Source: Anaerolineae bacterium
Lineage (GTDB): Bacteria > Chloroflexota > Anaerolineae > Aggregatilineales > Phototrophicaceae
Length of the DNA stretch: 61,471 bases
Direction of reading: 5' to 3'
NCBI GenBank assembly: GCA_021296115.1
Contig: JAGWBC010000001.1
Coordinates: forward strand, 25,656 to 87,126
The stretch's first letter is position 1. Every line of letters begins with the position of its first letter. The notes beneath the pieces are model-generated. The model saw nothing but the letters and a program-made list of their open reading frames with translations. It searched no databases and was not told the DNA's origin. The translations under genes were made by a program, and so were the position numbers. Of the stretch, positions 1 to 61,471 are shown piece after piece.

Positions 1-161
1 GTCCTGACTTGCGTGCAAACGCCACGCTTCTGCGGCGCGCCTTTCTGCTGGCGCGCGCGGCGATTCTTCAAGGCATTAAAGGTGTACTGGAGCGCCGGCG
101 CCTTATTCTTCTTGCCCTTGCTTTTGCGCCCTTTGCGCACCAACTGATTGATCGTTGGCAT
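1..161 (-). CDS. rpsL: 30S ribosomal protein S12, N-terminal part (runs off left edge)
   Basis: Translating the reverse strand from the ATG at 161 gives [20 protein letters not shown] and, further on, [12 protein letters not shown], the conserved start of ribosomal protein S12, which sits at the decoding centre of the small subunit. Only the first 53 codons are present. Between the KAPAL and APQKRG blocks there are about 16 extra residues, the loop insertion typical of Gram-positive and related S12 proteins and absent in Escherichia coli. The start is supported by CGGAG 5 bases upstream. In most bacteria rpsL begins the str operon (rpsL-rpsG-fusA-tuf); the rest of it would lie to the left of this window. 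The leader contains two tandem hairpins (186-231). Confidence 0.95.
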
Positions 162-425
162 ACGTGACTCCGTTGTACTTGTTTCTTGCATGTCCTGTCT
201 TAGACATGCAAACAGGCGTAAATATACGCCTATTGATTGTTTCTCGATGGCGAGACGCCCCGCCTCGGCGCAGCACTTTCGCCATATTCGCTCAATTCAA
301 CCAACAGCGCCTCGTTCGCGGAGGGTACTGGTTGGGTGTGCAAGCGCGCATATTATCAATCGCAGGGCAGGCTGTCAAGGCGTATCTATGCGGATAGCGG
401 AATTCCCTATGAGTCTTGCGCGGCT
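162..425. other. Intergenic region between rpsL and acyl-CoA dehydrogenase
   Basis: 264 bases without a convincing gene. Apart from the tandem hairpins near the rpsL start, no coding potential, tRNA or repeat is recognised. Both flanking genes run leftward, so this stretch must carry the 3' end of the acyl-CoA dehydrogenase transcript and the rpsL promoter and leader. Confidence 0.5.
186..231 (-). promoter_or_regulatory. Two tandem hairpins in the rpsL leader
   Basis: A perfect 9-bp stem (TTGCATGTC 186-194 with GACATGCAA 203-211, 8-base loop) is followed by a 7-bp stem (AGGCGTA 214-220 with TACGCCT 225-231, 4-base loop). Both lie 25-70 bases upstream of the rpsL start and would be in its transcript leader. 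They could form an attenuator, a protein-binding leader or a bidirectional terminator. The sequence alone does not decide, and no long T-run follows on the rpsL strand. Confidence 0.45.
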
Positions 426-1580
426 CTATTGCCCGCGATAAAGCTCCCGCACGATGATATTACGCTGGATCTCGCTCGTGCCTTCGTAGATCTGGAAGAT
501 TTTTACGTCCCGCAGCAGTTTCTCCACCGGGTATTCTTTCATGTACCCGTAGCCGCCGAAGATTTGCACGGCGTCAACCGCCGCTTTGGTGGCCATGTCG
601 GCGGCGAAGGCTTTGGCGTAAGCGGGTATGCGCGGGTTAAAGATGCCGGCGTCGACTTGCCAGGCCGATTGCCAGGCCAGCAGGCGCGATGCCTCGTAGT
701 TTATCGCCATGTCCGCGAGTTTATGCCCGATGGCCTGGTGCTGATAAATGGGCACGCCGAAGGCTTCGCGCTCACCGGCGTATTTTACGCTCTCTTCCAG
801 CGCGCGCCGCTGCAAACCGCAGGCGGCCGCCGCCACTCCCGGGCGGCTGTGGTCGAATACTTCCATCGCGATGTAGAAACCCTGCCCGACTTCGCCGACG
901 ATGTTCTCTTCCGGCGCCTCCACATTCTCGAAGACGATCTCGGCCGTATCGGAGGCGCGCTGGCCTATTTTGTCGAATTTCTTGCCCACGCTGAGGCCGG
1001 GCGATTCGCGATCGACGATGAAGCAGGTCATGCCGCGGTGTCCGGCGGATGGGTCGGTCTTGGCGAATATCGTGTAGAAGTCCGCGTAGCTGGCGTTGGT
1101 GATAAAAGTCTTGCTGCCATTGATGATATAGGCGGCGCCGCGTTTGTCGGCCCGCGTCTCTATGCCCGCGACATTTGAGCCGGCGTTGGCTTCGGTGACG
1201 CCGTAGGAACAGAACTGACCCTGCTCGCCCGCCCGTTCGCCCAGCCAGTAGGCTTTCTGCTGGTCGCTGCCGGCGATCAGAATCGGCAGCATCGCCAGCG
1301 AATTTACGCCCAGGCTGGTGCTGATTCCCGTACAGCCGTAGCCTAGCTCTTCCGATACCAGCACTTCTTCAAATGCCGAGGCGCCCACGCCGCCGTATTC
1401 TTCGGGGATGAGCATGTTGACGATGCCGAGTTCGCGCGCCTTGTGGAAGATGTCTGCGGGGAAGATGGACTTCTCATCGTATTCTGCAGCCACGGGAATA
1501 ACGTTGTCGGCCACAAAGTCGCGCGTCATGCGCACTAGCATCTCCTGCTCTTCGTTCAATTGAAATTGCGGACCCGACAT
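426..1580 (-). CDS. Acyl-CoA dehydrogenase
   Basis: A 384-residue FAD flavoprotein, the standard length for the family that oxidises acyl-CoA thioesters to trans-2-enoyl-CoA and passes electrons to ETF. Both family signatures are present: CSYGVTEANAGSN near residues 124-136 (flavin and substrate contacts) and QIFGGYGYMKEYP near 339-351. The expected catalytic base is Glu366 in IYEGTSEIQR, the position used by short- and medium-chain enzymes. The ATG at 1580 gives a full N-terminal helical domain. Substrate chain length or branching cannot be read from the sequence. No ETF or other beta-oxidation gene is adjacent, so the pathway (fatty acid or branched-chain amino acid breakdown) is open. Confidence 0.93.
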   Translation of the reverse strand: MSGPQFQLNEEQEMLVRMTRDFVADNVIPVAAEYDEKSIFPADIFHKARELGIVNMLIPEEYGGVGASAFEEVLVSEELGYGCTGISTSLGVNSLAMLPILIAGSDQQKAYWLGERAGEQGQFCSYGVTEANAGSNVAGIETRADKRGAAYIINGSKTFITNASYADFYTIFAKTDPSAGHRGMTCFIVDRESPGLSVGKKFDKIGQRASDTAEIVFENVEAPEENIVGEVGQGFYIAMEVFDHSRPGVAAAACGLQRRALEESVKYAGEREAFGVPIYQHQAIGHKLADMAINYEASRLLAWQSAWQVDAGIFNPRIPAYAKAFAADMATKAAVDAVQIFGGYGYMKEYPVEKLLRDVKIFQIYEGTSEIQRNIIVRELYRGQ

Positions 1581-1688
1581 CGGCTTGCCGTCCCTTCACA
1601 AACTAGGCTCGCCAATAATCTAACAGTGATTAGATTTAATTTCCAGTCTCGCGCCGCGAGCGCCTGATATTGCTGGTCGTCCCTGAAA

Positions 1689-1934
1689 GGCTTGTCCGCT
1701 GCTCAATGGTGCGTTTGGGCAGGGCGGGCGCCGCGCTTTTGCGTATTTCCGACACTTTGCCACCGAGGGCACAGAGTATTTATGAGAGCACAGAGAGATA
1801 CAGGGATAAATGGCGGCTGGTCGATTCAAGGATTGTCCGCAACTTAGCCGAATTTGGCGTTAATTAAGCGCCATTCGTCCTCTGTGTCCTCGGTGGTAAA
1901 TATTTCGATACCGCGCCATTGTCGAGCGAGCGGA
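1689..1934 (-). repeat. MITE-like repeat, copy A (right end eroded)
   Basis: Noncoding sequence that matches the reverse complement of 17825-18112. Shared blocks in the same order are GGCTTGTCCGCT (1689-1700), GGGCGCCGCGC, GACACTTTGCCACCGAG, CACAGAGAG, ATGGCGGCTGGTCGA, TCAAGGAT, and near the right end CTCGGTGG (1890-1897) and GAGCGAGCGG (1924-1933). Internally it is an imperfect inverted repeat with CCACCGAG...CACAGAG facing CTCTGTGTCCTCGGTGG. The outer terminal repeat seen on the right of copy B is missing here; the element abuts the stop codon of the renalase-like gene. It encodes no transposase. The spacer from 1581 to 1688 holds nothing recognisable. Confidence 0.7.
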
Positions 1935-2924
1935 TTAGGCCAGCGCCTCAGCCAGTGCATGGCCCGCTGCCATGCCAGAGAGGAAAGCGCCTTCGACGCG
2001 TCCGCGGCCGCCAAATGCGTCGCCGGCGAAGACCAGCGGCGGCAGATTATCGGCGAGCAAACATTCGTCCGCATGAGTGGTGAGAGGGACTGAGTAGCGC
2101 CATTTCTTGAGCTGCGTTCGCACAATTCGGGCGCCGTCTTTGAGGTGTGGCTGCACCGCTGACTCGAGCTCGCGGATGATGTCGGCTTCGGGCGCGTCCC
2201 AGTTCTGCCGGCTGAATTTGGCGTTGGCGTGGCTGGTGACAAGGACGGTGCGCGAGATGCCTTTGGCCTGATTATCGGCGACCCAGTAGACGTTGGCCTG
2301 GAAGTTTTGCACCGCGCCCGGCTCCGGCAATTCTACATCGCCTTCTATTTCGTGGATGCCGCAGAGGCAGGGGCCAAAACGTATGCGCCGCAGCGCTGTC
2401 TGGTCGGCTTCCGTCAGATAGATGCCGCTCTTGGTCAACAGGGCGAGCGTCTCGGGCACTGGCGGCGTCATGATAAGCCCTCTGCTCTGGAATACATCGC
2501 CGGCGCTGTCTTCCAGCGTCCAACCCGACTGGTCTTGTTTGATCCCGGTTACCAAGCGATTGATGACGATATCGAGGTCGCGGGCTATATGTTTGGCCAG
2601 CGCGTTCATGCCGCCGCGGCCGGCGTAACGCGCGTGCCCATCGCCGGCAGTGCGCTTGACGCTGCCGTCGGACCAGCCCATTCCCCAGACGTAGACAAGG
2701 TCTTGCGCCAGCCAGCGATCGACGTAATCCTGCAGCGTATCACTGCGAACGGTAAAAAACTGCGCGCCATGATCGGCCAGGCCGCCCTCGCCTACGCGGC
2801 GCGTGGCCAGACGACCGCCGACGCTGCGCCCTCGTTCGATTATCTTGACGGAATAGCCGCGCTTCCGTAGCGTCCGCGCCGCCATCAAGCCGGACATTCC
2901 CGCGCCAACTATCAATGCGTCCAT
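1935..2924 (-). CDS. Renalase-like NAD(P)/FAD-dependent oxidoreductase
   Basis: 329 residues from the ATG at 2924, chosen because GGGAGG stands about 7 bases upstream; an open frame continues upstream but without family similarity. The protein opens with an ADP-binding Rossmann motif (VGAGMSGLMAA, G7-x-G9-xx-G12), an acidic residue ending the second strand (IIERG), then GGRLATRR and DHGAQFFTVR, typical of FAD-dependent amine-oxidase-like proteins of the COG3380/renalase group. The C-terminal FAGDAFGG...GAFLSGMAAG segment is the second FAD-binding motif. Renalases oxidise misformed dihydronicotinamide isomers; whether this protein does so is inferred from overall resemblance only. The last codons touch repeat copy A, so its 3' end may have been shaped by that insertion. 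Confidence 0.82.
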   Translation of the reverse strand: MDALIVGAGMSGLMAARTLRKRGYSVKIIERGRSVGGRLATRRVGEGGLADHGAQFFTVRSDTLQDYVDRWLAQDLVYVWGMGWSDGSVKRTAGDGHARYAGRGGMNALAKHIARDLDIVINRLVTGIKQDQSGWTLEDSAGDVFQSRGLIMTPPVPETLALLTKSGIYLTEADQTALRRIRFGPCLCGIHEIEGDVELPEPGAVQNFQANVYWVADNQAKGISRTVLVTSHANAKFSRQNWDAPEADIIRELESAVQPHLKDGARIVRTQLKKWRYSVPLTTHADECLLADNLPPLVFAGDAFGGRGRVEGAFLSGMAAGHALAEALA

Positions 2925-3059
2925 GCCGGCGCCTCCCGCTGAACTGTCACTTGCTGAGCAAATCATACCGCATTCATGCATATAATGAAGAATCGTTTGC
3001 GTCGTAGGCCTTCGCCGACGCGCGATTCGCCGGGGTTGGGCCAATTCTTCAGCAGCTCC

Positions 3060-3088
3060 TTCACAAATCGCGCGCGTTGTGATACACT
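3060..3088 (+). promoter_or_regulatory. Promoter of the tmRNA gene
   Basis: TTCACA (3060-3065) and TACACT (3083-3088) are separated by 17 bases, a good sigma-70-type spacing. Transcription would begin around 3095, leaving a leader of about 47 bases before the mature 5' end at 3142, as expected for a precursor trimmed by RNase P. Confidence 0.65.
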
Positions 3089-3141
3089 ATGTCTGCGTGG
3101 CGACGCCGCTGAATTGGGCAGCAGTTGTCGCCGGTCATCAC

Positions 3142-3529
3142 GGGGGCGAATTAGATTCGACGTTGGTGGCTGAAACCGCACGGCAAGCCGTGGCGCCACA
3201 ACACGTTAAACTGGCAACGCACATAGGTGCAAAACCCAATTTCCAACCCCTTCCTATGGTAGCTTAGGCGACCTGGATGAGGGTGTAGAGGCAAACAGTC
3301 CTCTACCGCTCCTGCAGTCTCGTCTCCCTTTGCGAGCTGCAACGAGTGTCATAAAAAGTTAGGGCGCCCGTCGTTCACGCCGATAAAGCGACGCCAAGAC
3401 TCATCGGCTAGCCTCATGTGAACCGCGCCTTCTGGGACTGCATGACGCGAAACCTTTCAGAGGGCTAAGCTTGTAGATGTGCGAGATTCGAATCCAGCGG
3501 ACCCGGGGGGCAGGTCCCCGGCGCTTCCA
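3142..3529 (+). ncRNA. ssrA: tmRNA (SsrA), trans-translation RNA
   Basis: A one-piece tmRNA of about 388 bases that rescues stalled ribosomes. The 5' end GGGGGCG (3142-3148) pairs with CGCTTCC (3522-3528) as a 7-bp acceptor stem with two G-U pairs, and AGATTCGACG is the conserved D-loop region. The P2 helix can be drawn from GCAC/CAAGC (about 3178-3187) with GCTTG/GTGC (about 3469-3483). The tag frame starts at GCA 3214 and stops at TAG 3265-3267, encoding ATHIGAKPNFQPLPMVA after the tRNA-borne alanine. Pseudoknot-like GC blocks follow. CCA is not encoded (ACTG follows the stem). The T-arm can be drawn as a 6-bp stem CCGGGG/CCCCGG (3503-3508 with 3516-3521) closing the loop GGCAGGT, not the usual TTCRANY. 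A covariance search would settle the exact ends. Confidence 0.88.
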
Positions 3530-3577
3530 CTGCCAGCAGCCGCCTTGCCAGACGCGAGGCGGTCGTTGCTTTTGCGT

Positions 3578-3583
3578 TATAAT
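3578..3583 (+). promoter_or_regulatory. Perfect -10 box directly before the lipoprotein gene
   Basis: TATAAT at 3578-3583 ends only 10 bases before the first ATG (3594). No good -35 box is seen at 16-18 bases. If used, transcription would start about 3590, giving a leaderless or nearly leaderless mRNA with no room for a Shine-Dalgarno sequence. Confidence 0.5.
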
Positions 3584-3593
3584 CCCCCGCATT

Positions 3594-4397
3594 ATGATGA
3601 CAGGTTATTTCATCACGACCCGGTTGGCTAGCGTCATCGCGCCGCTGGCTTTGGCCATAACACTTTCCGCCTGCGCCTCCAATTCGCCACAATTAACTGC
3701 GACGGCGGTTTATGAGCGAGCGAGAGCGGAGGCGGAGAGCCTTAGATCTACGGCGACGGTCGTCCGTGCGCGTATGAAAACCACGCTGGAATACGCCGCC
3801 GCGCGCGTCGCGCAGGCTGAGAACGCGGGCGAGTTCCTGCAATTCAGCTTGATCGGCCTGGGCACGGATACCAGTTATATTGCGACAAACGTCAGCCAGA
3901 TTGAAGGCGCGCCGACGCAGATCGCCCTAGCCTCACCCACGGCAACGCGTCAAGCGGAGATCAGCGGCGTAACGCCGATCGCTTTGGCGACCCTTGCGCC
4001 GACGCCCAGCCCAACTCGCCCGGCAACTGCCAGCCTGCCGCAGGCAACCGCTTCGGGCCCGCGCCTGGATAATATCGTAATGGCCTCCGGCGTCAACGCG
4101 AATGACTGCGCCATCGATGTGAATCCCGTGTTTACGCCGGCATCAACGGAAATTTATGTAGTCGCCGAGGCGCACAATATCCCGGCCGGCGTCAAGATTT
4201 CTTCGCGCTGGCATCGCCGCGGCATCGAAGTGGCCTATTTCAGTTTTGATGTCGAGAACAGGATTGACGGCAACTGTATCTGGTTCTTCATTGATCAGAC
4301 GGATACGGCCTTTGTGGTTGGCGCCTGGAGCGTCGAGCTGCGTGTGGACAATGTTCCGGCAGGCTCGCCGGTGGCTTTCCAGGTCAGCGCCAATTGA
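3594..4397 (+). CDS. Secreted lipoprotein of unknown function
   Basis: 267 residues starting at tandem ATGs (3594/3597). The N-terminus is a lipoprotein signal peptide: a short basic part with Arg10, a hydrophobic stretch 11-24, and lipobox LSAC with Cys27, so the mature protein should be lipid-anchored outside the membrane. Residues about 30-75 are helical and Arg/Ala-rich (possible short coiled coil). Residues about 105-160 form a Thr/Pro/Ala-rich linker. The last 100 residues (from about 165) look like a beta-rich domain with two cysteines and Trp/Phe-rich strands. No named family is recognised. It lies just after ssrA on the same strand but has its own -10 box. The translation start may be leaderless. 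Confidence 0.8.
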   Translation: MMTGYFITTRLASVIAPLALAITLSACASNSPQLTATAVYERARAEAESLRSTATVVRARMKTTLEYAAARVAQAENAGEFLQFSLIGLGTDTSYIATNVSQIEGAPTQIALASPTATRQAEISGVTPIALATLAPTPSPTRPATASLPQATASGPRLDNIVMASGVNANDCAIDVNPVFTPASTEIYVVAEAHNIPAGVKISSRWHRRGIEVAYFSFDVENRIDGNCIWFFIDQTDTAFVVGAWSVELRVDNVPAGSPVAFQVSAN

Positions 4398-4524
4398 GTC
4401 GGCAGATCTCGACGCTCGATTAACCAAGGGACTATTGCTGATCTCAGACTGGTTATGCTGACAACTATTGGCATAATATTGCGTATAGATTTAGTAACTT
4501 CGGGTGATTGGCGAGTTTGAGAAG

Positions 4525-4917
4525 ATGGCGATCGTAACACGCTGGGATAACAAGAAGAAGACGGTTGTTCTCCTGGAATTTGAGTCGGAGTGGACCTGGC
4601 CGGATCTTGAAGTAGCCATCCACAAGGCGGACGAGCTTATCGGCAGCGTTGAACACTTTGTGGACTTGATCATTGACCTGGAAGGCGCGGCCATCCCCCG
4701 CGACATCATGACCGGCGCCAAGAAACTGCTGGCGTCCGGCGAGGCCAGGCCCAACGAAGGCGCGCGAGTTGTCGTAGGCGCGAACGGCGCGCTCCGCACC
4801 ATTTATCAGACGATCCAGAAGACCTTCAACAACGACATGGAAGGGCGCGAAGTCTTGTTCGCGGATACCATTTCAGACGCGCGCGCCATCGTCCGCGGTC
4901 TGGCGCTGGATCGTTAA
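4525..4917 (+). CDS. Small STAS-like cytosolic protein
   Basis: About 130 residues. A GTG at 4504 in the same frame would add seven residues; ATG 4525 is preferred because GAGAAG precedes it, although this ribosome site is weak. The pattern of an N-terminal strand pair (AIVTRWDNKKKTVVLLEF), a helix, a central strand LIIDLEG and alternating helices resembles the STAS/SpoIIAA-like fold used in anti-anti-sigma factors and small sensory proteins. No phosphorylatable serine motif is obvious, so that role is not claimed. It lies alone between a lipoprotein gene and an ABC exporter, both on the same strand but separated by more than 100 bases. Confidence 0.7.
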   Translation: MAIVTRWDNKKKTVVLLEFESEWTWPDLEVAIHKADELIGSVEHFVDLIIDLEGAAIPRDIMTGAKKLLASGEARPNEGARVVVGANGALRTIYQTIQKTFNNDMEGREVLFADTISDARAIVRGLALDR

Positions 4918-5079
4918 GCGCCTCAGCTTCTCCGTTCTTGCTTCAGATTTTCAGCGCCTGCTGCGCTTCCTGCAGCGCATGATGGCGGCTTCGCAATCGT
5001 CAGCCCTAGCCATTCGCGCAGTAGTCAACACTTGGCTGGCGCCGCTATGCTATAGTCAAAGTTGGAGGCGTAAACGCGA

Positions 5080-7020
5080 ATGATGATGCGCGGCGGCGGC
5101 TGGTTCCGCTACATGCACGGGCACGACAACAAAGCCAAGCCGAATGTAACTCGGCGCTTGCTGCTGCGGGTGCTGGCTTACGCCAAGCCATACCGGCGGC
5201 AAATTGCCGGCATGCTCGCGACTATCCTGCTGACGACCGGCCTGGGTCTGCTCAGCCCGCTGATATTCCGCGAGATTATCGATCAGGCGCTGCCGCAGAA
5301 AGACCTCGCCAAGCTGAATCTGCTGGCGCTGGGATTAGTCGTCATCCCGATCATTAGCGGCGGCATCCGCATCAGGCAGCGCAAGCTGAATGTGGCGATT
5401 GGCGAAGGCGTGATTTATGACCTGCGCGTGTCGCTTTATCATCACTTGCAGCAGATGTCGCTGCGATTTTTCACCAACACCAAAACGGGCGAGCTGATGA
5501 GCCGCCTCAACAACGATGTGGTTGGCGCGCAGAACGCCATCAGCAACACCATCGTTTCGATCATCACCAATGTGATTACGGTAGTGGCTACGCTGGCCGT
5601 GATGTTAGGCATGAAATGGCAGCTGACCATCTTGGGCGTGATGGTGCTGCCGCTCTTCATCTTGGTGGCGCGGCGCTTGGGCACGCGCCTGCAGCGGATC
5701 GCTCGCGAGCAAATGGGTTACAACGCGCAGATGAACGCCATGATGAACGAAACGCTGAATATCAGCGGCGCGCTGCTGGTCAAGCTCTTCGGGCGGATCG
5801 ACGCCGAAGTCGAGCATTTCGACAAGCGCGCTGCTGACGTGCGCGATGCCGGCATCAAGCGGGCGGTGCTGGGCAGCCAGTTTTTTGTGCTGATCGGCCT
5901 GGTCAGCGTGGTCGGGACGGCGCTGGTTTACTGGGTCGGCGGGATGCTGGTCATAAATGGCGAGTTTACTATCGGCGATATAGTCGCCTTCGCCACCTTC
6001 CTCGCTCAACTTTATACACCGCTGCAGGCCTTGACCAATGCGCCGGTCGATTTCGCCCAATCGATAGTCAGTTTCGAGCGCGTATTTGAGATCATCGACT
6101 TGCCGCTGGAAATCGAGGAGAAGCCCGACGCCGTCCATCTAAACGCTGTCAGCGGCGCGCTGGTCTTTGACGATGTCACCTTTCGCTATCAGATTGACGA
6201 AAGCCACTTGCTGTCCGATGTGGAGCGGATCGGGCGCATCGACAGCGTGGCCGCGACTCGTTCGGGCGATCCGGCGCGGCGGGAGAACGGCGCCTCGACC
6301 AGTGGCGCGAAACATCAAGCGCGTGAACTGGCATTGGAGCAACTCTCGTTCGGTATTGAGCCGGGCCAGTTGGTCGCGCTGGTGGGGCCAAGCGGCGCGG
6401 GTAAAACCACGCTGACCTACCTGATCCCGCGCTTGTACGATCCCAGCTCCGGGCGCATCAGACTGGACGGGCATGATCTGCGCGATCTGAGCCTGCGCAC
6501 GATGGCGGAGAATATCGGCATGGTTACGCAGGAGACCTACCTCTTTCACGATTCCATCCGCACCAATCTGCTATACGCCAAGCCCGACGCGTCTCAGGAC
6601 GAGCTCAAAGCCGCGGCGAAAGTCGCCCATATTCACGACTTTATCATGGGGCTGAGCGACGGCTATGACTCCATCGTGGGCGAGCGCGGCTATCGTCTTA
6701 GCGGCGGCGAAAAGCAGCGCCTGGCGATCGCGCGCGTGGTATTGAAGGACCCACGCATTCTGGTGCTGGACGAGGCGACCAGCCACCTCGACAGCCAATC
6801 CGAAGCGCTGATTCAGGACGCGCTCAGCCATATCCTGCGCGACCGCACCAGCATCGTCATCGCTCATCGCCTCAGCACGATCCTGGCGGCCGATCTGATT
6901 CTGGTTCTCGACCGCGGCCGCATCGTCGAGCGCGGCAGCCATGCCGAATTGCTGGCGCGCGGCGGCTTGTACGCCAATCTGTACGAAACGCAATTCAGCC
7001 AGCAGCGCGAATTGGCCTAA
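5080..7020 (+). CDS. ABC exporter, fused membrane and ATPase domains
   Basis: A 646-residue half-transporter of the type IV (MsbA/LmrA-like) exporter family; two copies would form the working pump. Six membrane helices lie between about residues 40 and 315. The ATPase carries Walker A GPSGAGKTT (436-444), Q-loop Gln484, signature LSGGEKQR (540-547), Walker B ILVLDE (560-565) and switch His596. An insert of about 45 polar residues (371-417, rich in Arg, Ser, Gly) interrupts the ATPase between the first strand (FDDVTFRY) and LEQLSFGI; family members usually have only a few residues here. Three ATG codons in a row start the gene, with GGAGG (5064-5068) 11 bases before the first. The substrate cannot be predicted. 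A nitrilase-family gene follows after 19 bases and may be co-transcribed. Confidence 0.93.
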   Translation: MMMRGGGWFRYMHGHDNKAKPNVTRRLLLRVLAYAKPYRRQIAGMLATILLTTGLGLLSPLIFREIIDQALPQKDLAKLNLLALGLVVIPIISGGIRIRQRKLNVAIGEGVIYDLRVSLYHHLQQMSLRFFTNTKTGELMSRLNNDVVGAQNAISNTIVSIITNVITVVATLAVMLGMKWQLTILGVMVLPLFILVARRLGTRLQRIAREQMGYNAQMNAMMNETLNISGALLVKLFGRIDAEVEHFDKRAADVRDAGIKRAVLGSQFFVLIGLVSVVGTALVYWVGGMLVINGEFTIGDIVAFATFLAQLYTPLQALTNAPVDFAQSIVSFERVFEIIDLPLEIEEKPDAVHLNAVSGALVFDDVTFRYQIDESHLLSDVERIGRIDSVAATRSGDPARRENGASTSGAKHQARELALEQLSFGIEPGQLVALVGPSGAGKTTLTYLIPRLYDPSSGRIRLDGHDLRDLSLRTMAENIGMVTQETYLFHDSIRTNLLYAKPDASQDELKAAAKVAHIHDFIMGLSDGYDSIVGERGYRLSGGEKQRLAIARVVLKDPRILVLDEATSHLDSQSEALIQDALSHILRDRTSIVIAHRLSTILAADLILVLDRGRIVERGSHAELLARGGLYANLYETQFSQQRELA

Positions 7021-7039
7021 GGTCCGTGAAAGCCACTCC

Positions 7040-7810
7040 ATGAAAGCCACCATTACGCAACTGGACGCGAATCGGCTGGAGGCGGACTGGCAGCGGCTCA
7101 GACGGCATGTAGCGGCTCATGCTTCCGACTTGGCGCTGCTGCCCGAAATGTGCTTCGCGCCCTGGTTCTGCACGACGCCGGAGCGAGAGGATGCGACCTG
7201 GCAGCGCGCCGTTCGCAGTCATGAAGGGTGGCTGGAACGCCTGCCCGAGCTCGGCGCAAGATACGTCATCGGCACGGCGCCGCGCGACATCGGCAAGAAG
7301 CGCCACAATGTCGCTTATCTGTGGACGGCGCAAGACGGCTTGCGGTGGGCGCATAAGAAAACCTACTTGCCTCATGACGAGGGCTACTGGGAAGCCAACT
7401 GGTACGACCGCGCCCCGATAGATTTCCAGCCGACCCGCGCCGGCGAACTGACGTTGGGGGTCATGATCTGCACCGAGATTTGGTTTCTGCAGCACGCCCG
7501 CGAATACGGCAGAGGCGGCATCCATCTGCTGCTGAATCCGCGCAGCACACCGCGGCATAGCAATGCCAAGTGGCTGGCGGGCGGGCGGACGGCCGCGGTC
7601 GTCTCCGGCGCCTACTGCCTCTCGTCCAATCACGCGGGCCAGGCGGAAGGGGTCGATCTGGGCGGGGCGGGCTGGATCTGCGATCCCGATGGCGCGGTCC
7701 TGGCTAGGACCAGCGAAGCGGAACCCTTCGTCACGCTGGAGCTGGACCTGGCCGCTGCCGAGCGGGCCAAGTCCACCTACCCGCGCTATGTTGACGACAG
7801 CCCGCTCTAA
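7040..7810 (+). CDS. Carbon-nitrogen hydrolase (nitrilase superfamily)
   Basis: 256 residues from ATG 7040; the frame is open further upstream but only over the end of the ABC gene. The catalytic triad of the nitrilase superfamily is visible: Glu36 in LLPEMCF, Lys107 in HKKTYLP and the nucleophile Cys144 in VMICTEIWF. Such enzymes cleave amides, nitriles or carbamoyl compounds, or act as amidases on small nitrogen metabolites. The sequence is a little shorter than most members (260-300) and does not match a specific branch that I recognise. It is 19 bases behind the ABC exporter, so it may be co-transcribed with it. Confidence 0.85.
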   Translation: MKATITQLDANRLEADWQRLRRHVAAHASDLALLPEMCFAPWFCTTPEREDATWQRAVRSHEGWLERLPELGARYVIGTAPRDIGKKRHNVAYLWTAQDGLRWAHKKTYLPHDEGYWEANWYDRAPIDFQPTRAGELTLGVMICTEIWFLQHAREYGRGGIHLLLNPRSTPRHSNAKWLAGGRTAAVVSGAYCLSSNHAGQAEGVDLGGAGWICDPDGAVLARTSEAEPFVTLELDLAAAERAKSTYPRYVDDSPL

Positions 7811-7887
7811 GCTGCGATTTCGCTATTCAATCCGGCTGTCCCTCTGATACCATACCGCTGAGCATATACAACACACCCAGACGAGAT

Positions 7888-8928
7888 ATGTCCGAGAAGC
7901 ACTTGATTGTCGGCTTGGGAAATCCCGGCGCCAAATATGATAGAACGCGCCACAATGTCGGTTTCGCCGTCATCGATGAATTGGCGCGGCGATACAGCCT
8001 GGGCGCAGGCCGATCGGAAAAGCGCGCGCTAACCTGGGACGGCAGCATCGGCGGGCGGCGCGTCAAGCTGGCCAAGCCGCTGACGTATATGAACCGCAGC
8101 GGCGAGTCGGTGCGTCAGTTGGCCGACTACTTCGATATCCCAAATGACAATCTGCTCGTCGTCCATGATGACCTGGATACGCCCTTCGGCGCGCTGCGAT
8201 TGCGCTGGAATGGCGGGCACGGCGGCCAGAACGGGCTGCGCAGCATCGTGCAGCACCTGGGCAGCACGGACTTCGCGCGCTTGCGTTTCGGCATCGGTCG
8301 TCCGCCGGGGCGGATGGATCCGGTGCATTACGTGCTGCAACCTTGGAGGGGCGATGAGGCCATCCGCGCTGATGAAATGGCGGCGCGGGCGGCGGATGCC
8401 ATCGAAGTCTGGCTGAGCGATGGGCTCGAACGAGCGATGACGCTTTACAACGGCAATGCGTCAAAGGCCGGGCGGATAGAAAACAAGCCCGATCTCAGCG
8501 AGCAGTTAGCACTCTTTGCGCGGGCGCATGAGTTGGCGCCTGCGGATCCCAAGCCGCTGACCAAGCTGATCGCGCTGCAGAAAAAGCTCGGCCTAATCGA
8601 CGAAGCGGTAGACAACCATATCAAGCTGGCGCAGCTATACGATAAAGCGGGCAAGGGCAAGCTGGCGGTTGCGGAAAAGGCCAAAGCTGCCGCCATTCGC
8701 CCGGGCTTGGCGGCGCTGCAGCGGGAGATCGCTGAATGGCATCTGGCGCAGGAGAACAAAAAGAAAGCTGTCAGCCGCTATCTGATTTTGGCGCAGCATC
8801 TGCGCGACATCGGCGATGCCGACGCCGCCGCGGAGGTCGTGGCGCTGGCGCTGTCCATCAATCCGCAGCATCCGAAGGCGCTGGACATGCAGAGCGTATT
8901 GCAGGACGCAAGAGTGTCCGAGCAGTGA
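7888..8928 (+). CDS. pth: Peptidyl-tRNA hydrolase with C-terminal helical/TPR extension
   Basis: Residues 1-190 are a complete bacterial peptidyl-tRNA hydrolase, which frees tRNA from prematurely released peptidyl-tRNA. The active-site residues map as Asn12 (GLGNPG), His22 (TRHNVGF), Asn69 (YMNRSG), Asp94 (VHDDLD) and Asn115 (GGQNGLRS). Normal Pth ends near residue 190-200. Here the frame continues without a stop to residue 346 as an alpha-helical region with TPR-like periodicity: ARAHELAPADPKPLTKLIAL, a helix pair near 230-265, and VALALSINPQHPKALDMQ near the end. The start is ATG 7888; a TATACA box lies shortly upstream. The extension has no obvious ribosome site or start of its own, so a single fusion protein is the simplest reading. 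Confidence 0.92.
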   Translation: MSEKHLIVGLGNPGAKYDRTRHNVGFAVIDELARRYSLGAGRSEKRALTWDGSIGGRRVKLAKPLTYMNRSGESVRQLADYFDIPNDNLLVVHDDLDTPFGALRLRWNGGHGGQNGLRSIVQHLGSTDFARLRFGIGRPPGRMDPVHYVLQPWRGDEAIRADEMAARAADAIEVWLSDGLERAMTLYNGNASKAGRIENKPDLSEQLALFARAHELAPADPKPLTKLIALQKKLGLIDEAVDNHIKLAQLYDKAGKGKLAVAEKAKAAAIRPGLAALQREIAEWHLAQENKKKAVSRYLILAQHLRDIGDADAAAEVVALALSINPQHPKALDMQSVLQDARVSEQ

Positions 8929-9009
8929 GCCGCTGCTTCAAGCGACGGCGGATTGCCAAGCGCGAATCGCCAGCCGGTGTTTTCCGCTTAACCTTGTTGG
9001 GAAGGTCTT

Positions 9010-10251
9010 ATGACGACAAAGAACGAGAATAAGGAAGAAAATATGCAAGTGATCGCGCCGGAATTGGTGGGCATGTCCGCCGAACGTCTCAAAAACATCG
9101 GTACAAAGCTGCAGCAATATGTCGACGCGGAGCGCGCGGCGGGTTTTGTTACGCTGGTCGCGCGCGACTCGGAAATCGTGCATTTCGAAGCTTGCGGCTA
9201 CCGCGATGCCGAGCAGCGCCTGCCGATGGAGCTTGACACGATTTTCCGTATTTACAGCATGACCAAGCCGATAACGTCCATCGCCTTGATGATGCTCCAC
9301 GAGCAAGGCAAGTTCCAGTTGGTCGAGCCGGTGAGCCGCTATATTCCCGCTTTCGGCAACACCAAGGTCCTGGCGGGCTACGGCTATATGGGTCCGCAAC
9401 TCGCGTCGCAGAATCCGCCCATGACCATCCACCACCTGCTGACGCATACAGCCGGCTTGAGTTATGGCTTCTTCTTCGACTCGCCGATTGATGAAATGTA
9501 TCGCGACTCGATTTTTCGCAGCGAGACGGCGTCGCTGGAAGAGAAGATCGTGGGCATGGCGGAACTGCCGCTGCGCTTCCAGCCCGGCAGCGCCTGGAAT
9601 TACAGCATCGCCACCGATGTCTGCGGCTATCTGGTGCAGCTGCTGGCCGATATGCCCTTTGAAGATTTCCTGGCTGAGCGGATATTTGAGCCGCTGGGCA
9701 TGGTGGATACGGCTTTTCACGTCTCGGCTGACAAGCTGGATCGTTTCGCCACGCTCTATCGCCACGATGCGCAGACTGGGGGATTCAGCGAATACGAGGG
9801 CGCGCCGCATATCCCCTGGCACGACTATAGCAAACCGGCGAGCGCGCCTTCGGGTGGTGGCGGACTGGTCTCCACCATGTCGGATTATTGGCAGTTCGCC
9901 AATATGCTGCTGAACGAAGGCGAGTTGTACGATACGCGCATCATCGGGCGGAAAACGCTGGAGTTCATGACGCGCAACCATATCAGCAAGGAATTGCTGC
10001 CCATGGCTATCGGCCTGGCCACCATTTCCGGGCGCGGCTTCGGCCTGGGATTCGATGTGGTTATGGATGCGCCGCAAACCGGCGTGATCAATTCGGAAGG
10101 CAACTACGGCTGGAGCGGCGCGGCCGCCACTAACTTCTGGGTTGATCCGCAAGAGCAGTTGGTCGGCATCATCATGACGCAGCTAATGGACAATATGCTG
10201 CTATTCCAGCAGGACTTCCGCGCGCTGACTTATCAAGCGTTGGTCGATTAG
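9010..10251 (+). CDS. Serine hydrolase of the beta-lactamase class C / esterase family
   Basis: 413 residues. The family's catalytic serine and lysine are in SMTK (Ser83-Lys86), the second motif is Tyr198-Ser199 in AWNYSIA, and GGGGLVSTMSDY supplies the later glycine-rich element. Relatives include class C beta-lactamases, D-aminopeptidases and EstB-like esterases; the length and the HHLLTHTAGL block fit the esterase/EstB branch better than true beta-lactamases. No signal peptide is seen, so a cytosolic esterase is likely. ATG 9010 has GGAAGG five bases upstream; ATG 9043 is an alternative with AAGGAAG. The stop codon (10249-10251) overlaps the stop of the convergent neighbour, another member of the same superfamily. 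Confidence 0.88.
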   Translation: MTTKNENKEENMQVIAPELVGMSAERLKNIGTKLQQYVDAERAAGFVTLVARDSEIVHFEACGYRDAEQRLPMELDTIFRIYSMTKPITSIALMMLHEQGKFQLVEPVSRYIPAFGNTKVLAGYGYMGPQLASQNPPMTIHHLLTHTAGLSYGFFFDSPIDEMYRDSIFRSETASLEEKIVGMAELPLRFQPGSAWNYSIATDVCGYLVQLLADMPFEDFLAERIFEPLGMVDTAFHVSADKLDRFATLYRHDAQTGGFSEYEGAPHIPWHDYSKPASAPSGGGGLVSTMSDYWQFANMLLNEGELYDTRIIGRKTLEFMTRNHISKELLPMAIGLATISGRGFGLGFDVVMDAPQTGVINSEGNYGWSGAAATNFWVDPQEQLVGIIMTQLMDNMLLFQQDFRALTYQALVD

Positions 10252-11399
10252 GGTCCGTCGATCGCGGGGATCAAGTCGTTCCACAAGAACTGGTAGGACT
10301 CGGCTTCTTCGGCGTAATCGCGCGGATTGCCGGCGAAGCTGTGGGTGGTGACCAACACCAGCTCGAGCTCGGGGATGACATGCAATATCTGGCCGGCGGC
10401 GCCCAGCGCGGAGAACATGTCGTAGGCGGCGATGTGGTTCAGCCACCAGTAGTAGCCGTAGCCGGCGTAGTTGTTGCCGATGTCGACTTGCGGCGAAGTC
10501 GAGGCGACCACCCACCAGCCGGGTATCACTTGCTCGCCCTGCCAGCGTCCCTCCTGCAAGAACAGCTGCCCGAAGCGCGCCATCTCACGCGCCGTCATGC
10601 TTAGGCTATGACCGCCGGTGAAGTAGCCCATTGGATCGACGCCCCAGAATTCCGCCTCTATGCCCAGTGGTTCGAATAGGTAACGATGCGAGAATTCGCA
10701 GGCGCTCATGCCGGTAGCTTCGGTCAACACTGCCGACATGACATGCGACGCGCCGGTACTGTAGTGAAAAAGCGTGCCCGGCTCGTTGCTGATGGGCAGG
10801 CTCAGGATGTCCGCCACCCAATCCCGGCTGCGATTAAGGAAGCGCTCGCTCTCGTTTTCTTTCCAGGCCAGACCGTGCGTCATGGTCAGCAGGTCGCGCA
10901 GGCGCAAGCCCAGCAAGCGGGGGTCGTCTGCCTCGGCGAAGTAGTCGGGAAGGTAGTCCGCTACGCGATCATCCACAGTCGTGAAGGCGCCCTGATCAAA
11001 GGCGATGCCGACGAGCGCCGACAAGACGCTCTTGGATACGCTGGCGATGTTGTTGCTGTCCACCACGTGACTGCCGTTGTAGTACTGCTCGTATACGATA
11101 TGCCCATTGCGCATCAAGATCAGCGACAGCCTGGTGGGCGATTCCGCCAGACGAGCCAGGCCGTTGGCTACAAGCGCTGGATCGATGCCCTGCTCTATCA
11201 TAGTGGAAATACGCCACAAGTCGTCGTCACTCAGGTCGTCCGGCGCGTCCCCCCGCTGATAGAAGCGGCGCTGCTGCGGATGGTTTTCGAGGTCGCAGGC
11301 GCGCGGCAAGTCGGCTGGAGATTGCGCCATGACCGACCCCGACAGCCAGGCGAGAGCAATCAGGCAGATTATGAGCGTGTCGCGAATTGTTGTGGTCAA
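10248..11399 (-). CDS. Secreted serine hydrolase, beta-lactamase-like
   Basis: 383 residues starting with a signal peptide (basic Arg6, hydrophobic 8-22, AQS cleavage region around 25-27), so it should act outside the cell. The Ser-x-x-Lys motif is SVSK (Ser120-Lys123), the Tyr motif is HYSTGASH, and the LLTMTHGL block is typical of class C-type serine hydrolases and penicillin-binding-protein-like enzymes. It is only distantly similar to the convergent gene at 9010, so recent duplication is unlikely. The two stop codons share bases 10248-10251 (TTAG). The upstream region has a cluster of TGTCCGA repeats about 110-190 bases before the start that may be regulatory. Substrate unknown. Confidence 0.86.
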   Translation of the reverse strand: MTTTIRDTLIICLIALAWLSGSVMAQSPADLPRACDLENHPQQRRFYQRGDAPDDLSDDDLWRISTMIEQGIDPALVANGLARLAESPTRLSLILMRNGHIVYEQYYNGSHVVDSNNIASVSKSVLSALVGIAFDQGAFTTVDDRVADYLPDYFAEADDPRLLGLRLRDLLTMTHGLAWKENESERFLNRSRDWVADILSLPISNEPGTLFHYSTGASHVMSAVLTEATGMSACEFSHRYLFEPLGIEAEFWGVDPMGYFTGGHSLSMTAREMARFGQLFLQEGRWQGEQVIPGWWVVASTSPQVDIGNNYAGYGYYWWLNHIAAYDMFSALGAAGQILHVIPELELVLVTTHSFAGNPRDYAEEAESYQFLWNDLIPAIDGP

Positions 11400-12295
11400 C
11401 CGACGTATGATTGAAGGCCGCTTTCCGCGCCAGGTTGCGCCCGGTCCGGTTAGCAGAGCGTATCACATTTCAGGCTGCGCTTCAGAGTGGCGATGTTAAT
11501 GGGATTTTCTGTCCGATTTTTCCTTCCTTTCCGCTTTTCTGTCCGACGAAAAACTTTTTTCGGACAGATAGCCCCTTTTTATGTCCGAAAGACCGGGCGT
11601 GCGCAAGAACTGCGATATGGGCGCAATTAGACATAGGGCGAGTGTAGCCGGATGTGGGCGCGGGTTGGCGACTTTTTGGTCGCGCGTTGTGCATGAAATT
11701 TCACCGTCGAGAACACAGAAGCAGCCCCTTGTTAGTCGTGCGAAATGCTATTCTGTCACCCTTTTCTACCCCATCCCCCGGCCCCTTTCCCGCCATTTCT
11801 ATGGCGGGCATCCAGCAAGCTAGCCGACGAGCGGACACCTATGGGCGTCGCGCAAATTGCAAAGCTTACCCCACCCCCCTCCCCGACAAGTCAGGGAGGG
11901 GGAGCGCCGTCACCGAACATGAGAATATGACCCAAATCCGTTCACTATAGCGCATCATATTCCTATGTCACTTACGAGTCACCCTTCCCAATTTAAATGG
12001 GGAAGGGCCGGGGACAGGATAGAAAATACTGTCCGCTCCTCAGCAGCAAGCTAGGGAAGGGGAGCTATTCTGTGCGAAGTCCGCAAAAATCTGTTGCTTT
12101 TCGCAAAGACAGGCGCTTCTCTTGTTTGGATTTAGGGCTAATCCGGTTGTCGCTGCTCAAGACTTTCATTACAGGACATGACGTACAATCGGCTTGAGTT
12201 ATGATATCGCATCCCGATGTTCGGCGCGCGGCTAGTTCGTTGATGCGCGCTTTGATATACTGATGCGTTGCTGTCTACTATTAGGCAAGGACTCT
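11400..12295. other. About 900 bp gene-free region upstream of mfd, rich in palindromes
   Basis: No credible gene is seen on either strand. Besides the TGTCCGA cluster, three strong hairpins stand out: CCCGCCAT/ATGGCGGG (11789-11808, 4-base loop), CCCCCTCCC/GGGAGGGGG (11875-11902) with GACAAGTC in the loop, and CCCTTCCC/GGGAAGGG (11982-12007) around ATTTAAAT. A weaker GGACAG/CTGTCC stem follows (about 12011-12034). The alternating C-rich and G-rich arms look like decayed dispersed palindromic repeats. The last 60 bases carry a TATACT box (12256-12261) and the ribosome site for mfd. Confidence 0.6.
11508..11588. repeat. Cluster of TGTCCGA repeats with a hairpin
   Basis: The 9-mer TCTGTCCGA occurs at 11508-11516 and 11538-11546, its inverse TCGGACAGA at 11560-11568, and TGTCCGA again at 11582-11588. 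The second and third copies form a 9-bp stem with a 13-base loop, followed on the + strand by CCCCTTTTT. The spacing of about 22-30 bases and mixed orientation could be an operator array for the serine hydrolase gene (start 11399) or a terminator-like structure. Both readings are inference. Confidence 0.5.
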
Positions 12296-15200
12296 ATGTC
12301 GCTGCGGCTTTCCGGTTTGCTGGATGTACTGCGTCAAACGCAGAGCTATAAAGAACTGCTGGACCAGCTTCGCAGGCGCGAGGCGCGGTTGGACTACAGG
12401 GTCGTCCGCTCGGCGCGTCCATTTCTGCTGGCGGCCCTGGCGCGGGACTGGCAGGCGCCAATCCTGTACCTGACTTCGGCTGCGCGCCGGGCTTACAACG
12501 TCAGCGAACAGCTGCCGATTTGGCTGGACGATGAGCAGCGGCTGCATCGATTCGCCGAGCCGTCGGCGCAATTCTACGATCGGGCGCCCTGGGATCTCAG
12601 CGTGATTCGCAATCGCATCGCGACTCTGTCCGCGCTCTCGCACGAAGCGGCCGACGGCGGACCGATCGTCGTCAGCTCGGCACGGGCGCTGCTGCAGCTG
12701 ACCTTGCCGCCCGACGAGTTTCGCGGCGCCACAGTCGAATTGACCCGGGGCGAGCGGCACTCGATGGAGCAGCTGATCTTGCGCTGGATCGGCATGGGTT
12801 ACGAGCCGGCCGCGCTCGTAATAGAACCTGGCAGCTTCAGCCGGCGCGGCGGCATCCTCGATGTATTTCCGCTGGCGAGCGAGTTTCCTGTGCGTATCGA
12901 GTTCTTCGATGACGAAATCGAAAGTTTGCGACGCTTCGACCCGGCCAGCCAACGCAGCGTTGATCGAGTAGAGACGGCGCGGATTGTGCCGGCGCGCGAA
13001 GCCCTGCCGCTGCGCACGACGGCGGTCGGCGCGAAGTTAAAAGCCTGGGCCCTGGCATCCGCCAGCGACCCGACCGACTACTCCAGCATCAGCGCCGACA
13101 TCGAGTCGTTGACGCAGGGCAGCGCATTCCCTTGCCTGGAGCACTACCTGCCCTACCTGTATGACAAGCCGGCTAGCTTGCTGGATTACATACCCGAGCA
13201 GGCCTTGATTTTGATCGAGGATCCGCACTTTGTCGAAGAGGCTACCATAGAGATTGCCGAGCAGGCGGGCGTCAATCGCGGCGAAGCCGAATCAGCCGGG
13301 CAGGCAGCGCCCGATCATCCAACGCCCTTTCTCGCTTGGGATGCGATCCAGGCTGAACTCGGGCGTCGAGCCAGCGCCGCGCTCAGCAGCACTAGCGCGG
13401 GGACGGCATTTGCGCCGGGCGAGCGATACGGCGGCCAGCTGCGTCTGCTGCTGACTCGGATAAGGCGGCAACTGAACCAGGGCGATAGCGTGGTCGTCAT
13501 CACCGAGCAGGTAGAGCGCCTGGAAAACTTGTGGTACGAGCAGGACACGTCAACGTATATTCCGACGGTGACGAGCATCGACGCCGCGCCGGCGCCAGGC
13601 AGCCTGTGTTTCATCCGTGGCGCGGCCGCGGAAGGCTGGTCGCTGAAGGGCGCGGGCGGCACGCTCCATTTCGTCACAGACGCTGAGATATTCGGTTGGA
13701 CGCGACCCGAGCCGCGCCGCCGTCATGAAGCAACCGGCAAGCGTGGCGGCAAGGCAACAGACACCAGCTATACTGATTGGCAAGAAGGCACCTACGTCGT
13801 TCATGTTGATTACGGAATCGGCAAGTTTACGGGCTTGCATCACCGCAGGGTAAATTCAACCGAGCGCGAATATTTGCTGGTGGAATACCAAGGCGCCGAT
13901 ACGATATACGTGCCCATCCACCAGGCCGATCGGCTGTCTCGTTATGTCGGCGCTGACGACAAGGCGCCAAAGCTGAATCAGCTGGGCAAAGCCGATCAGT
14001 GGATTAAGGCGCGGGACAAAGCGCGGCGCAACGCCGTTGAAGAAGCCCGCGAGCTGCTGGCTATCTACAGCAAGCGCGCCCGGGCCTTGGGGCATGCCTT
14101 CAGCGGCGACACAGCTTGGCAGCACGAGATGGAAGCCGGCTTCCCCTTTGTCGAGACGGAAGACCAACTGCGCGTGATTCAAGAAGTAAAAGCCGACATG
14201 CAGGACCGCAAACCGATGGATCGCTTGATCTGCGGCGATGTCGGCTTCGGCAAGACCGAAGTTGCCCTGCGCGCCGCCTTCAAGGCTGTGCAAGACGGCA
14301 TGCAGGTGGCGGTGCTGGTGCCGACCACGGTGCTGGCGCAACAGCACTTTGAGATTTTCCGCGCGCGGCTGGCGGCTTTTCCGGTCGAGATCGAAATGAT
14401 GTCGCGCTTTCGCAACAAGGCGCAGCAGACGCAGATCGTGGAGCGGCTTGGCTCCGGCGAAGTAGACATCATCGTCGGCACACATCGCTTGTTATCCAAG
14501 GATATCCGTTTCAAGCGTCTGGGTCTGATGATTATCGACGAGGAACAGCGCTTCGGCGTCAAACACAAGGAACACTTCAAGAAGATGCGCTCGCGGATTG
14601 ACATTCTGACGCTGACGGCCACGCCGATTCCGCGCACGCTTTATCTGAGCTTGAGCGGCATACGAGACATCAGCATGATTCAGACGCCGCCTGAGGAGCG
14701 CGTTCCGGTCATAACGCAGGTGGGCTCTTGGGATGACAAGCTGAGCCGGCGCGCGATTATGCGGGAAGTCGAACGGGGCGGGCAAGTCTTCGTCGTGCAC
14801 AACCGCGTCAAGACCATTCACATAATTCGCAACAGGATCGAGCGGATCGTGCCCGAGGCGTCCATCGCCGTGGCGCATGGGCAGATGAGCCCGCGGGCGC
14901 TGGAAACAGTGATGGCCGAGTTCTCGCGCGGAGAATACGATATTCTGCTTTCGACCTCGATCATCGAGAATGGCATCGATATGCCGCGCGTCAATACGCT
15001 GATCGTCGACCGGGCCGACCACTTTGGCGTGTCGCAGTTGTATCAGCTGCGCGGCCGTGTAGGGCGCTCGGCGCAGCAAGCCTACGCTTATTTCTTTCAC
15101 GACCGCGGCATGCTGACCGAGGAGGCGCGCATCCGCCTGGAAACGCTGGCCGAAAACACGCAACTGGGCGCCGGATTTCAAGTCGCCATCCGCGATCTGG

Positions 15201-15802
15201 AGATGCGCGGCAGCGGCGATATCCTCAGCATGAGGCAGTCGGGGCACATCGCCAGCGTTGGCCTGCACCTGTATACTGAGATGCTGCAGCAAGCGGTAAA
15301 GGATCAGCAGAGCGCTCCGGCCTCAGAGAGCGCTGAAGTGGCGCCGGCCTCCGCGCGCGAGCGGATAATCATCGACTTGCCGCTGCCGGCCTACCTGCCG
15401 ACAGACTGGATCCCCGAGATGGCGCTGCGCTTGCAGTTGTATCGCCGCATCGGCAACATCACGCAGCTGGACGAGGTCGACGCCATGCGCCGCGAACTAG
15501 TTGACCGCTTCGGTCCGCTGCCGGCAGCTGTGGATGGTTTGCTGTATCAGATCAGAGTGAAGGTCCTGGCGCTGGCCGTGCGCGCCAGCCACGTTCGGCT
15601 GCCGCGCGAGCAAGTGCTGATCAAACTGCCCTATCTGGCTACGGTCAGGCGCGAGCTGCTGGCACTAACTCTGGGCGACGATGTCGAGGTCACGCGGACG
15701 GAGGTTCGCTTGCCGGCGGCGGAGGGGATCTGGCAAGACCGGCTGCTCGAGGTTCTGGAGCAGTTGCAGTACAAGGTCAACGTGAAGACCGCGGCGAGCT
15801 AA
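12296..15802 (+). CDS. mfd: Transcription-repair coupling factor Mfd
   Basis: 1168 residues from ATG 12296, preferred over an in-frame ATG at 12263 because AAGGA precedes it by 7 bases and the protein then begins as family members do. Mfd removes RNA polymerase stalled at DNA lesions and recruits UvrA. Seen in order: UvrB-like N-terminal region (SRRGGILDVFPL, about 180-192), the CarD-like RNA-polymerase-interaction domain (YVVHVDYGIGKF and following, about 500-570), a RecG-like translocase with Walker A GDVGFGKTE (647-655) and DEEQ box (748-751), the TATPIPRTLYLS motif, the second helicase domain with QLRGRVGRS, and the C-terminal TRCF domain. Length is typical. It stands alone between the palindrome-rich gap and a membrane glycosyltransferase. 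Confidence 0.97.
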   Translation: MSLRLSGLLDVLRQTQSYKELLDQLRRREARLDYRVVRSARPFLLAALARDWQAPILYLTSAARRAYNVSEQLPIWLDDEQRLHRFAEPSAQFYDRAPWDLSVIRNRIATLSALSHEAADGGPIVVSSARALLQLTLPPDEFRGATVELTRGERHSMEQLILRWIGMGYEPAALVIEPGSFSRRGGILDVFPLASEFPVRIEFFDDEIESLRRFDPASQRSVDRVETARIVPAREALPLRTTAVGAKLKAWALASASDPTDYSSISADIESLTQGSAFPCLEHYLPYLYDKPASLLDYIPEQALILIEDPHFVEEATIEIAEQAGVNRGEAESAGQAAPDHPTPFLAWDAIQAELGRRASAALSSTSAGTAFAPGERYGGQLRLLLTRIRRQLNQGDSVVVITEQVERLENLWYEQDTSTYIPTVTSIDAAPAPGSLCFIRGAAAEGWSLKGAGGTLHFVTDAEIFGWTRPEPRRRHEATGKRGGKATDTSYTDWQEGTYVVHVDYGIGKFTGLHHRRVNSTEREYLLVEYQGADTIYVPIHQADRLSRYVGADDKAPKLNQLGKADQWIKARDKARRNAVEEARELLAIYSKRARALGHAFSGDTAWQHEMEAGFPFVETEDQLRVIQEVKADMQDRKPMDRLICGDVGFGKTEVALRAAFKAVQDGMQVAVLVPTTVLAQQHFEIFRARLAAFPVEIEMMSRFRNKAQQTQIVERLGSGEVDIIVGTHRLLSKDIRFKRLGLMIIDEEQRFGVKHKEHFKKMRSRIDILTLTATPIPRTLYLSLSGIRDISMIQTPPEERVPVITQVGSWDDKLSRRAIMREVERGGQVFVVHNRVKTIHIIRNRIERIVPEASIAVAHGQMSPRALETVMAEFSRGEYDILLSTSIIENGIDMPRVNTLIVDRADHFGVSQLYQLRGRVGRSAQQAYAYFFHDRGMLTEEARIRLETLAENTQLGAGFQVAIRDLEMRGSGDILSMRQSGHIASVGLHLYTEMLQQAVKDQQSAPASESAEVAPASARERIIIDLPLPAYLPTDWIPEMALRLQLYRRIGNITQLDEVDAMRRELVDRFGPLPAAVDGLLYQIRVKVLALAVRASHVRLPREQVLIKLPYLATVRRELLALTLGDDVEVTRTEVRLPAAEGIWQDRLLEVLEQLQYKVNVKTAAS

Positions 15803-15869
15803 GCCGGCGGGGGCGGGGCCGCGCTACTAGAATGTTGGCATATCAGCGAAATGGAAGGCGAGAGTTGGC

Positions 15870-17810
15870 ATGAATCTCTCGGGGCCGTACAAGCATTCGC
15901 TAGCCATTTTGGCGGCTGCGTGCCTGATTCTTTTAATTGCGCTGCTGCATGCTCATGTTTACGGCAACCGCAATTATCGGCACGACGAAGTCTTTGTGAC
16001 GCGATTATTCTCGCTTTATTCGTGGTCGTCACTGGTGCTGGATACGGCGGACGATCCCGGTCCGCCCGGGTGGCGATTGCTGGCCGACATATGGACAGAC
16101 TACCTTGGGCAGTCTGAAGCAGTCGCTCGCTGGCTGTCAAAGCTAAGCAATTTAGCGACGTTTGCGCTGCTATTTCAGCTGGGGAATCAGATTTTGGGCA
16201 GGCGCGTCGGCCTCTACGCGGTGGTCCTGCTCGGCGTCTATGGTTTCGCAGCCAGCGCAATGTACGAGCTGCGCCCGTATCCCATGCTAATCATGTTGAC
16301 TACGGCGCTGCATCTGCTTTTCTACCGCTGGATGCGGAAGCCGTCGTCAGTCTTGATGTTTGCTTACACGTTTACTGGCATCGCCGCCATATATACGCAT
16401 TTCTTCTCTATGTTTGTCTTCCCGGCGCATGTCGTTTGCCTGCTGCTGTTCGCGCGCCATCAGCGCAAGCTGTGGCTGAATTCTCTGCTAATGTGGGTAT
16501 TCATCGGCTTGTCGTTTCTTGGTTGGATTCTGCCTTTCCTACAAGTAATCATGATTGTCATGCCCGGCGGTATTTATTACGCCATTCCCCCGGGCTGGAC
16601 CGGGATTCTTGAGTACTACAATCTGAGCAGATTCCAGCCAGAAATCATGTATCAGTTTCTTTTGCTGTTGAGCCTTTTCGCGCCGTCGATCGCGCGTAAC
16701 TTGGGAGCGATTGACGGTCGGCTGCGATACCGCCAAGTCAAGAGCCTGCTCTATGCTCCAATTCTGCTGCTGTTAACCGTTGTTATTGCGTACGGGGCAA
16801 ACACGCTAGTCAGCAGCTTTTCAAAGACGAATATCGTCATGTACGCGCCTCTAATCGCGGTGAGTATGGCGCTGGGCTTACGCCTGCTGCCGACCAAGGC
16901 AGCCCTGAATTTACTGCTGCTGCTGTTGATGCACGCGCCACAAAACTTGAAGGTACGGGTTGAAAACGCTCCCTTTCGCGAACTGGTTCAAACAATGTCG
17001 TCCAGCTATCAAAGCGACAGCGTTGTTATTACCGAATTCAGATGGGCCTGGCGCTGGCTCTTGGGTACTGCTTATTACTTGATGGAATTCACACCGGACA
17101 AGATGTCAAAAGAGCGGCAATTCCACCTTGTCGAAGCAGGGGATTCGGCGCATCCGCCCAATTATCCTGACGAATTGGTGAATATCTTTAAGACATTTCA
17201 ACCGGCCGCTTTTGAGAACCGGCTGCCTGAGCACAGGCAGCTCTGGCATTTGACTCAAGGAGGCGGCAATGCTATTGGCGACGCATTCGGGGACTGGCTC
17301 AAGCAGAATTACGCCTTGATCCGAACTCACGTTTGGGATGAACCCTACGTGACAAGCCACTCGCTGAGCGAATATGCGAAGGCGCCTGGCCACCAAGGAC
17401 CGATCTTAAGCGCCAGAGACGAGCTGCGGCTCTATGCCTGGGCGCTGAACGACTCCGTCGAAGCGGCGGCCTGTCAATCAGTCACGGTCGAAAGTTGGTG
17501 GCAACTGGACGCCGAAGTCGACGTCTCCTACTCGCTTAGCATCATCCTCGCTGACGCTGACGGCGATGGCCAGCTGGCGATTCAAGACTCGATTCCGGCG
17601 CAGGTCTTCACGACCGAGTGGCAGGCGGACCGGTTCTACCGCGACCGAAGCACTTTGGAGATCCCATGCGCCATTGAGGAAGGCAGCTTCAATTTATTGC
17701 TCGCCGCGAAAGAAACGGTGAGCGGGGCGATTTTGCCACTTCGTTACGCGGATGGCAACGCAATCGGCAAAGAGTTCTATCTGACTACGCTGCATGTTTC
17801 GGCAAGTTGA
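15870..17810 (+). CDS. Membrane glycosyltransferase-like protein (GT-C fold, GT39/PMT-like)
   Basis: 646 residues with about ten to eleven hydrophobic helices between residues 8 and 360, then a soluble C-terminal part of about 280 residues. The first outside loop carries RHDE (residues 37-40), the acidic pair expected in GT-C enzymes that use polyprenyl-phosphate sugars. The helix pattern resembles the bacterial dolichyl-phosphate-mannose-type (GT39/GT83) family. The C-terminal domain has no recognised fold; its DADGDGQLAIQD segment resembles an EF-hand-like calcium loop. Base composition is slightly lower in GC than its neighbours. It starts 67 bases after mfd on the same strand and ends just before repeat copy B. 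The sugar and acceptor are unknown. Confidence 0.75.
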   Translation: MNLSGPYKHSLAILAAACLILLIALLHAHVYGNRNYRHDEVFVTRLFSLYSWSSLVLDTADDPGPPGWRLLADIWTDYLGQSEAVARWLSKLSNLATFALLFQLGNQILGRRVGLYAVVLLGVYGFAASAMYELRPYPMLIMLTTALHLLFYRWMRKPSSVLMFAYTFTGIAAIYTHFFSMFVFPAHVVCLLLFARHQRKLWLNSLLMWVFIGLSFLGWILPFLQVIMIVMPGGIYYAIPPGWTGILEYYNLSRFQPEIMYQFLLLLSLFAPSIARNLGAIDGRLRYRQVKSLLYAPILLLLTVVIAYGANTLVSSFSKTNIVMYAPLIAVSMALGLRLLPTKAALNLLLLLLMHAPQNLKVRVENAPFRELVQTMSSSYQSDSVVITEFRWAWRWLLGTAYYLMEFTPDKMSKERQFHLVEAGDSAHPPNYPDELVNIFKTFQPAAFENRLPEHRQLWHLTQGGGNAIGDAFGDWLKQNYALIRTHVWDEPYVTSHSLSEYAKAPGHQGPILSARDELRLYAWALNDSVEAAACQSVTVESWWQLDAEVDVSYSLSIILADADGDGQLAIQDSIPAQVFTTEWQADRFYRDRSTLEIPCAIEEGSFNLLLAAKETVSGAILPLRYADGNAIGKEFYLTTLHVSAS

Positions 17811-17824
17811 GCGCGCCTCATAAA

Positions 17825-18112
17825 GGCTTGTCCGGCATTGTCACGCTGCCGCCGCTCGCTCGGCTTAGGCGATTACTCGACATCATTGCCACCGAGTACA
17901 CCGAGTTGAATAGAGTACACAGAGGAAAGGCATCATTCTTTGTCCACAGACAGAATCGGCGAACGAGTGGATCATCCTTGACTCGACCAACCGCCATATT
18001 TCCCGGAATTCCTCTCTGTGCACTCGGTGGCAAAAGTGTCGTGAATCCTAAAAGGCGCGGCGCCCACCCCAACAAACCGTATCGTCATCGGTATTTTAGT
18101 AGCGGACAAGCC
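17825..18112 (+). repeat. MITE-like repeat, copy B (both ends present)
   Basis: A noncoding block of about 288 bases bounded by inverted repeats GGCTTGTCCG (17825-17834) and CGGACAAGCC (18103-18112). Nested inside is a second inverted pair, TGCCACCGAG (about 17888-17897) facing CTCGGTGGCA near 18023-18032, with CACAGAG/CTCTGTG motifs. Its reverse complement matches copy A (1689-1934) over most of its length, so at least two copies exist in opposite orientation. Open frames inside it have no protein character. No transposase is encoded, so if it moves it must be mobilised in trans. Target duplication is not clear. It fills the gap between the glycosyltransferase and the YbaK gene. Confidence 0.75.
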
Positions 18113-18127
18113 TATTAGCCAACGCAG

Positions 18128-18622
18128 CTACTTGACGAGGTCCGCGAAGACGCCGCCTGTCACTTGCTGCAAGGTCTTCAGGCCGATGGGGAATATCGCA
18201 TTGGCAGCGCCGCCGGCGGCATATACGGTTTCAAAACGCTGCAGCGACTGGTCAAGGTAAATTGCAGGGCCGTCGTTTCGATGCCCAATTGGCGGGACGC
18301 CACCGGGCGGGTATCCCAGCAGAGAAATACACTGCTCGGCCGTCATCATGCGCGCTTTTTTGCGGCCGACGGCAAATAGCGCCGCCAGCTTGCGCTCGTC
18401 GATCGATTGGTCGCCGCTGGTCAAAACCAGGGTCGGCGTCGTCTTGTTGATCATGAAACCCAGGCTCTTGACGATTTGGCCCAGGTCACAGCCGATATTA
18501 CCCGCCGCCAGATACGAAGTAGCCGTAGAACTGGTGAATTCGATGATTTCGATATCCAGATTCAAATCTCGCAAGGCCGACTTTACATCGCAAACACCAA
18601 GGACTTGCATAAACATTCCCAT
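18128..18622 (-). CDS. YbaK/ProX-type aminoacyl-tRNA deacylase
   Basis: 164 residues from ATG 18622; in-frame ATGs at 18616 and 18610 are also possible, and a longer frame to 18697 would run into the divergent gene. The protein shows the YbaK/EbsC pattern: DIEIIEFTSSTATSYLAA in the strand-helix start, VKSLGFMI, a strand LVLTSGDQ, the DERKLAALF helix, and the G-P-rich region LLGYPPGGVPPIGH. These single-domain proteins hydrolyse mischarged aminoacyl-tRNAs (for example Cys-tRNA-Pro) in trans. The conserved lysine appears as Lys64 (VKSLGF, counting from this start). It is divergent from the PhyH gene, with only about 75 bases for both promoters. Confidence 0.85.
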   Translation of the reverse strand: MGMFMQVLGVCDVKSALRDLNLDIEIIEFTSSTATSYLAAGNIGCDLGQIVKSLGFMINKTTPTLVLTSGDQSIDERKLAALFAVGRKKARMMTAEQCISLLGYPPGGVPPIGHRNDGPAIYLDQSLQRFETVYAAGGAANAIFPIGLKTLQQVTGGVFADLVK

Positions 18623-18696
18623 GTTGAATACAATCTGTGCTGAAGATTGTAGTGATTTCGGTCTCCAGAGCAACAGCGGGTTGCGGGAGTTTTCCA

Positions 18697-19509
18697 ATGC
18701 AGGTGAATGTTCAGAGCTTTGACAAGCAGGGATACCTTACCGTGCCCGGCATGTTTACTGATGATGAAGTGGCAAGTTACCGACAGCACTATATGGACAT
18801 GCGCGCCGCGGGAGAATATCCGGGAGATTTTGCCGGCGTCGACGCCAAGAGCAGCGACCCCTTAAAGCGTTATCCGCGGCTGATTCACATGCACCGCTGG
18901 GACAAGATCAGCCTCGACTGGATGCTTCACGAGCGCATCGGCAGCGCATTTCGTCAGTTGCTGGGCAAAGAGCCGCTGGCCGTTCAGACGATGCTGTATT
19001 TTAAGCCGGCCGGCGCTCGCGGCCAGGCCTTGCACCAGGATCAATTTTATCTGCGCGTACAGCCCGGCACCTGCATAGCTGCCTGGATGGCGCTGGACGA
19101 ATGCGATGAAGAGAACGGCTGTTTGCAGGTAGTGCCGGGCAGCCACAAGCTGCCGATTCTATGCCCGGTTGAGGCGGATACAAGCGAGAGCTTCACGGAT
19201 GTCACCGTGCCGCTATCGGCGGATATGCAGCCAGAGCCGGTGATCATGAATGCCGGCGATGTGTTCTTTTTCAACGGCCAGGTGATCCACGGCAGTTACC
19301 CCAACACATCGGCCAATCGCTTTCGCCGCGCCTTGATCGGCCACTACATCGACGCGGCGGCTGACCAGGTGTCGCATTATTATCACCCGGTGATGCGCTT
19401 CGACGGCACAGTCGTCGAGTTGGATGTCGCGAAAGGCGGCGGACAGTGCGGCGTGTGGGTGGATGAGGGCGGCGAGGAAGTGCTCGAAATGATTGGCCAA
19501 CTGGGCTAG
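18697..19509 (+). CDS. Phytanoyl-CoA dioxygenase (PhyH) family protein
   Basis: 270 residues from ATG 18697, with GGGAG 7 bases upstream. The Fe(II)/2-oxoglutarate dioxygenase facial triad is clear: His113-x-Asp115 in ALHQDQFY and His198 in QVIHGS. The 2-oxoglutarate-binding arginine is probably Arg208 or Arg210 (NRFRRALIGHY). PhyH-family bacterial enzymes hydroxylate a wide range of small molecules or lipids, and the true substrate here is unknown. It is divergent from the YbaK-type gene and convergent with a small membrane protein; its TAG stop overlaps the other stop within the palindrome CTAG (19506-19509). Confidence 0.92.
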   Translation: MQVNVQSFDKQGYLTVPGMFTDDEVASYRQHYMDMRAAGEYPGDFAGVDAKSSDPLKRYPRLIHMHRWDKISLDWMLHERIGSAFRQLLGKEPLAVQTMLYFKPAGARGQALHQDQFYLRVQPGTCIAAWMALDECDEENGCLQVVPGSHKLPILCPVEADTSESFTDVTVPLSADMQPEPVIMNAGDVFFFNGQVIHGSYPNTSANRFRRALIGHYIDAAADQVSHYYHPVMRFDGTVVELDVAKGGGQCGVWVDEGGEEVLEMIGQLG

Positions 19510-20033
19510 TCAGCGTAGAAGGTCCCTCCGGCTTGTTCAAAGTGATCGCTCGGTTCGGCCAGCTCGGCCTGCGGGTGCCGCTTGGGTACCGCAGTCAGCA
19601 AGATGCGGCGTCCCCCAGCCTCGACGTAATAGGTATGCAGGGCTTGATCCGGCGGCGCCTTGAGACGGCCCGAGAGCCGGTGATCGAAGCGAATGGCTTC
19701 GCCCGACTTGCTGGCCAAGGTTGTTTTGCGCCAGAGCTTCCAGCGCGAATTTGAGCCATCGGCGTAGAGAACACGATAACTCAGCTTGACGCGGGCGAAA
19801 CGCAGGGCGCGCATAGCCATCGTCAGGACAAAGGCGCCGAGCAGAGCGATCACGATCAGCCGCCCGGCCGGACCGTAGCGCCCCGCGATCAGAATCAAGG
19901 GCACGGACAGCAGCAGCAGAGTCGTCAGCGGCTCGGTGATAAGCTGCAGCCATTGGCGCGACGACAATCTGCCCTCGCGGTTGCGCTTGAGATCGTTGCG
20001 CGTCTCTCTTGGAAGTTTTTCTTTGGCGGACAT
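19506..20033 (-). CDS. Small membrane protein of unknown function
   Basis: 175 residues from ATG 20033. Residues about 22-70 form two hydrophobic helices (LLLLSVPLILIAG and LIVIALLGAFVL); the rest is a soluble C-terminal domain of about 100 residues rich in basic amino acids (VKLSYRVLYADGS, RRILLTAVPKRHP). No family is recognised, but the layout resembles bacterial two-helix proteins with a PH-like beta domain. It starts 10 bases after the end of the EamA transporter gene and is probably co-transcribed with it. The stop codon overlaps that of the convergent PhyH gene. Confidence 0.7.
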   Translation of the reverse strand: MSAKEKLPRETRNDLKRNREGRLSSRQWLQLITEPLTTLLLLSVPLILIAGRYGPAGRLIVIALLGAFVLTMAMRALRFARVKLSYRVLYADGSNSRWKLWRKTTLASKSGEAIRFDHRLSGRLKAPPDQALHTYYVEAGGRRILLTAVPKRHPQAELAEPSDHFEQAGGTFYAD

Positions 20034-20043
20034 AAGGCTAATT

Positions 20044-20961
20044 CTATCCCGCTTCGTGAACGATGCTAGTATCGATAGGGTTGCGGGGACGCAATTGCAG
20101 CACGATGACGCTACCAATGATCAGGGCAGCGCCGAGCCACTGGATAGCGAGAATCACTTCCGCGAGGATCAGCATGGATACGATCATCGACAGGATGGGC
20201 TCGACCGTGCTAATCAGCGATGTCTGGGCTGCGCCGATGCGCTGGATGGCAAGGTTTATGGCGAAAATCGGCAAAACGGTGCCAAAGGCGGCGATGCCAA
20301 GTAGCATCAGAGTCGATAGCGGATTCGGCGGCATTTGCAGCCCGCGCAGGGGAATCAGCAGCAGGAGGACGGCCAAAGTTCCAACCATCATCCAGGCGCT
20401 GGCGCCGGAAACGTCGACTACGCCCGCCAGCGTTCGCTTGGCCAGCAGGTAATAAACGGCGACGATTGCCGCGTTGAAGAGCGCCAGCGCCACGCCGAGC
20501 GAATCAATGCTCGCGCCGACCATTAGGTCCGGAACGGTGAGTACGATGCCGGTCAGCGCCATCAACAGCGCCAGCCAGGCTATGGGCCGAATCCGCTCGC
20601 CGAGCAGCGCAGACAGCACAACAACCATGGCTGGGTAGGAATAGAAAAGCACGATAAAGGTACTGCCCGGCAAGCGCTCCAAGGCAAAGAATGCCGCCAG
20701 CACGGCAACTGAAATCACGATGCCGACGGCTAACATGAGGCGAATGGGCGCGTCGCATGCGCGCGCTGAGGCAGTCGAGCGCCGGCTCAAATAGACCAGC
20801 CCCCACATGATTGGCACGGCAATGACAAAACGCCAAATGGCGATATCAAAGGGCGCAAATGACGAATGCAGATAGGTAATCTTTACCATTGTTGGCATGA
20901 GCGCGAAACCGGCGGCAGCCAAGAGGACCCACAAAACGCCTTCGCGCTCTTTACGAGACAT
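20044..20961 (-). CDS. EamA/DMT-family transporter
   Basis: 305 residues with ten evenly spaced hydrophobic helices in two repeated halves of five, the architecture of the drug/metabolite transporter (EamA, RhaT/YdcZ-like) family. The first repeat contains PTMVKITY near the end of helix 1 and ends around residue 150; the second begins at about 165 (NAAIVAVYYLLAKRTL). Such proteins export amino acids, nucleosides or other metabolites. The substrate cannot be called. The start at 20961 is the first ATG and fits the family. A small membrane protein follows 10 bases downstream. It is separated from nuoN by 69 bases and is probably not part of the complex I operon. Confidence 0.9.
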   Translation of the reverse strand: MSRKEREGVLWVLLAAAGFALMPTMVKITYLHSSFAPFDIAIWRFVIAVPIMWGLVYLSRRSTASARACDAPIRLMLAVGIVISVAVLAAFFALERLPGSTFIVLFYSYPAMVVVLSALLGERIRPIAWLALLMALTGIVLTVPDLMVGASIDSLGVALALFNAAIVAVYYLLAKRTLAGVVDVSGASAWMMVGTLAVLLLLIPLRGLQMPPNPLSTLMLLGIAAFGTVLPIFAINLAIQRIGAAQTSLISTVEPILSMIVSMLILAEVILAIQWLGAALIIGSVIVLQLRPRNPIDTSIVHEAG

Positions 20962-21030
20962 GCCGACTCACGCGTGAAGGCGCAGATTCAACAATGCTGC
21001 AGGGCTGATATTTAGGCGCTGCGGTAGTGG

Positions 21031-22569
21031 TCAAGCGATGCTCACCATGCTGACCAGGTTAGTCGCCAAGGGGTAGAAGATGCCGAAGACCAAGGTGCCC
21101 GCAAGCGCGATATTGATGGCCAAGCGCACGTAGCGCGTCTCCAGCGCAGGAATCAGATCGCCCGCGCTATCACGCAAGTACATATTCACGACCACGCGGA
21201 TGTAGTAGAAGGCGCTCACCACGCTGGTCAGGACGCCGATCACCGCCAGGCCAAACAGCCCCGCTTGCACCGCCGCCGAGAATATCATGAACTTGCCGAC
21301 GAAGCCGGCGGTCAGGGGTACGCCGGTTAGGCTGAGCATGAATATCGTCATGGCCATGGCCATAAGCGGGCGAGACTGCGCCAAGCCGTTGAGGTCGTCG
21401 ATATTGCCGCCGCTGCCGTCTACCTTCTCGATGGCCATAACCACGGCAAAAGCGCCCAGGTTGGTGAACATATAAGCCATCATATAGACCAGCGCGCCTT
21501 GCGTGGCGGCGTCAATGACGTTCGAGGCGCCAGCGGCCGCTACCGCCACCATGATGTAGCCGGCGTGAGCGATGGACGAGTATGCCAGCATGCGTTTGAG
21601 ATTGCGCTGTGAGATGGCGACGAAGTTGCCCAGCACCAACGTGAGTATGGCGATGATGGTGGCGGTCGCCTGCCAGGCCGCCGCTTCGCCATCCGCCAGC
21701 ACCAGGACCGAAAGCCCGGTGATCAGCACACGCAGCAGCGCCGCGAAGCCGCCGATTTTTGCGGTCACGCTCATAAAGGCGGTGACGGGTGTGGGCGCCC
21801 CTTCGTAGACATCAGGCGTCCACATATGGAAAGGCACCACCGCTACTTTGAATCCCAAGCCTACAATCAGCAGCGCCGCGCCAACCAGCAAGTAGAAGGT
21901 GGCGGAGGTCGTCGCGCTGACGATGCCGCCGGCTGCTGCAAAGATCTGCGGGATATTGGTGACGCCGGTGGCGCCGTAAACCAGGGCCGCGCCGAAGACC
22001 AGGAATGCGCTGGAAAAGGCGCCCAGGATGAAGTATTTCATGCCGCTTTCTTCGGATTTGAGCGCCAGCTCGCTGCCGTCGTTCTTGATCGAACGGAAGG
22101 CGGCCAATATATACAGCGGGATGCTCAGCAATTCCAGCGCCACAAAGACGATGATCAAGTCGTTGGCGCCGACCATGAACATGGCGCCCGCCGATGAAAT
22201 CAGCGCCAGAATGTAATACTCGCCGCGATGGATCTCAGCGCGATTGAGGTAGTCCCAGCTCATGAGAATGGCAATAAGGGTCGCGACCAGGATCACTGCG
22301 TTCAGGAAGCCTGTGAAGGCATCGCCGACGAACATGCCATAAAGCGCGACTTGTTCAGCTTCAGCCGGGGAATAAACAAAGATATTCGCCAGGAAGCTGA
22401 AGCCTAATCCCAGGCAAGCCAGAACCGGCGTCCAGTGCTGACGCTCCTCGCCGGCGAACAAATCCGCCAAGACAAGTATCAGAGTCCAGCCCAACAGCAA
22501 GGTAGCGGGCAGCGTGGATGCCAGATTGGATTGCGCGAGGAACTCGGCGATAGTCGGCGACTGAAACAT
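21031..22569 (-). CDS. nuoN: NADH-quinone oxidoreductase subunit N
   Basis: 512 residues, about 14 transmembrane helices, one of the three antiporter-like proton-pumping subunits of complex I. Recognisable segments are KYFILGAFSSAFLVFGAALVYG, VAVVPFHMWTPDVYEGAP (the antiporter signature with the key Lys/His neighbourhood), and ASNVIDAATQG in the later region. It is the last gene of the nuoA-N operon, 8 bases behind nuoM. Length is slightly above the E. coli protein (485). Confidence 0.96.
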   Translation of the reverse strand: MFQSPTIAEFLAQSNLASTLPATLLLGWTLILVLADLFAGEERQHWTPVLACLGLGFSFLANIFVYSPAEAEQVALYGMFVGDAFTGFLNAVILVATLIAILMSWDYLNRAEIHRGEYYILALISSAGAMFMVGANDLIIVFVALELLSIPLYILAAFRSIKNDGSELALKSEESGMKYFILGAFSSAFLVFGAALVYGATGVTNIPQIFAAAGGIVSATTSATFYLLVGAALLIVGLGFKVAVVPFHMWTPDVYEGAPTPVTAFMSVTAKIGGFAALLRVLITGLSVLVLADGEAAAWQATATIIAILTLVLGNFVAISQRNLKRMLAYSSIAHAGYIMVAVAAAGASNVIDAATQGALVYMMAYMFTNLGAFAVVMAIEKVDGSGGNIDDLNGLAQSRPLMAMAMTIFMLSLTGVPLTAGFVGKFMIFSAAVQAGLFGLAVIGVLTSVVSAFYYIRVVVNMYLRDSAGDLIPALETRYVRLAINIALAGTLVFGIFYPLATNLVSMVSIA

Positions 22570-22577
22570 GTTTTCTC

Positions 22578-24185
22578 CTAGCGAACAAACATGGCGACGA
22601 TGTTATCCACGGAAACATCCAGCATGTTAAAAAAGACGATTGGCTGCAGGCCCATCCAGAAGATCATGATGATGATCGGGATGTATGCCGCTTTCTCGTA
22701 CCAGGTCAGCGTGTAGCCGTCTTCGCTCGCCAGCGGATTCATGAGTTCGCCCATGAATACGTGCTGGAACATTTTCAGCAGATAGACCGCCGCCAGGATA
22801 ACGCCCAGAGTAGCGAAAAGCGTGAAGGCGAAGCCCAGGTAGTCGCTGCCCAGCGAGCCCAGCAGAATCGTAAATTCGCCGATGAAGCCGTTGAGGCCGG
22901 GCAAGCCCATGCTGCTCAGCGAGATGACCAGGCTGATCGCGCCGAAAAGCGGCATCACCTTCCAGACGCCGCCAAAGTCCGCCATTTCCTTGGTGTGCCA
23001 GCGCTCGTAGAGCATGCCGACAATCAAGAAGAGGCCGCCGGTGCTGATGCCGTGGTTGACCATTTGCAGGGTCGCGCCTTGCAAGCCTTGCGAATTCAGC
23101 GCGAAGATGCCGACAACGACGAAGCCGAGATGGCTGACGGACGAGTAAGCCACCAGCTTCTTAACGTTATCCTGCGCGTAGCTGACCCAGGCGCCGTATA
23201 TGATGCCGACCACGCCCAGGAAGGCGATAGTTGGCGCCCAGGCTATGGTCGCCTCGGGGAAAAGATTCAGATTAAAGCGAACGATGCCGTAGGTGCCCAT
23301 CTTTAGCAGCACACCGGCCAGAATCACCGAGCCGGCGGTGGGCGCCTGCACGTGGGCGTCGGGCAGCCAGCTATGGAAGGGGAAGATCGGCACTTTGATG
23401 GCAAAGGCGACCAGGAAGCCCAGGAAGAGGAAACTCTCGACCGAATTCAGCAGGAAGCCGGCATCCTCGCCTTCCCCGTCTGGCCCCAGGGCATCCCAAT
23501 AGGTGCCGTCGCCCTCGAAAGTCTGCACCATCTCAATGACGCCGACATCGCCGCCGGCGCTGTAGGTGCTGAAGGTGCCCGAGCGGTTGCCGACGTAGAG
23601 AATCGCTATCAGCATTAGAATGGAGCCGGCCATGGTATAGAGGAAGAACTTTACCGCAGCGTAAATGCGGTCTTCCGAGCCCCAGATTCCGATGAGGAAA
23701 TACATCGGCACCAGCGTGACTTCCCAGAAGACGTAGAAGATGATCAAATCGTGTACGACGAAGACGCCGATCATCGACCACTCAAGCAGCATCAAGAAGA
23801 TGTAATAGAGCTTCTCGCGGCCGCGTTCCTCAAAGATATGGCTGCCGAAAGAACCCAGAATCGCAATCGGCATGATAAAGGTCGTTAAGAGAACCAGCAG
23901 CATACTGATGCCGTCCACGCCGACGAAGTAACTGACATTGATGACCGACTCGCCCAGCGTGACCTCGGCCCAGGTATTGCGCTGCACCATTTGCAGCTCG
24001 GCGGTTCCCGGATCGAAATTGATCCACATGAGTACCGAGGCGACAAAGGTCACGATGCTTGTGGCAAAGGCCACCCACTTCAAGCTGCCGCGGTGCTTTT
24101 CGCCATTCATGAATAACAAGACGGCGAGACCGACTATGGGCAAGAACAGGGTGATGGTAGTAAGCGAGAGTCCAGTTACGTCCAT
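22578..24185 (-). CDS. nuoM: NADH-quinone oxidoreductase subunit M
   Basis: 535 residues, antiporter-like membrane subunit. Diagnostic stretches include EWSMIGVFVVHDLIIFYVFWE (contains the helix-5 Glu), the lysine-bearing KVPIFPFHSWLPDAHVQAP loop, SSVSHLGFVVVGIF and the GLPGLNGFIGEF motif that defines NuoM. An acidic loop near residues 218-245 (EGDGTYWDALGPDGEGEDAG region) is longer than usual and lies between helices 6 and 7, as also seen in nuoL. It starts 15 bases after nuoL. Confidence 0.96.
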   Translation of the reverse strand: MDVTGLSLTTITLFLPIVGLAVLLFMNGEKHRGSLKWVAFATSIVTFVASVLMWINFDPGTAELQMVQRNTWAEVTLGESVINVSYFVGVDGISMLLVLLTTFIMPIAILGSFGSHIFEERGREKLYYIFLMLLEWSMIGVFVVHDLIIFYVFWEVTLVPMYFLIGIWGSEDRIYAAVKFFLYTMAGSILMLIAILYVGNRSGTFSTYSAGGDVGVIEMVQTFEGDGTYWDALGPDGEGEDAGFLLNSVESFLFLGFLVAFAIKVPIFPFHSWLPDAHVQAPTAGSVILAGVLLKMGTYGIVRFNLNLFPEATIAWAPTIAFLGVVGIIYGAWVSYAQDNVKKLVAYSSVSHLGFVVVGIFALNSQGLQGATLQMVNHGISTGGLFLIVGMLYERWHTKEMADFGGVWKVMPLFGAISLVISLSSMGLPGLNGFIGEFTILLGSLGSDYLGFAFTLFATLGVILAAVYLLKMFQHVFMGELMNPLASEDGYTLTWYEKAAYIPIIIMIFWMGLQPIVFFNMLDVSVDNIVAMFVR

Positions 24186-24200
24186 AGGACAGCGTTCTCC

Positions 24201-26669
24201 TTAAGAGCCACTTTGGAGCAGAGTCTGTATGAATGGCAGAAGCATGAGCAGAATGACGGCGACCACGCCGATGAAAAGCACGACAGCGTAGAGGCGCACG
24301 TAGCCGGTCTGTGAGCGGCGCATCCAGTTGGCCGCGCGTTGCACGAATATGCCGACGCCATTGACCGTGCCGTCGACGATACCCAGGTCGATCGGCTTGC
24401 TGAGTATTTCGGCGATGCTGTCGAATCCGCGCTTGATAATGCGATCGTGGAAATAGTCGTGCAGGAAGTCCCAATCGATGCGATCGGCCAGGAAGCCCGC
24501 CAGGCGATTGAAGGGCGCTTCAATGACGGCGGTGTAGGCTTCGTCCCAGTAGAGCCGGGCGTTGGCCAGCTTGAACAGACCGCGCGCCGGCGCTTGTGTT
24601 TCCAGCTGATCGCGTTTGTCGCTGGCCAGGCCTTTGCCTTTATATACGCGATGCGCCACGATGATCGAGGCGATGCCGAGGGCCAGGGCGATGCCGGCGA
24701 TGAGCAGGTTGAAATCGAGCACATGCCCGCGAGAAACGCTGACCAGGCTGTGCTCCAGGAAGTGTTTGAATTCGTAGGGATGATAAATGCCGTCGAAGAT
24801 AGGCGTGGCTTTGGGCACGTTGATCAAGCCGATAATGCAGGTGAAGATGGCCAGGATGATCAGCGGCAGCAGCATGGCGCCATTGGACTCCGGCGCATGC
24901 TCGGCGGCTTCGCTGCGTGGTTTGTCAAAGAAGACCAGCACAACTTGCCGCCACATGTAGAAGGCGGTGAAGGCCGCCGCCGCCAGCAGCACGCCAAAGG
25001 CGATGAAGCCGCTGGTGGTATTGAGCACGAGGCCCTCGTACCAGGCATCAGCCAGAATCTCGTCTTTGGACCAGAAACCGGCGAAGGGGAAGATGCCCGC
25101 CAGACCCAAGGTGCCAATTAGATATGTGATGTAGGTGATAGGCATGCGTTTGCGCAAGCCGCCCATATTGCGCATGTCCTGCGCGTCAAATTCTTCGTCG
25201 TCGCCATGATCGTCGCCGTGGCCGTGCTCATGGACATGATGATGGCCGTGTTCGACGCCGTGAATTACCGAGCCGCTGCCGAGGAAGAGCAGCGCCTTAA
25301 AGACCGCATGCGTGACCAGATGGAACATGGCCGCTACGTAGGCGCCGATGCCAACCGCCGCCACCATAAAACCCAGCTGCGAGATCGTGGAATAAGCCAG
25401 CACGCGTTTGATATCCCACTGACCGAGGGCGATAAAGCCGGCGACGATAGCTGTTCCAGCGCCGACCAGGGTGATGATAAGACCGAGTACATAGCCGGCA
25501 TGGTTGAGCTCCCACAAGAAGACATTGGAGCGCACCATGAGGTAAACACCGGCGGTCACCATGGTCGCGGCGTGAATCAGCGCGCTGACAGGCGTGGGAC
25601 CGGCCATGGCGTCAGGCAGCCAAACAAAGAGCGGAATCTGCGCCGACTTGCCGGTGACGCCGAGCAGCATGAATAGCGCGATCAAGAAGATCACGTCCTC
25701 GAAGTCCATTTGGAAGCCGCCGAAGTCGACCGTTTCGCCTGTGCCGAAGCGCTCTGAAGTCTGGCCGAAGACGCCAAGAAGTTCGGTGTCGAAGCGATGG
25801 TTGTCGCAGTAGAGCGCGCGAATATCATTCGCCAGGGGATTGGGGGCGGCGTGAGTTGCGTCTTCCGCGTGAGCGTCGTCAGCGCGCGCATCAGCCGGGA
25901 CGCACTCAACTTTGGCGCCGTGTTCGTCATCCGCTGCTGCTGCATCAGTCTCTTCGTGATGTTCCAGCAGGCCGTTGTGCTCGCGCCAGTGCACCAGATA
26001 CTTGGCCTCGCTATTGGGCAATTCGCCCGCTTTGTAGAAGTCGAGCGTGCCAAAAGTCCAGAAGATCAAGAACATGGCCATGAGCAGGCCGAAGTCGCCG
26101 ACGCGATTGACGATGAAGGCTTTGCGGGCGGCGTTGCTGTTCTTCCAGCCTTCGGGCGCTTTCTTGTCCCACCAGAAGCCGATCAAGAGGAAGGAACAGA
26201 GGCCGACGCCCTCCCAGCCGACGAAGAGCATCAAGAAATTATTGGCCGTCACCAGGGTCAGCATGAAGGCCAGGAACATGTTGAGGTAGGCGAAGAAACG
26301 CGGATACCATTTGTCGCCGTGCATATAACCGCGGGCGTAGAGATGAATCAGGGAGCCGACGCCGGTGACAACCAGCATCATGGTCACGCTGAGCGAGTCA
26401 ACGCGCATCTGCCAGGAGATTTCCAGGCCGACGGACTCGATCCTCAGCCAGCCGTCAAGGAAGGGCGGATTGACCACCGCGGCGGCGCCGTTTGTGCCGG
26501 TCACGTAGGTCAGCAGAAGCAATGAGATGATGAAGGCGAAGATTGAAGCGAAGCAGCCAATATACCCCGACCACTTCTCCTCCAGGCGCGCGCCGAAGAA
26601 AAAATTGATGATGGCCCCAAGCGCGGGCACAAATATCACCAAGGGTACTAAGAGCGGCAGATTTTCCAT
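24201..26669 (-). CDS. nuoL: NADH-quinone oxidoreductase subunit L, with two unusual loops
   Basis: 822 residues, well over the 613 of E. coli. The core is plain: the N-terminal antiporter helices, GWEGVGLCSFLLIGFWW (about 151-167), PLFVWLPDAMAGPTPVSAL (about 346-364) with ATMVTAGVYL after it, LAGIFPFAGFWSKDEI (about 523-538), and the C-terminal lateral helix. Two insertions stand out. The loop between helices 6 and 7 (about 213-322) is about 110 residues instead of 20-25 and has an acidic, His/Ala-rich stretch at 236-276. A loop at about 471-495 reads GVEHGHHHVHEHGHGDDHGD, a His/Asp-rich segment where other NuoL proteins have only a few residues (HHEQN in E. coli). Such loops may bind metals or protect the surface, but this is inference. 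It lies in the operon between nuoK and nuoM. Confidence 0.95.
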   Translation of the reverse strand: MENLPLLVPLVIFVPALGAIINFFFGARLEEKWSGYIGCFASIFAFIISLLLLTYVTGTNGAAAVVNPPFLDGWLRIESVGLEISWQMRVDSLSVTMMLVVTGVGSLIHLYARGYMHGDKWYPRFFAYLNMFLAFMLTLVTANNFLMLFVGWEGVGLCSFLLIGFWWDKKAPEGWKNSNAARKAFIVNRVGDFGLLMAMFLIFWTFGTLDFYKAGELPNSEAKYLVHWREHNGLLEHHEETDAAAADDEHGAKVECVPADARADDAHAEDATHAAPNPLANDIRALYCDNHRFDTELLGVFGQTSERFGTGETVDFGGFQMDFEDVIFLIALFMLLGVTGKSAQIPLFVWLPDAMAGPTPVSALIHAATMVTAGVYLMVRSNVFLWELNHAGYVLGLIITLVGAGTAIVAGFIALGQWDIKRVLAYSTISQLGFMVAAVGIGAYVAAMFHLVTHAVFKALLFLGSGSVIHGVEHGHHHVHEHGHGDDHGDDEEFDAQDMRNMGGLRKRMPITYITYLIGTLGLAGIFPFAGFWSKDEILADAWYEGLVLNTTSGFIAFGVLLAAAAFTAFYMWRQVVLVFFDKPRSEAAEHAPESNGAMLLPLIILAIFTCIIGLINVPKATPIFDGIYHPYEFKHFLEHSLVSVSRGHVLDFNLLIAGIALALGIASIIVAHRVYKGKGLASDKRDQLETQAPARGLFKLANARLYWDEAYTAVIEAPFNRLAGFLADRIDWDFLHDYFHDRIIKRGFDSIAEILSKPIDLGIVDGTVNGVGIFVQRAANWMRRSQTGYVRLYAVVLFIGVVAVILLMLLPFIQTLLQSGS

Positions 26670-26698
26670 TAGCTAGCGCCTCTTCCGACGGCCATAGA

Positions 26699-27007
26699 CT
26701 AGCCCTGCATTTGCTGCAAATCGTCAATATTGATACTCTGGCGTTCGCGGAATATGTTCACGATCAGCGCCAGGCCGACCGCGACTTCAGCCGCAGCCAC
26801 GGTCATGACAAAAAAGACAAAGACGTGGCCGTTGACCTGGCCCCATTCGCGGGCAAAGGCGACCAGCGCCAGATTGGCTGAGTTCAGCATGAGTTCCACG
26901 GACATAAAGAGTAGTATGGCGTTGCGCCGCATGAGAACGCCCAAGGCGCCCATCAAGAAGAGCACCATGCTGAGTACGATATAAGGCTCGGCGCCGATTG
27001 GGTTCAT
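26699..27007 (-). CDS. nuoK: NADH-quinone oxidoreductase subunit K
   Basis: 102 residues, three membrane helices, the usual size. The conserved glutamates of the proton channel are present: [17 protein letters not shown] contains Glu38, and [17 protein letters not shown] contains Glu73. The subunit contributes to the E-channel between nuoH and the antiporter subunits. Between nuoJ and nuoL in the operon, as normal. Confidence 0.96.
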
Positions 27008-27026
27008 CGTTCACTCACTCCTGCGC

Positions 27027-28415
27027 TTATTCGCCGGCCGGATCGTCAGCGCCGCCGGGCAACTTGGCGCGGTAGTCGCCGCTCAAGACGTTGGAACCGG
27101 TCTGCTGCGAGATCACGCTGACCAGCGGGCGATTCACGCGCCTGCGCCGATTGATGCGCCGCCGTTCGGCTTGCGCCAGGGCATCGGGCCGCGCCAGAAC
27201 GATAACGCCAATCAGCGCCACCAGCAGCAGCATGCCCACCAGCATCACCGGCAGCACGTATTCGATGAACAAGACCTGCCCTACTGCCTCGGGGCTGCCA
27301 AAAGCCGGCGCGCCGATGGCGTTAAAGACGGCCGCGCGGTAACTGGCCCGGCTGCCCGGAATACCCGGCTCGCGCACGAGCACGCGCGTTTCGATCAGCC
27401 CGCGATCGGCTTCGTACTCAGCCAGCGTTCGCAGCACATTCTGATCTGCGTCGACGAAGGCCAGGTTGTACGATCCGGCTTCCAGCTCGAGGCTGATATG
27501 CTGGCCAGCGGGCAAGAGGTCGATGAGGACGCGATGGGGAATCAGCGAGCCGCAGGCGCTGTCGTCGCAGAGTGTGCCGCGCGCGGTATATTGCCCGATG
27601 TCCACCAGCGAGACTTGCTTGTCAGTGACCGCGTTGAAGAGCGTGAGACGCATTTTGCCGACTGCCGGCGCGCTGATGTCGTCTTCGAGTAAAGCGACAT
27701 CAACAAAGCCTTGGTCGTTTTCGTAGATCATGACTGAATGCGCAGAATCCGGCTCTAGCAGACGCGACTCGGAGTAGATGGGCGCGGATTCAAAGTCGCG
27801 GCCGCCTACGCCGACGATGACGGTATAGTCGCCCGCAGCCACTTCAAGATAGTCTTGCGCAGATTCGCGGCTGTATTCGTAAATGACGCCGTCCAAACGC
27901 GTCTCGTCAGTTGCGTCAGCGACCGGATCAAGCAGGACAATGCCGCGCACGGTTTCTTGCAGTGTCATGGCGCGCCCCATGTCCATCACGGTAAAGGTCT
28001 GCGCTTCGCCGCCGGGAATGGCGTTAATCACGCGAATCCGCGCCTGCGCATCGGGCTGCTCCACGGTCTCATCCGACAGCATGTTAGACGCCAGCGGGAA
28101 GGCGAATATCAGCAGCAGCAAGATAGCGACGGCCGTGCCTGCGAAGCCCAGCCAGCGCATGCGCCCGGAGGTATCGGTGGTCGTTTCCGCGCCGAGCAGC
28201 ATGATGACGAAGAGGAAAAGCACCATGATGGCGCCGGTATATACGGTGACCTGCACCATGGCCAGGAAGGGCGCGTCTAGCATCAGATACAGGAAGGCGA
28301 CGCAGCCAAAATTAACGATGAGGAATAAGGCACTATGTACCGCGTTTTGCCGCGTCAGCATCATGCCGGCCGCCAGGACCGCCACAAAACTCACGACCAG
28401 AAACAACCATTCCAT
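27027..28415 (-). CDS. nuoJ: NADH-quinone oxidoreductase subunit J with a large extracytoplasmic insertion
   Basis: 462 residues, more than twice the usual 165-200. Residues 1-110 give four membrane helices and the key VYTGAIMVLFLFVIMLLG segment (about 58-75). The fifth helix is at about 377-408 (EAVGQVLFIEYVLPVMLV onward), the normal end of NuoJ. Between them, residues about 111-373 form a soluble beta-rich region with two parts. The first starts at ARIRVINAIPGG (125-136) and ends near LLEDDISAPAVG (242-253); the second begins MRLTLFNAV (255-263) and ends near residue 345. The INAIPG and FNAV starts, the AAGDYTVIVGVGG and EAGSYNLAFVD strands and HSVMIYENDQG resemble the DUF4397 fold found in secreted proteins. 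The positively charged tail after helix 5 places the insertion outside. A single continuous frame spans it, so it is not a frameshift artefact. Confidence 0.93.
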   Translation of the reverse strand: MEWLFLVVSFVAVLAAGMMLTRQNAVHSALFLIVNFGCVAFLYLMLDAPFLAMVQVTVYTGAIMVLFLFVIMLLGAETTTDTSGRMRWLGFAGTAVAILLLLIFAFPLASNMLSDETVEQPDAQARIRVINAIPGGEAQTFTVMDMGRAMTLQETVRGIVLLDPVADATDETRLDGVIYEYSRESAQDYLEVAAGDYTVIVGVGGRDFESAPIYSESRLLEPDSAHSVMIYENDQGFVDVALLEDDISAPAVGKMRLTLFNAVTDKQVSLVDIGQYTARGTLCDDSACGSLIPHRVLIDLLPAGQHISLELEAGSYNLAFVDADQNVLRTLAEYEADRGLIETRVLVREPGIPGSRASYRAAVFNAIGAPAFGSPEAVGQVLFIEYVLPVMLVGMLLLVALIGVIVLARPDALAQAERRRINRRRRVNRPLVSVISQQTGSNVLSGDYRAKLPGGADDPAGE

Positions 28416-28501
28416 ACGAGCTATTTCCCAAGATAAATGCGTTTGTGCACTTTAGCACAATTGATTTCGCCGTTCAATTTGCAATTGGCCAGTCCGGGCC
28501 C

Positions 28502-28996
28502 TTAGGACGGATCTTCCATGTCGGGAATGGACCGGTCGAATGCGCCCGGCTCGACCTGCTGCGGCGTGGCCGGCGCGCCCTCTTGAGGCGGATCAATCAG
28601 CATGTCCTTGACATAGATGGCATCGCGCCGGTCGGTGAATGACATCTGATGTTCGTGGCCGAGCTGGATGGCTTCGGTTGGGCAAGCGTCTTCGCAATAG
28701 CCGCAGAAGATGCAGCGCAGCATATTAATTTCGTAAGTCTTGGCGTAGCGCTCACCGGGGCTGTAACGCTCCTCATCGGTATTCTCCGCTGCTTCTACCC
28801 AGATGGCATCGGCCGGGCAAGCCGCCGCGCAGAGCGAACAGCCGATGCACTTTTCCAGACCGTCCTCGTAGCGGCGCAGATGATGCCGGCCTTTATAGCG
28901 ATCGTGAAACTTCTGCACCTGTTCCGGGTATTGCACCGTCACAGCGTCGTCCATCAGATGCTTCAATGTGGTGGCAAAGCCTTTAACTACATGCAT
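28502..28996 (-). CDS. nuoI: NADH-quinone oxidoreductase subunit I
   Basis: 164 residues, a ferredoxin-like subunit with two [4Fe-4S] sites: CIGCSLCAAACP and CIFCGYCEDACP, each followed by the downstream Cys-Pro that serves the other cluster. These are clusters N6a and N6b, carrying electrons from nuoG toward nuoB. The start ATG at 28996 gives a short N-terminal amphipathic helix that docks on the membrane arm. Between nuoH and nuoJ as in the standard order; 53 bases separate it from nuoH. Confidence 0.96.
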   Translation of the reverse strand: MHVVKGFATTLKHLMDDAVTVQYPEQVQKFHDRYKGRHHLRRYEDGLEKCIGCSLCAAACPADAIWVEAAENTDEERYSPGERYAKTYEINMLRCIFCGYCEDACPTEAIQLGHEHQMSFTDRRDAIYVKDMLIDPPQEGAPATPQQVEPGAFDRSIPDMEDPS

Positions 28997-29049
28997 CCCG
29001 TGAACCCTCTTGCTTTCATGTCCCTCTTACAGAAATTTCCGCCGCCAAG

Positions 29050-30624
29050 CTAGTCGCCAGCGCGTTTGAGCGCCGTCTCGCCGCTTTCGAGCACGCGGTC
29101 TTCTTCCGGCGTCCGCCCCAAGCTGGCCAAGCCTTCAAGCGCGCGCACCTGGAAGCGGATATGCACCAGCGGGATGGCGATCAACATGCCGACCAGATGC
29201 ACCAGCGCCCAGCCCAAGCCGCGCCGCTCGCCGGTGTAGGCCGGGTCGTCTTCCAGCGGGATGGCTTCTTCGCTGTCTTGATCGCGGCTGACGCGGCGCA
29301 GCGCCCAGGCGCCCAGAACGAGTACCAAGACAAATACGACGCCAGATATGATCGGATAAGCCGCGCCGCCCAGGGAATCACCAACGACTACTGCAACTGC
29401 CGTCCAGGCGACCGCCAGCAGCGCCAAGGGAATCATGACCTTCCAGCCGAACATCATCAGCCGGTCGTAGCGGATGCGCGGCAGCGTGGCGCGAATCCAG
29501 ATCATGCCGCAAAGCATCAGAACGACTTTGAGTATGAATATGACCGGCGCCAATATAGGCAAGCCATCCATTGGCCACAGGTGATAACCGCCGAAGAATA
29601 CCGCGATCGCCACCAGACTTACGGCGATCATGCCCAGGTATTCCGCCATCATGAACAGGGCGAATTTCATGCCGCTGTATTCGGTCATGTAACCTTGCGT
29701 CAATTCTTGCTCGGCTTCGGTCAAGTCGAAGGGCGCGCGGTTAGTCTCCGCCAGCAGCGCCAGAATCAGCACAGCCGCGGCTAGCGGATTCTGAAAGACG
29801 AACCAGTCCCAGATATTGCGCTGAGCATCAATGATATCGCCGATGGCCATGCTGCCGACGATCATCACCGGGATGGCCAGCGTCAAAGCGAAACTGAGCT
29901 CGTAGCTGATCATCTGGGCTGAGGCGCGCAGGGCGCCCAGCATGGCGTATTTGTTATCGCTGGACCAGCCGGCCAGCACAACGCCGTAAGTAGCGATGCT
30001 GGTGATGGCGATGACCCAGAGGACGCCGACGTTGGAGTCGATCAAGCCTTGCGGCACCTGATACCAGACATCGCCCAGCGATGGCGCAAACCAGGGCAGC
30101 ACCAGGTCCGGACCCATCGGGATAACCGCCGCGATCATCAGGATGGGAATCACTTTGATCATGGGCGCCAGGCGAAAGACCCACTTATCGGCGCCGGCCG
30201 GCATCAAGTCTTCCTTGAATACCAGCTTGACGCCATCGGCGGCCGGCTGCAGGAAACCCATCGGTCCGACGCGATTTGGCCCGACGCGGTGCTGCAAGAA
30301 AGCCAGCAGTCGCCGCTCCAGCAGGGTGGCATAAGCGAAGCCTGTCACGATGACAAAGGCGAAACCAGCGGCGAATATGATGGGCCAAAGGGCCGAGCAG
30401 CCGGCATCATCGGCGCATTGCACGACATTATTGACGCGCGCTTCCGGGTTTAGCAGCAGGCCAATCGCGCCCTCGCGGCCGTTGAGATTGCCGGCGTCGT
30501 CGAAACCGATCCAGGCCGCGATCGCGCCGAGATTGGCGATCAGCAGCCCAAGGACCAGGACGAGTCCTATCAGCGCGATTAAGCCTATGCCGATGCCGAT
30601 CTTTAGATTTCGGCTCATACTCAT
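29050..30624 (-). CDS. nuoH: NADH-quinone oxidoreductase subunit H with extra terminal helices
   Basis: 524 residues against about 325 in E. coli. The core from about residue 80 to 430 has the quinone-site features: ERRLLAFLQHRVGPNRVGP (about 103-121), QPAADGVKLVFKED, AETNRAPFDLTEAEQELTQG (the acidic loop 1 of the E-channel) and TEYSGMKFALFMMAEY. An added N-terminal hydrophobic helix (about 10-35) plus a loop with paired cysteines (CADDAGC) comes before it. After the core there are about 95 more residues with one clear helix (about 438-460) and a second hydrophobic segment (about 484-505). These additions are continuous with the normal frame. Placed between nuoG and nuoI. Confidence 0.94.
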   Translation of the reverse strand: MSMSRNLKIGIGIGLIALIGLVLVLGLLIANLGAIAAWIGFDDAGNLNGREGAIGLLLNPEARVNNVVQCADDAGCSALWPIIFAAGFAFVIVTGFAYATLLERRLLAFLQHRVGPNRVGPMGFLQPAADGVKLVFKEDLMPAGADKWVFRLAPMIKVIPILMIAAVIPMGPDLVLPWFAPSLGDVWYQVPQGLIDSNVGVLWVIAITSIATYGVVLAGWSSDNKYAMLGALRASAQMISYELSFALTLAIPVMIVGSMAIGDIIDAQRNIWDWFVFQNPLAAAVLILALLAETNRAPFDLTEAEQELTQGYMTEYSGMKFALFMMAEYLGMIAVSLVAIAVFFGGYHLWPMDGLPILAPVIFILKVVLMLCGMIWIRATLPRIRYDRLMMFGWKVMIPLALLAVAWTAVAVVVGDSLGGAAYPIISGVVFVLVLVLGAWALRRVSRDQDSEEAIPLEDDPAYTGERRGLGWALVHLVGMLIAIPLVHIRFQVRALEGLASLGRTPEEDRVLESGETALKRAGD

Positions 30625-30636
30625 ATTCCTCTTGGT

Positions 30637-33168
30637 TCAGTCGGCAGCGGCGACCGCTTGGGATACGCGGCTGACGGTCCCGGCGGTCATCGTCAGCGGG
30701 ACAGCCGCATCCGTCATGTGTCGCGGCAGAGCCACAGCGCCCGCTGCCATCTCGTCACTAATGCACACTCGCGCGCGCAGGGTTGATTCGCCCGCGGAGA
30801 TTTCGATTACATCATTGTGAATGATTCCCAGCGTTTGCGCGTCGTCCGGATTCATTGTCGCGTATGCGGCCAGGATGCGCGGCTCCATCAGCAGCGACGG
30901 GCGGAAATTGCGCTGGCGATTGTACAAGCGCGTTACCGGCACAATCAACAGTTCCCCGTCCACAGCGGAGATGGCTTCCGGCTCGCTGATAGCGACTGGC
31001 TTGAGTTTCTTGCCGTCCGCGACTGACGGGATCTGGATGCCGAGCCCGCCTTCATTCGAATAGGCGGTGCCGCCGTAGTACTGGTCGCGGCTGCCGACAT
31101 CAGGGAACTGCCGCTTGACCTGCGACAAGGCCTGGTAGCGCATGCCGTCAAAGGCGGGGACATTCTTGCTCAGTTCCAGCATGACAGCGGCGGCGGAAGG
31201 TTTGAGATGGCTCATGCCCATGGCTTGCCGCAAGCTGGCGAAGAGTTTCCAGGCGGGCAGCGCTTGCCCGATGGGCCCCTGCGCAGTATAGAAGCGCTGC
31301 ACGCGCCGCTCGCCGTTGACGTAGCTGCCATCGCGCTCGGCAAAGCTTTGCAGCGGCAGCATGAAATCCGCCAACTCCGAAATGCCGCCGTCAAAGAAAT
31401 TGGCGTAGATGATGGTTTCAACTTCGCTGAGCCAAGCCTGCGCGGTCGGGTCATCATCCAGCAGTTCGGCTTGCGCCACGATTAGGACTTTGGGCGGTTT
31501 AGCGGCGATGTCCAGACTGGCTGCCGGCGAATAGCCTACGTAGTGCAGCCCCATACCATTGGCGCCGGGGATGGGCGATAGCAGGCCGTTGTTGGGCCGG
31601 CCGACATGCCCGGTCTCAATTAGGAAGTTTGCCGCCGCCTGCGCCAGCGCCGCGCTGCCTTCGAGCGTGAGCCCTTCAGCGCCGGCTACGATCACCAGGT
31701 TTTCCGCCTGGCTCAGTCGCGCAGCAATCGCCTTGTGCTTCTTCTCTAGGTCGCGCATGACCGCAACCGCGTCGCCGGCAGCGTAGCGGATGGCATCGCC
31801 CTCGACTACCTTGTCATTGCGCGCGCCTTGCAGGGCGAAGTCTTCCAGGCGCGTATCGCGCGCGTTAGCCACGACCAGATAAGCGCCGCGGTCTTGGGCT
31901 TGCTTCAGGCGCAGCCGCCAGATCGGCACTTCTTCTTCAAGGTCGCTGGCGATCACCAGGATGGCATCGCCCTTGCCCAGCTGGCCCAGATTGGTACCGA
32001 AGCCTACGCCGGCCCGCGCCACAGATTCCGCGCCGCCATGCGTCGGCGGCCAAGCGCCCAGGCGATTGCCCCCGAGCCCTTTCATCAGTCGGCGCAATTC
32101 CCAGAGATCTTCGTTGGACATGCCGCTGCCGGCGATCGCCGCTACATCGCCATCGGCGTTGCGCAGCACTTCGGCGATGTCGGCAATCGCGGCTTCCCAA
32201 GTCGAGTCGCGCAGTTCCGCGCCGCTGCGCATCCGCGGCCTTTGCAGGCGTTCATTGCTGCGCGTGAAGTGATGGCCAAAGCGCGTCTTGTCGCTGATCC
32301 AGATTTCGTTGACTTGCTCGTTTTGCCGCGGCATGACCCGCTTAATCATGGCTTTGCCATCGAAGTCGCGATCGAGCCGCATGCTCAAGCTGATATTCTC
32401 GCCGGCAGCGTCCCAGGGCGAGATGCTGGGCACTTCGTTCAATTCCCAGGGGCGCGCGCCGAAGCGAAAGTCAGCCGTAGTCAAGGCGCCAACCGGGCAG
32501 ATGTCGGTGGTGTTGCCGCTGAAATAGGTATCAAAGCCGGGGTCTGAGTTGGTGATAATTTGCAGACGGCGGCCGCGTTCGTGGAATGCCAGAACATCGT
32601 CGCCGACGATCTCGTCCTGGAAGCGCACACAGCGGGCGCATTGAATGCAGCGTTCGCGGTCCAGGAAGATCAGATCGCCCAGGGGGTAGTGCTTTTCCAG
32701 CAGTTGCTTGTCTTCAAAGTACATACGTGAAGACTGCGGGCCGTGACGCATGGTCAAATTTTGCAGCGGACATTCGCCGCCTTTGTCACAGATGGGGCAG
32801 TCCAGCGGGTGGCTGCTGAGCAGAAATTCCAGGACATCGTTGCGCGCGTCAATAACTTGCTGCGTCTCGGTCTTGATATGCATGCCGTCGCTGACGACCG
32901 TGGTGCAAGCCGTCTGCAGCTTGGGAAAGTAGCGAATCTGCGGACTGCCGTCGTCATTAAGCGCGACTTCGCCGGTGGCTCGGTCTCTGGCGGGCGTGCC
33001 CAGCTCGACCAGGCACATGCGGCACATGCCCACGGGCTCCATCTTGGGGTGATAGCAGAAGACCGGTATGTCATTGCCGGCATGCCATTTGGCGGCGTCA
33101 ACCAGATTTGAGCCGGCGTCTACTTCGTATTCAGTGCCGTCGATGTTGATTTTCACCCTGTCGGACAT
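30637..33168 (-). CDS. nuoG: NADH-quinone oxidoreductase subunit G
   Basis: 843 residues. The N-terminal [2Fe-2S] domain has CYHPKMEPVGMCRMCLVELG. The His-Cys [4Fe-4S] site appears as HPLDCPICDKGGECPLQN, and a ferredoxin pair is formed by RCIQCARCVRFQ and DICPVGALT. The rest is a molybdopterin-oxidoreductase-like domain (residues about 220-840) that in complex I has no cofactor but supports structure. It conducts electrons from nuoF/E clusters to nuoI. Length fits non-proteobacterial NuoG proteins. It follows the TPR gene by 15 bases. Confidence 0.95.
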   Translation of the reverse strand: MSDRVKINIDGTEYEVDAGSNLVDAAKWHAGNDIPVFCYHPKMEPVGMCRMCLVELGTPARDRATGEVALNDDGSPQIRYFPKLQTACTTVVSDGMHIKTETQQVIDARNDVLEFLLSSHPLDCPICDKGGECPLQNLTMRHGPQSSRMYFEDKQLLEKHYPLGDLIFLDRERCIQCARCVRFQDEIVGDDVLAFHERGRRLQIITNSDPGFDTYFSGNTTDICPVGALTTADFRFGARPWELNEVPSISPWDAAGENISLSMRLDRDFDGKAMIKRVMPRQNEQVNEIWISDKTRFGHHFTRSNERLQRPRMRSGAELRDSTWEAAIADIAEVLRNADGDVAAIAGSGMSNEDLWELRRLMKGLGGNRLGAWPPTHGGAESVARAGVGFGTNLGQLGKGDAILVIASDLEEEVPIWRLRLKQAQDRGAYLVVANARDTRLEDFALQGARNDKVVEGDAIRYAAGDAVAVMRDLEKKHKAIAARLSQAENLVIVAGAEGLTLEGSAALAQAAANFLIETGHVGRPNNGLLSPIPGANGMGLHYVGYSPAASLDIAAKPPKVLIVAQAELLDDDPTAQAWLSEVETIIYANFFDGGISELADFMLPLQSFAERDGSYVNGERRVQRFYTAQGPIGQALPAWKLFASLRQAMGMSHLKPSAAAVMLELSKNVPAFDGMRYQALSQVKRQFPDVGSRDQYYGGTAYSNEGGLGIQIPSVADGKKLKPVAISEPEAISAVDGELLIVPVTRLYNRQRNFRPSLLMEPRILAAYATMNPDDAQTLGIIHNDVIEISAGESTLRARVCISDEMAAGAVALPRHMTDAAVPLTMTAGTVSRVSQAVAAAD

Positions 33169-33183
33169 TCGCGCCTCCGCTTG

Positions 33184-33552
33184 TCAACCACGAGCATTTT
33201 GGGACGCCGACTGCTCGTGGCGCTGCACAATTCTCATTCCGTAAACCGCGCGGTCGCACATGATCTGTTCCAGGATGTGCCAGGCTTCGGCATCATCCAG
33301 CTTGTCTCCCAGCGCCAGCGCACGCTTAAAATCTTGTTTGGCACGATCGTATTCGCCCCGCTCCAGCAATAACTCGCCGCGCAGCACAATCTGCGTAATG
33401 TCATCGGGCGCGGCGCTGATCGTCTCATTCAACTCACGCAGACGCCGGTAAAATTCGCGTTCGCGACTCAGCGGCGGCTGATATAGCGCGCCGGTCACAT
33501 CGCGGAACAAGCCGCGCCAATTCACCTCCGTCACTTGCGTCATATCGTCCAT
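33184..33552 (-). CDS. Small TPR-like protein inserted in the complex I operon
   Basis: 122 residues; ATG 33552 shares its A with the nuoF TAA stop (TAATG), a classic coupling arrangement. The next in-frame ATG (33543) would leave almost the same product. Residues about 30-105 are helical: a first helix REREFYRRLRELNETISA, then APDDITQIVLRGELLLERGEYDRAKQ, whose A-P-D, L, G and Y spacing is that of a TPR, and KRALALGDKLDDAEAWHI. No signal peptide or membrane segment. This is not one of the 14 conserved complex I subunits. Its position between nuoF and nuoG suggests an assembly helper or an accessory subunit of the NADH-binding module, as an inference. No named family is recognised. Confidence 0.85.
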   Translation of the reverse strand: MDDMTQVTEVNWRGLFRDVTGALYQPPLSREREFYRRLRELNETISAAPDDITQIVLRGELLLERGEYDRAKQDFKRALALGDKLDDAEAWHILEQIMCDRAVYGMRIVQRHEQSASQNARG

Positions 33553-34802
33553 TAGGCCTGCACGTGCTGCGCAAAATCGTCGGGAAAATGACGAATGGTA
33601 TGAATGATCGGATTGGCGGCGAAATCGCCCAGGGCGCAGAGCGTCGTGCCCGCCATATTCTCGGCGACATCGGCGATGCGTTTGACGTCCTCGGCTGTGC
33701 CGCGTCCGTCCAGAATCCGGTCGATGACTTTGTCCAGCCAGTAAGTGCCCTCGCGGCAAGGCGTGCATTTGCCGCAGCTTTCATGGGCGAAGAACTTGGT
33801 GACTTTTGACGCGACCCAGGTGATATCGACGCTTTCGTCCATGATGATGATTGAAGCCGAGCCGATAATGGTGCCGATCTCGGCCGTGTGTTCGTATGAC
33901 ATCGGCGTGTCGAGTACCTCGTCGGTCAGCGGCACAATGGGCCCCGAGCCGCCCGAGGGCAGCATCGCCTTGAAGGAGCGATCTTGGTGGAGGGGACCGC
34001 CGGCGTGGTCGTAGAGCAATTCGCGGAAGGTCGCGCCCATAGGCAGCTCATAGTTGCCCGGCCTCTTGACGTGGCCGCTGACGCAATAGACTTTGGGGCC
34101 GGCGCTCTGTTCCGTGCCGATGGCTTTGAAGGCCTCGGCGCCTTCGCGCATGATGTAAGGGACGTTGGCCAGTGTTTCGACATTGTTGACGACGGTCGCT
34201 TCTTTATACAGGCCGCCGCCTTTTTGCGCCGGGAAAGGCGGACGCACGCGCGGCTGACCCAGGTAGCCTTCCAGGCTGTTGAGCAAAGCGCTCTCCTCGC
34301 CGCAGATATAAGCGCCGGCGCCCAAGTGCGTGTAAACCTCGCAGTCGTAGCCCGAGCCCAGGATATTCTCGCCGACCATGTTCTTCTCGCGCAGCGCTTC
34401 AATGCAGGCGTCAAGTTGATCGCCGATATCCCAGAACTCGCCGCGCAGGTAAATGTAGACGGCTTTGGCTTGTATGGCGTAGGCGCAAATCAGCGATCCC
34501 TCGATCAATTGGTAGGGGTTCTCTTCCATGATTTCGCGGTCTTTGAAGGTGCCTGTTTCGCTCTCGTCGGCATTGACCGTGACATATTTGACCGGCTCAT
34601 GCTGCGGGATAAAGCTCCACTTGACGCCAGTGGGAAAACCGGCGCCGCCGCGCCCGCGCAGCCCCGAAGTTTTGACCACATCGATGACTTCGGCCGGTGT
34701 CATGGCCAACGCATTTTTCAAGCCGACGAAGCCGTCGTGCTTATCGTAAGTCGCCAGCTCCTTGATATTGGCTATATCGCGACCGCGTAGAAGAATGTGC
34801 AT
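33552..34802 (-). CDS. nuoF: NADH-quinone oxidoreductase subunit F
   Basis: 416 residues, the NADH- and FMN-binding subunit. It shows the glycine-rich loop SGLRGRGGAGFPTGVKW (about 48-64), the ESETGTFKDR flavin contact (about 80-89), the AYICGEESALL stretch, and the [4Fe-4S] N3 site SCGKCTPCREGT with the fourth cysteine in TLCALGDFA. Its stop overlaps the start of the small TPR gene by one base. It follows nuoE by 38 bases. Confidence 0.97.
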   Translation of the reverse strand: MHILLRGRDIANIKELATYDKHDGFVGLKNALAMTPAEVIDVVKTSGLRGRGGAGFPTGVKWSFIPQHEPVKYVTVNADESETGTFKDREIMEENPYQLIEGSLICAYAIQAKAVYIYLRGEFWDIGDQLDACIEALREKNMVGENILGSGYDCEVYTHLGAGAYICGEESALLNSLEGYLGQPRVRPPFPAQKGGGLYKEATVVNNVETLANVPYIMREGAEAFKAIGTEQSAGPKVYCVSGHVKRPGNYELPMGATFRELLYDHAGGPLHQDRSFKAMLPSGGSGPIVPLTDEVLDTPMSYEHTAEIGTIIGSASIIIMDESVDITWVASKVTKFFAHESCGKCTPCREGTYWLDKVIDRILDGRGTAEDVKRIADVAENMAGTTLCALGDFAANPIIHTIRHFPDDFAQHVQA

Positions 34803-34840
34803 AATCGCCTTTGATTCCTTATTCTCGCCAGTCCCAAAGC

Positions 34841-35347
34841 TTACACGCCTGCGCTCACAGGCTCAGCCGCTTCCTGCCGCCATTTCGCCAGCAGCTCGCG
34901 CATTTTATCTTGATCGAGATTCTCGACATAACGGAAGTTGCACTGCAACATAGGCGCTTTGTCGCAGGCTGCCAGGCACATGACGTGCTCAACGGTGAAC
35001 ATGCCGTCGTCGCTCGTGCCGCCTTCCGCCACGCCAAGTTCTTCTTTCAGCCAGGCGTAAAACTCATCCGCGCCCTTAAGCGCGCAAGGCAAATCGGTAC
35101 AAACATGCAGCCAGTATTTGCCCTTGGGCTTCTCCGAGTACATGGTGTAAAAGCCGGCGATGGACTTGACCTGGGTCGGATCCAGGTTCAGGATTTGCGC
35201 CACCTCTTCCACGCCTGCGGGATTGACCCAGCCGTACTCTTCTTGCGCGATGAAGAGCAGCGGCATCACCGCCGAGCGCTTGGTCTCGTATTTGGCGAGG
35301 TGGTGATTGATGCGCTCTTCGTATTTCGGATTACCGATGATCGCCAT
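34841..35347 (-). CDS. nuoE: NADH-quinone oxidoreductase subunit E
   Basis: 168 residues with a thioredoxin-like [2Fe-2S] domain (cluster N1a). The ligands are in CTDLPCALKG (two cysteines, about 84-89) and CLAACDKAPM (two cysteines, about 120-124). The N-terminal helical bundle includes LLFIAQEEYGWVNPAGVEEV. Normal length and placement between nuoD and nuoF. The gap to nuoD (35348-35438, about 90 bases) is the longest between the early genes and holds no evident gene. Confidence 0.96.
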   Translation of the reverse strand: MAIIGNPKYEERINHHLAKYETKRSAVMPLLFIAQEEYGWVNPAGVEEVAQILNLDPTQVKSIAGFYTMYSEKPKGKYWLHVCTDLPCALKGADEFYAWLKEELGVAEGGTSDDGMFTVEHVMCLAACDKAPMLQCNFRYVENLDQDKMRELLAKWRQEAAEPVSAGV

Positions 35348-35438
35348 GCTAATCGTTCCTTCGCAAACGGATTCCCTGCAGCTGCGCGGGAATCCATGCT
35401 TTGATCCTGGTTACTGACCGCTTGTACTCAGCCGGTCT

Positions 35439-36707
35439 CTATCGGTCGCAATCGCCCAAGACAATATCGACGCTGCCGATAATCGCCACCATGTCCGCCA
35501 GCAAATAGCCCTTGGACATCACCGGCAGCGCGCTGATATGGATAAATGACGGCGTCTTAAAATGCACGCGCCGCGGCTTGTTGGCGCCGGTGCCATGGAT
35601 ATAGCAGCCGATTTCGCCGCGCGGGCTTTCGATGGCGTTGTAGATTTCGTCATCGGGCGCGTCATAGCCGTATGTCCAGAGCTTGAAGTGATGAATGACC
35701 GCTTCCATGCTCTGCCCCAGTTCGCTGCGCAAGGGCGGACAATACTTGCGATTTTCGGAACGGTACGGTCCCTTGACGCGTTCGAGGCGCTCGACAGCCT
35801 GGTTTAAGATTTTCATACTTTCGCGGAATTCCTGAATGCGAATCAGATAGCGGTCGTAGACATCGCCGTGCTCGCCCAGCGGCACGTTGAAGTCATAGGT
35901 CTCGTATCCGCTGTAGGGCTGCGCCTTGCGCAAATCCCAGTTGACGCCGCTGCCGCGCAGGGCGGGTCCGGTCAAGCCATACGCCAGGGCGACATCGGGC
36001 TCGATGACGCCGACGCCTTGCGCGCGATCTTTCCAAATCGGGTTTTGCGTCAGCAGCGCTTCGTAGTCGTCGACTTTGGCCGGGAAATCGTTAAGGAATT
36101 GCTTGATGGTAGGCAGGAAATCGTCGGTCACATCGCGCCAGACGCCGCCGGGCCGAATGTAGCTGCTCATCATGCGCTGCCCGGAGAGCATTTCGAACAT
36201 GCCCAGGATGCGCTCGCGCTCACGGAAGGCGTAGAGCAAGACGCTCATGGCGCCCATGTCAATGGCGTGCGTTCCCAGCCAGACCAGATGGCTGGCGCAG
36301 CGGGCCAACTCCAGGCAGACGACGCGGATGACTTGGCCGCGCTCGGGCACGTCCAGGTCCAGCAGCTTTTCGACCGCCGCCGCGTAGGCCATGTTGTTGG
36401 ACATCGGCGACAGATAATCCATGCGGTCGGTCAGCGGCAGGGCTTTCTCGTAACTTTTGTCTTCAAGCGACTTTTCGATGCCGGTGTGCAAGAAACCGAC
36501 ATCGGGCAAGCAGGAGACGATTTGCTCGCCGTCCAGCTCCAGGAGCAGGCGCAAGACACCGTGAGTGCTGGGATGATGCGGGCCCATGTTGAGCAGCATG
36601 GTCTCGCCGGTGATCGCGCGTTCGGAAACCAAGCCGCGCAATTGGTCGAGGTTGCCTTCCCAACGGCGCTGTTCTTCGATCGATTGCGGTGGCGTCGCGA
36701 CTGCCAT
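35439..36707 (-). CDS. nuoD: NADH-quinone oxidoreductase subunit D
   Basis: 422 residues, the 49-kDa-type subunit that with nuoB forms the quinone site. Recognisable parts: MGPHHPSTHGVLRLLLELDG (contains the quinone-site His), DVGFLHTGIEKSLED, DRMDYLSPMSNN, and the terminal VDIVLGDCDR. ATG 36707 lies 14 bases after nuoC. nuoC and nuoD are separate here, unlike the fused form in E. coli. Confidence 0.97.
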   Translation of the reverse strand: MAVATPPQSIEEQRRWEGNLDQLRGLVSERAITGETMLLNMGPHHPSTHGVLRLLLELDGEQIVSCLPDVGFLHTGIEKSLEDKSYEKALPLTDRMDYLSPMSNNMAYAAAVEKLLDLDVPERGQVIRVVCLELARCASHLVWLGTHAIDMGAMSVLLYAFRERERILGMFEMLSGQRMMSSYIRPGGVWRDVTDDFLPTIKQFLNDFPAKVDDYEALLTQNPIWKDRAQGVGVIEPDVALAYGLTGPALRGSGVNWDLRKAQPYSGYETYDFNVPLGEHGDVYDRYLIRIQEFRESMKILNQAVERLERVKGPYRSENRKYCPPLRSELGQSMEAVIHHFKLWTYGYDAPDDEIYNAIESPRGEIGCYIHGTGANKPRRVHFKTPSFIHISALPVMSKGYLLADMVAIIGSVDIVLGDCDR

Positions 36708-36721
36708 ATCGTCCTCGAAAC

Positions 36722-37291
36722 CTAGTCTGTGGCGAAAGGCTTGTGCTTGCGGATTTCCGCTTCGTTAAAGGAAAAGGCAACCGTTTCCTTGCCCAAGGGA
36801 TAATCGCGCCGATGCGGGTGGCCGTGCCAGTCTTCAGGCATGAGCAAGCGCCGTTGGTCGGGATGCCCTTCAAAGACGATGCCCATCATGTCGGCGATCT
36901 CCCGTTCCAGCCAATTGGCGGCGGGCCAGACGACCGTGGCCGTAGGCAGGCGCGGGTCCTCGTCCGCCGCGAAAGCTTTCACGCGCAGGCGGCGATTGTA
37001 TAACATCGACAGGATGTGATAACAGACACCAAAACGCTCCGGTCGATAGTCACTTTCTTCGCCGTCGAAGGCATCGCCATAATCGTTGGGATAGTAATCG
37101 ACGGCGCTGATATCGGAAAGCATGTTAAAGACCAAACCCGACGCGCCGCGCAGGAAATCAAGCACGTCAGCAATGCGCTCGGCATCGACGACAATCGTCA
37201 ACTCGCCGCGGAATTCCTTGACATGCAGCAGCGCGTCGCCAAAGACTTCACGCACCGCGCTCACCGGGTCTTTTGCCGCCGGGATTTCCAT
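36722..37291 (-). CDS. nuoC: NADH-quinone oxidoreductase subunit C
   Basis: 189 residues, the 30-kDa-type subunit of the peripheral arm. The family signature is the ANWLEREIADMMGIVFEGHP block (about 133-152) and HPHRRDYPLGKE. No cofactor is bound; the subunit supports nuoD. Placed between nuoB and nuoD. Confidence 0.96.
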   Translation of the reverse strand: MEIPAAKDPVSAVREVFGDALLHVKEFRGELTIVVDAERIADVLDFLRGASGLVFNMLSDISAVDYYPNDYGDAFDGEESDYRPERFGVCYHILSMLYNRRLRVKAFAADEDPRLPTATVVWPAANWLEREIADMMGIVFEGHPDQRRLLMPEDWHGHPHRRDYPLGKETVAFSFNEAEIRKHKPFATD

Positions 37292-37326
37292 TCTTGTGTC
37301 GCCCTTTTTGTTCTAGTAAACCGGCA

Positions 37327-37809
37327 TCAGGCCCAATCGGCGATGCGTTCGCTTCTGACCTTTTCGTGCAGCGTCAGGATGCCGTGCAAGAGCTGTTCCG
37401 GACGCGGCGGGCAGCCAGCGATATAGACATCAACCGGGATGATCTCGTCAACGCCTTGCACGATGGCGTAATTGTTGTAGACGCCGCCGCAGGAAGCGCA
37501 GTCGCCCATTGAGATGACCCACTTGGGCTCGGCCATCTGATCGTAGAGCTGGCGTACAACCGGCGCCATTTTGCGCGTCAAGCGACCCGATACGATGAGC
37601 AGGTCCGCCTGACGGGGCGTGGCCCTATTCAACTCCATACCAAAGCGCGACAGATCGTAACTTGATGCCTGCGAGCTCATGTATTCGATGGCGCAGCAGG
37701 CCAAGCCGAAGAGCAGCGGCCACATGGCGCCGGTGCGCGCCCAATTGACAGCTTGTTCAACGGTGGTGGTGACAACGCCCATATTCCCGAGCTTGGAACT
37801 TACTCCCAT
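37327..37809 (-). CDS. nuoB: NADH-quinone oxidoreductase subunit B
   Basis: 160 residues from ATG 37809. An upstream in-frame GTG (37830) lies further inside nuoA and is less likely, because AAAGG precedes the ATG at a good distance. The subunit carries cluster N2, the final electron donor to quinone: the adjacent cysteines in LACCAIEYM, then [10 protein letters not shown] and [11 protein letters not shown]. The gene overlaps the end of nuoA by 10 bases, suggesting coupling. Confidence 0.96.
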
Positions 37810-38162
37810 TCCAAACCGCCTTTCTTCCACTCGTAAACGAAGCCGACTACCAAAATCAATGTAAAGACCGCCATCACCGCCAGGCCATAACCGCCCAGAT
37901 CACGCATCGATACGGCCCAGGGCAAGAAGAATATCACCTCAATATCGAATATGATGAAGAGCACCGCCACCAGATAGAACTTGACGGGCAGCCGCCGCGT
38001 GGCCGGTCCGATTGGCTTCATGCCGCTTTCGTAGGGCACGGACTTGCGGTAGGTCGGGCGTTGCGGGCCCATGACGCGCGAGATATTGGCGATGATCATG
38101 GCCAAGACCACGGAAATAACCAGCAAAGCCGTGACAGGACCAAATTCGAGGACGGTCGGCAT
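37800..38162 (-). CDS. nuoA: NADH-quinone oxidoreductase subunit A
   Basis: 120 residues from ATG 38162, the usual length; an upstream start would add an atypical tail. Three membrane helices; the acidic residues of the conserved loop are in [20 protein letters not shown] and [12 protein letters not shown]. First gene of the complex I operon, with a possible promoter 50-80 bases upstream. Confidence 0.95.
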
Positions 38163-38213
38163 AGGCTCTAAACCATTTGTGCTTTTTGGAACAATGCCAG
38201 TCCTAGTGAGCCT

Positions 38214-38241
38214 AGCATAGATTTCAGGCAAAATCAAGCAA
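38214..38241 (-). promoter_or_regulatory. Candidate promoter of the nuo operon
   Basis: Reading leftward, TTGCTT (38241-38236) and TATGCT (38219-38214) are 16 bases apart and the likely start lies about 45 bases before the nuoA ATG. The match is moderate. The gap 38163-38364 between nuoA and the SGNH hydrolase gene has no other clear element. Confidence 0.45.
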
Positions 38242-38364
38242 GCCTGGGCATTGATTTGCGACCCAGTTTCCGTCGCTCAGATCACGCTTGTGGCGGCGGA
38301 TTCCGATCGAGGTCGCGCCGGGCAAACAGACGACCGTTTCGGATGTGGCGGTAGATGGCAGGGG

Positions 38365-39483
38365 CTATTGCGACTGATCGAGCACTTCAGTCGCAGCCAG
38401 GTAGGCCGCGATCTGCCGCGCCATTTCGGCTGTGCCGGCCGCCTTCATATGAACGCCGTTGACCCAGTACTGTTCATCGGTTGGCATGGACGCCGCCAGG
38501 TCATAGAAGAGCGTGCCCTCTTCTTCGGCCAGCCGTCTTACGATGGCGTTGTGCTCGTCGGCGCCGTATTGCAGATGCTGATGGACCATGCCGCCGCCGC
38601 CGGCAATGGGGAAATCTATTGGCGAATAGGCCCAGGTCACGAGCATCACATCGCTGTTCATGGCGCGCGCCAAAAGAATCATATTAAGCAAATTGCGCTC
38701 GAAGTATATGGGCGGATTGGCGGCCAGCACTTCGCTGGCGGTCATGTCAAAGCCCGTGCACAGCGTCTCCGGCCCGCTGGTATCCTGCTCGCAGGCGCGG
38801 ATGCCGTCCGGACGTTTAAATGTCGTGTCCAATTCATAAGCTACCGGCAGTTCGTAACCCAGCCGCTTGAGGGCGAAGCGCCACAAGACGCTGGGCGGCA
38901 GCGGATCGTCGCGATCGATCCAATAGCCTTTGCCGCTGTTCAGGCCGTCGTAGAAGTCCGGGTCCGTCAGCCGAACGCCGACGTCATTGATGCCGTGGTA
39001 AATGATGATCAGATCCGGCTCCAGGTCAGGGATGCGCAGCAGCATGTTCACCGCTGACTCCCAGGTCGAGTATTGGGGGACGCCCGCGTTTATCAACTCG
39101 ACCTGGTCATAGCCATAGTCGCGCCGCAAAGTCTCTTCCAGTTGGCGCGGATAAGCCAACTGCCACAGGTCCAGGAACAAGCCGTAGGTCGTTGAGCCGC
39201 CTACTGCCACAATGCGAAAGACATCGTCCGGCTTGGGAATTGCGATTTCCGGGCCGCGGTAACCCAGCGAGTTGACATGGTCGCGCGTTGTGGACAGCCC
39301 GTAGTTGAGGTAGGCCAAACCCTGGAGCAGGGTTTGTTTCTGGTTGATTTCGTCGCGCGAATAGAGATATAGAATCTTCTGGCGTTCGTCGCCGTATTGT
39401 GAAAGGTAGAAGCGCGCGCCGAGCTCCAGAATCACCAGCGTGAAAGCGATTGACGCCAGTATGATGGCGATTTTGCTGCGCAT
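38365..39483 (-). CDS. Membrane-anchored SGNH/GDSL hydrolase
   Basis: 372 residues from ATG 39483. An N-terminal hydrophobic helix (about 4-25) would anchor it or act as an uncleaved signal. The SGNH blocks are visible: VGGSTTYG with the nucleophile Ser, the oxyanion Gly/Asn regions including YHGINDVG, and VNGVHMKAAG with the catalytic His. Family members are esterases or O-acetyl hydrolases acting on polysaccharides or cell-surface glycans. The substrate is unknown. Lies about 100 bases after rpoB on the same strand, in the place where rpoC is usually found. Confidence 0.85.
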   Translation of the reverse strand: MRSKIAIILASIAFTLVILELGARFYLSQYGDERQKILYLYSRDEINQKQTLLQGLAYLNYGLSTTRDHVNSLGYRGPEIAIPKPDDVFRIVAVGGSTTYGLFLDLWQLAYPRQLEETLRRDYGYDQVELINAGVPQYSTWESAVNMLLRIPDLEPDLIIIYHGINDVGVRLTDPDFYDGLNSGKGYWIDRDDPLPPSVLWRFALKRLGYELPVAYELDTTFKRPDGIRACEQDTSGPETLCTGFDMTASEVLAANPPIYFERNLLNMILLARAMNSDVMLVTWAYSPIDFPIAGGGGMVHQHLQYGADEHNAIVRRLAEEEGTLFYDLAASMPTDEQYWVNGVHMKAAGTAEMARQIAAYLAATEVLDQSQ

Positions 39484-39588
39484 TAGATGGGCGCTCCGCC
39501 GGTCGGGGACATCGGTCGGTGAAAAGCAGGCGGGAGTAACGGGGGCGCACTGCTGCCAGCGCGCCCGTTGCATTTTGGCGCCCGCGTC

Positions 39589-42500
39589 TTAGCTGGTTCC
39601 CAGGCCCAGCAATCCCGTCTCCGGCTGAGGCCTGCGTGTTTGCTCATCGTATTTGCCGAAGCGAATCACATCGCCGCTGCCGGTAATGGCTTCCACCGAC
39701 AAGCCCAGGCTCTGCAATTCCTTGACCAACACGCGGAAGCTGGTCGGGATGCCCGGCTCTTCAATCGGCTCGCCTTTGACGATGCTTTCGTAGGTCTTCA
39801 CGCGGCCTTGCACATCATCGGACTTTACGGTCAGCATCTCTTGCAAGATGTGGGCCGCGCCGTAGGCTTCCAACGCCCAGACTTCCATCTCCCCGAAGCG
39901 CTGTCCGCCGAATTGCGCCTTGCCGCCCAGCGGCTGCTGCGTGACCAGGCTGTAGGGTCCGGTTGAGCGGGCGTGCGCCTTGTCTTCGACCAGGTGCGCC
40001 AGCTTGAGCATGTGCACATATCCGACCGCAACGTGACGGTCGAAGGGTTCGCCCGTCCGCCCGTCGTACAAGGTCTGCTTGCCATAGTGCGGCACGGGTC
40101 GGCCGGTTTCAAACATCACGCGATCGGCGATGTCGAAGAGTTCGCGACGCGACAGATCATCCGCCAGCTCGATATCTTCGGTCGCCGTCTGCTGAATCCA
40201 CAAGCGGATTGAGACTTCCAGCGCCTTCAGATCGCGTTCGTCGCGCGCTTCAGCGCTTAGATCGCTATTGTCATACACCATGATTTCATCCGGGTCGTAG
40301 CCGAATTCGCGCAAGATTTCCGCTGCGGCCACGCGGCGCACGTAGATCTCGTCGCGTTCCAGGATGATGGCTTCGCTATTGTAGAGGCCGGAATCGCCAA
40401 CGCGTTCGATCAGATAGGCGCTGATGACGTGCATATCATCATCGAAATCTTCCGGCGCCATGCCGACAATTTTCGCCAGCCGTTCCTGGTTTTCCCAGGC
40501 GCGCTGGGTCGTCAACTTCCAGGCCCAGTCGATCATCCAGGCGCGGCCGAGTTCCGCTTGAATCTCGTGCTCTTTGACGCCGTCAAATACCGGGGTAATG
40601 GCGCGGAAACCCATGCGGTCCGCCGCCCAACCCAGATGCAGCTCCAGGATCTGGCCGATATTCATGCGGCTGGGCACGCCGAGCGGGTTCAGAATGATCT
40701 CGACCGGGATGCCGCCTTCAACGTAGGGCATGTCTTCGACGGTGACGATCTTGGAGATGACGCCTTTGTTGCCGTGCCTGCCGGCCATCTTGTCGCCTAC
40801 GGTCAGCTTGCGACGCTGCGCCACGCTGACGCGCACCATCTTTTCGACGCCCGCGGGCAGATCCGGGTGCTCTTCGCGCGTGAAGACTTTGACATCGATG
40901 ACTTTGCCGCGGTCGCCATGCGGCAGGCGCAGGGACGAATCTTTGACCTCGCGGGCCTGCTCGCCGAAGATGGCGCGCAGCAGCTTCTCTTCCGGCGACA
41001 GTTCTTTCTCGCCTTTGGGCGTGATCTTGCCGACGAGAATATCGTTGGGGCCGACTTCGGCGCCGATGCGCACGATGCCGTGTTCGTCGAGGTCTTTCAG
41101 CGCGTCTTCGCCGACATTGGGAATGTCGTAGGTGATATCTTCCGGACCCAACTTGGTATCACGGGCTTCGATCTCGTGCTTCTCGATATGGATGCTGGTG
41201 AATTTGTCATTGCGCAGCATGTCTTCGCTGACCAGCAAGGCGTCTTCGTAGTTGCCGCCGTCCCAGGACAGGAAGCAGGTCAGTACGTCGTGACCCAGCG
41301 CCAAGTGGCCGTCATAGGTGGACGAACTGTCGGCGATGATATCGCCCGGCTGGATCATGTCGCCCTTGCGAACGACGGGCCGCTGGTCGATGCAAGTCGA
41401 CTGATTCGAGCGCTCGTATTTGCGCAGATGGAAGGTCTGTTCTTCACCGTCTTCAGTACGGACGATCACGCGGTGCCCTTGCACGCTGATCACTTCCGCG
41501 CTGATATCGGAAACCAGGACTTGGCCGCTATCGGACGCGGCCTGCCGCTCCATGCCGGTGCTGACCACCGAGACATCCGGCGTGAGCAGCGGTACGGCCT
41601 GGCGCTGCATATTCGAGCCCATCAGCGCGCGGTTGGCGGCGTCATGCGACAGGAAGGGAATCAAGGCGGCGCTGATGCCTACGATCTGACGGGGAGCGAT
41701 GTCCATGTAGTCGATACGCTGGGGCGGCACGGACAAGAAGCCCTGTTCGAAGCGCCCCGATACGCGATTCGACACAAATTGCTCGTGCTCATCCAGAACG
41801 GCGTTGGCCTGGGCGATAATGAATTTGTCTTCGTTGTCGGCTGACAGGTATTCGATGTCGTGGGTGGCGAAGGGCGTCACCGGCACTTCTTTGATCTTCA
41901 TGCGCTTGAGGCGGGTGACCACTTTCTTGTCGATGACTGTGCCTTCTTCAATAGCGAGTTTTCCCTTGCTGTTCTCGATGTCGTCGCGAATTACGCGCCC
42001 GATCAAGTTGGGGTCCGTCACTGCCATCGTGCTGGTCACTTTGCGGTAAGGCGTCTCGATGAAGCCGAGTTCGTTGACGCGCGCGTAGCTGGCCAAGCGG
42101 CCGATCAAGCCGATGTTTGGCCCTTCCGGCGTTTCGATGGGACAGATGCGGCCGTAGTGGCTGTGGTGGACGTCACGGACGTCGAAGCCGGCGCGCTCCC
42201 GCCGCAAGCCGCCCGGCCCCAAAGCCGACAGCGTGCGTTTATGCGTCAGTTCGGACAGCGGATTCGTCTGCTCCATAAATTGCGACAGTTGCGACGAGCC
42301 GAAGAATTCACGCACTGCGGCCACAATCGGCCGGATATTGACCAGCGAGACGGGCGTCAACTGTTCCGCCTCGCGGATGGACATGCGCTCTTTGACGACG
42401 CGTTCCATACGCCGCAGACCGATACGCAGCTTGTTGCCAATCAATTCGCCGACGGTCTTGACGCGCCGGTTGCCCAAGTGATCGATGTCGTCTTTTGCGC

Positions 42501-43536
42501 GCCCGCCGTTGTTGATGAGGATCATTTGCTCGACCAGCTTAACGATGTCGGACTTGGAGATGGTCCGATGCGAGCGGTCGACGACGCCTTCGAGACCCAG
42601 GCGCTGATTCAGTTTGTAGCGCCCGACGCGCTCCAAATCATAGCGGCGCTGGTCGAAGAGCTGCCCGGCCAGATATTCGCGGGCGTTTTCCAGCGTGGGC
42701 GGATCGCCCGGGCGCATGCGGCGGTAAAACTCGATCAAGGCGACTTGGGCCAGAGTCTGGTTCTTCTTGACGTCCCAGACCGGCTCGTTCTTGATGGAGC
42801 TCTCAATAAATTTGTGCGCTTCGTTATTGTCGATATCGGCGAAGAGCGCAAGGATCTCCTCGTCTTCGCCGGTTTTGATAGGCGAGGCCGATGCCGGCAA
42901 GCCATCGTCGACAGCCGCCAAGGCGCGCAGCAGGATCGTCACTGGAATGGTGCGCTTGCGATTGAACTTAATGGTGATATAGTCGGTCTTGCGCGTTTCA
43001 AATTCCATCCAGGCGCCGCGATCGGGAATCAGCTTGGCGTTGGAGAGCAGGCGGCCGGTCGCGCGTTCTTCGTCGGCATCGAAGTAAACGCCGGGCGAAC
43101 GGATCAGCTGGCTGACGACCACGCGCTCGGTACCATTGATGATAAAGGTGCCCTTCTCCGTCATCAGCGGGAATTCGCCCATGAAGATGTCCTGGCGGAT
43201 GATCTCGTCGCCCTGCTCGTGATTCACCAAGGCGACCTCGACATAAAGCGGCGCGGCGTAGGACATATCGCGCTCGATGCACTCGTCTTCGTCGTATTTG
43301 GGATCTTCAAAGTAGGGCTTGAGTCCGAATTCCTGCGCCTGTGGATGATTGCCCGGGAAGTAGAGCGACAAATTGCCGTTGAAACTCTGGATCGGGTTGA
43401 TCTCGTCGAAGAGCTCCAGCAGCCTGCCGCCGTAGAGGAAGTCCTCAAAGGACTTCAACTGGATATCGATCAGCGATGGCAGTTCCTGAATCTCAGGCGT
43501 ACGCGCATAATTCTTGACATTATAATACTGTTTCAA
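39589..43536 (-). CDS. rpoB: RNA polymerase beta subunit
   Basis: 1315 residues, a complete beta subunit. Start is TTG 43536, supported by AGGAG 8 bases upstream and by the N-terminal [11 protein letters not shown]. Recognised segments include the rifampicin region [20 protein letters not shown] (414-433), [20 protein letters not shown], and near the end [20 protein letters not shown]. Within the rifampicin cluster, E. coli Asp516 corresponds to Glu422 and Arg529 to Thr435; His526 and Ser531 are kept. No rpoC follows and no rplJ/rplL precedes, an uncommon arrangement. A near-consensus promoter (43719-43748) and a leader of about 175 bases lie upstream. Confidence 0.98.
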
Positions 43537-43605
43537 GGCGGAGCTCCTTGGATGAATAGCTGACCTGGCTGAGCCAAAGGGATGAAAACAACAAAACCCC
43601 TACCC

Positions 43606-43620
43606 CGCCACTAGTCGGCG
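43606..43620 (-). terminator. Weak hairpin with T-rich tail in the rpoB leader
   Basis: On the rpoB strand CGCCGACTAGTGGCG can fold into a short stem, followed by GGGTAGGGGTTTTGTTGTTT. The stem is only 4-5 bp, so intrinsic termination is doubtful, but it lies between the promoter and the gene, where an attenuator would be. Confidence 0.25.
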
Positions 43621-43718
43621 ACGCAAGGGACAGCTGGAGCGCATACAAAACGAACAGTGCTTATGACCGATTGTCATGTATCCAATAGATTGCGACAGCA
43701 AGAGGACTGCAAGCCTGT

Positions 43719-43748
43719 AGTGTACGACATAAAAATTGGTCTTGTCAA
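43719..43748 (-). promoter_or_regulatory. Promoter of rpoB
   Basis: Reading leftward, a perfect -35 TTGACA (43748-43743) and -10 TACACT (43724-43719) are 18 bases apart. Transcription would begin near 43712, about 175 bases before the rpoB start codon. This supports independent expression of rpoB. Confidence 0.75.
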
Positions 43749-43860
43749 GGCTGACCTTCACACTAGGCCCAATGCCGAAGATGCTTCTTGAAATGATAAC
43801 ATAGCCGCCGGCCATTAAAAGTCTCTGTTTTCATATAGCCGCCGTGAGAAAGACGAATCA

Positions 43861-44673
43861 ATGACGCAAGGCGCCAATCGATCACAGGAACGACGCAACG
43901 TCAAAGATCACGTGCAGCAGCGATTCGGCGTTGTCGCGGCCAATTATCGCACCAGCCGTGTGCACGCGTCGGGCCAGGACCTTGATCTGATGGTCGCTTC
44001 CGTCGCGCTCGATAAAAACATAAAAGTCTTGGACGCCGGCTGTGGCGCCGGTCATACCTCGCTGGCCTTTGCCCCGCGGGTCGCGCGGGTGGTCGCCTGC
44101 GATTTTACCGGCGCCATGCTGGAGCAGGCGGCGACGCTGGCGAAGGAGCGCGGCATAGACAATATCGACACGCAGCTGGCTGATGTCGAGGACCTGCCCT
44201 TTCCAGCGCGCGGTTTCGATCTGGTGGTCACGCGATACAGCGCGCATCACTGGCTGCGGCCCCAACGAGCGCTGGCTGAGTTCCGCCGCCTGCTGAAGGA
44301 CGACGGCGTCTTCATCATCAGCGATATCATGGCGCGGGAAGACTACGCCCAGGACACGTTTCTGCAGACGATTGAATTGCTGCGCGATCCATCTCACGTG
44401 CGTGATTATCGCATTTCCGAGTGGCGGGCGATGCTGTCCGCGGCCGGCTTCAGCAGCGAGTTGCTGCTGCGCTTTGACCTGAGGCTGGGCTTTGAAACCT
44501 GGGTCAAGCGCATGGCGACGCCGCGTCAAAATGCGGACATGATTCTGTCGCTGTTCAAGGGAGCGCCGGAGGATATCCGCCGTGGCTTCGGCTGGCGGAA
44601 TGATGCGCCGGGCAGCGACATGAGCTTCACGATTCCGGGAGCGGTCATCCGCGGAACCGCGCAGCGGGATTAG
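43861..44673 (+). CDS. SAM-dependent methyltransferase (UbiE/YcgJ-like)
   Basis: 270 residues with a class I methyltransferase fold. Motif I is VLDAGCGAGHTS (about 58-69), motif II ends in VACDFTGAM, and FDLVVTRYSAHHW is the following strand and helix. The group is close to menaquinone/ubiquinone methyltransferases and small-molecule methyltransferases of the Methyltransf_11 family, but the substrate is not evident. A membrane segment is absent. It is divergent from rpoB and convergent with the ABC-F gene, with which it shares a TTAG stop overlap (44670-44673). Confidence 0.9.
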   Translation: MTQGANRSQERRNVKDHVQQRFGVVAANYRTSRVHASGQDLDLMVASVALDKNIKVLDAGCGAGHTSLAFAPRVARVVACDFTGAMLEQAATLAKERGIDNIDTQLADVEDLPFPARGFDLVVTRYSAHHWLRPQRALAEFRRLLKDDGVFIISDIMAREDYAQDTFLQTIELLRDPSHVRDYRISEWRAMLSAAGFSSELLLRFDLRLGFETWVKRMATPRQNADMILSLFKGAPEDIRRGFGWRNDAPGSDMSFTIPGAVIRGTAQRD

Positions 44674-46316
44674 CTCAGGCCCTGCGCTTCCAGAAACTCG
44701 GTGTAACCGCCGTGGAATTCGCGTAGCTTTCCGGCGCGAATCTCGACCAGGCGGTCGACGGTCTGGTCGAGAAAATAGCGATCGTGCGAGACGATCAACA
44801 CCGTTCCCAGGAATTCATCCAGCGCGTCTTCCAGCACCTCAACCGAAGCGATGTCGAGATTGTTGGTGGGCTCGTCGAGCAGGAGCAGGTTTGGCTTCCG
44901 CAGCATAACCAGGGCCAGCTGCAATCGGCTGCGTTCTCCACCGGACAGCGTGCGAATGGCTTGGCGCGCCTGTTCGTAGCTGAAGGCCATTCGCAGCAGA
45001 AAGTTCACCGCGCTGGATTCGCTGCTGTTCTGGATGTTGCGGATGAGCTCCAGCGGCGTACGGTCCAGCCAGGCGTCCAAGGTCTGATGCTCTTGCGAGT
45101 AGTAGCCGATACGAATGCTGGGGCCCAGCTTGATTTCGCCCGCCAGCGGCGCAAGTTCGCCAAGGATCAAGCGCAGCAGCACCGTTTTGCCCGCGCCGTT
45201 GGGCCCGATGACGCCGACCCGCTCGCCATGACGCAGCAGAAGATCGGCGTCGATGATCAGCGGCTGATCATCGAATGCGACTGAGACATCGACCAGTTCA
45301 AGGACCTTCTTGCTGCCGCGCCAGCCGTCGACTTTGAAACCCATCAGCCGGGGATCGGCGACTTTGTCGATGATTTCGCCGCGCTCTTCCATCTTTTCCA
45401 GCATACGACGCCGTTGACGCGCAGCCAGCATATGCTTGCGGCTCAGCACCTGTTTGGCCCAGCGTTCGAAGCGTTCGATCATTGCTTCGAGGCGGGCGAT
45501 TTCCTTCTGCTGCGTCACATATTGCTGCTGTTGACGCAGGCGCCGCAATTCTTTCTCGTTGAGGTACCAGGAATAATTGCCGTGATAGGTGGTGAGCTTG
45601 CCCTCGGCCAGTTCCACGGTCTGCGTCGCCACTTCGTCCAGCAGGTAGCGGTCGTGGGAGATGATGACAACGCACTTGGGATAATTGAGAATGAAGCGCT
45701 CAAGCTGATTCTTGCCGGCCATATCGAGGTGGTTGTCGGGTTCATCCAGCAGCAGAATGTCAGGGGCGGATACGGCCAGCTGCACCAGCGCCACCATCTT
45801 TTTTTGACCGCCGGAGAGCGCGGCTGTCGGCAGTTCGAAGTCATCCGCGCTGAAACCCAACATCGCCAGCAGTTCGCGCACATGGCTGGCGTGGCGGTTG
45901 CCGTTCATCGCTTCAAAATGCAGGAGCTGCGCCTCGAGCTCAGCAAGTGTCTGCGAAAGCAGCGCTTCATCGCCGTAGACCGTCGGATCGGCCAACTGGC
46001 TTTCGATGGCGCCCAGCTTTTCTTCCGCCTGGGCCAATTCCGGCGGCTTGATCAGCGCGGTTTCAATCAGCGACTTATCGGCCGGCAAGCTGATATCTTG
46101 CGGCAAATAGCCGATGCGAATGCCGCGCTGCGCCGTGATCTGGCCGCGGTCAGGCTCGACCTCGCCCAAAAGAACCCTGAACAATGTCGACTTGCCGGCG
46201 CCGTTGGGACCGACCAGGGCGATGCGATCGCGGTCGCCAATGGTCCAGGACAAGCCGCGATATAGCTCGCTGCCGGCGAGATTTACCGTGATATTATTGA
46301 CCTGCAGTACTTGCAT
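44670..46316 (-). CDS. ABC-F family ATPase
   Basis: 548 residues from ATG 46316, with two ATPase domains and no membrane part; ABC-F proteins act on the ribosome, some of them protecting it from antibiotics or relieving stalling. Domain 1 has Walker A GPNGAGKST (36-44), signature ALSGGQKK and Walker B LLLDEPDNHLD (188-198). Domain 2 has GPNGAGKT, LSGGERSR and LLLDEPTNNLD. Between them is the linker with KHMLAARQRRRML, the P-site tRNA interaction motif region. The first Walker B box has Asp194 where most members have Thr (DEPT), a change worth noting. The subtype is uncertain. Divergent from the M19-like gene. Confidence 0.92.
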   Translation of the reverse strand: MQVLQVNNITVNLAGSELYRGLSWTIGDRDRIALVGPNGAGKSTLFRVLLGEVEPDRGQITAQRGIRIGYLPQDISLPADKSLIETALIKPPELAQAEEKLGAIESQLADPTVYGDEALLSQTLAELEAQLLHFEAMNGNRHASHVRELLAMLGFSADDFELPTAALSGGQKKMVALVQLAVSAPDILLLDEPDNHLDMAGKNQLERFILNYPKCVVIISHDRYLLDEVATQTVELAEGKLTTYHGNYSWYLNEKELRRLRQQQQYVTQQKEIARLEAMIERFERWAKQVLSRKHMLAARQRRRMLEKMEERGEIIDKVADPRLMGFKVDGWRGSKKVLELVDVSVAFDDQPLIIDADLLLRHGERVGVIGPNGAGKTVLLRLILGELAPLAGEIKLGPSIRIGYYSQEHQTLDAWLDRTPLELIRNIQNSSESSAVNFLLRMAFSYEQARQAIRTLSGGERSRLQLALVMLRKPNLLLLDEPTNNLDIASVEVLEDALDEFLGTVLIVSHDRYFLDQTVDRLVEIRAGKLREFHGGYTEFLEAQGLS

Positions 46317-46436
46317 ACTTGAGCTCGCTGCCTGGTGGTAGTGAAGAGTGCGCTTCGAGGATAGCACAAGTGGCGGCGGGCTTGGATGGCCCAGGACAGC
46401 AGCGCCCATACTCTAATATTAAAAGAGATGATCTTT

Positions 46437-46462
46437 GTTGCCGCGCCGAGGCGCTCGGCAAC
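46437..46462 (+). other. Stable hairpin just before the M19-like gene
   Basis: GTTGCCG (46437-46443) pairs with CGGCAAC (46456-46462), and GCC/GGC in the middle can extend it. It ends 15 bases before the ATG at 46478 and would sit in the 5' leader. It may affect translation or mRNA stability; no T-run follows, so it is not called a terminator. A TAATAT box lies about 24 bases before the hairpin. Confidence 0.4.
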
Positions 46463-46477
46463 AGGAAGAAGGCCGGA

Positions 46478-47539
46478 ATGATAATCGTTGACGCCCAGCA
46501 AAATATCGCCTTCAACGCCCAGCAGCTTGGGCGCGACTATGTGAAATGGGCCTGGAATCAGCGCCAAAGTGATTCGCGCGGCGACGCGCCGCCCGCCACC
46601 ACCAGCCTGTATGACAATCTGCTGGGGAGGGTCGCCATTGTCTTTGGCAGCCTGCAAGTGATAGCCGAGTCGTCGCCTCACTTAAAAGCCTGGCAGCCAT
46701 TCAGCTATCGGTCGGCTGACGATGCCCGGCAGCTCGCGCTTTGGCAGCTGGATTATTACCGACGCCTGGCCGACGAGAATGACAGCATCCAGCTCGTTCT
46801 CACGCAGCAAGACCTGAGGACGGTGTTAGAGTCCTGGGATCCGGATAAGTCTATCGGCCAGCGCGTTCAGGGAATCGTCGTCCTTATGAAGGGGGCTGCA
46901 GCGATAAGGGAACCGCAGCAATGCGAAGAGTGGCTGGAATATGGGCTGCGAATCGTGGCGCCGGCCTGGCAGAAAAATCGCTACACTGATGGCTATGAGG
47001 GCGATCTTACGCTGACGGGCTATGAGCTGCTAGAAGTGATGGCCGGCTTCAATCTGCTGCTTGACATATCCGGACTATCAGAGCGCGCTTCGGCGGACGC
47101 CATTGAGCGTTACGGCGGTCCGATTTTCGCCAGCCACGCCAATCCGCGGCGCTTTCACGATAGTCCGCGCTGCCTGGCGGATTCCTTGATTCATCGGCTG
47201 GCGGAGCGCGATGGAGTGATGGGCATCATGGTGTATAATCGTTTTCTAAGGAAAGACTGGCATCGCAGCGACCCGCAGCGACGGGTTACGGTGTCGCATT
47301 GGGTTGACGCGGTAGATTATGTCTGTCAGTTGACCGGCGCTGTTGACCATGTTGGGCTGGGCAGCAACATCGACGGCGGATACGCTTTTAACAGTTTGCC
47401 TGATCAAATTGATACGGCCAGCGATTTATGGCTGCTGCGGAAGGCCCTGCTCGAGCGCGGATTCAGCGCAGACGATGTACGGGCAATTCTGGGCGGCAAT
47501 ATGCTGCGCAAATTGAGGGAGTCCTTGCCGAAGGGCTAG
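46478..47539 (+). CDS. M19 dipeptidase-like protein lacking most metal ligands
   Basis: 353 residues from ATG 46478. The whole length follows the renal/membrane dipeptidase (M19) layout: an N-terminal VDAQQN, LLLDISGLS, PIFASHANPRRFHDSPRCLAD, and HVGLGSNIDGG. In the active family these read D-G-H-N-D, D-V-S-H, S-H-S plus R-N, and H-V-G-x-G-S-D-x-D-G. Compared with them, His and Asp of the first site are Gln7 and Asn9, the bridging Glu of the E-G-G element is Lys138, and the next His is Gly199; only His220 is kept. The fold is likely conserved, but the dinuclear zinc centre is not, so a non-hydrolytic or changed role is likely. It is followed after 5 bases by a four-helix membrane protein gene. 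Confidence 0.85.
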   Translation: MIIVDAQQNIAFNAQQLGRDYVKWAWNQRQSDSRGDAPPATTSLYDNLLGRVAIVFGSLQVIAESSPHLKAWQPFSYRSADDARQLALWQLDYYRRLADENDSIQLVLTQQDLRTVLESWDPDKSIGQRVQGIVVLMKGAAAIREPQQCEEWLEYGLRIVAPAWQKNRYTDGYEGDLTLTGYELLEVMAGFNLLLDISGLSERASADAIERYGGPIFASHANPRRFHDSPRCLADSLIHRLAERDGVMGIMVYNRFLRKDWHRSDPQRRVTVSHWVDAVDYVCQLTGAVDHVGLGSNIDGGYAFNSLPDQIDTASDLWLLRKALLERGFSADDVRAILGGNMLRKLRESLPKG

Positions 47540-47544
47540 AACTT

Positions 47545-48060
47545 ATGTGGCGCTTTGCACAAGTTGGCATTGCCTTAGGCGCTCTGGGCGTCATGATTTG
47601 CTTCATGGGGCTGTTTCCCGGGGTAACCGGCGCCCCGACCACCGTCGGCATCGGCCTGGTTCAGGTGGCTATGGTGCTAGTCGGCTACAGCCTGCTCATT
47701 CTGGGCGCATTGACCTATCTCAAGTACACATTTTTTCTTGAAGTTCCAGCCACGCTAAGCCAGCAAGTCGGCGTGCGTCTGGCGCTGACGGGCATTTTGT
47801 TTGCCGCGCTGGCCGGGCTGGCGGATATCCTCGGTTTCGGCACTCACATTCGCGATGATTCCGGCGATATCTTTTTCGGGCAGCTGCAGGTGATCGGCAT
47901 CCTGGCGAGCTTTGCTTTGTCATCGCTAGGCGTCCTGGTTTACGTTTTAGCGGGGGCGCACATCGCCCGGCACGCCCCGGTGGAGGCGCTCAGCGAGAGC
48001 ATCGCCGGCGTTGACGACACCAGAGAGTTGATGCTGGTCGAACTCGACGAGCCGCTGTAG
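47545..48060 (+). CDS. Four-helix membrane protein of unknown function
   Basis: 171 residues from ATG 47545, only 5 bases after the M19-like gene, so the two are almost certainly co-transcribed. Four hydrophobic helices: about 4-24, 33-54, 73-96 and 111-134, with short loops and a C-terminal acidic tail (about 145-171, ending in VELDEPL). No family recognised. The arrangement suggests a partner of the M19-like protein, which is inference. Confidence 0.8.
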   Translation: MWRFAQVGIALGALGVMICFMGLFPGVTGAPTTVGIGLVQVAMVLVGYSLLILGALTYLKYTFFLEVPATLSQQVGVRLALTGILFAALAGLADILGFGTHIRDDSGDIFFGQLQVIGILASFALSSLGVLVYVLAGAHIARHAPVEALSESIAGVDDTRELMLVELDEPL

Positions 48061-48100
48061 TTCTCGTCATTACCAGACGCATTTGGGTCACTGAACTGCT

Positions 48101-49267
48101 GTGCAAGTTTATAGGAAGTCGGCGCCGAGCAAGCCTGCCAAGCTGCTATACGTGGTCAACATCCCGCGTTTTTTTGTGTCGCATCGCCTGCCCCTGGCTT
48201 TGGCGGCGCGCGCTGAGGGATTCGATGTTCAGGTCGCGGCATCCGATGCGGATCCGGAATCGGCTGAGCGCATCGCCGCGGCCGGATTGCCCTTTCATCC
48301 CTTGCCTTTGAGCCAGCACGGCCTGAATCCACTGCGCGAGCTGCGGACGATTTTTGCCTTGCGACGGCTGTACAAGCGCCTCGAGCCCGATTTGCTGCAT
48401 CACGTCAGCATCAAGCCGGTGATCTACGGCGGCATCGCAGCCAAGTTAAGTCGACGCCGCTCGGTCATCCAGGCGATGAGCGGCTTGGGCTACCTGCACG
48501 TCAGCGAACAGCGGCGCGCCAGGCTGCTCGAGAAGCTCAGCAGGCCGGCGTTTAAGTTCGCGCTTGCGGGCGCCGGCACAGTCATGATTTTCCAGAATCC
48601 GGACGATCGGCACGTATTCGTCATGCGCGGTTTGGTCGCGGCGGAGAGGACCGTGGTCATACGCGGCTCGGGCGTAGACGAGATGGAATTCGCGCCGCGT
48701 CCTGAAGACAGATCAGGCCTGCCGGTTGTGCTTTTCGCCGGGCGTCTGCTCTGGGAAAAAGGCGTGGGCGAATTCGTCGAATTGGCGCGCAGGTTAAAGG
48801 GTCAGGCGCGCTTTCGCGTGGTCGGTTATGAAGAGCCCAGCAGCCCGTCGAATGTGCCAGCGGCGCAACTGCAAGCTTGGCATGAGGCCGGCATCATCGA
48901 ATGGCGCGGGCAACAGTACGATATGGCGCGGGTCTTCGGCGAGTGCAATATCGTCTGCCTGCCGTCAACGTATGGCGAAGGCGTACCCAAGGTGCTGATC
49001 GAGGCGGCTGCCTGCGGACGGGCTTGCGTAACGACCGATACGCCCGGATGCCGGGAAATCGTGCGTCATGGCGCCAATGGGTTGCTGGTACCACCGAAAG
49101 ACCAGGACGCGCTAAGGGAGGCCGTAAAGCAGCTCGTCGAAGACCCGGAATTGAGACGGTCATACGGCGCCAAGGGGCGTGAGATCGCGCTGCAAGCATT
49201 TACCCTGCGCCGCGTCGCCGAAGAAACGATAGCGCTGTATCAATCGTTATTGGAAGGCGACCGCTGA
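48101..49267 (+). CDS. Glycosyltransferase family 4 protein
   Basis: 388 residues from GTG 48101, since no ATG stands near the conserved N-terminus. GT-B fold: N-terminal domain with LLYVVNIPRFFVSHRLPLAL, and C-terminal nucleotide-sugar domain with VVLFAGRLLWEKGVGEFV, LPSTYGEGVPKVLIEAAACG (the E-x7-E region with both glutamates) and TDTPGCREIV. Close to bacterial GT4 enzymes that add hexoses or N-acetylhexosamines during capsule or O-antigen synthesis. The donor sugar is not predictable. It lies 40 bases after the four-helix membrane protein and may be the end of the same operon. No other polysaccharide genes are near. Confidence 0.9.
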   Translation: MQVYRKSAPSKPAKLLYVVNIPRFFVSHRLPLALAARAEGFDVQVAASDADPESAERIAAAGLPFHPLPLSQHGLNPLRELRTIFALRRLYKRLEPDLLHHVSIKPVIYGGIAAKLSRRRSVIQAMSGLGYLHVSEQRRARLLEKLSRPAFKFALAGAGTVMIFQNPDDRHVFVMRGLVAAERTVVIRGSGVDEMEFAPRPEDRSGLPVVLFAGRLLWEKGVGEFVELARRLKGQARFRVVGYEEPSSPSNVPAAQLQAWHEAGIIEWRGQQYDMARVFGECNIVCLPSTYGEGVPKVLIEAAACGRACVTTDTPGCREIVRHGANGLLVPPKDQDALREAVKQLVEDPELRRSYGAKGREIALQAFTLRRVAEETIALYQSLLEGDR

Positions 49268-49281
49268 ACGCTCAGCAGTTG

Positions 49282-49650
49282 TCAAGGCGCGGCTGATGCC
49301 TGCGCCGTCAGCGTAGCCCCCGCGCAGATCGGCGGTCCACCGGGCGGATAAGTCCAAGTCTGCGGCAATTGCGCTTGTGCTGCCATGTCGAGGAACTCCT
49401 GGTATATCTTCATCAGCCCGGCGCAATCTCCGCGAATCTCCGCTGACTGACCTTGCAAGTACCAGCACTCCAGACGGCGCTCTTCAACGTCAACCTGCCC
49501 TTCGACCTGTAAGCGACTGCAACGGCTCAAGGCGGACTGCGCAGTAAGATAATCGCCGTCAAGATATAGTAATCGACCCAGCTTATACCAACCATCCGAC
49601 CAGGCTGGCGCCAGCTTCGCGGCTGATGCGCAGCGCATTCTCGCGGTCAA
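49282..49650 (-). pseudogene. TPR-protein remnant, 3' part
   Basis: An open frame of about 120 residues, reading leftward, is clearly TPR-like: AKLAPAWSDGWYKLGRLLYL followed by DGDYLTAQSALSRCSRLQ and a second helical pair (ECWYLQGQSAEIRGDCAGLM). The C-terminus is Pro-rich (TWTYPPGGPPICAG). The only starts are a TTG at 49650 and an internal ATG, neither with a ribosome site. Just upstream other TPR-like pieces (RENALRISREAGAS; in the next block LRQTIRASLAAIQS) continue in different frames, then a MITE interrupts the sequence. The simplest reading is a decayed gene; an intact short protein is possible. Confidence 0.6.
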
Positions 49651-49657
49651 GCGCGCA

Positions 49658-49940
49658 GGCTCTGAATCCAGCGCAATTGCATCAAATTATTTTCAACACA
49701 GTGAGCGCAGAGGACACAGAGTTTTAGGAGTTAAGACGACTATTCTTCTAAATCTGCGGTCTGGAATCGGCAACAGTCACTAGCGAAACGTGATTTGTCA
49801 CCACAAATCACAGTTCAAATAAGACATGAACACATATTTTTTGCCTCTGTGATCTCTGCGCCCTCTGTAGTTGATTTTCAGTTTAGATTCCCACCTTTTC
49901 AGCCGCTTTCATTTTGATGCAATTGCCCTGGCTCTGAATC
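49658..49940 (+). mobile_element. MITE with 18-bp inverted ends and 11-bp target duplication
   Basis: GGCTCTGAATC occurs at 49658-49668 and again at 49930-49940. Between the copies is an AT-rich element of about 260 bases, with ends AGCGCAATTGCATCAAAT (49670-49687) and, on the other strand from 49929, AGGGCAATTGCATCAAAA. These inverted ends differ at two positions of 18. The interior has CACAGAG and CTCTGTG motifs and no gene. An 11-bp direct repeat directly flanking inverted ends is the mark of transposition. It differs from copies A and B in its ends and composition. Confidence 0.8.
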
Positions 49941-49989
49941 GCGGCCAGGGACGCGCGAATAGTTTGGCGGAGTAGCGAGTTACTTTCAT
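49941..49989 (-). pseudogene. Upstream remnant of the interrupted TPR gene
   Basis: An ATG at 49989 opens a frame that ends inside the MITE, and another frame here reads LRQTIRASLAAIQS, similar to the start of TPR helices. If the MITE and one target copy are removed, the sequence runs into the remnant at 49282-49650 but in a shifted frame. The gene was therefore probably already broken or has since gained shifts. A TATACT box lies further upstream. The rest of the gap to 50131 shows no gene; a GGCGCC inverted pair there is not a tRNA. Confidence 0.4.
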
Positions 49990-50131
49990 TCGACCTGCGG
50001 TTGAGTCAATGGATAAGCGACGGCGCCAGGACTTGGCAGAAGTCTAATGGAGTATAAGAAAATACGCCCAATCGAATCCGGCGCCAGCCAATCAAGCGCT
50101 AAGTCAAATGTATTCCTACGCTGAAAGGTCA

Positions 50132-50794
50132 TCAGCCCAGGCTGGCTGCCTTGTGCGCCGCGCGGATGGGCTCGGGCAAGCGGAATCGCGGCGCGCAGGC
50201 CAAGACCAGTTCCAGGGCGCTTTCGAGATTGGCCAAGTGCCCCACCGACACGTATACCGGCTTGACGCCCGTTCGCGTTCGCAGCACAGCCCCAAGCTGT
50301 TCCCCGCGGTAGAACAGAGGCATGCGGCTGCCTTTCTCCTTGTCCGGCTCATCGTACTCGCCAATATAATGCGACTTGCCGCAGCCAATTGTCGGACGCC
50401 CGAGCCACAAGCCCAGGTGGGCGGCAATGCCCATGCGCCGCGGATGAATTTGCCCCATGCCATCAAAGATTATTGCATCGGGTTCACTGCCGAGTTTGCT
50501 CAGCGCCTGCAAGATTGCGGGAGCTTCGCGGAAAGCCAGCAGACCCGGAATATAAGGAAAGCGGGTTGCCTGCTGCGCGACGACCGTCTCGATGGGTGAC
50601 AAATCGGGAAAGCTCATGACGACAATTGCCGCCCGTGTTTGACCGCCTTTGACGCTTACATCGACGCCCGCGACGCGCTTTATGCGGTCGATCGCCAGCG
50701 GACGGTCGCTTATCAGCCGGGCAGCCAGCTCGGCTTGCAGGGCGATTGCCGACTTCGGGCTGAGGTCCCAGTCGTGCAGCGGCTCAATGTCCAT
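50132..50794 (-). CDS. nfi: Endonuclease V (deoxyinosine 3' endonuclease)
   Basis: 220 residues. Endonuclease V cuts one phosphodiester beyond deoxyinosine in damaged DNA, and some bacterial forms also act on inosine in RNA. The catalytic and wedge residues match the Thermotoga enzyme: Asp45 in VAGVDVSV, Tyr81 in the PYIPG wedge, Glu90 in LAFREAP, Asp111 in IIFDGMGQIHPR and His117. The downstream GCGKSHYIGEY and GHLANLESALELVL stretches complete the family pattern. It begins 33 bases after rpoD on the same strand and is likely co-transcribed with dnaG and rpoD. Confidence 0.95.
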   Translation of the reverse strand: MDIEPLHDWDLSPKSAIALQAELAARLISDRPLAIDRIKRVAGVDVSVKGGQTRAAIVVMSFPDLSPIETVVAQQATRFPYIPGLLAFREAPAILQALSKLGSEPDAIIFDGMGQIHPRRMGIAAHLGLWLGRPTIGCGKSHYIGEYDEPDKEKGSRMPLFYRGEQLGAVLRTRTGVKPVYVSVGHLANLESALELVLACAPRFRLPEPIRAAHKAASLG

Positions 50795-50826
50795 TGGACA
50801 GCCGGGGCCGAGCGCTGAGCAGAGGC

Positions 50827-52398
<1,572 letters not shown>

Positions 52399-52449
52399 CT
52401 TGCTGACTCCTACTGTTGAATTCGATGATTGCCACGTTGGGAGTACTTG

Positions 52450-54522
52450 TTAGCTGACTGCCACATTGAGCCGAGCTTTCGCTCGCATCGACAGCATTAT
52501 TTTCGACCTAATCTGTTCGCTGAATTGCTCATCGCGTTCAGAGCCGTTCTGGGCTTCTTCTTGCAGATACTGCATCTCGACGCGTTCATTATCCAAACGT
52601 TGCAGGCGCAACTGAAGCGCGCGAACGATCAGTTCATCCTTCAAGCTGAAGCCAGGTCGCGCCTTTTGCGAGCCTCTTCTAAATATATCGTTTAAGTCGA
52701 CCCGAAAGTTTCCGTTTATCCGGTCGGAAACCGCGTCCGGATCCGAAATCAGCAGCGCCCGGACTGCTGCGCGCAAGTCATCATCAAGCTCCAAGGCGAG
52801 GTGTTCCATAGGCGCCATGTCATCCTGCGCCATCGAGCTCTGCAGGAAGGTCATCAGAGCGCGGTACTGGCTCTGCGTGAAGTCATCCGCGCTTAACTCA
52901 GCGAGCGGGCCCTTGAGCAGGTCTTCGTCTTCAGCCGCCAGCTCACGCAGTTTTCGATTAACTTGATAGAGCAGATCGGGGTCTTTCAGCAGAACGCTGA
53001 GACAGAATTCTTCTATGGCGCGTTTTAGCGGCTTGGCGGTGGCCGGCGACCCCGCCGAATTCTCGGTTGATTCGTCTTCCGTGATGCCATCCGCTGGGGG
53101 CATCTCATGTTCGTTGTCCCAATACTCAGGCGGCAGGTCCGGCGGAGGCTCATCTTGCGGAGGGGCAGGCGTCGGTTGCCGCAGGAGAGGCGCCTGCTCT
53201 TGCGCCCAAGCCAGCATATCGCGCTCGCTGATGCGAAGTCGGCGGGCCAGCTTTTGAAGATTCTCTTCCCTATATACGTGATTTTCAGATGCGCGCAAAA
53301 GCGGGAGAATCCTCTTAGCCACTGCCAAGCGTTCCTGAACACTTACGTTTGCCGCCAGAGTAACCGTCTCCCTGTCTATGACAAAATCAGCTAGATTTCG
53401 CGCGCCTCTAACTAGATCAGGAAAACCATCAGGTGATTCCCGTAGATAGTCGTCCAAGTCCTTGCCAGCCGGGTACTGCAAAATTTCGATGTCGACCGAG
53501 AACTTACTGGCATAATCTCTTCGCAATGTTTCCCGCAGTTCGTTGAGTTTACTGCTGTGCGCTCGCTCAAGACTACGGGACGTGGCATTCAATCCCGCTT
53601 CATCGGCGTCCAAGGCCAAAATAATCTTCTTTCCACCGCGTCGAGCTGCGAGCTCAATCTGCGGCTCGGTCATGGCGGTGCCCATCTGCGCCACGACATT
53701 GGCATAACCGGCCTGATGCGCCTGGATCACGTCCATGTAGCCCTCGACGATCACAACCGCGCCGCTATCGCGAATGGCGGACTTGGCCATATCCAGGCCG
53801 TATAAAAGCCGGCTCTTGTCAAAGATCGTTGATTGCGGCGAGTTGATGTATTTCGCGCTGTCGTTGGCGTCCATGGCGCGTCCGCCGAAGCCGACCACGC
53901 GGCCGCGCTCATCGCGGATGGGAATGATCAATCGATTGCGAAAGCGATCGTAGACGCGTCCGTTCTCGTTGCGCAGGGCCAAGCCGGCTTCGACAATGTC
54001 GTCGTCATTGTGGCCCAGATCGCGCAGCGCGCGCAGCATAAAATCCCAGCTCTGCGGCGCGTATCCGATCTGGAAAGCCTGAACAGTCGCGTCGCTCAAA
54101 CCACGCTGATCGCGCAAATATGACCGAATGCCGGCGGCTGACTCAGGGCGCAAGGCATCCTGAAAGAAATCGGCTGCGCTTGAGGCGATGCCGCGCAGCT
54201 TTTCCAGATGATCGCTGCGGGTCTTCTGGGCCGGCGTTTGGCGCTGCAGCTCGACGCCGGCTTCCGCCGCCAATTCCCGCAAAGCTTCCTTGAAGTCCCA
54301 GCCATGCAGCTTTTGGGCGAAGGTGAAAATGTCGCCGCCTTCAGCGCAGGCGCCAAAGCAGTGCCAGGTCTGCCGCACAGGATTCACGACAAAGGAAGGC
54401 GTCTTTTCATTGTGGAAGGGACAGCAAGCCTTGTGGTTGCGCCCGGCTTTTTTCAGGCTAGGCACATGGCGCTGCACATAACTTACTATGTCGATGCGGG
54501 ACTTGATGTCATCCGTAGTTGA
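52450..54522 (-). CDS. dnaG: DNA primase
   Basis: 690 residues from GTG 54522, with AGGAG about 11 bases upstream. A longer frame from TTG 54558 begins on top of the -10 box and cannot be transcribed from that promoter. The zinc domain has Cys35 and His38 in CCPFHNEKTPSF and Cys56 and Cys60 in HCFGACAEGGD; most primases have CxxC rather than CxxxC at the second pair. The TOPRIM core includes VVIVEGYMDVIQAHQAG and ALDADEAGLN. A Pro-rich linker (APPQDEPPPDLPPEYW) separates it from the C-terminal helicase-binding domain (about 530-690). Somewhat longer than the B. subtilis protein (603). First gene of the dnaG-rpoD-nfi operon. Confidence 0.97.
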   Translation of the reverse strand, partial: STTDDIKSRIDIVSYVQRHVPSLKKAGRNHKACCPFHNEKTPSFVVNPVRQTWHCFGACAEGGDIFTFAQKLHGWDFKEALRELAAEAGVELQRQTPAQKTRSDHLEKLRGIASSAADFFQDALRPESAAGIRSYLRDQRGLSDATVQAFQIGYAPQSWDFMLRALRDLGHNDDDIVEAGLALRNENGRVYDRFRNRLIIPIRDERGRVVGFGGRAMDANDSAKYINSPQSTIFDKSRLLYGLDMAKSAIRDSGAVVIVEGYMDVIQAHQAGYANVVAQMGTAMTEPQIELAARRGGKKIILALDADEAGLNATSRSLERAHSSKLNELRETLRRDYASKFSVDIEILQYPAGKDLDDYLRESPDGFPDLVRGARNLADFVIDRETVTLAANVSVQERLAVAKRILPLLRASENHVYREENLQKLARRLRISERDMLAWAQEQAPLLRQPTPAPPQDEPPPDLPPEYWDNEHEMPPADGITEDESTENSAGSPATAKPLKRAIEEFCLSVLLKDPDLLYQVNRKLRELAAEDEDLLKGPLAELSADDFTQSQYRALMTFLQSSMAQDDMAPMEHLALELDDDLRAAVRALLISDPDAVSDRINGNFRVDLNDIFRRGSQKARPGFSLKDELIVRALQLRLQRLDNERVEMQYLQEEAQNGSERDEQFSEQIRSKIMLSMRAKARLNVAVS

Positions 54523-54557
54523 CACGGATTGTCGCTCCTCGAAGACACTTGGACACA

Positions 54558-54586
54558 ATTATAGTGTTGCCAGAATACTTGTACAA
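54558..54586 (-). promoter_or_regulatory. Promoter of the dnaG-rpoD-nfi operon
   Basis: Reading leftward, TTGTAC (54586-54581) and a perfect TATAAT (54563-54558) are 17 bases apart. Transcription would begin about 54551, giving a leader of about 30 bases before the GTG of dnaG at 54522. It lies in the 138-base gap between the stop of glyQS and dnaG, so dnaG has its own promoter even though glyQS points the same way. Confidence 0.8.
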
Positions 54587-54696
54587 TAAATTGGCTCATG
54601 CGTTGGAGGATATATACAAAGATGTGCCCATTTATTTGGCTTAACAAACAGGCAATGGACAAGAATATCGCCGCAACCGGAGTCGCCAAGAGCGCG

Positions 54697-57696
54697 CTAA
54701 AAGTTCTCCAGCTCGCTCAAGTCCGCTATGCCCGCTTGCATCGCGCTGATGAGCTGCAGCAGCGCAATACGGTTATTCCGCAGCGCCGGATCCGGGTCGT
54801 GCACCAGCACATTGTCAAAAAAGTCGGTCACTGCCGGAACCATGGGCACGAAGGCAGAGAGGAAGCGGTCGACATTTGGCGCCTCGCCGAGCTGGTCGGA
54901 AGCGCACAAGTATGCCTGGTAGAGACGCTCTTCCTCAGGCGCAGCCATAAGTTGTGGACGGACAAGCAGCGCGGATTCCGCTATAGTGATTCGGGCGCAG
55001 CGTGCGAAACTATCGAGGAGAGCTTCCCAATCCTCGCGCACAACCCAACGCGATAGCTCTTCAATGCCGCGGAGCGCGCGATAGGGATTAAAGGCCTGCG
55101 CCTTCAGCACGGCGTTGATGACATCGCGCGGGACATCCAGGCCTTCGACCAGCCAACTGGCGAAGCGGCCGGTCACAAAATCCAGCGTCTGCTGCTTGAC
55201 CGGCAAGTCCACCGGAACAGGCTGGCTGTCAGCGACGCGAGAAACCAGTTGACGCAAGTCGGCTGAGACTTCCGATTCGACCAGTATGCGGATGACTCCC
55301 AAGGCAGCGCGGCGCAAGCCAAAGGGATCGGATGTGGATTTCGGCGCCAAACCCACCGCGATCAGGCCGACGAGGCTGTCGAGCTTGTCCGCCAGAGCCA
55401 GCAATCTGCCGGGGGCGCTTTCCGGCAAGCTGTCGCCGGCGCCGGTCGGCAGCCAGTGCTCGCGGATGGCTGTGGCAACTGCCGGGTCAATGCCTTCGCG
55501 CAAGGCGTATTCGCGCCCGATGATGCCTTGCAGCGAGGTCATCTCCACCACCATGCTGGTGGCCAGGTCGGCTTTGGCGATTTGCGCCGCCTCGCGCGCC
55601 ACAGCGATTTCGTCCGCGTCGAAACCTAGCAGCGCGCCCAGGTCGTCGATGGTCCCGACAACGCGGTCGTTCTTCGCGCGCATAGAGCCCAGATCGGCCT
55701 GAAATGTCAGGGTTTCCAGGCGCGGCAGATAGTCCTTTAGCGGCTTCTTGATATCGGCCTGGTAGAAGAAACGGGCGTCGGAAAAACGAGCGCGCAGCAC
55801 CTGCTCATTGCCGCGAATCACTTTGTCGAGATGCGCGCTGTCGCCGTTGCGCACGCCAATGAAGTAGTCCATGAGCCGGCCTACGGCGTCTTCCAAGGCG
55901 AAGTAGCGTTGATGTTTGCGCATGACTGTAACCAGTACATCGCGCGGCAGCTCCAAATAGGCCGGGTCGAATTTGCCCAGGAAGGCGGTTGGCGCTTCCA
56001 CCAGATTGGTCACTTCCGCCAGCAGCGAGTCATCATGCGTTACCCTAGCACCAACTTCGGCGGCCAGGGCGTCTATTTGTTCGCGTATCGCCCGGCTTCT
56101 TTCGCCCTTGTCCAGCAGGATGCCCTGTTGGCGGCAAGCCTGACGGTATGAAGCGGCGTCCGACAGCTCGATCTCCGCTGAACCAAAAGGCCGCAGCCCG
56201 CGAGTGATATTACGGCTGACGAGGCCGGCGAATTCGATGGGAATGACCGCCTCGCCAAAGAGCGCCGCGATCCAGCGGATGGGGCGCGAGAATGCTTGGT
56301 CTGTGGTATTCCAGCGCATGGATTTGCTGAACTTCAGCGCGGCGATGAAATCGGGCAGCGCCTTGGCCAAGATTTCCGTGCTGGGCTGTCCGGCGTTCCG
56401 CACCAAGGCGGTGACGTAGCGGCCGCCGTCCATCTCCGCGATTTTCAGATCGGCTGCATCAAGGCCTTTGCCGCGCGCGAAACCTAAAGCAGCCCTGGTC
56501 GGCTTGCCATCGGCGTCATAGGCGCGATCGGCCGGCGGACCTTTGGCTAGGAATTCCTCGTCCGTCTGTCGTGGCGCCACATCGCGCGCTATTAAGACAA
56601 GGCGGCGAGGCGTGGCGAATACGTCCAGACCGGCATGGGTCAGGCGCAGCTCGTCGAAAAACGCCGGCGCAGCATCCTTTGCTTGAGCAAGCGCGGCGTC
56701 TACATCATCGGCCGGCATCTCTTCGACGCCGATTTCGATCAGCACATCGGCGGGCACGGCGGGCGCGGGCGGCATCTCGCTCGTCTGCTGCGACTCAGCG
56801 CCGGGCCAGTTGTTCGCCATTTTCATCAGGGGATAGCCAAGCGCCTCGCGCTGCGCCAGGTATTGTTTGGCGATGGTCCGCGTCATGTCGCGCATACGCC
56901 GGAAGTAAGTCGCGCGCTCGGTGACGCCGATGGCTCCGCGCGTATCCAGCACGTTAAACAGGTGGCTGCACTTGAGCACGTAGTCATAGGCGGCGATCAA
57001 GGCGTCGCCTTCCAGCGCGCGCGTGTATTCCCGCTCGTAGGTATCGTAGGTTGACCGCAAGGCGTCGACATCCGCCACGTCGAAGTAGTAGCGGCAATGC
57101 TCGACCTCTTCGTTAAACATCACATCGCCATAGCTGACGCCGGGCAGCCAGCTGATATCCCAGGCTGATTCCACGCCCTGCAGCGCCAGGACGATGCGCT
57201 CGATGCCGTAGGTGATTTCGACGCTGACCGGATCGAGCTGCAGGCCGCCGGCTTGCTGAAAATAGGTGAATTGGGTGATCTCCTGTCCGTCGAGCCAGAC
57301 TTCCCAGCCCAGCCCCCAGGCGCCCAAAGCGGGCGACTCCCAGTTGTCCTCGACGAAGCGGATATCGTGCTCGCGCGCTTTGATGCCCAGCGCCTCCAGC
57401 GAAGCCAGATAGAGCTCCTGCGGGTTGCCCGGGTCGGGCTTGAGGACGACTTGATACTGATAGTATTTCTGCATGCGATTGGGATTCTCGCCGAAGCGCC
57501 CATCATCAGGCCGCACGCTGGGCTCGACATAGGCCACGCGCCAGGGCTCGGGACCCAGCACGCGCAGCGTAGTGGCGGGATTGCCCGTACCCGCGCCGAC
57601 CTGCACATTGTAGGGCTCCCAAATCAGGCAGCCTTGCGCCGCCCAAAATTCATGCAGCTTCAGGATTACTTGCTGAAAACTCAAGGCAGTAGTCAT
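54697..57696 (-). CDS. glyQS: Glycyl-tRNA synthetase, alpha and beta chains fused
   Basis: 999 residues. The first 290 are the alpha chain with the catalytic core: [54 protein letters not shown]. After a short Pro/Ala linker (about 305-325) the beta chain starts at [15 protein letters not shown] and contains [12 protein letters not shown] and the C-terminal anticodon-binding region. Most bacteria with this type of enzyme have two genes, glyQ and glyS. The fused form is known from chlamydiae and some other groups. The start ATG 57696 has GGGAG 5 bases upstream. A TATAAT box (57739-57744 on this strand) lies 43 bases before it. Confidence 0.97.
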
Positions 57697-57738
57697 GCAA
57701 CTCCCTGCTTGTGTTGGCTGTGCCTAAATTCGCCAAGC

Positions 57739-57744
57739 ATTATA
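57739..57744 (-). promoter_or_regulatory. -10 box of glyQS
   Basis: TATAAT read on the reverse strand (57744-57739), with TSS expected near 57732 and about 36 bases of leader to the ATG at 57696. Only a weak -35 (CTCGTT at 18 bases) is found. Confidence 0.5.
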
Positions 57745-57857
57745 AGAGCGACCCGGACGGATAACGAGGGCGATAGTCGCGGTCGTCGGACAAGCGCAAA
57801 GACTGCCCCCAAGACCGGGAGCAGCCTAGGTTTCCAGACGTATAGAATAGATGCGCC

Positions 57858-58916
57858 CTACTCGCTGCCCGCTTGCGTTTCGGATTCTGTCTCGGGATCG
57901 GGCAACTTGACAAGCTCGTCGTGCACGATATTGGTGAAGGCGTTGAGCACGGTATCGCGCACCATCACATAGTAGTCGGCGTCGGACGACTTCAGAACGA
58001 TGTCGCCATCGTCCATGTTTGCGCCGAAAGTCAGGGTATAGGTCGCTTCCTTGTATTCGGGTTCCGCGGGCGCTTCATCTTCTGGCGCGGGTTCGCCCTC
58101 GGCCGGTTCGTCCGCTTCTTCTGCGACTTCAACCAACTGACGGTAGCGCACGTCCACGACGACCGGGGCATCGTCCAGCCCGTATTCGTCAAGCGCTTCC
58201 AGCCCCAAGGGCGCCTGCATGCGGATGGTCGCGGCGTTGCGCAGGATGAGCGGCATGCGGGTGTCTTCGAAGATTTCGCCCTCGCTCAAGCCGGCGTAGG
58301 CCCAGTTTTCGCCATCGCGCCGGAAGGTGAATTGGCCGTCTTCTCGCTGCACGGTGATCTCCAGGACGTCGTCGCTGGGGATGCTGACATAATCCGCGTC
58401 CAGCCAGGTGGAGACCTGCGTCGACAATTCCCAGGAGCTGAGGCCGGTTCCCAGATAGGCCACGTCTTCATCGGCGCGGCGGATATACACGGTGTTGGCG
58501 CCGCCGCTGCCACCTAGATAGAGCACAGTGCTTTCCTCGCCGACCTGCAGCGTGATTCTACGCCGAAAGTCATCATCTTTGACTTCAAGGCGGGCGAAGT
58601 TAGCCGGGTTTGAGGCGACCAGGCGCCGCGTGTCCATGCTCGCCAGCTTGTCGAGGGTTTCGTTGATCTTGGCGCTGTCGAGCGGGAAGTCATCGGCGTC
58701 GGGCAGCACCCAGCCGGCGGCGTCGCGGGCGAAGGTCATTTCGTTTTCCAGGTTGTCGGCAATTATCAAGCGGTCTATGTCCGCGGCTGCGATGTCGGCC
58801 AGGATCGGCGCCACCGTCCGCGCTGCAGTTCCGGTCGTCGTAACCACCGAAACGGCAAGTAGTAGAGCCTGAACAAGGAGAAGCGCGGCGAGTAAGAGAT
58901 TGGTTCGGTTCAACAT
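57858..58916 (-). CDS. DUF4340 domain-containing membrane-anchored protein
   Basis: 352 residues. An N-terminal hydrophobic helix (about 6-27) anchors a large outside domain. The body shows the DUF4340 pattern: repeated units starting with DRLIIADNLENEMTFARD and ITVQREDGQFTFRRDGENW, with conserved aromatic residues. A highly acidic, Glu/Pro-rich insertion (about 265-290) interrupts the last part. Genes of this family usually stand directly after a GldG-like gene in ABC systems. Here the start codon overlaps the GldG stop (TGATG at 58918-58914), a coupled pair. Function unknown; the partner ABC system is described as gliding-associated in Bacteroidota, but gliding is not implied here. Confidence 0.85.
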   Translation of the reverse strand: MLNRTNLLLAALLLVQALLLAVSVVTTTGTAARTVAPILADIAAADIDRLIIADNLENEMTFARDAAGWVLPDADDFPLDSAKINETLDKLASMDTRRLVASNPANFARLEVKDDDFRRRITLQVGEESTVLYLGGSGGANTVYIRRADEDVAYLGTGLSSWELSTQVSTWLDADYVSIPSDDVLEITVQREDGQFTFRRDGENWAYAGLSEGEIFEDTRMPLILRNAATIRMQAPLGLEALDEYGLDDAPVVVDVRYRQLVEVAEEADEPAEGEPAPEDEAPAEPEYKEATYTLTFGANMDDGDIVLKSSDADYYVMVRDTVLNAFTNIVHDELVKLPDPETESETQAGSE

Positions 58917-61471
58917 CAGGCGCCTCCTTTGCCGGCGTCGGCTGGCTCATCGGTAGAAACTGTTTCGTCCGGGGATAGCGCTATGTCCGCGCCTGCGGGA
59001 GCTATCAGTTGAATCGGCTGCTCGGCGCGGCGCTGCATCTGCCAGATGACGGCGATCAAGACCAGGCCGATGATGGCTACGGCATAGTTGATCAGCACCC
59101 ACTGATTCTGCGCGGTTTCGTGAATGGGCGGCAGGATGCGCGCGGTGCTGCCGCGGCTGCGAATCGACGCCAGCGAGACGTCCTCGGTGAACCAGTCTAC
59201 GGCGTTGGCGATCAATTGCAGGTTGCTCAAGAAGCGATCGCCGCCGAAGCTGGCCGAAATCTGATAGACCGTGTCATTCACAAATTCGGCGCTGCCGAGC
59301 ACGATGATGCGCGTGTTGTCGGGCGAGCGCTCTATCAGCCCGATGGGCTCAGTAGCCCGCTCCTCATCGCCCGCAGCAGGCTCGTCGACTTCAGCAGCTT
59401 CGGCGGTTTCAAATGGCGACGGTTTGTCGCGGAAGTAACTTTCGAAAGAGGCTTCAACGGCGACCGCCAGCGGAATCGACTCCAATGGGTCGCCGATGGG
59501 GAAGCCGAAGTCGGGATAGGTCTGCAAATCCGGCTCGGGATTGGTATTGGTCGTCTCCCAGGCATTGTCGCTAGAGCGGATCAAGGTGGAGACTTGGGCG
59601 TCCGGCAGTAGCGTCTCATCGACGGTCACCGGCGACGCCCAACTCATCGTCAGCAGCTGCAAGCTGTTGACCACAGGATTGTCGGCGTCCAGCTTGTCAG
59701 CGCGCACATCGGCGAAGAAGGGATAATTTATCGCCTGGATTTCCGAAACGACCATGTCGCCCACATCGCGCTGAACCTGCACGGGGAAGGGAGCATTTTG
59801 CAGATCCATAACCACCGAATCGCCTACGTCGATGCCGTAACTTTGCAGCATCTCTTCTATGCCGTTTTCGTTGACATCCAGCTTGAGCGTGCCGAGGTAG
59901 GGATCGATGCCCAGCCGATAATGGCCGGCGGCGGCAATTACCGAGCCACCGCGCATGATGTACTGGTCCAGGGCGTAGCGCTGATTATCGGTCAAGCCAT
60001 GGGGCGCCAGCAGAATCAGCACATCTATATCGGTAGCGAGCTGCCCTTCTTCCAGTGTGACGCGGCGCAGTTCGTAATTTTCGCGCAACGAGTCTTCCAG
60101 GATGCTGTATTGCTGCAGGCTGGGCATTTGCCTGCCGAATTGATCGGCGCCGGCTGGTGGCGGCGTCCACAATCCGACCACTTTCAGGAAGCCGCTCGAT
60201 GAGCGTTTCAACGATGATTCGATGGCGCTGCGAATCTCGGCCTGGCTCAGTTCGCCGCCGGGATAAATCACTTGAATGTCGGCGCCGGCTTCAATCACCA
60301 GATGCAGGTAGAAGGTCTCGGCAGCGAAGAAGCTGGTGGCGACCGGCTGAATCTGATAGCGTTCCAGCAGCTCTTCTTCGGTGATGGCGACGTCCCCCGC
60401 GGACATATCAACCAGGGCAAAAGATACCTTGTCCGGGTTGGCGTCTGCGATCTCCTGCGCCACGTCAACAATCGTCTGGCTCACCTCGGCCATCCACTCC
60501 GGCATGGTGGCCGAAGATTGATAGAGCGTCAACTGAGCCGGCTGCTCCAGCGCGGCAAGGATAGCCTCCAGGCTTTGGAAGCCATAGACGACCCGCTGGA
60601 TGGCGCTGGTCAGGTCATATTCGAGGTTGCGCAGCCGCACCTCGACGCCGAGGGGCGTATCGACCACATCGATCAATTCGGAGAAGTTCAGGCTGGCTGT
60701 TTGGTCGCCATAGGCAATCAGCAAATCAAAGTAGACGTTGACCAGGGATACGCCGCCGCGATCGGTCACTTGCAGAGGCGAGGGACGGATGCCATGAATC
60801 TGATTGGCTTCGCGCTCCATTTCCGGGTCGGTCAGAGGATCGACGAATTCCAGTTCCAGCCTGCCATCCGCCGCCAGCTGATATTCGCGCAAGGAGTCTT
60901 TGATGCGCGGAACCAGCGGCGCCAGGGCGGGATGGCTATCCTCGCTGAAGTAACCGCGAATCAGCAGCGGTTCGCCCAAATCAGCCAGCAGGTTCCTGGT
61001 CACATCGGACAAGCTGTATTCGTTGTACTGCGTCAAGTCCAGCCGCGCGGCGCTGACGGGCGCAAGCAGCAGATTCAGCGCCAGCAGATTCAAGCCGACC
61101 AGCGCCAAACTGACGCGTCCGTTCAGCCGATGCGAGCGCAGATGGGCGCCTTTGCTCCAGCGCTTGCTATCGAGCGATACGATATTCAGCGCCAGGAAAA
61201 AGACCGTCAGCGAGGTGTAATAGATCAGATCACGGAAGTCGACCACGCCGCGCTCGATGCTTTCGAAGCGGCTGCCAGCCCCGAACTGCCGCAAGAGGTC
61301 GCCGGTCGTGGCGCCAAAGAGATCAGTGACTACGGGCGAGCCGATGGCTTGAAACAAGCCGCAGACGAAGGCCGTGCCGATCAGCGCAACCAGTTGGTTA
61401 TCCGTGCGCGAGGACAGGAAGAGTCCAATGGCGATATAGCTCGACGCCAGCAAAAGCGCGGCCAGATAGCC
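58916..61471 (-). CDS. ABC-2 permease fused to GldG-like protein (runs off right edge)
   Basis: At least 851 codons; the frame continues to the window edge (GYLAALLLASSYIAIG at the start of what is seen), so the true N-terminus lies outside. The first 110 residues are the end of an ABC-2 type permease with several membrane helices. A loop with many basic residues and a further helix follow (about 115-140). From there the sequence is GldG-like: the family start RLDLTQYNEYSLSDVTRNLL, a long extracytoplasmic domain (to about 800) and a final membrane helix (VLINYAVAIIGLVLIAVIW). In most organisms GldF (permease) and GldG are separate. The associated ATPase gene would be further right. It is coupled to the DUF4340 gene. 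Confidence 0.87.
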   Translation of the reverse strand, partial: GYLAALLLASSYIAIGLFLSSRTDNQLVALIGTAFVCGLFQAIGSPVVTDLFGATTGDLLRQFGAGSRFESIERGVVDFRDLIYYTSLTVFFLALNIVSLDSKRWSKGAHLRSHRLNGRVSLALVGLNLLALNLLLAPVSAARLDLTQYNEYSLSDVTRNLLADLGEPLLIRGYFSEDSHPALAPLVPRIKDSLREYQLAADGRLELEFVDPLTDPEMEREANQIHGIRPSPLQVTDRGGVSLVNVYFDLLIAYGDQTASLNFSELIDVVDTPLGVEVRLRNLEYDLTSAIQRVVYGFQSLEAILAALEQPAQLTLYQSSATMPEWMAEVSQTIVDVAQEIADANPDKVSFALVDMSAGDVAITEEELLERYQIQPVATSFFAAETFYLHLVIEAGADIQVIYPGGELSQAEIRSAIESSLKRSSSGFLKVVGLWTPPPAGADQFGRQMPSLQQYSILEDSLRENYELRRVTLEEGQLATDIDVLILLAPHGLTDNQRYALDQYIMRGGSVIAAAGHYRLGIDPYLGTLKLDVNENGIEEMLQSYGIDVGDSVVMDLQNAPFPVQVQRDVGDMVVSEIQAINYPFFADVRADKLDADNPVVNSLQLLTMSWASPVTVDETLLPDAQVSTLIRSSDNAWETTNTNPEPDLQTYPDFGFPIGDPLESIPLAVAVEASFESYFRDKPSPFETAEAAEVDEPAAGDEERATEPIGLIERSPDNTRIIVLGSAEFVNDTVYQISASFGGDRFLSNLQLIANAVDWFTEDVSLASIRSRGSTARILPPIHETAQNQWVLINYAVAIIGLVLIAVIWQMQRRAEQPIQLIAPAGADIALSPDETVSTDEPADAGKGGA

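Follow-up and report, generated by a model that had tools for sequence, protein, structure and literature searches.

A complete complex I operon with a long NuoJ

The window, a 61,471-nucleotide stretch of an Anaerolineae genome, carries on its minus strand a complete complex I operon running from nuoA to nuoN. The sole nuoJ of this operon, flanked by nuoI and nuoK, is a single open reading frame of 462 residues. The features of the operon and of the long gene are as follows:

21031..38237, minus strand: complete nuoABCDEF-(TPR)-GHIJKLMN operon
27027..28415, minus strand: nuoJ, 462 aa (normally ~170-200 aa), Oxidored_q3 E 1.1e-36
28080..28415, minus strand: NuoJ helices 1-4, residues 1-112, the ordinary core including Y59-x-GAIMVLF, largely invariant in 31 relatives
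27666..28055, minus strand: repeat 1 of the insert, a DUF4397 unit, ~residues 121-250
27315..27665, minus strand: repeat 2 of the insert, a DUF4397 unit, ~residues 251-367
27552..27569, minus strand: C283-x4-C288 cysteine pair, a probable disulfide, invariant in the genus alignment
27189..27293, minus strand: NuoJ helix 5, ~residues 375-409
27030..27188, minus strand: conserved basic C-terminal tail, RRRxxxRPLxSVIxxQTG, on the cytoplasmic side, with 11 K/R in the window protein

An earlier note on this DNA had named a normal NuoJ elsewhere as a possible sign of a frame error, and the same genome does encode another, ordinary-sized NuoJ of 170 aa. It belongs to a separate nuo cluster on contig C240 (L193:8546-16000) that consists of A, H, J, K, L, M, and N only; no peripheral-arm genes were seen between the genes of this cluster. 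Given that the second NuoJ sits in another cluster, the long protein is the NuoJ of the window operon and not a broken copy. A further NuoD-like frame of 627 aa lies on contig C119 of the genome. Between nuoF and nuoG of the window operon there is also a 122-aa TPR-like ORF (33184-33552, minus strand), whose TPR matches are weak and fall below the cut-offs; it is found next to the long NuoJ at most loci of f1 too and is possibly a lineage-specific assembly or accessory protein of complex I.

The extra segment is a tandem pair of DUF4397 units

In a Pfam search, Oxidored_q3 (NuoJ/ND6) matches two stretches of the window protein, best at residues 16-119 (126.1 bits against a curated cut-off of 33.2). 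Between both stretches, at residues 184-265, lies a match to DUF4397 (PF14344; 38.6 bits, cut-off 30.6, E 1.8e-9). In the window protein itself DUF4397 rises above the cut-off in only one stretch; the two repeats are nevertheless homologous to each other (hhalign 96.9%, E 1.6e-10). We scanned the inserts of the window and of 14 named relatives, and all 15 match DUF4397 at E 0.01 or better, with a best E of 3e-21. These results confirm what the earlier note had read from the letters, a NuoJ that carries, between helices 4 and 5, a soluble segment made of two DUF4397 units. The extra segment is ~250 residues long, and its folded part (~121-367) is slightly narrower than the span first proposed (27297-28082, residues 112-373). 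There is thus strong support for a NuoJ core, its five helices intact, that carries a tandem DUF4397 pair in the outer TM4-TM5 loop.

In the established topology of NuoJ, the TM4-TM5 loop faces outside. The insert is acidic, with a mean of 37 D/E against 14 K/R, and the C-terminal tail is basic. Each of the 31 inserts has two cysteines or none; where there are two, they lie close together, at a position that varies by family. Such strict pairing suggests disulfides, as expected in an oxidising compartment. Taken together, the charge, the order of the helices, and the paired cysteines make an outer-face location well supported, in agreement with the earlier argument from the positive-inside rule, and we infer that the insert lies there.

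The insert is predicted to fold as two Ig-like sandwiches

An AlphaFold2 model of the full NuoJ, built from an alignment of 21 sequences, has five helices (2-20, 25-45, 50-78, 88-113, and 375-427) and a beta-rich insert at 121-367, with a pLDDT of 67 and a pTM of 0.53. Its helices match those of E. coli NuoJ, plant ND6, and Yarrowia ND6. When the insert is predicted alone, the pLDDT is 75 and the pTM 0.75; repeat 2 is predicted well, and repeat 1 has low confidence, with many blocks at a pLDDT of 50-65. The models therefore predict, with moderate confidence, an independently folding domain, one that would form two tandem Ig-like sandwiches.

The best PDB matches to the insert model are all PepT1 or PepT2 (Foldseek E 8e-8). 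With VIA-align, the insert superimposes on the extracellular domain of these mammalian proteins across both domains (Z 15.0, rmsd 2.9, 180 of 189 residues); HGSNAT (Z 12) and AlgF (Z 10.9) rank lower. At the level of sequence, a profile search of the insert against PepT1 gives an E of 0.034, a search of solved structures yields no significant relative, and no relative appears among the viral contigs searched.

The insert was gained once and is retained across five families

We surveyed NuoJ length in 101 relatives, including 34 genomes of the window's genus. In the genus 34/34 genomes carry the long form, as do almost all members of families f1, f3, f4, f7, and f8, with frames of 397-494 residues across these five families, that of the window included. 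Families f2, f5, and f6 have a NuoJ of ~180-240 aa. In a class sample of 298 genomes, 20 of the 21 members of the order align end to end with a model of the long NuoJ; among the genomes listed, none outside the order does so. A phylum sample of 301 genomes shows the same pattern. The long form is thus near-universal in five families, and the remaining sampled genomes of the class and phylum have an ordinary NuoJ. The named carriers of the long form (L074-L087) are MAGs, and the bin names COS, RHO, and APA suggest that they come from sponge samples.

A tree built from the concatenated sequences of nine Nuo subunits, NuoJ left out, sets the long-NuoJ families apart from f2, f5, f6, and the outgroups; the split is fully supported (FastTree 1.0, UFBoot 100). 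This split strongly supports a single gain of the insert, which would have taken place in the ancestor of five families within one Anaerolineae order, probably Aggregatilineales/SBR1031.

Since that gain the insert has diverged to 20-26% identity between families. Comparisons within the genus put the median dN/dS at 0.05 in helices 1-4 and 0.03 in helix 5, against 0.28 in repeat 1 and 0.14 in repeat 2; these values are rough because many sequence pairs are near synonymous saturation. Judged by these ratios, the insert is under purifying selection, much weaker than that on the core helices.

Where did the pair come from? Both the phylum at large and the order contain secreted, free-standing two-domain DUF4397 proteins (L185-L187). 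When we compared the repeats with the domains of three such proteins, repeat 1 scored higher against domain 1 in 31/31 NuoJ sequences and repeat 2 scored higher against domain 2 in 24/31. This pairing, complete for repeat 1 and mostly kept for repeat 2, suggests, though not with finality, that NuoJ probably captured a ready-made secreted pair whole. The earlier note had proposed an internal duplication: its halves are indeed homologous, but the doubling probably did not happen within NuoJ, an origin that we do not favour since repeat 1 always, and repeat 2 mostly, is closest to its own domain of the free-standing pairs.

Other subunits carry additions on the same face

Two further subunits of the window operon have additions on the outer face:

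29050..30624, minus strand: nuoH, 524 aa, with an extra N-terminal helix and an outer-face loop
30397..30417, minus strand: NuoH C70-x5-C76, an outer-face cysteine pair just before TM1
25710..26030, minus strand (approximate): His/Glu-rich low-complexity insert in the outer TM6-TM7 loop of NuoL

The NuoH cysteine pair before TM1 is C-x5-C in the long-NuoJ families from which a NuoH sequence was obtained and C-x3-C in f5 and f6; it is absent from f2 and the outgroups. The His/Glu-rich loop of NuoL spans 50-130 residues in relatives. Families f5 and f6, with their ordinary NuoJ, carry a Baseplate_J-like domain of ~95 residues in the outer TM6-TM7 loop of NuoH (L164, L165, and L166; Pfam E 4e-8 and 1.5e-5). 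In another lineage of the phylum, two genomes encode a NuoJ of 331 aa (L183:1097-2089 and L182:428-1420) whose TM4-TM5 loop also holds an insert; it is ~110 residues long, unrelated to that of the window, and weakly matches Pfam P2. We set aside the long NuoJ frames of other lineages in L178, L179, L180, L181, and L184 (up to 719 aa), as these are upstream frame extensions rather than inserts. NuoJ frames of 280-367 aa also occur in Frankia-group actinobacteria (L111, L112, and L121).

Possible roles of the insert

In the reading that we favour, the tandem pair would be an accessory domain, built covalently into the membrane arm on its outer face and lying above NuoJ/K/A/H. Together with the extended loops of NuoH and NuoL, its folded bulk would most likely steady or shield this face, as a structural or steric cap, and it probably takes no part in electron or proton transfer. 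That sister lineages bear different folds on this face suggests that folded mass on the outside matters more than any one fold or binding chemistry. The extensions of E. coli complex I and the mitochondrial subunit NDUFS5, described below, are precedents for such a cap. The rapid divergence of the insert beside a conserved core argues against a cap, since tight packing should constrain it more, and the low-confidence model of repeat 1 also weighs against it. On balance we give a built-in structural or steric cap about an even chance.

The same rapid divergence would fit a co-evolving or variable partner. In this alternative, the Ig-like pair is a docking platform that binds a separate partner on the outside, such as a bc-type complex, cytochrome c, a wall or S-layer polymer, or a protease, and clusters complex I with it. 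The closest fold, the PepT1/2 pair, likewise sits between two helices; it binds trypsin, and PepT2 transport is unchanged after its deletion (PMC4597091), so a domain of this kind can work for a partner instead of the enzyme that bears it. However, likeness of fold does not establish function, and we found no partner. Alternative complex III is probably not a general partner: its marker ActD is matched in 14/101 relatives and in none of the genus genomes. A bc-type cytochrome b is present in 59/61 genomes, and the genus has a cytochrome b with a C-terminal extension of ~200 residues, which fits docking; one such gene (L191:2306-4099, minus strand) adjoins two c-type cytochromes. We regard a docking platform as possible rather than likely. 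Somewhat more doubtful is a broader version, in which the NuoJ pair, the NuoH disulfide loop, and the NuoL acidic loop would form one outer-face module that docks complex I to a specific partner or the cell envelope, related lineages having evolved an equivalent independently with other folds.

It is also conceivable that the pair does nothing useful: a near-neutral passenger, tolerated in a permissive outer loop, that folds well and is hard to lose. Its dN/dS above that of the helices, its low identity between families, and the unrelated insert taken up by the same loop in another lineage are all in keeping with this idea. Yet its dN/dS is well below 1, the five families have kept it in almost every genome sampled, and there are parallel outer additions on NuoH and NuoL, which together make a passenger unlikely. 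Finally, although the window comes from a draft assembly of 302 contigs, we reject an assembly or frameshift error that fused nuoJ with a neighbouring gene as vanishingly improbable, because the insert is under purifying selection and the frame, uninterrupted as the earlier note had claimed, is open with the same insertion site in 34/34 genus genomes and, in four other families, in almost every genome, from independent assemblies.

Significance and comparison with known systems

Bacterial complex I is seen as having a minimal, conserved set of core subunits, and it is chiefly from mitochondria that accessory protein on its outer face is known. In this case a core respiratory subunit acquired a folded domain on the outside, apparently in a single step, and retained it across five families; NuoJ, a small subunit normally wholly buried in the membrane, presents a new outer surface of complex I. 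The sister lineages with other domains on the same face offer natural experiments on the role of outer-face accessory protein, and DUF4397 can now be linked to a membrane enzyme and to a probable class of fold. The component families are already known. Their combination is new to the literature that we searched, which included few subscription papers and in which, as the earlier note had supposed, we found no description of an outer domain on NuoJ; to judge by their titles and the openings of their abstracts, none of the DUF4397 papers that we found is on NuoJ.

The window protein shares with ordinary NuoJ/ND6 (Oxidored_q3) the five helices, the invariant Y59-x-GAIMVLFxFVxML, and the place between nuoI and nuoK, and differs in ~250 added residues in the TM4-TM5 loop and a longer basic C-terminal tail. 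The insert has the same tandem layout as the free-standing secreted DUF4397 pairs (PF14344), but it lies inside a membrane subunit and has no signal peptide of its own. In mitochondrial complex I, NDUFS5 and NDUFA8 cover the region equivalent to NuoJ/K/A/H. The closest match in build, the extracellular domain of PepT1 and PepT2 (SLC15), is likewise a tandem pair of immunoglobulin-like folds between two helices on the outside (PMC4597091, PMC8565842); the host protein is unrelated and identity is ~13%, and the likeness established here is one of build. Within complex I, E. coli has extensions that overlap the positions of supernumerary subunits (PMC8357420), which are also added protein but sit on the peripheral arm and not in NuoJ. 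NDUFS5 and NDUFA8 are similarly protein added to the complex I core, and NDUFS5 touches and covers ND6 on the outer face of the mitochondrial enzyme (PMC8762328), the same face as the insert; unlike the domain inserted in NuoJ, both are separate, disulfide-bearing helical (CX9C) subunits.

Follow-up and report, generated by a model that had tools for sequence, protein, structure and literature searches.

How does a gene persist whose product has the layout of an M19 dipeptidase and lacks most of the residues that would hold its metal ions, and what might such a protein do? The locus that raises this question lies in a window of 61,471 nucleotides, the whole stretch of DNA analysed here, from an Anaerolineae bacterium. 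An open reading frame on the forward strand starts with an ATG at position 46478 and has a stop codon ending at 47539, in the frame given by a preliminary description of this DNA, and encodes 353 residues. The product matches the Pfam profile PF01244 with an E-value of 1.9e-45 (score 155.8 bits, cut-off 26), and a search of NCBIfam at E-values up to 0.1 returned no match. Membership of the M19 family also follows from a PDB sequence search and from structural comparison. The AlphaFold2 model, computed with 16 sequences in the alignment, has a mean pLDDT of 70.8 and a pTM of 0.76 and is weak over residues 1–51 (mostly pLDDT below 50), the region in which positions 7 and 9 fall. A fold search with this model returned M19 structures as its best 17 PDB entries, with Z-scores of 24.8–26.7, followed by the phosphotriesterases as the next family at 13.0, and Foldseek agrees with the M19 assignment. 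By both profile and barrel fold the protein is clearly a relative of the M19 dipeptidases by descent, which bears out the earlier statement that the M19 layout is kept.

The residues that bind metal in M19 enzymes are well established and comprise a His-x-Asp pair, a bridging Glu and two His. A profile alignment with solved M19 structures placed positions 138, 199, 220 and 297 on site residues (the Glu of 'lEG', the His of 'DxSH', 'SH' and the Asp of 'GSDxDG', respectively), and positions 7 and 9 were assigned to the His-x-Asp pair by alignment with relatives. In the protein encoded by the window, Gln7 (codon 46496–46498, forward strand as for all those below) and Asn9 (46502–46504) replace the His and the Asp of the pair, and both alignments show Lys138 (46889–46891) in place of the bridging Glu and Gly199 (47072–47074) in place of a ligand His. 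His220 (47135–47137) is the one metal ligand of five that is present, and Asn297 (47366–47368) replaces the active-site Asp, which we take to be the counterpart of DPEP1 Asp288. All five substitutions had been named in the preliminary description, and each of them is correct. Among the 42 columns that are invariant in 36 intact orthologues, the protein departs at seven (H7, D9, G43, E138, H199, D297 and G303), five of which are ligand or catalytic positions (hypergeometric p ~1.4e-4). As judged from sequence, the absence of the zinc site is well supported, and the protein probably carries no zinc and performs no catalysis.

These states recur throughout one genus. The first search for relatives gave a match in 61 of 61 genomes; across the class, 114 genomes have a strong match, a subset of which was fetched. 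An orthologue is present in all 34 genomes of the genus, and every one lacks at least the Asp of the His-x-Asp pair. Position 7 is Q in 21 genomes, H in seven and another residue in six; position 9 is N in 32, S in one and H in one; position 138 is K in 22, E in seven, Q in four and D in one. Position 199 is the most variable (G 10, A 10, D 5, R 4, H 3, S 2), position 220 is H in all 34, and position 297 is D in 28, N in five and A in one. Outside the genus, 36 of 36 orthologues read HDEHHD at these six positions, as do 117 of the 119 non-genus rows in the widest alignment. The two other rows, known from counts, are a gap at position 297, taken as L075, whose gene is cut by a contig end, and a HHEHHD row, taken as L087, from a different M19 subfamily. 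Sequencing error or a lone decayed copy was ruled out, because all 34 genus genomes share the loss. We also considered alternative metal ligands and rejected them: with Lys138 in 22 of 34 genomes and Asp297 lost in six of 34, no replacement site is conserved.

In a tree built without the ligand columns, the 34 genus rows form one branch with a support of 100/100 and a length of 0.5. (From an M19 tree we removed two G047 fragments, a truncated row and four M19 rows that were canonical or outlying.) The survey proposed in the preliminary description, for a branch sharing both the changes and the four-helix neighbour, thus yields a single supported clade in which that neighbour is present in 34 of 34 genomes. 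The earliest branch, UBA6055 (L088), reads RNEHHD. A group of seven members reads HNEHHD, HNEDHD or HNDHHD; one of them, G032 (HNEHHD), is missing only the Asp. In the remaining 26 members His7, Glu138 and His199 are all lost. Since Asp9 is gone in all members and three further ligands in subsets of them, the site was dismantled stepwise: Asp9 was lost first, at the base of the genus, and His7, Glu138 and His199 later. This order, and the retention of His7 in seven of the 34 members and of Glu138 in seven, had escaped the earlier reading. Position 297 requires at least five changes on the tree, and Asn297 arose several times.

The genus thereby offers a natural record of a metalloenzyme taken apart ligand by ligand while its gene and its partner stayed fixed. 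Its living intermediates, which have lost the Asp only, the Asp plus one more ligand, or four of the five ligands, make it possible to test at what point catalysis gives way to a second role. They also bear on the idea that one metal ion is still bound and sustains weak peptidase activity. His220 is always present, and G032 and the like are without the Asp only; the protein of the window, however, has one ligand in five and an Asn for its active-site Asp, and we consider such residual activity highly improbable. The annotation 'membrane dipeptidase' that goes with M19 is probably a misnomer in most members of the genus, if not in all. Two side observations concern individual branches. A side branch comprising L024, L025, L026, L032 and L119 has Q or K at position 138 and R or G at position 199. 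In L077 (G047:C24) the M19 gene is split into two overlapping frames, as a result of a frameshift or an assembly error.

The gene nevertheless bears the marks of selection, which speak against the view that it is decaying towards loss. In favour of decay, omega for the closest pairs is somewhat higher in the genus (0.15–0.30 versus 0.05–0.16 outside; NG86 values of 0.4–0.7 for deep outgroup pairs were taken as saturation and excluded), and in 12 of 15 genome pairs the identity is below that of the intact paralogue. However, all 34 copies are open, with no internal stop, and a quick codon-model fit over the whole tree, with kappa reported as 1, gave an omega of 0.149 in the genus versus 0.144 in the intact relatives and 0.081 in the intact paralogue (six copies). 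Gene order and spacing are fixed, the gene is found throughout the genus tree, and the 26 most-degraded members share 36 positions that are conserved at 95% or more and are not conserved outside, a pattern that decay would not produce. Decay is thus barely credible as an explanation. Constraint on the protein is clear but partly relaxed: catalytic residues have been lost along a lineage in which the protein is still selected, as befits a pseudoenzyme.

The newly conserved positions would also suit a different enzyme, in which the barrel has taken up a reaction that needs neither zinc ion, for example with Lys138, His220 and Asp297, found in 22, 34 and 28 of the 34 members, respectively. Against this, residues other than Lys (Gln, Glu or Asp) occupy position 138 in 12 of the 34 members and Asp297 is lost in six, including the protein of the window, and no alternative catalytic set is therefore fixed; we regard a new catalytic function as rather improbable.

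Two further M19 genes, on contigs C234 and C200 of the same genome, have intact ligand sets, which can explain the freedom of the M19-like protein to change. One of them (L002, G000:C200:27023-28081) encodes a second M19 protein about 34% identical to that of the window, with intact ligands, and recurs in most genomes of the genus.

What, then, has the protein been kept for? Directly downstream, on the same strand, lies a gene (47545–48060) for a membrane protein of 171 residues; it starts five bases past the M19-like stop, the distance noted in the preliminary description. Its product belongs to no Pfam or NCBIfam family, Pfam giving only a weak match under the cut-off and NCBIfam none. Four helices are seen in a low-confidence model (mean pLDDT 58, below 50 in the tail), which is too poor for a fold search. 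The membrane gene directly follows the M19-like gene in all 34 genus genomes, with a gap of 5–6 bases in 30 of them, and directly follows M19 in 24 of 36 relatives outside the genus; the pairing therefore predates the loss of the metal site. Among 249 genomes sampled across the class, 43 have the membrane gene; at some loci it stands separate from the M19-like gene, and there inspection by eye of an unannotated list of open reading frames revealed no recognisable shared neighbours. One genome of the same family, G236 (L148, G236:C23), has the membrane gene, no match to the M19-like protein at an E-value of 1e-60 and three other M19 genes, and the membrane protein can thus work alone and presumably has a role of its own. 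The open frames, the omega of 0.149, the shared losses within one clade and the partner fixed in 34 of 34 genomes support the earlier reading of a selected protein that is probably non-catalytic. We would describe it as a non-peptidase M19 homologue that has been retained as the membrane protein's partner.

The membrane protein itself changed in the same genus, a gain that the earlier reading had not seen. About 33 residues extend past its last helix in the genus (47959–48057, forward strand), with the consensus APVEALSxSIAGVDDTxE. All 32 readable copies in the genus have the core APxEALS, with A or T as its first residue, as do none of 27 copies outside, and GVDDT was read in 31 of the 32; L032, interrupted by a run of N, and L033, at a contig end, were left out of these counts. 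In the earliest branch, L088, APAEALS is present and GVDDT is absent. A search of the genome for other copies of the tail found only its own. The side branch of L024, L025, L026, L032 and L119 is the only one with TPVEALS for APVEALS, in its four readable tails. The charges R3, K60, R78 and R142 place both ends of the membrane protein inside by the positive-inside rule, and the tail should therefore be cytosolic. The M19-like protein should likewise be cytosolic because it starts at the first barrel strand, with no leader visible by eye.

We favour, with a probability of about 0.42, the reading that a former M19 dipeptidase has become a subunit of the membrane protein, with a binding or regulatory role, and docks onto the cytosolic tail that the latter gained in this genus. 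Within a single Anaerolineae genus the two-zinc centre would have been lost piece by piece; the M19 barrel would persist in the cytosol as a soluble protein, co-produced with the four-helix membrane protein and docking onto its C-terminal tail; and the two intact M19 genes could supply dipeptidase activity in the same genome. The two proteins would thus be in physical contact, with the tail as the likely contact site. Tail gain and ligand loss share one branch, at the base of the genus, and because both fall there their link amounts to a single historical coincidence, the half-formed tail of the basal L088 being the only hint of parallel change. Two further observations weigh against this reading: in G236 the membrane gene occurs without the M19-like gene, and constraint in the genus is partly relaxed. 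On the strength of this shared branch and of the joint encoding, we propose that the tail and the dead enzyme belong together, and the tail offers a directly testable idea of what the new role may be. A more specific version, in which the zinc-stripped pocket itself now holds the genus-specific tail, a peptide cutter having become a peptide-binding receptor in a new pair of adaptor and membrane protein, seems doubtful to us.

The old pocket may instead bind a small ligand, such as a dipeptide or another amino-acid compound, and report its abundance to the membrane protein, in which case the tail would be incidental. In the pocket, Arg231 (32 of 34), Tyr253 (34 of 34) and Asn254 (34 of 34) are retained in the genus together with His220, and the gene pair is fixed; Arg231 and Tyr253 are presumably the counterparts of substrate-binding residues of DPEP1. 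However, the pocket residue Trp164 is changed in eight of 34 members and position 199 takes the residues G, A, D, R, H and S, more variation than one would expect in a site for a specific small ligand, and we judge this alternative unlikely.

Known relatives differ from the M19-like protein in several respects. The bacterial M19 dipeptidases Sco3058 (PDB 3id7) and Lmo2462 (PDB 3neh) are related to it in both fold and sequence; Sco3058 retains the ligand set, and the alignment shows in Lmo2462 the set that is lost here. The best fold matches of the model are D38N and D304A mutants of the fungal M19 dipeptidase GliJ (PDB 5lx7 and 5lx1), whose mutated aspartates we take to match Asn9 and Asn297 by position; these are, however, laboratory point mutants of an active enzyme, whereas the protein described here belongs to a natural lineage. 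Intact orthologues in other Anaerolineae, such as L051 and L124, are 48–50% identical and of the same length, and many have the adjoining membrane gene, but all their ligands are present and, unlike in the genus, their membrane partner has no conserved tail. Human dipeptidase 3 (DPEP3; PDB 6vgo) shares the M19 fold (Z 25.4); DPEP3 is a mammalian protein held at the cell surface by a GPI anchor, and its active site carries few changes. Unlike DPEP3, the present protein is bacterial, lacks the active-site Asp as well as four of the five ligands, and is paired with a multi-span membrane protein. DPEP3 is described as an M19 protein without dipeptidase activity in the title of Hayashi et al. 2020, as given in the reference list of PMC12229892. 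Our literature search, covering titles and the starts of abstracts of open-licence papers, returned no description of a bacterial M19 pseudoenzyme. What distinguishes the present case from known inactive M19 proteins is how far the loss has gone, the survival of intermediates, and a membrane partner that has acquired a tail.

The gene pair is flanked by a divergent gene for an ABC-F type ATPase and a gene for a family 4 glycosyltransferase, at 44670–46409 and 48101–49267, respectively. Most genus loci examined retain both genes, and neither appeared in the flanking sequences retrieved outside the genus.
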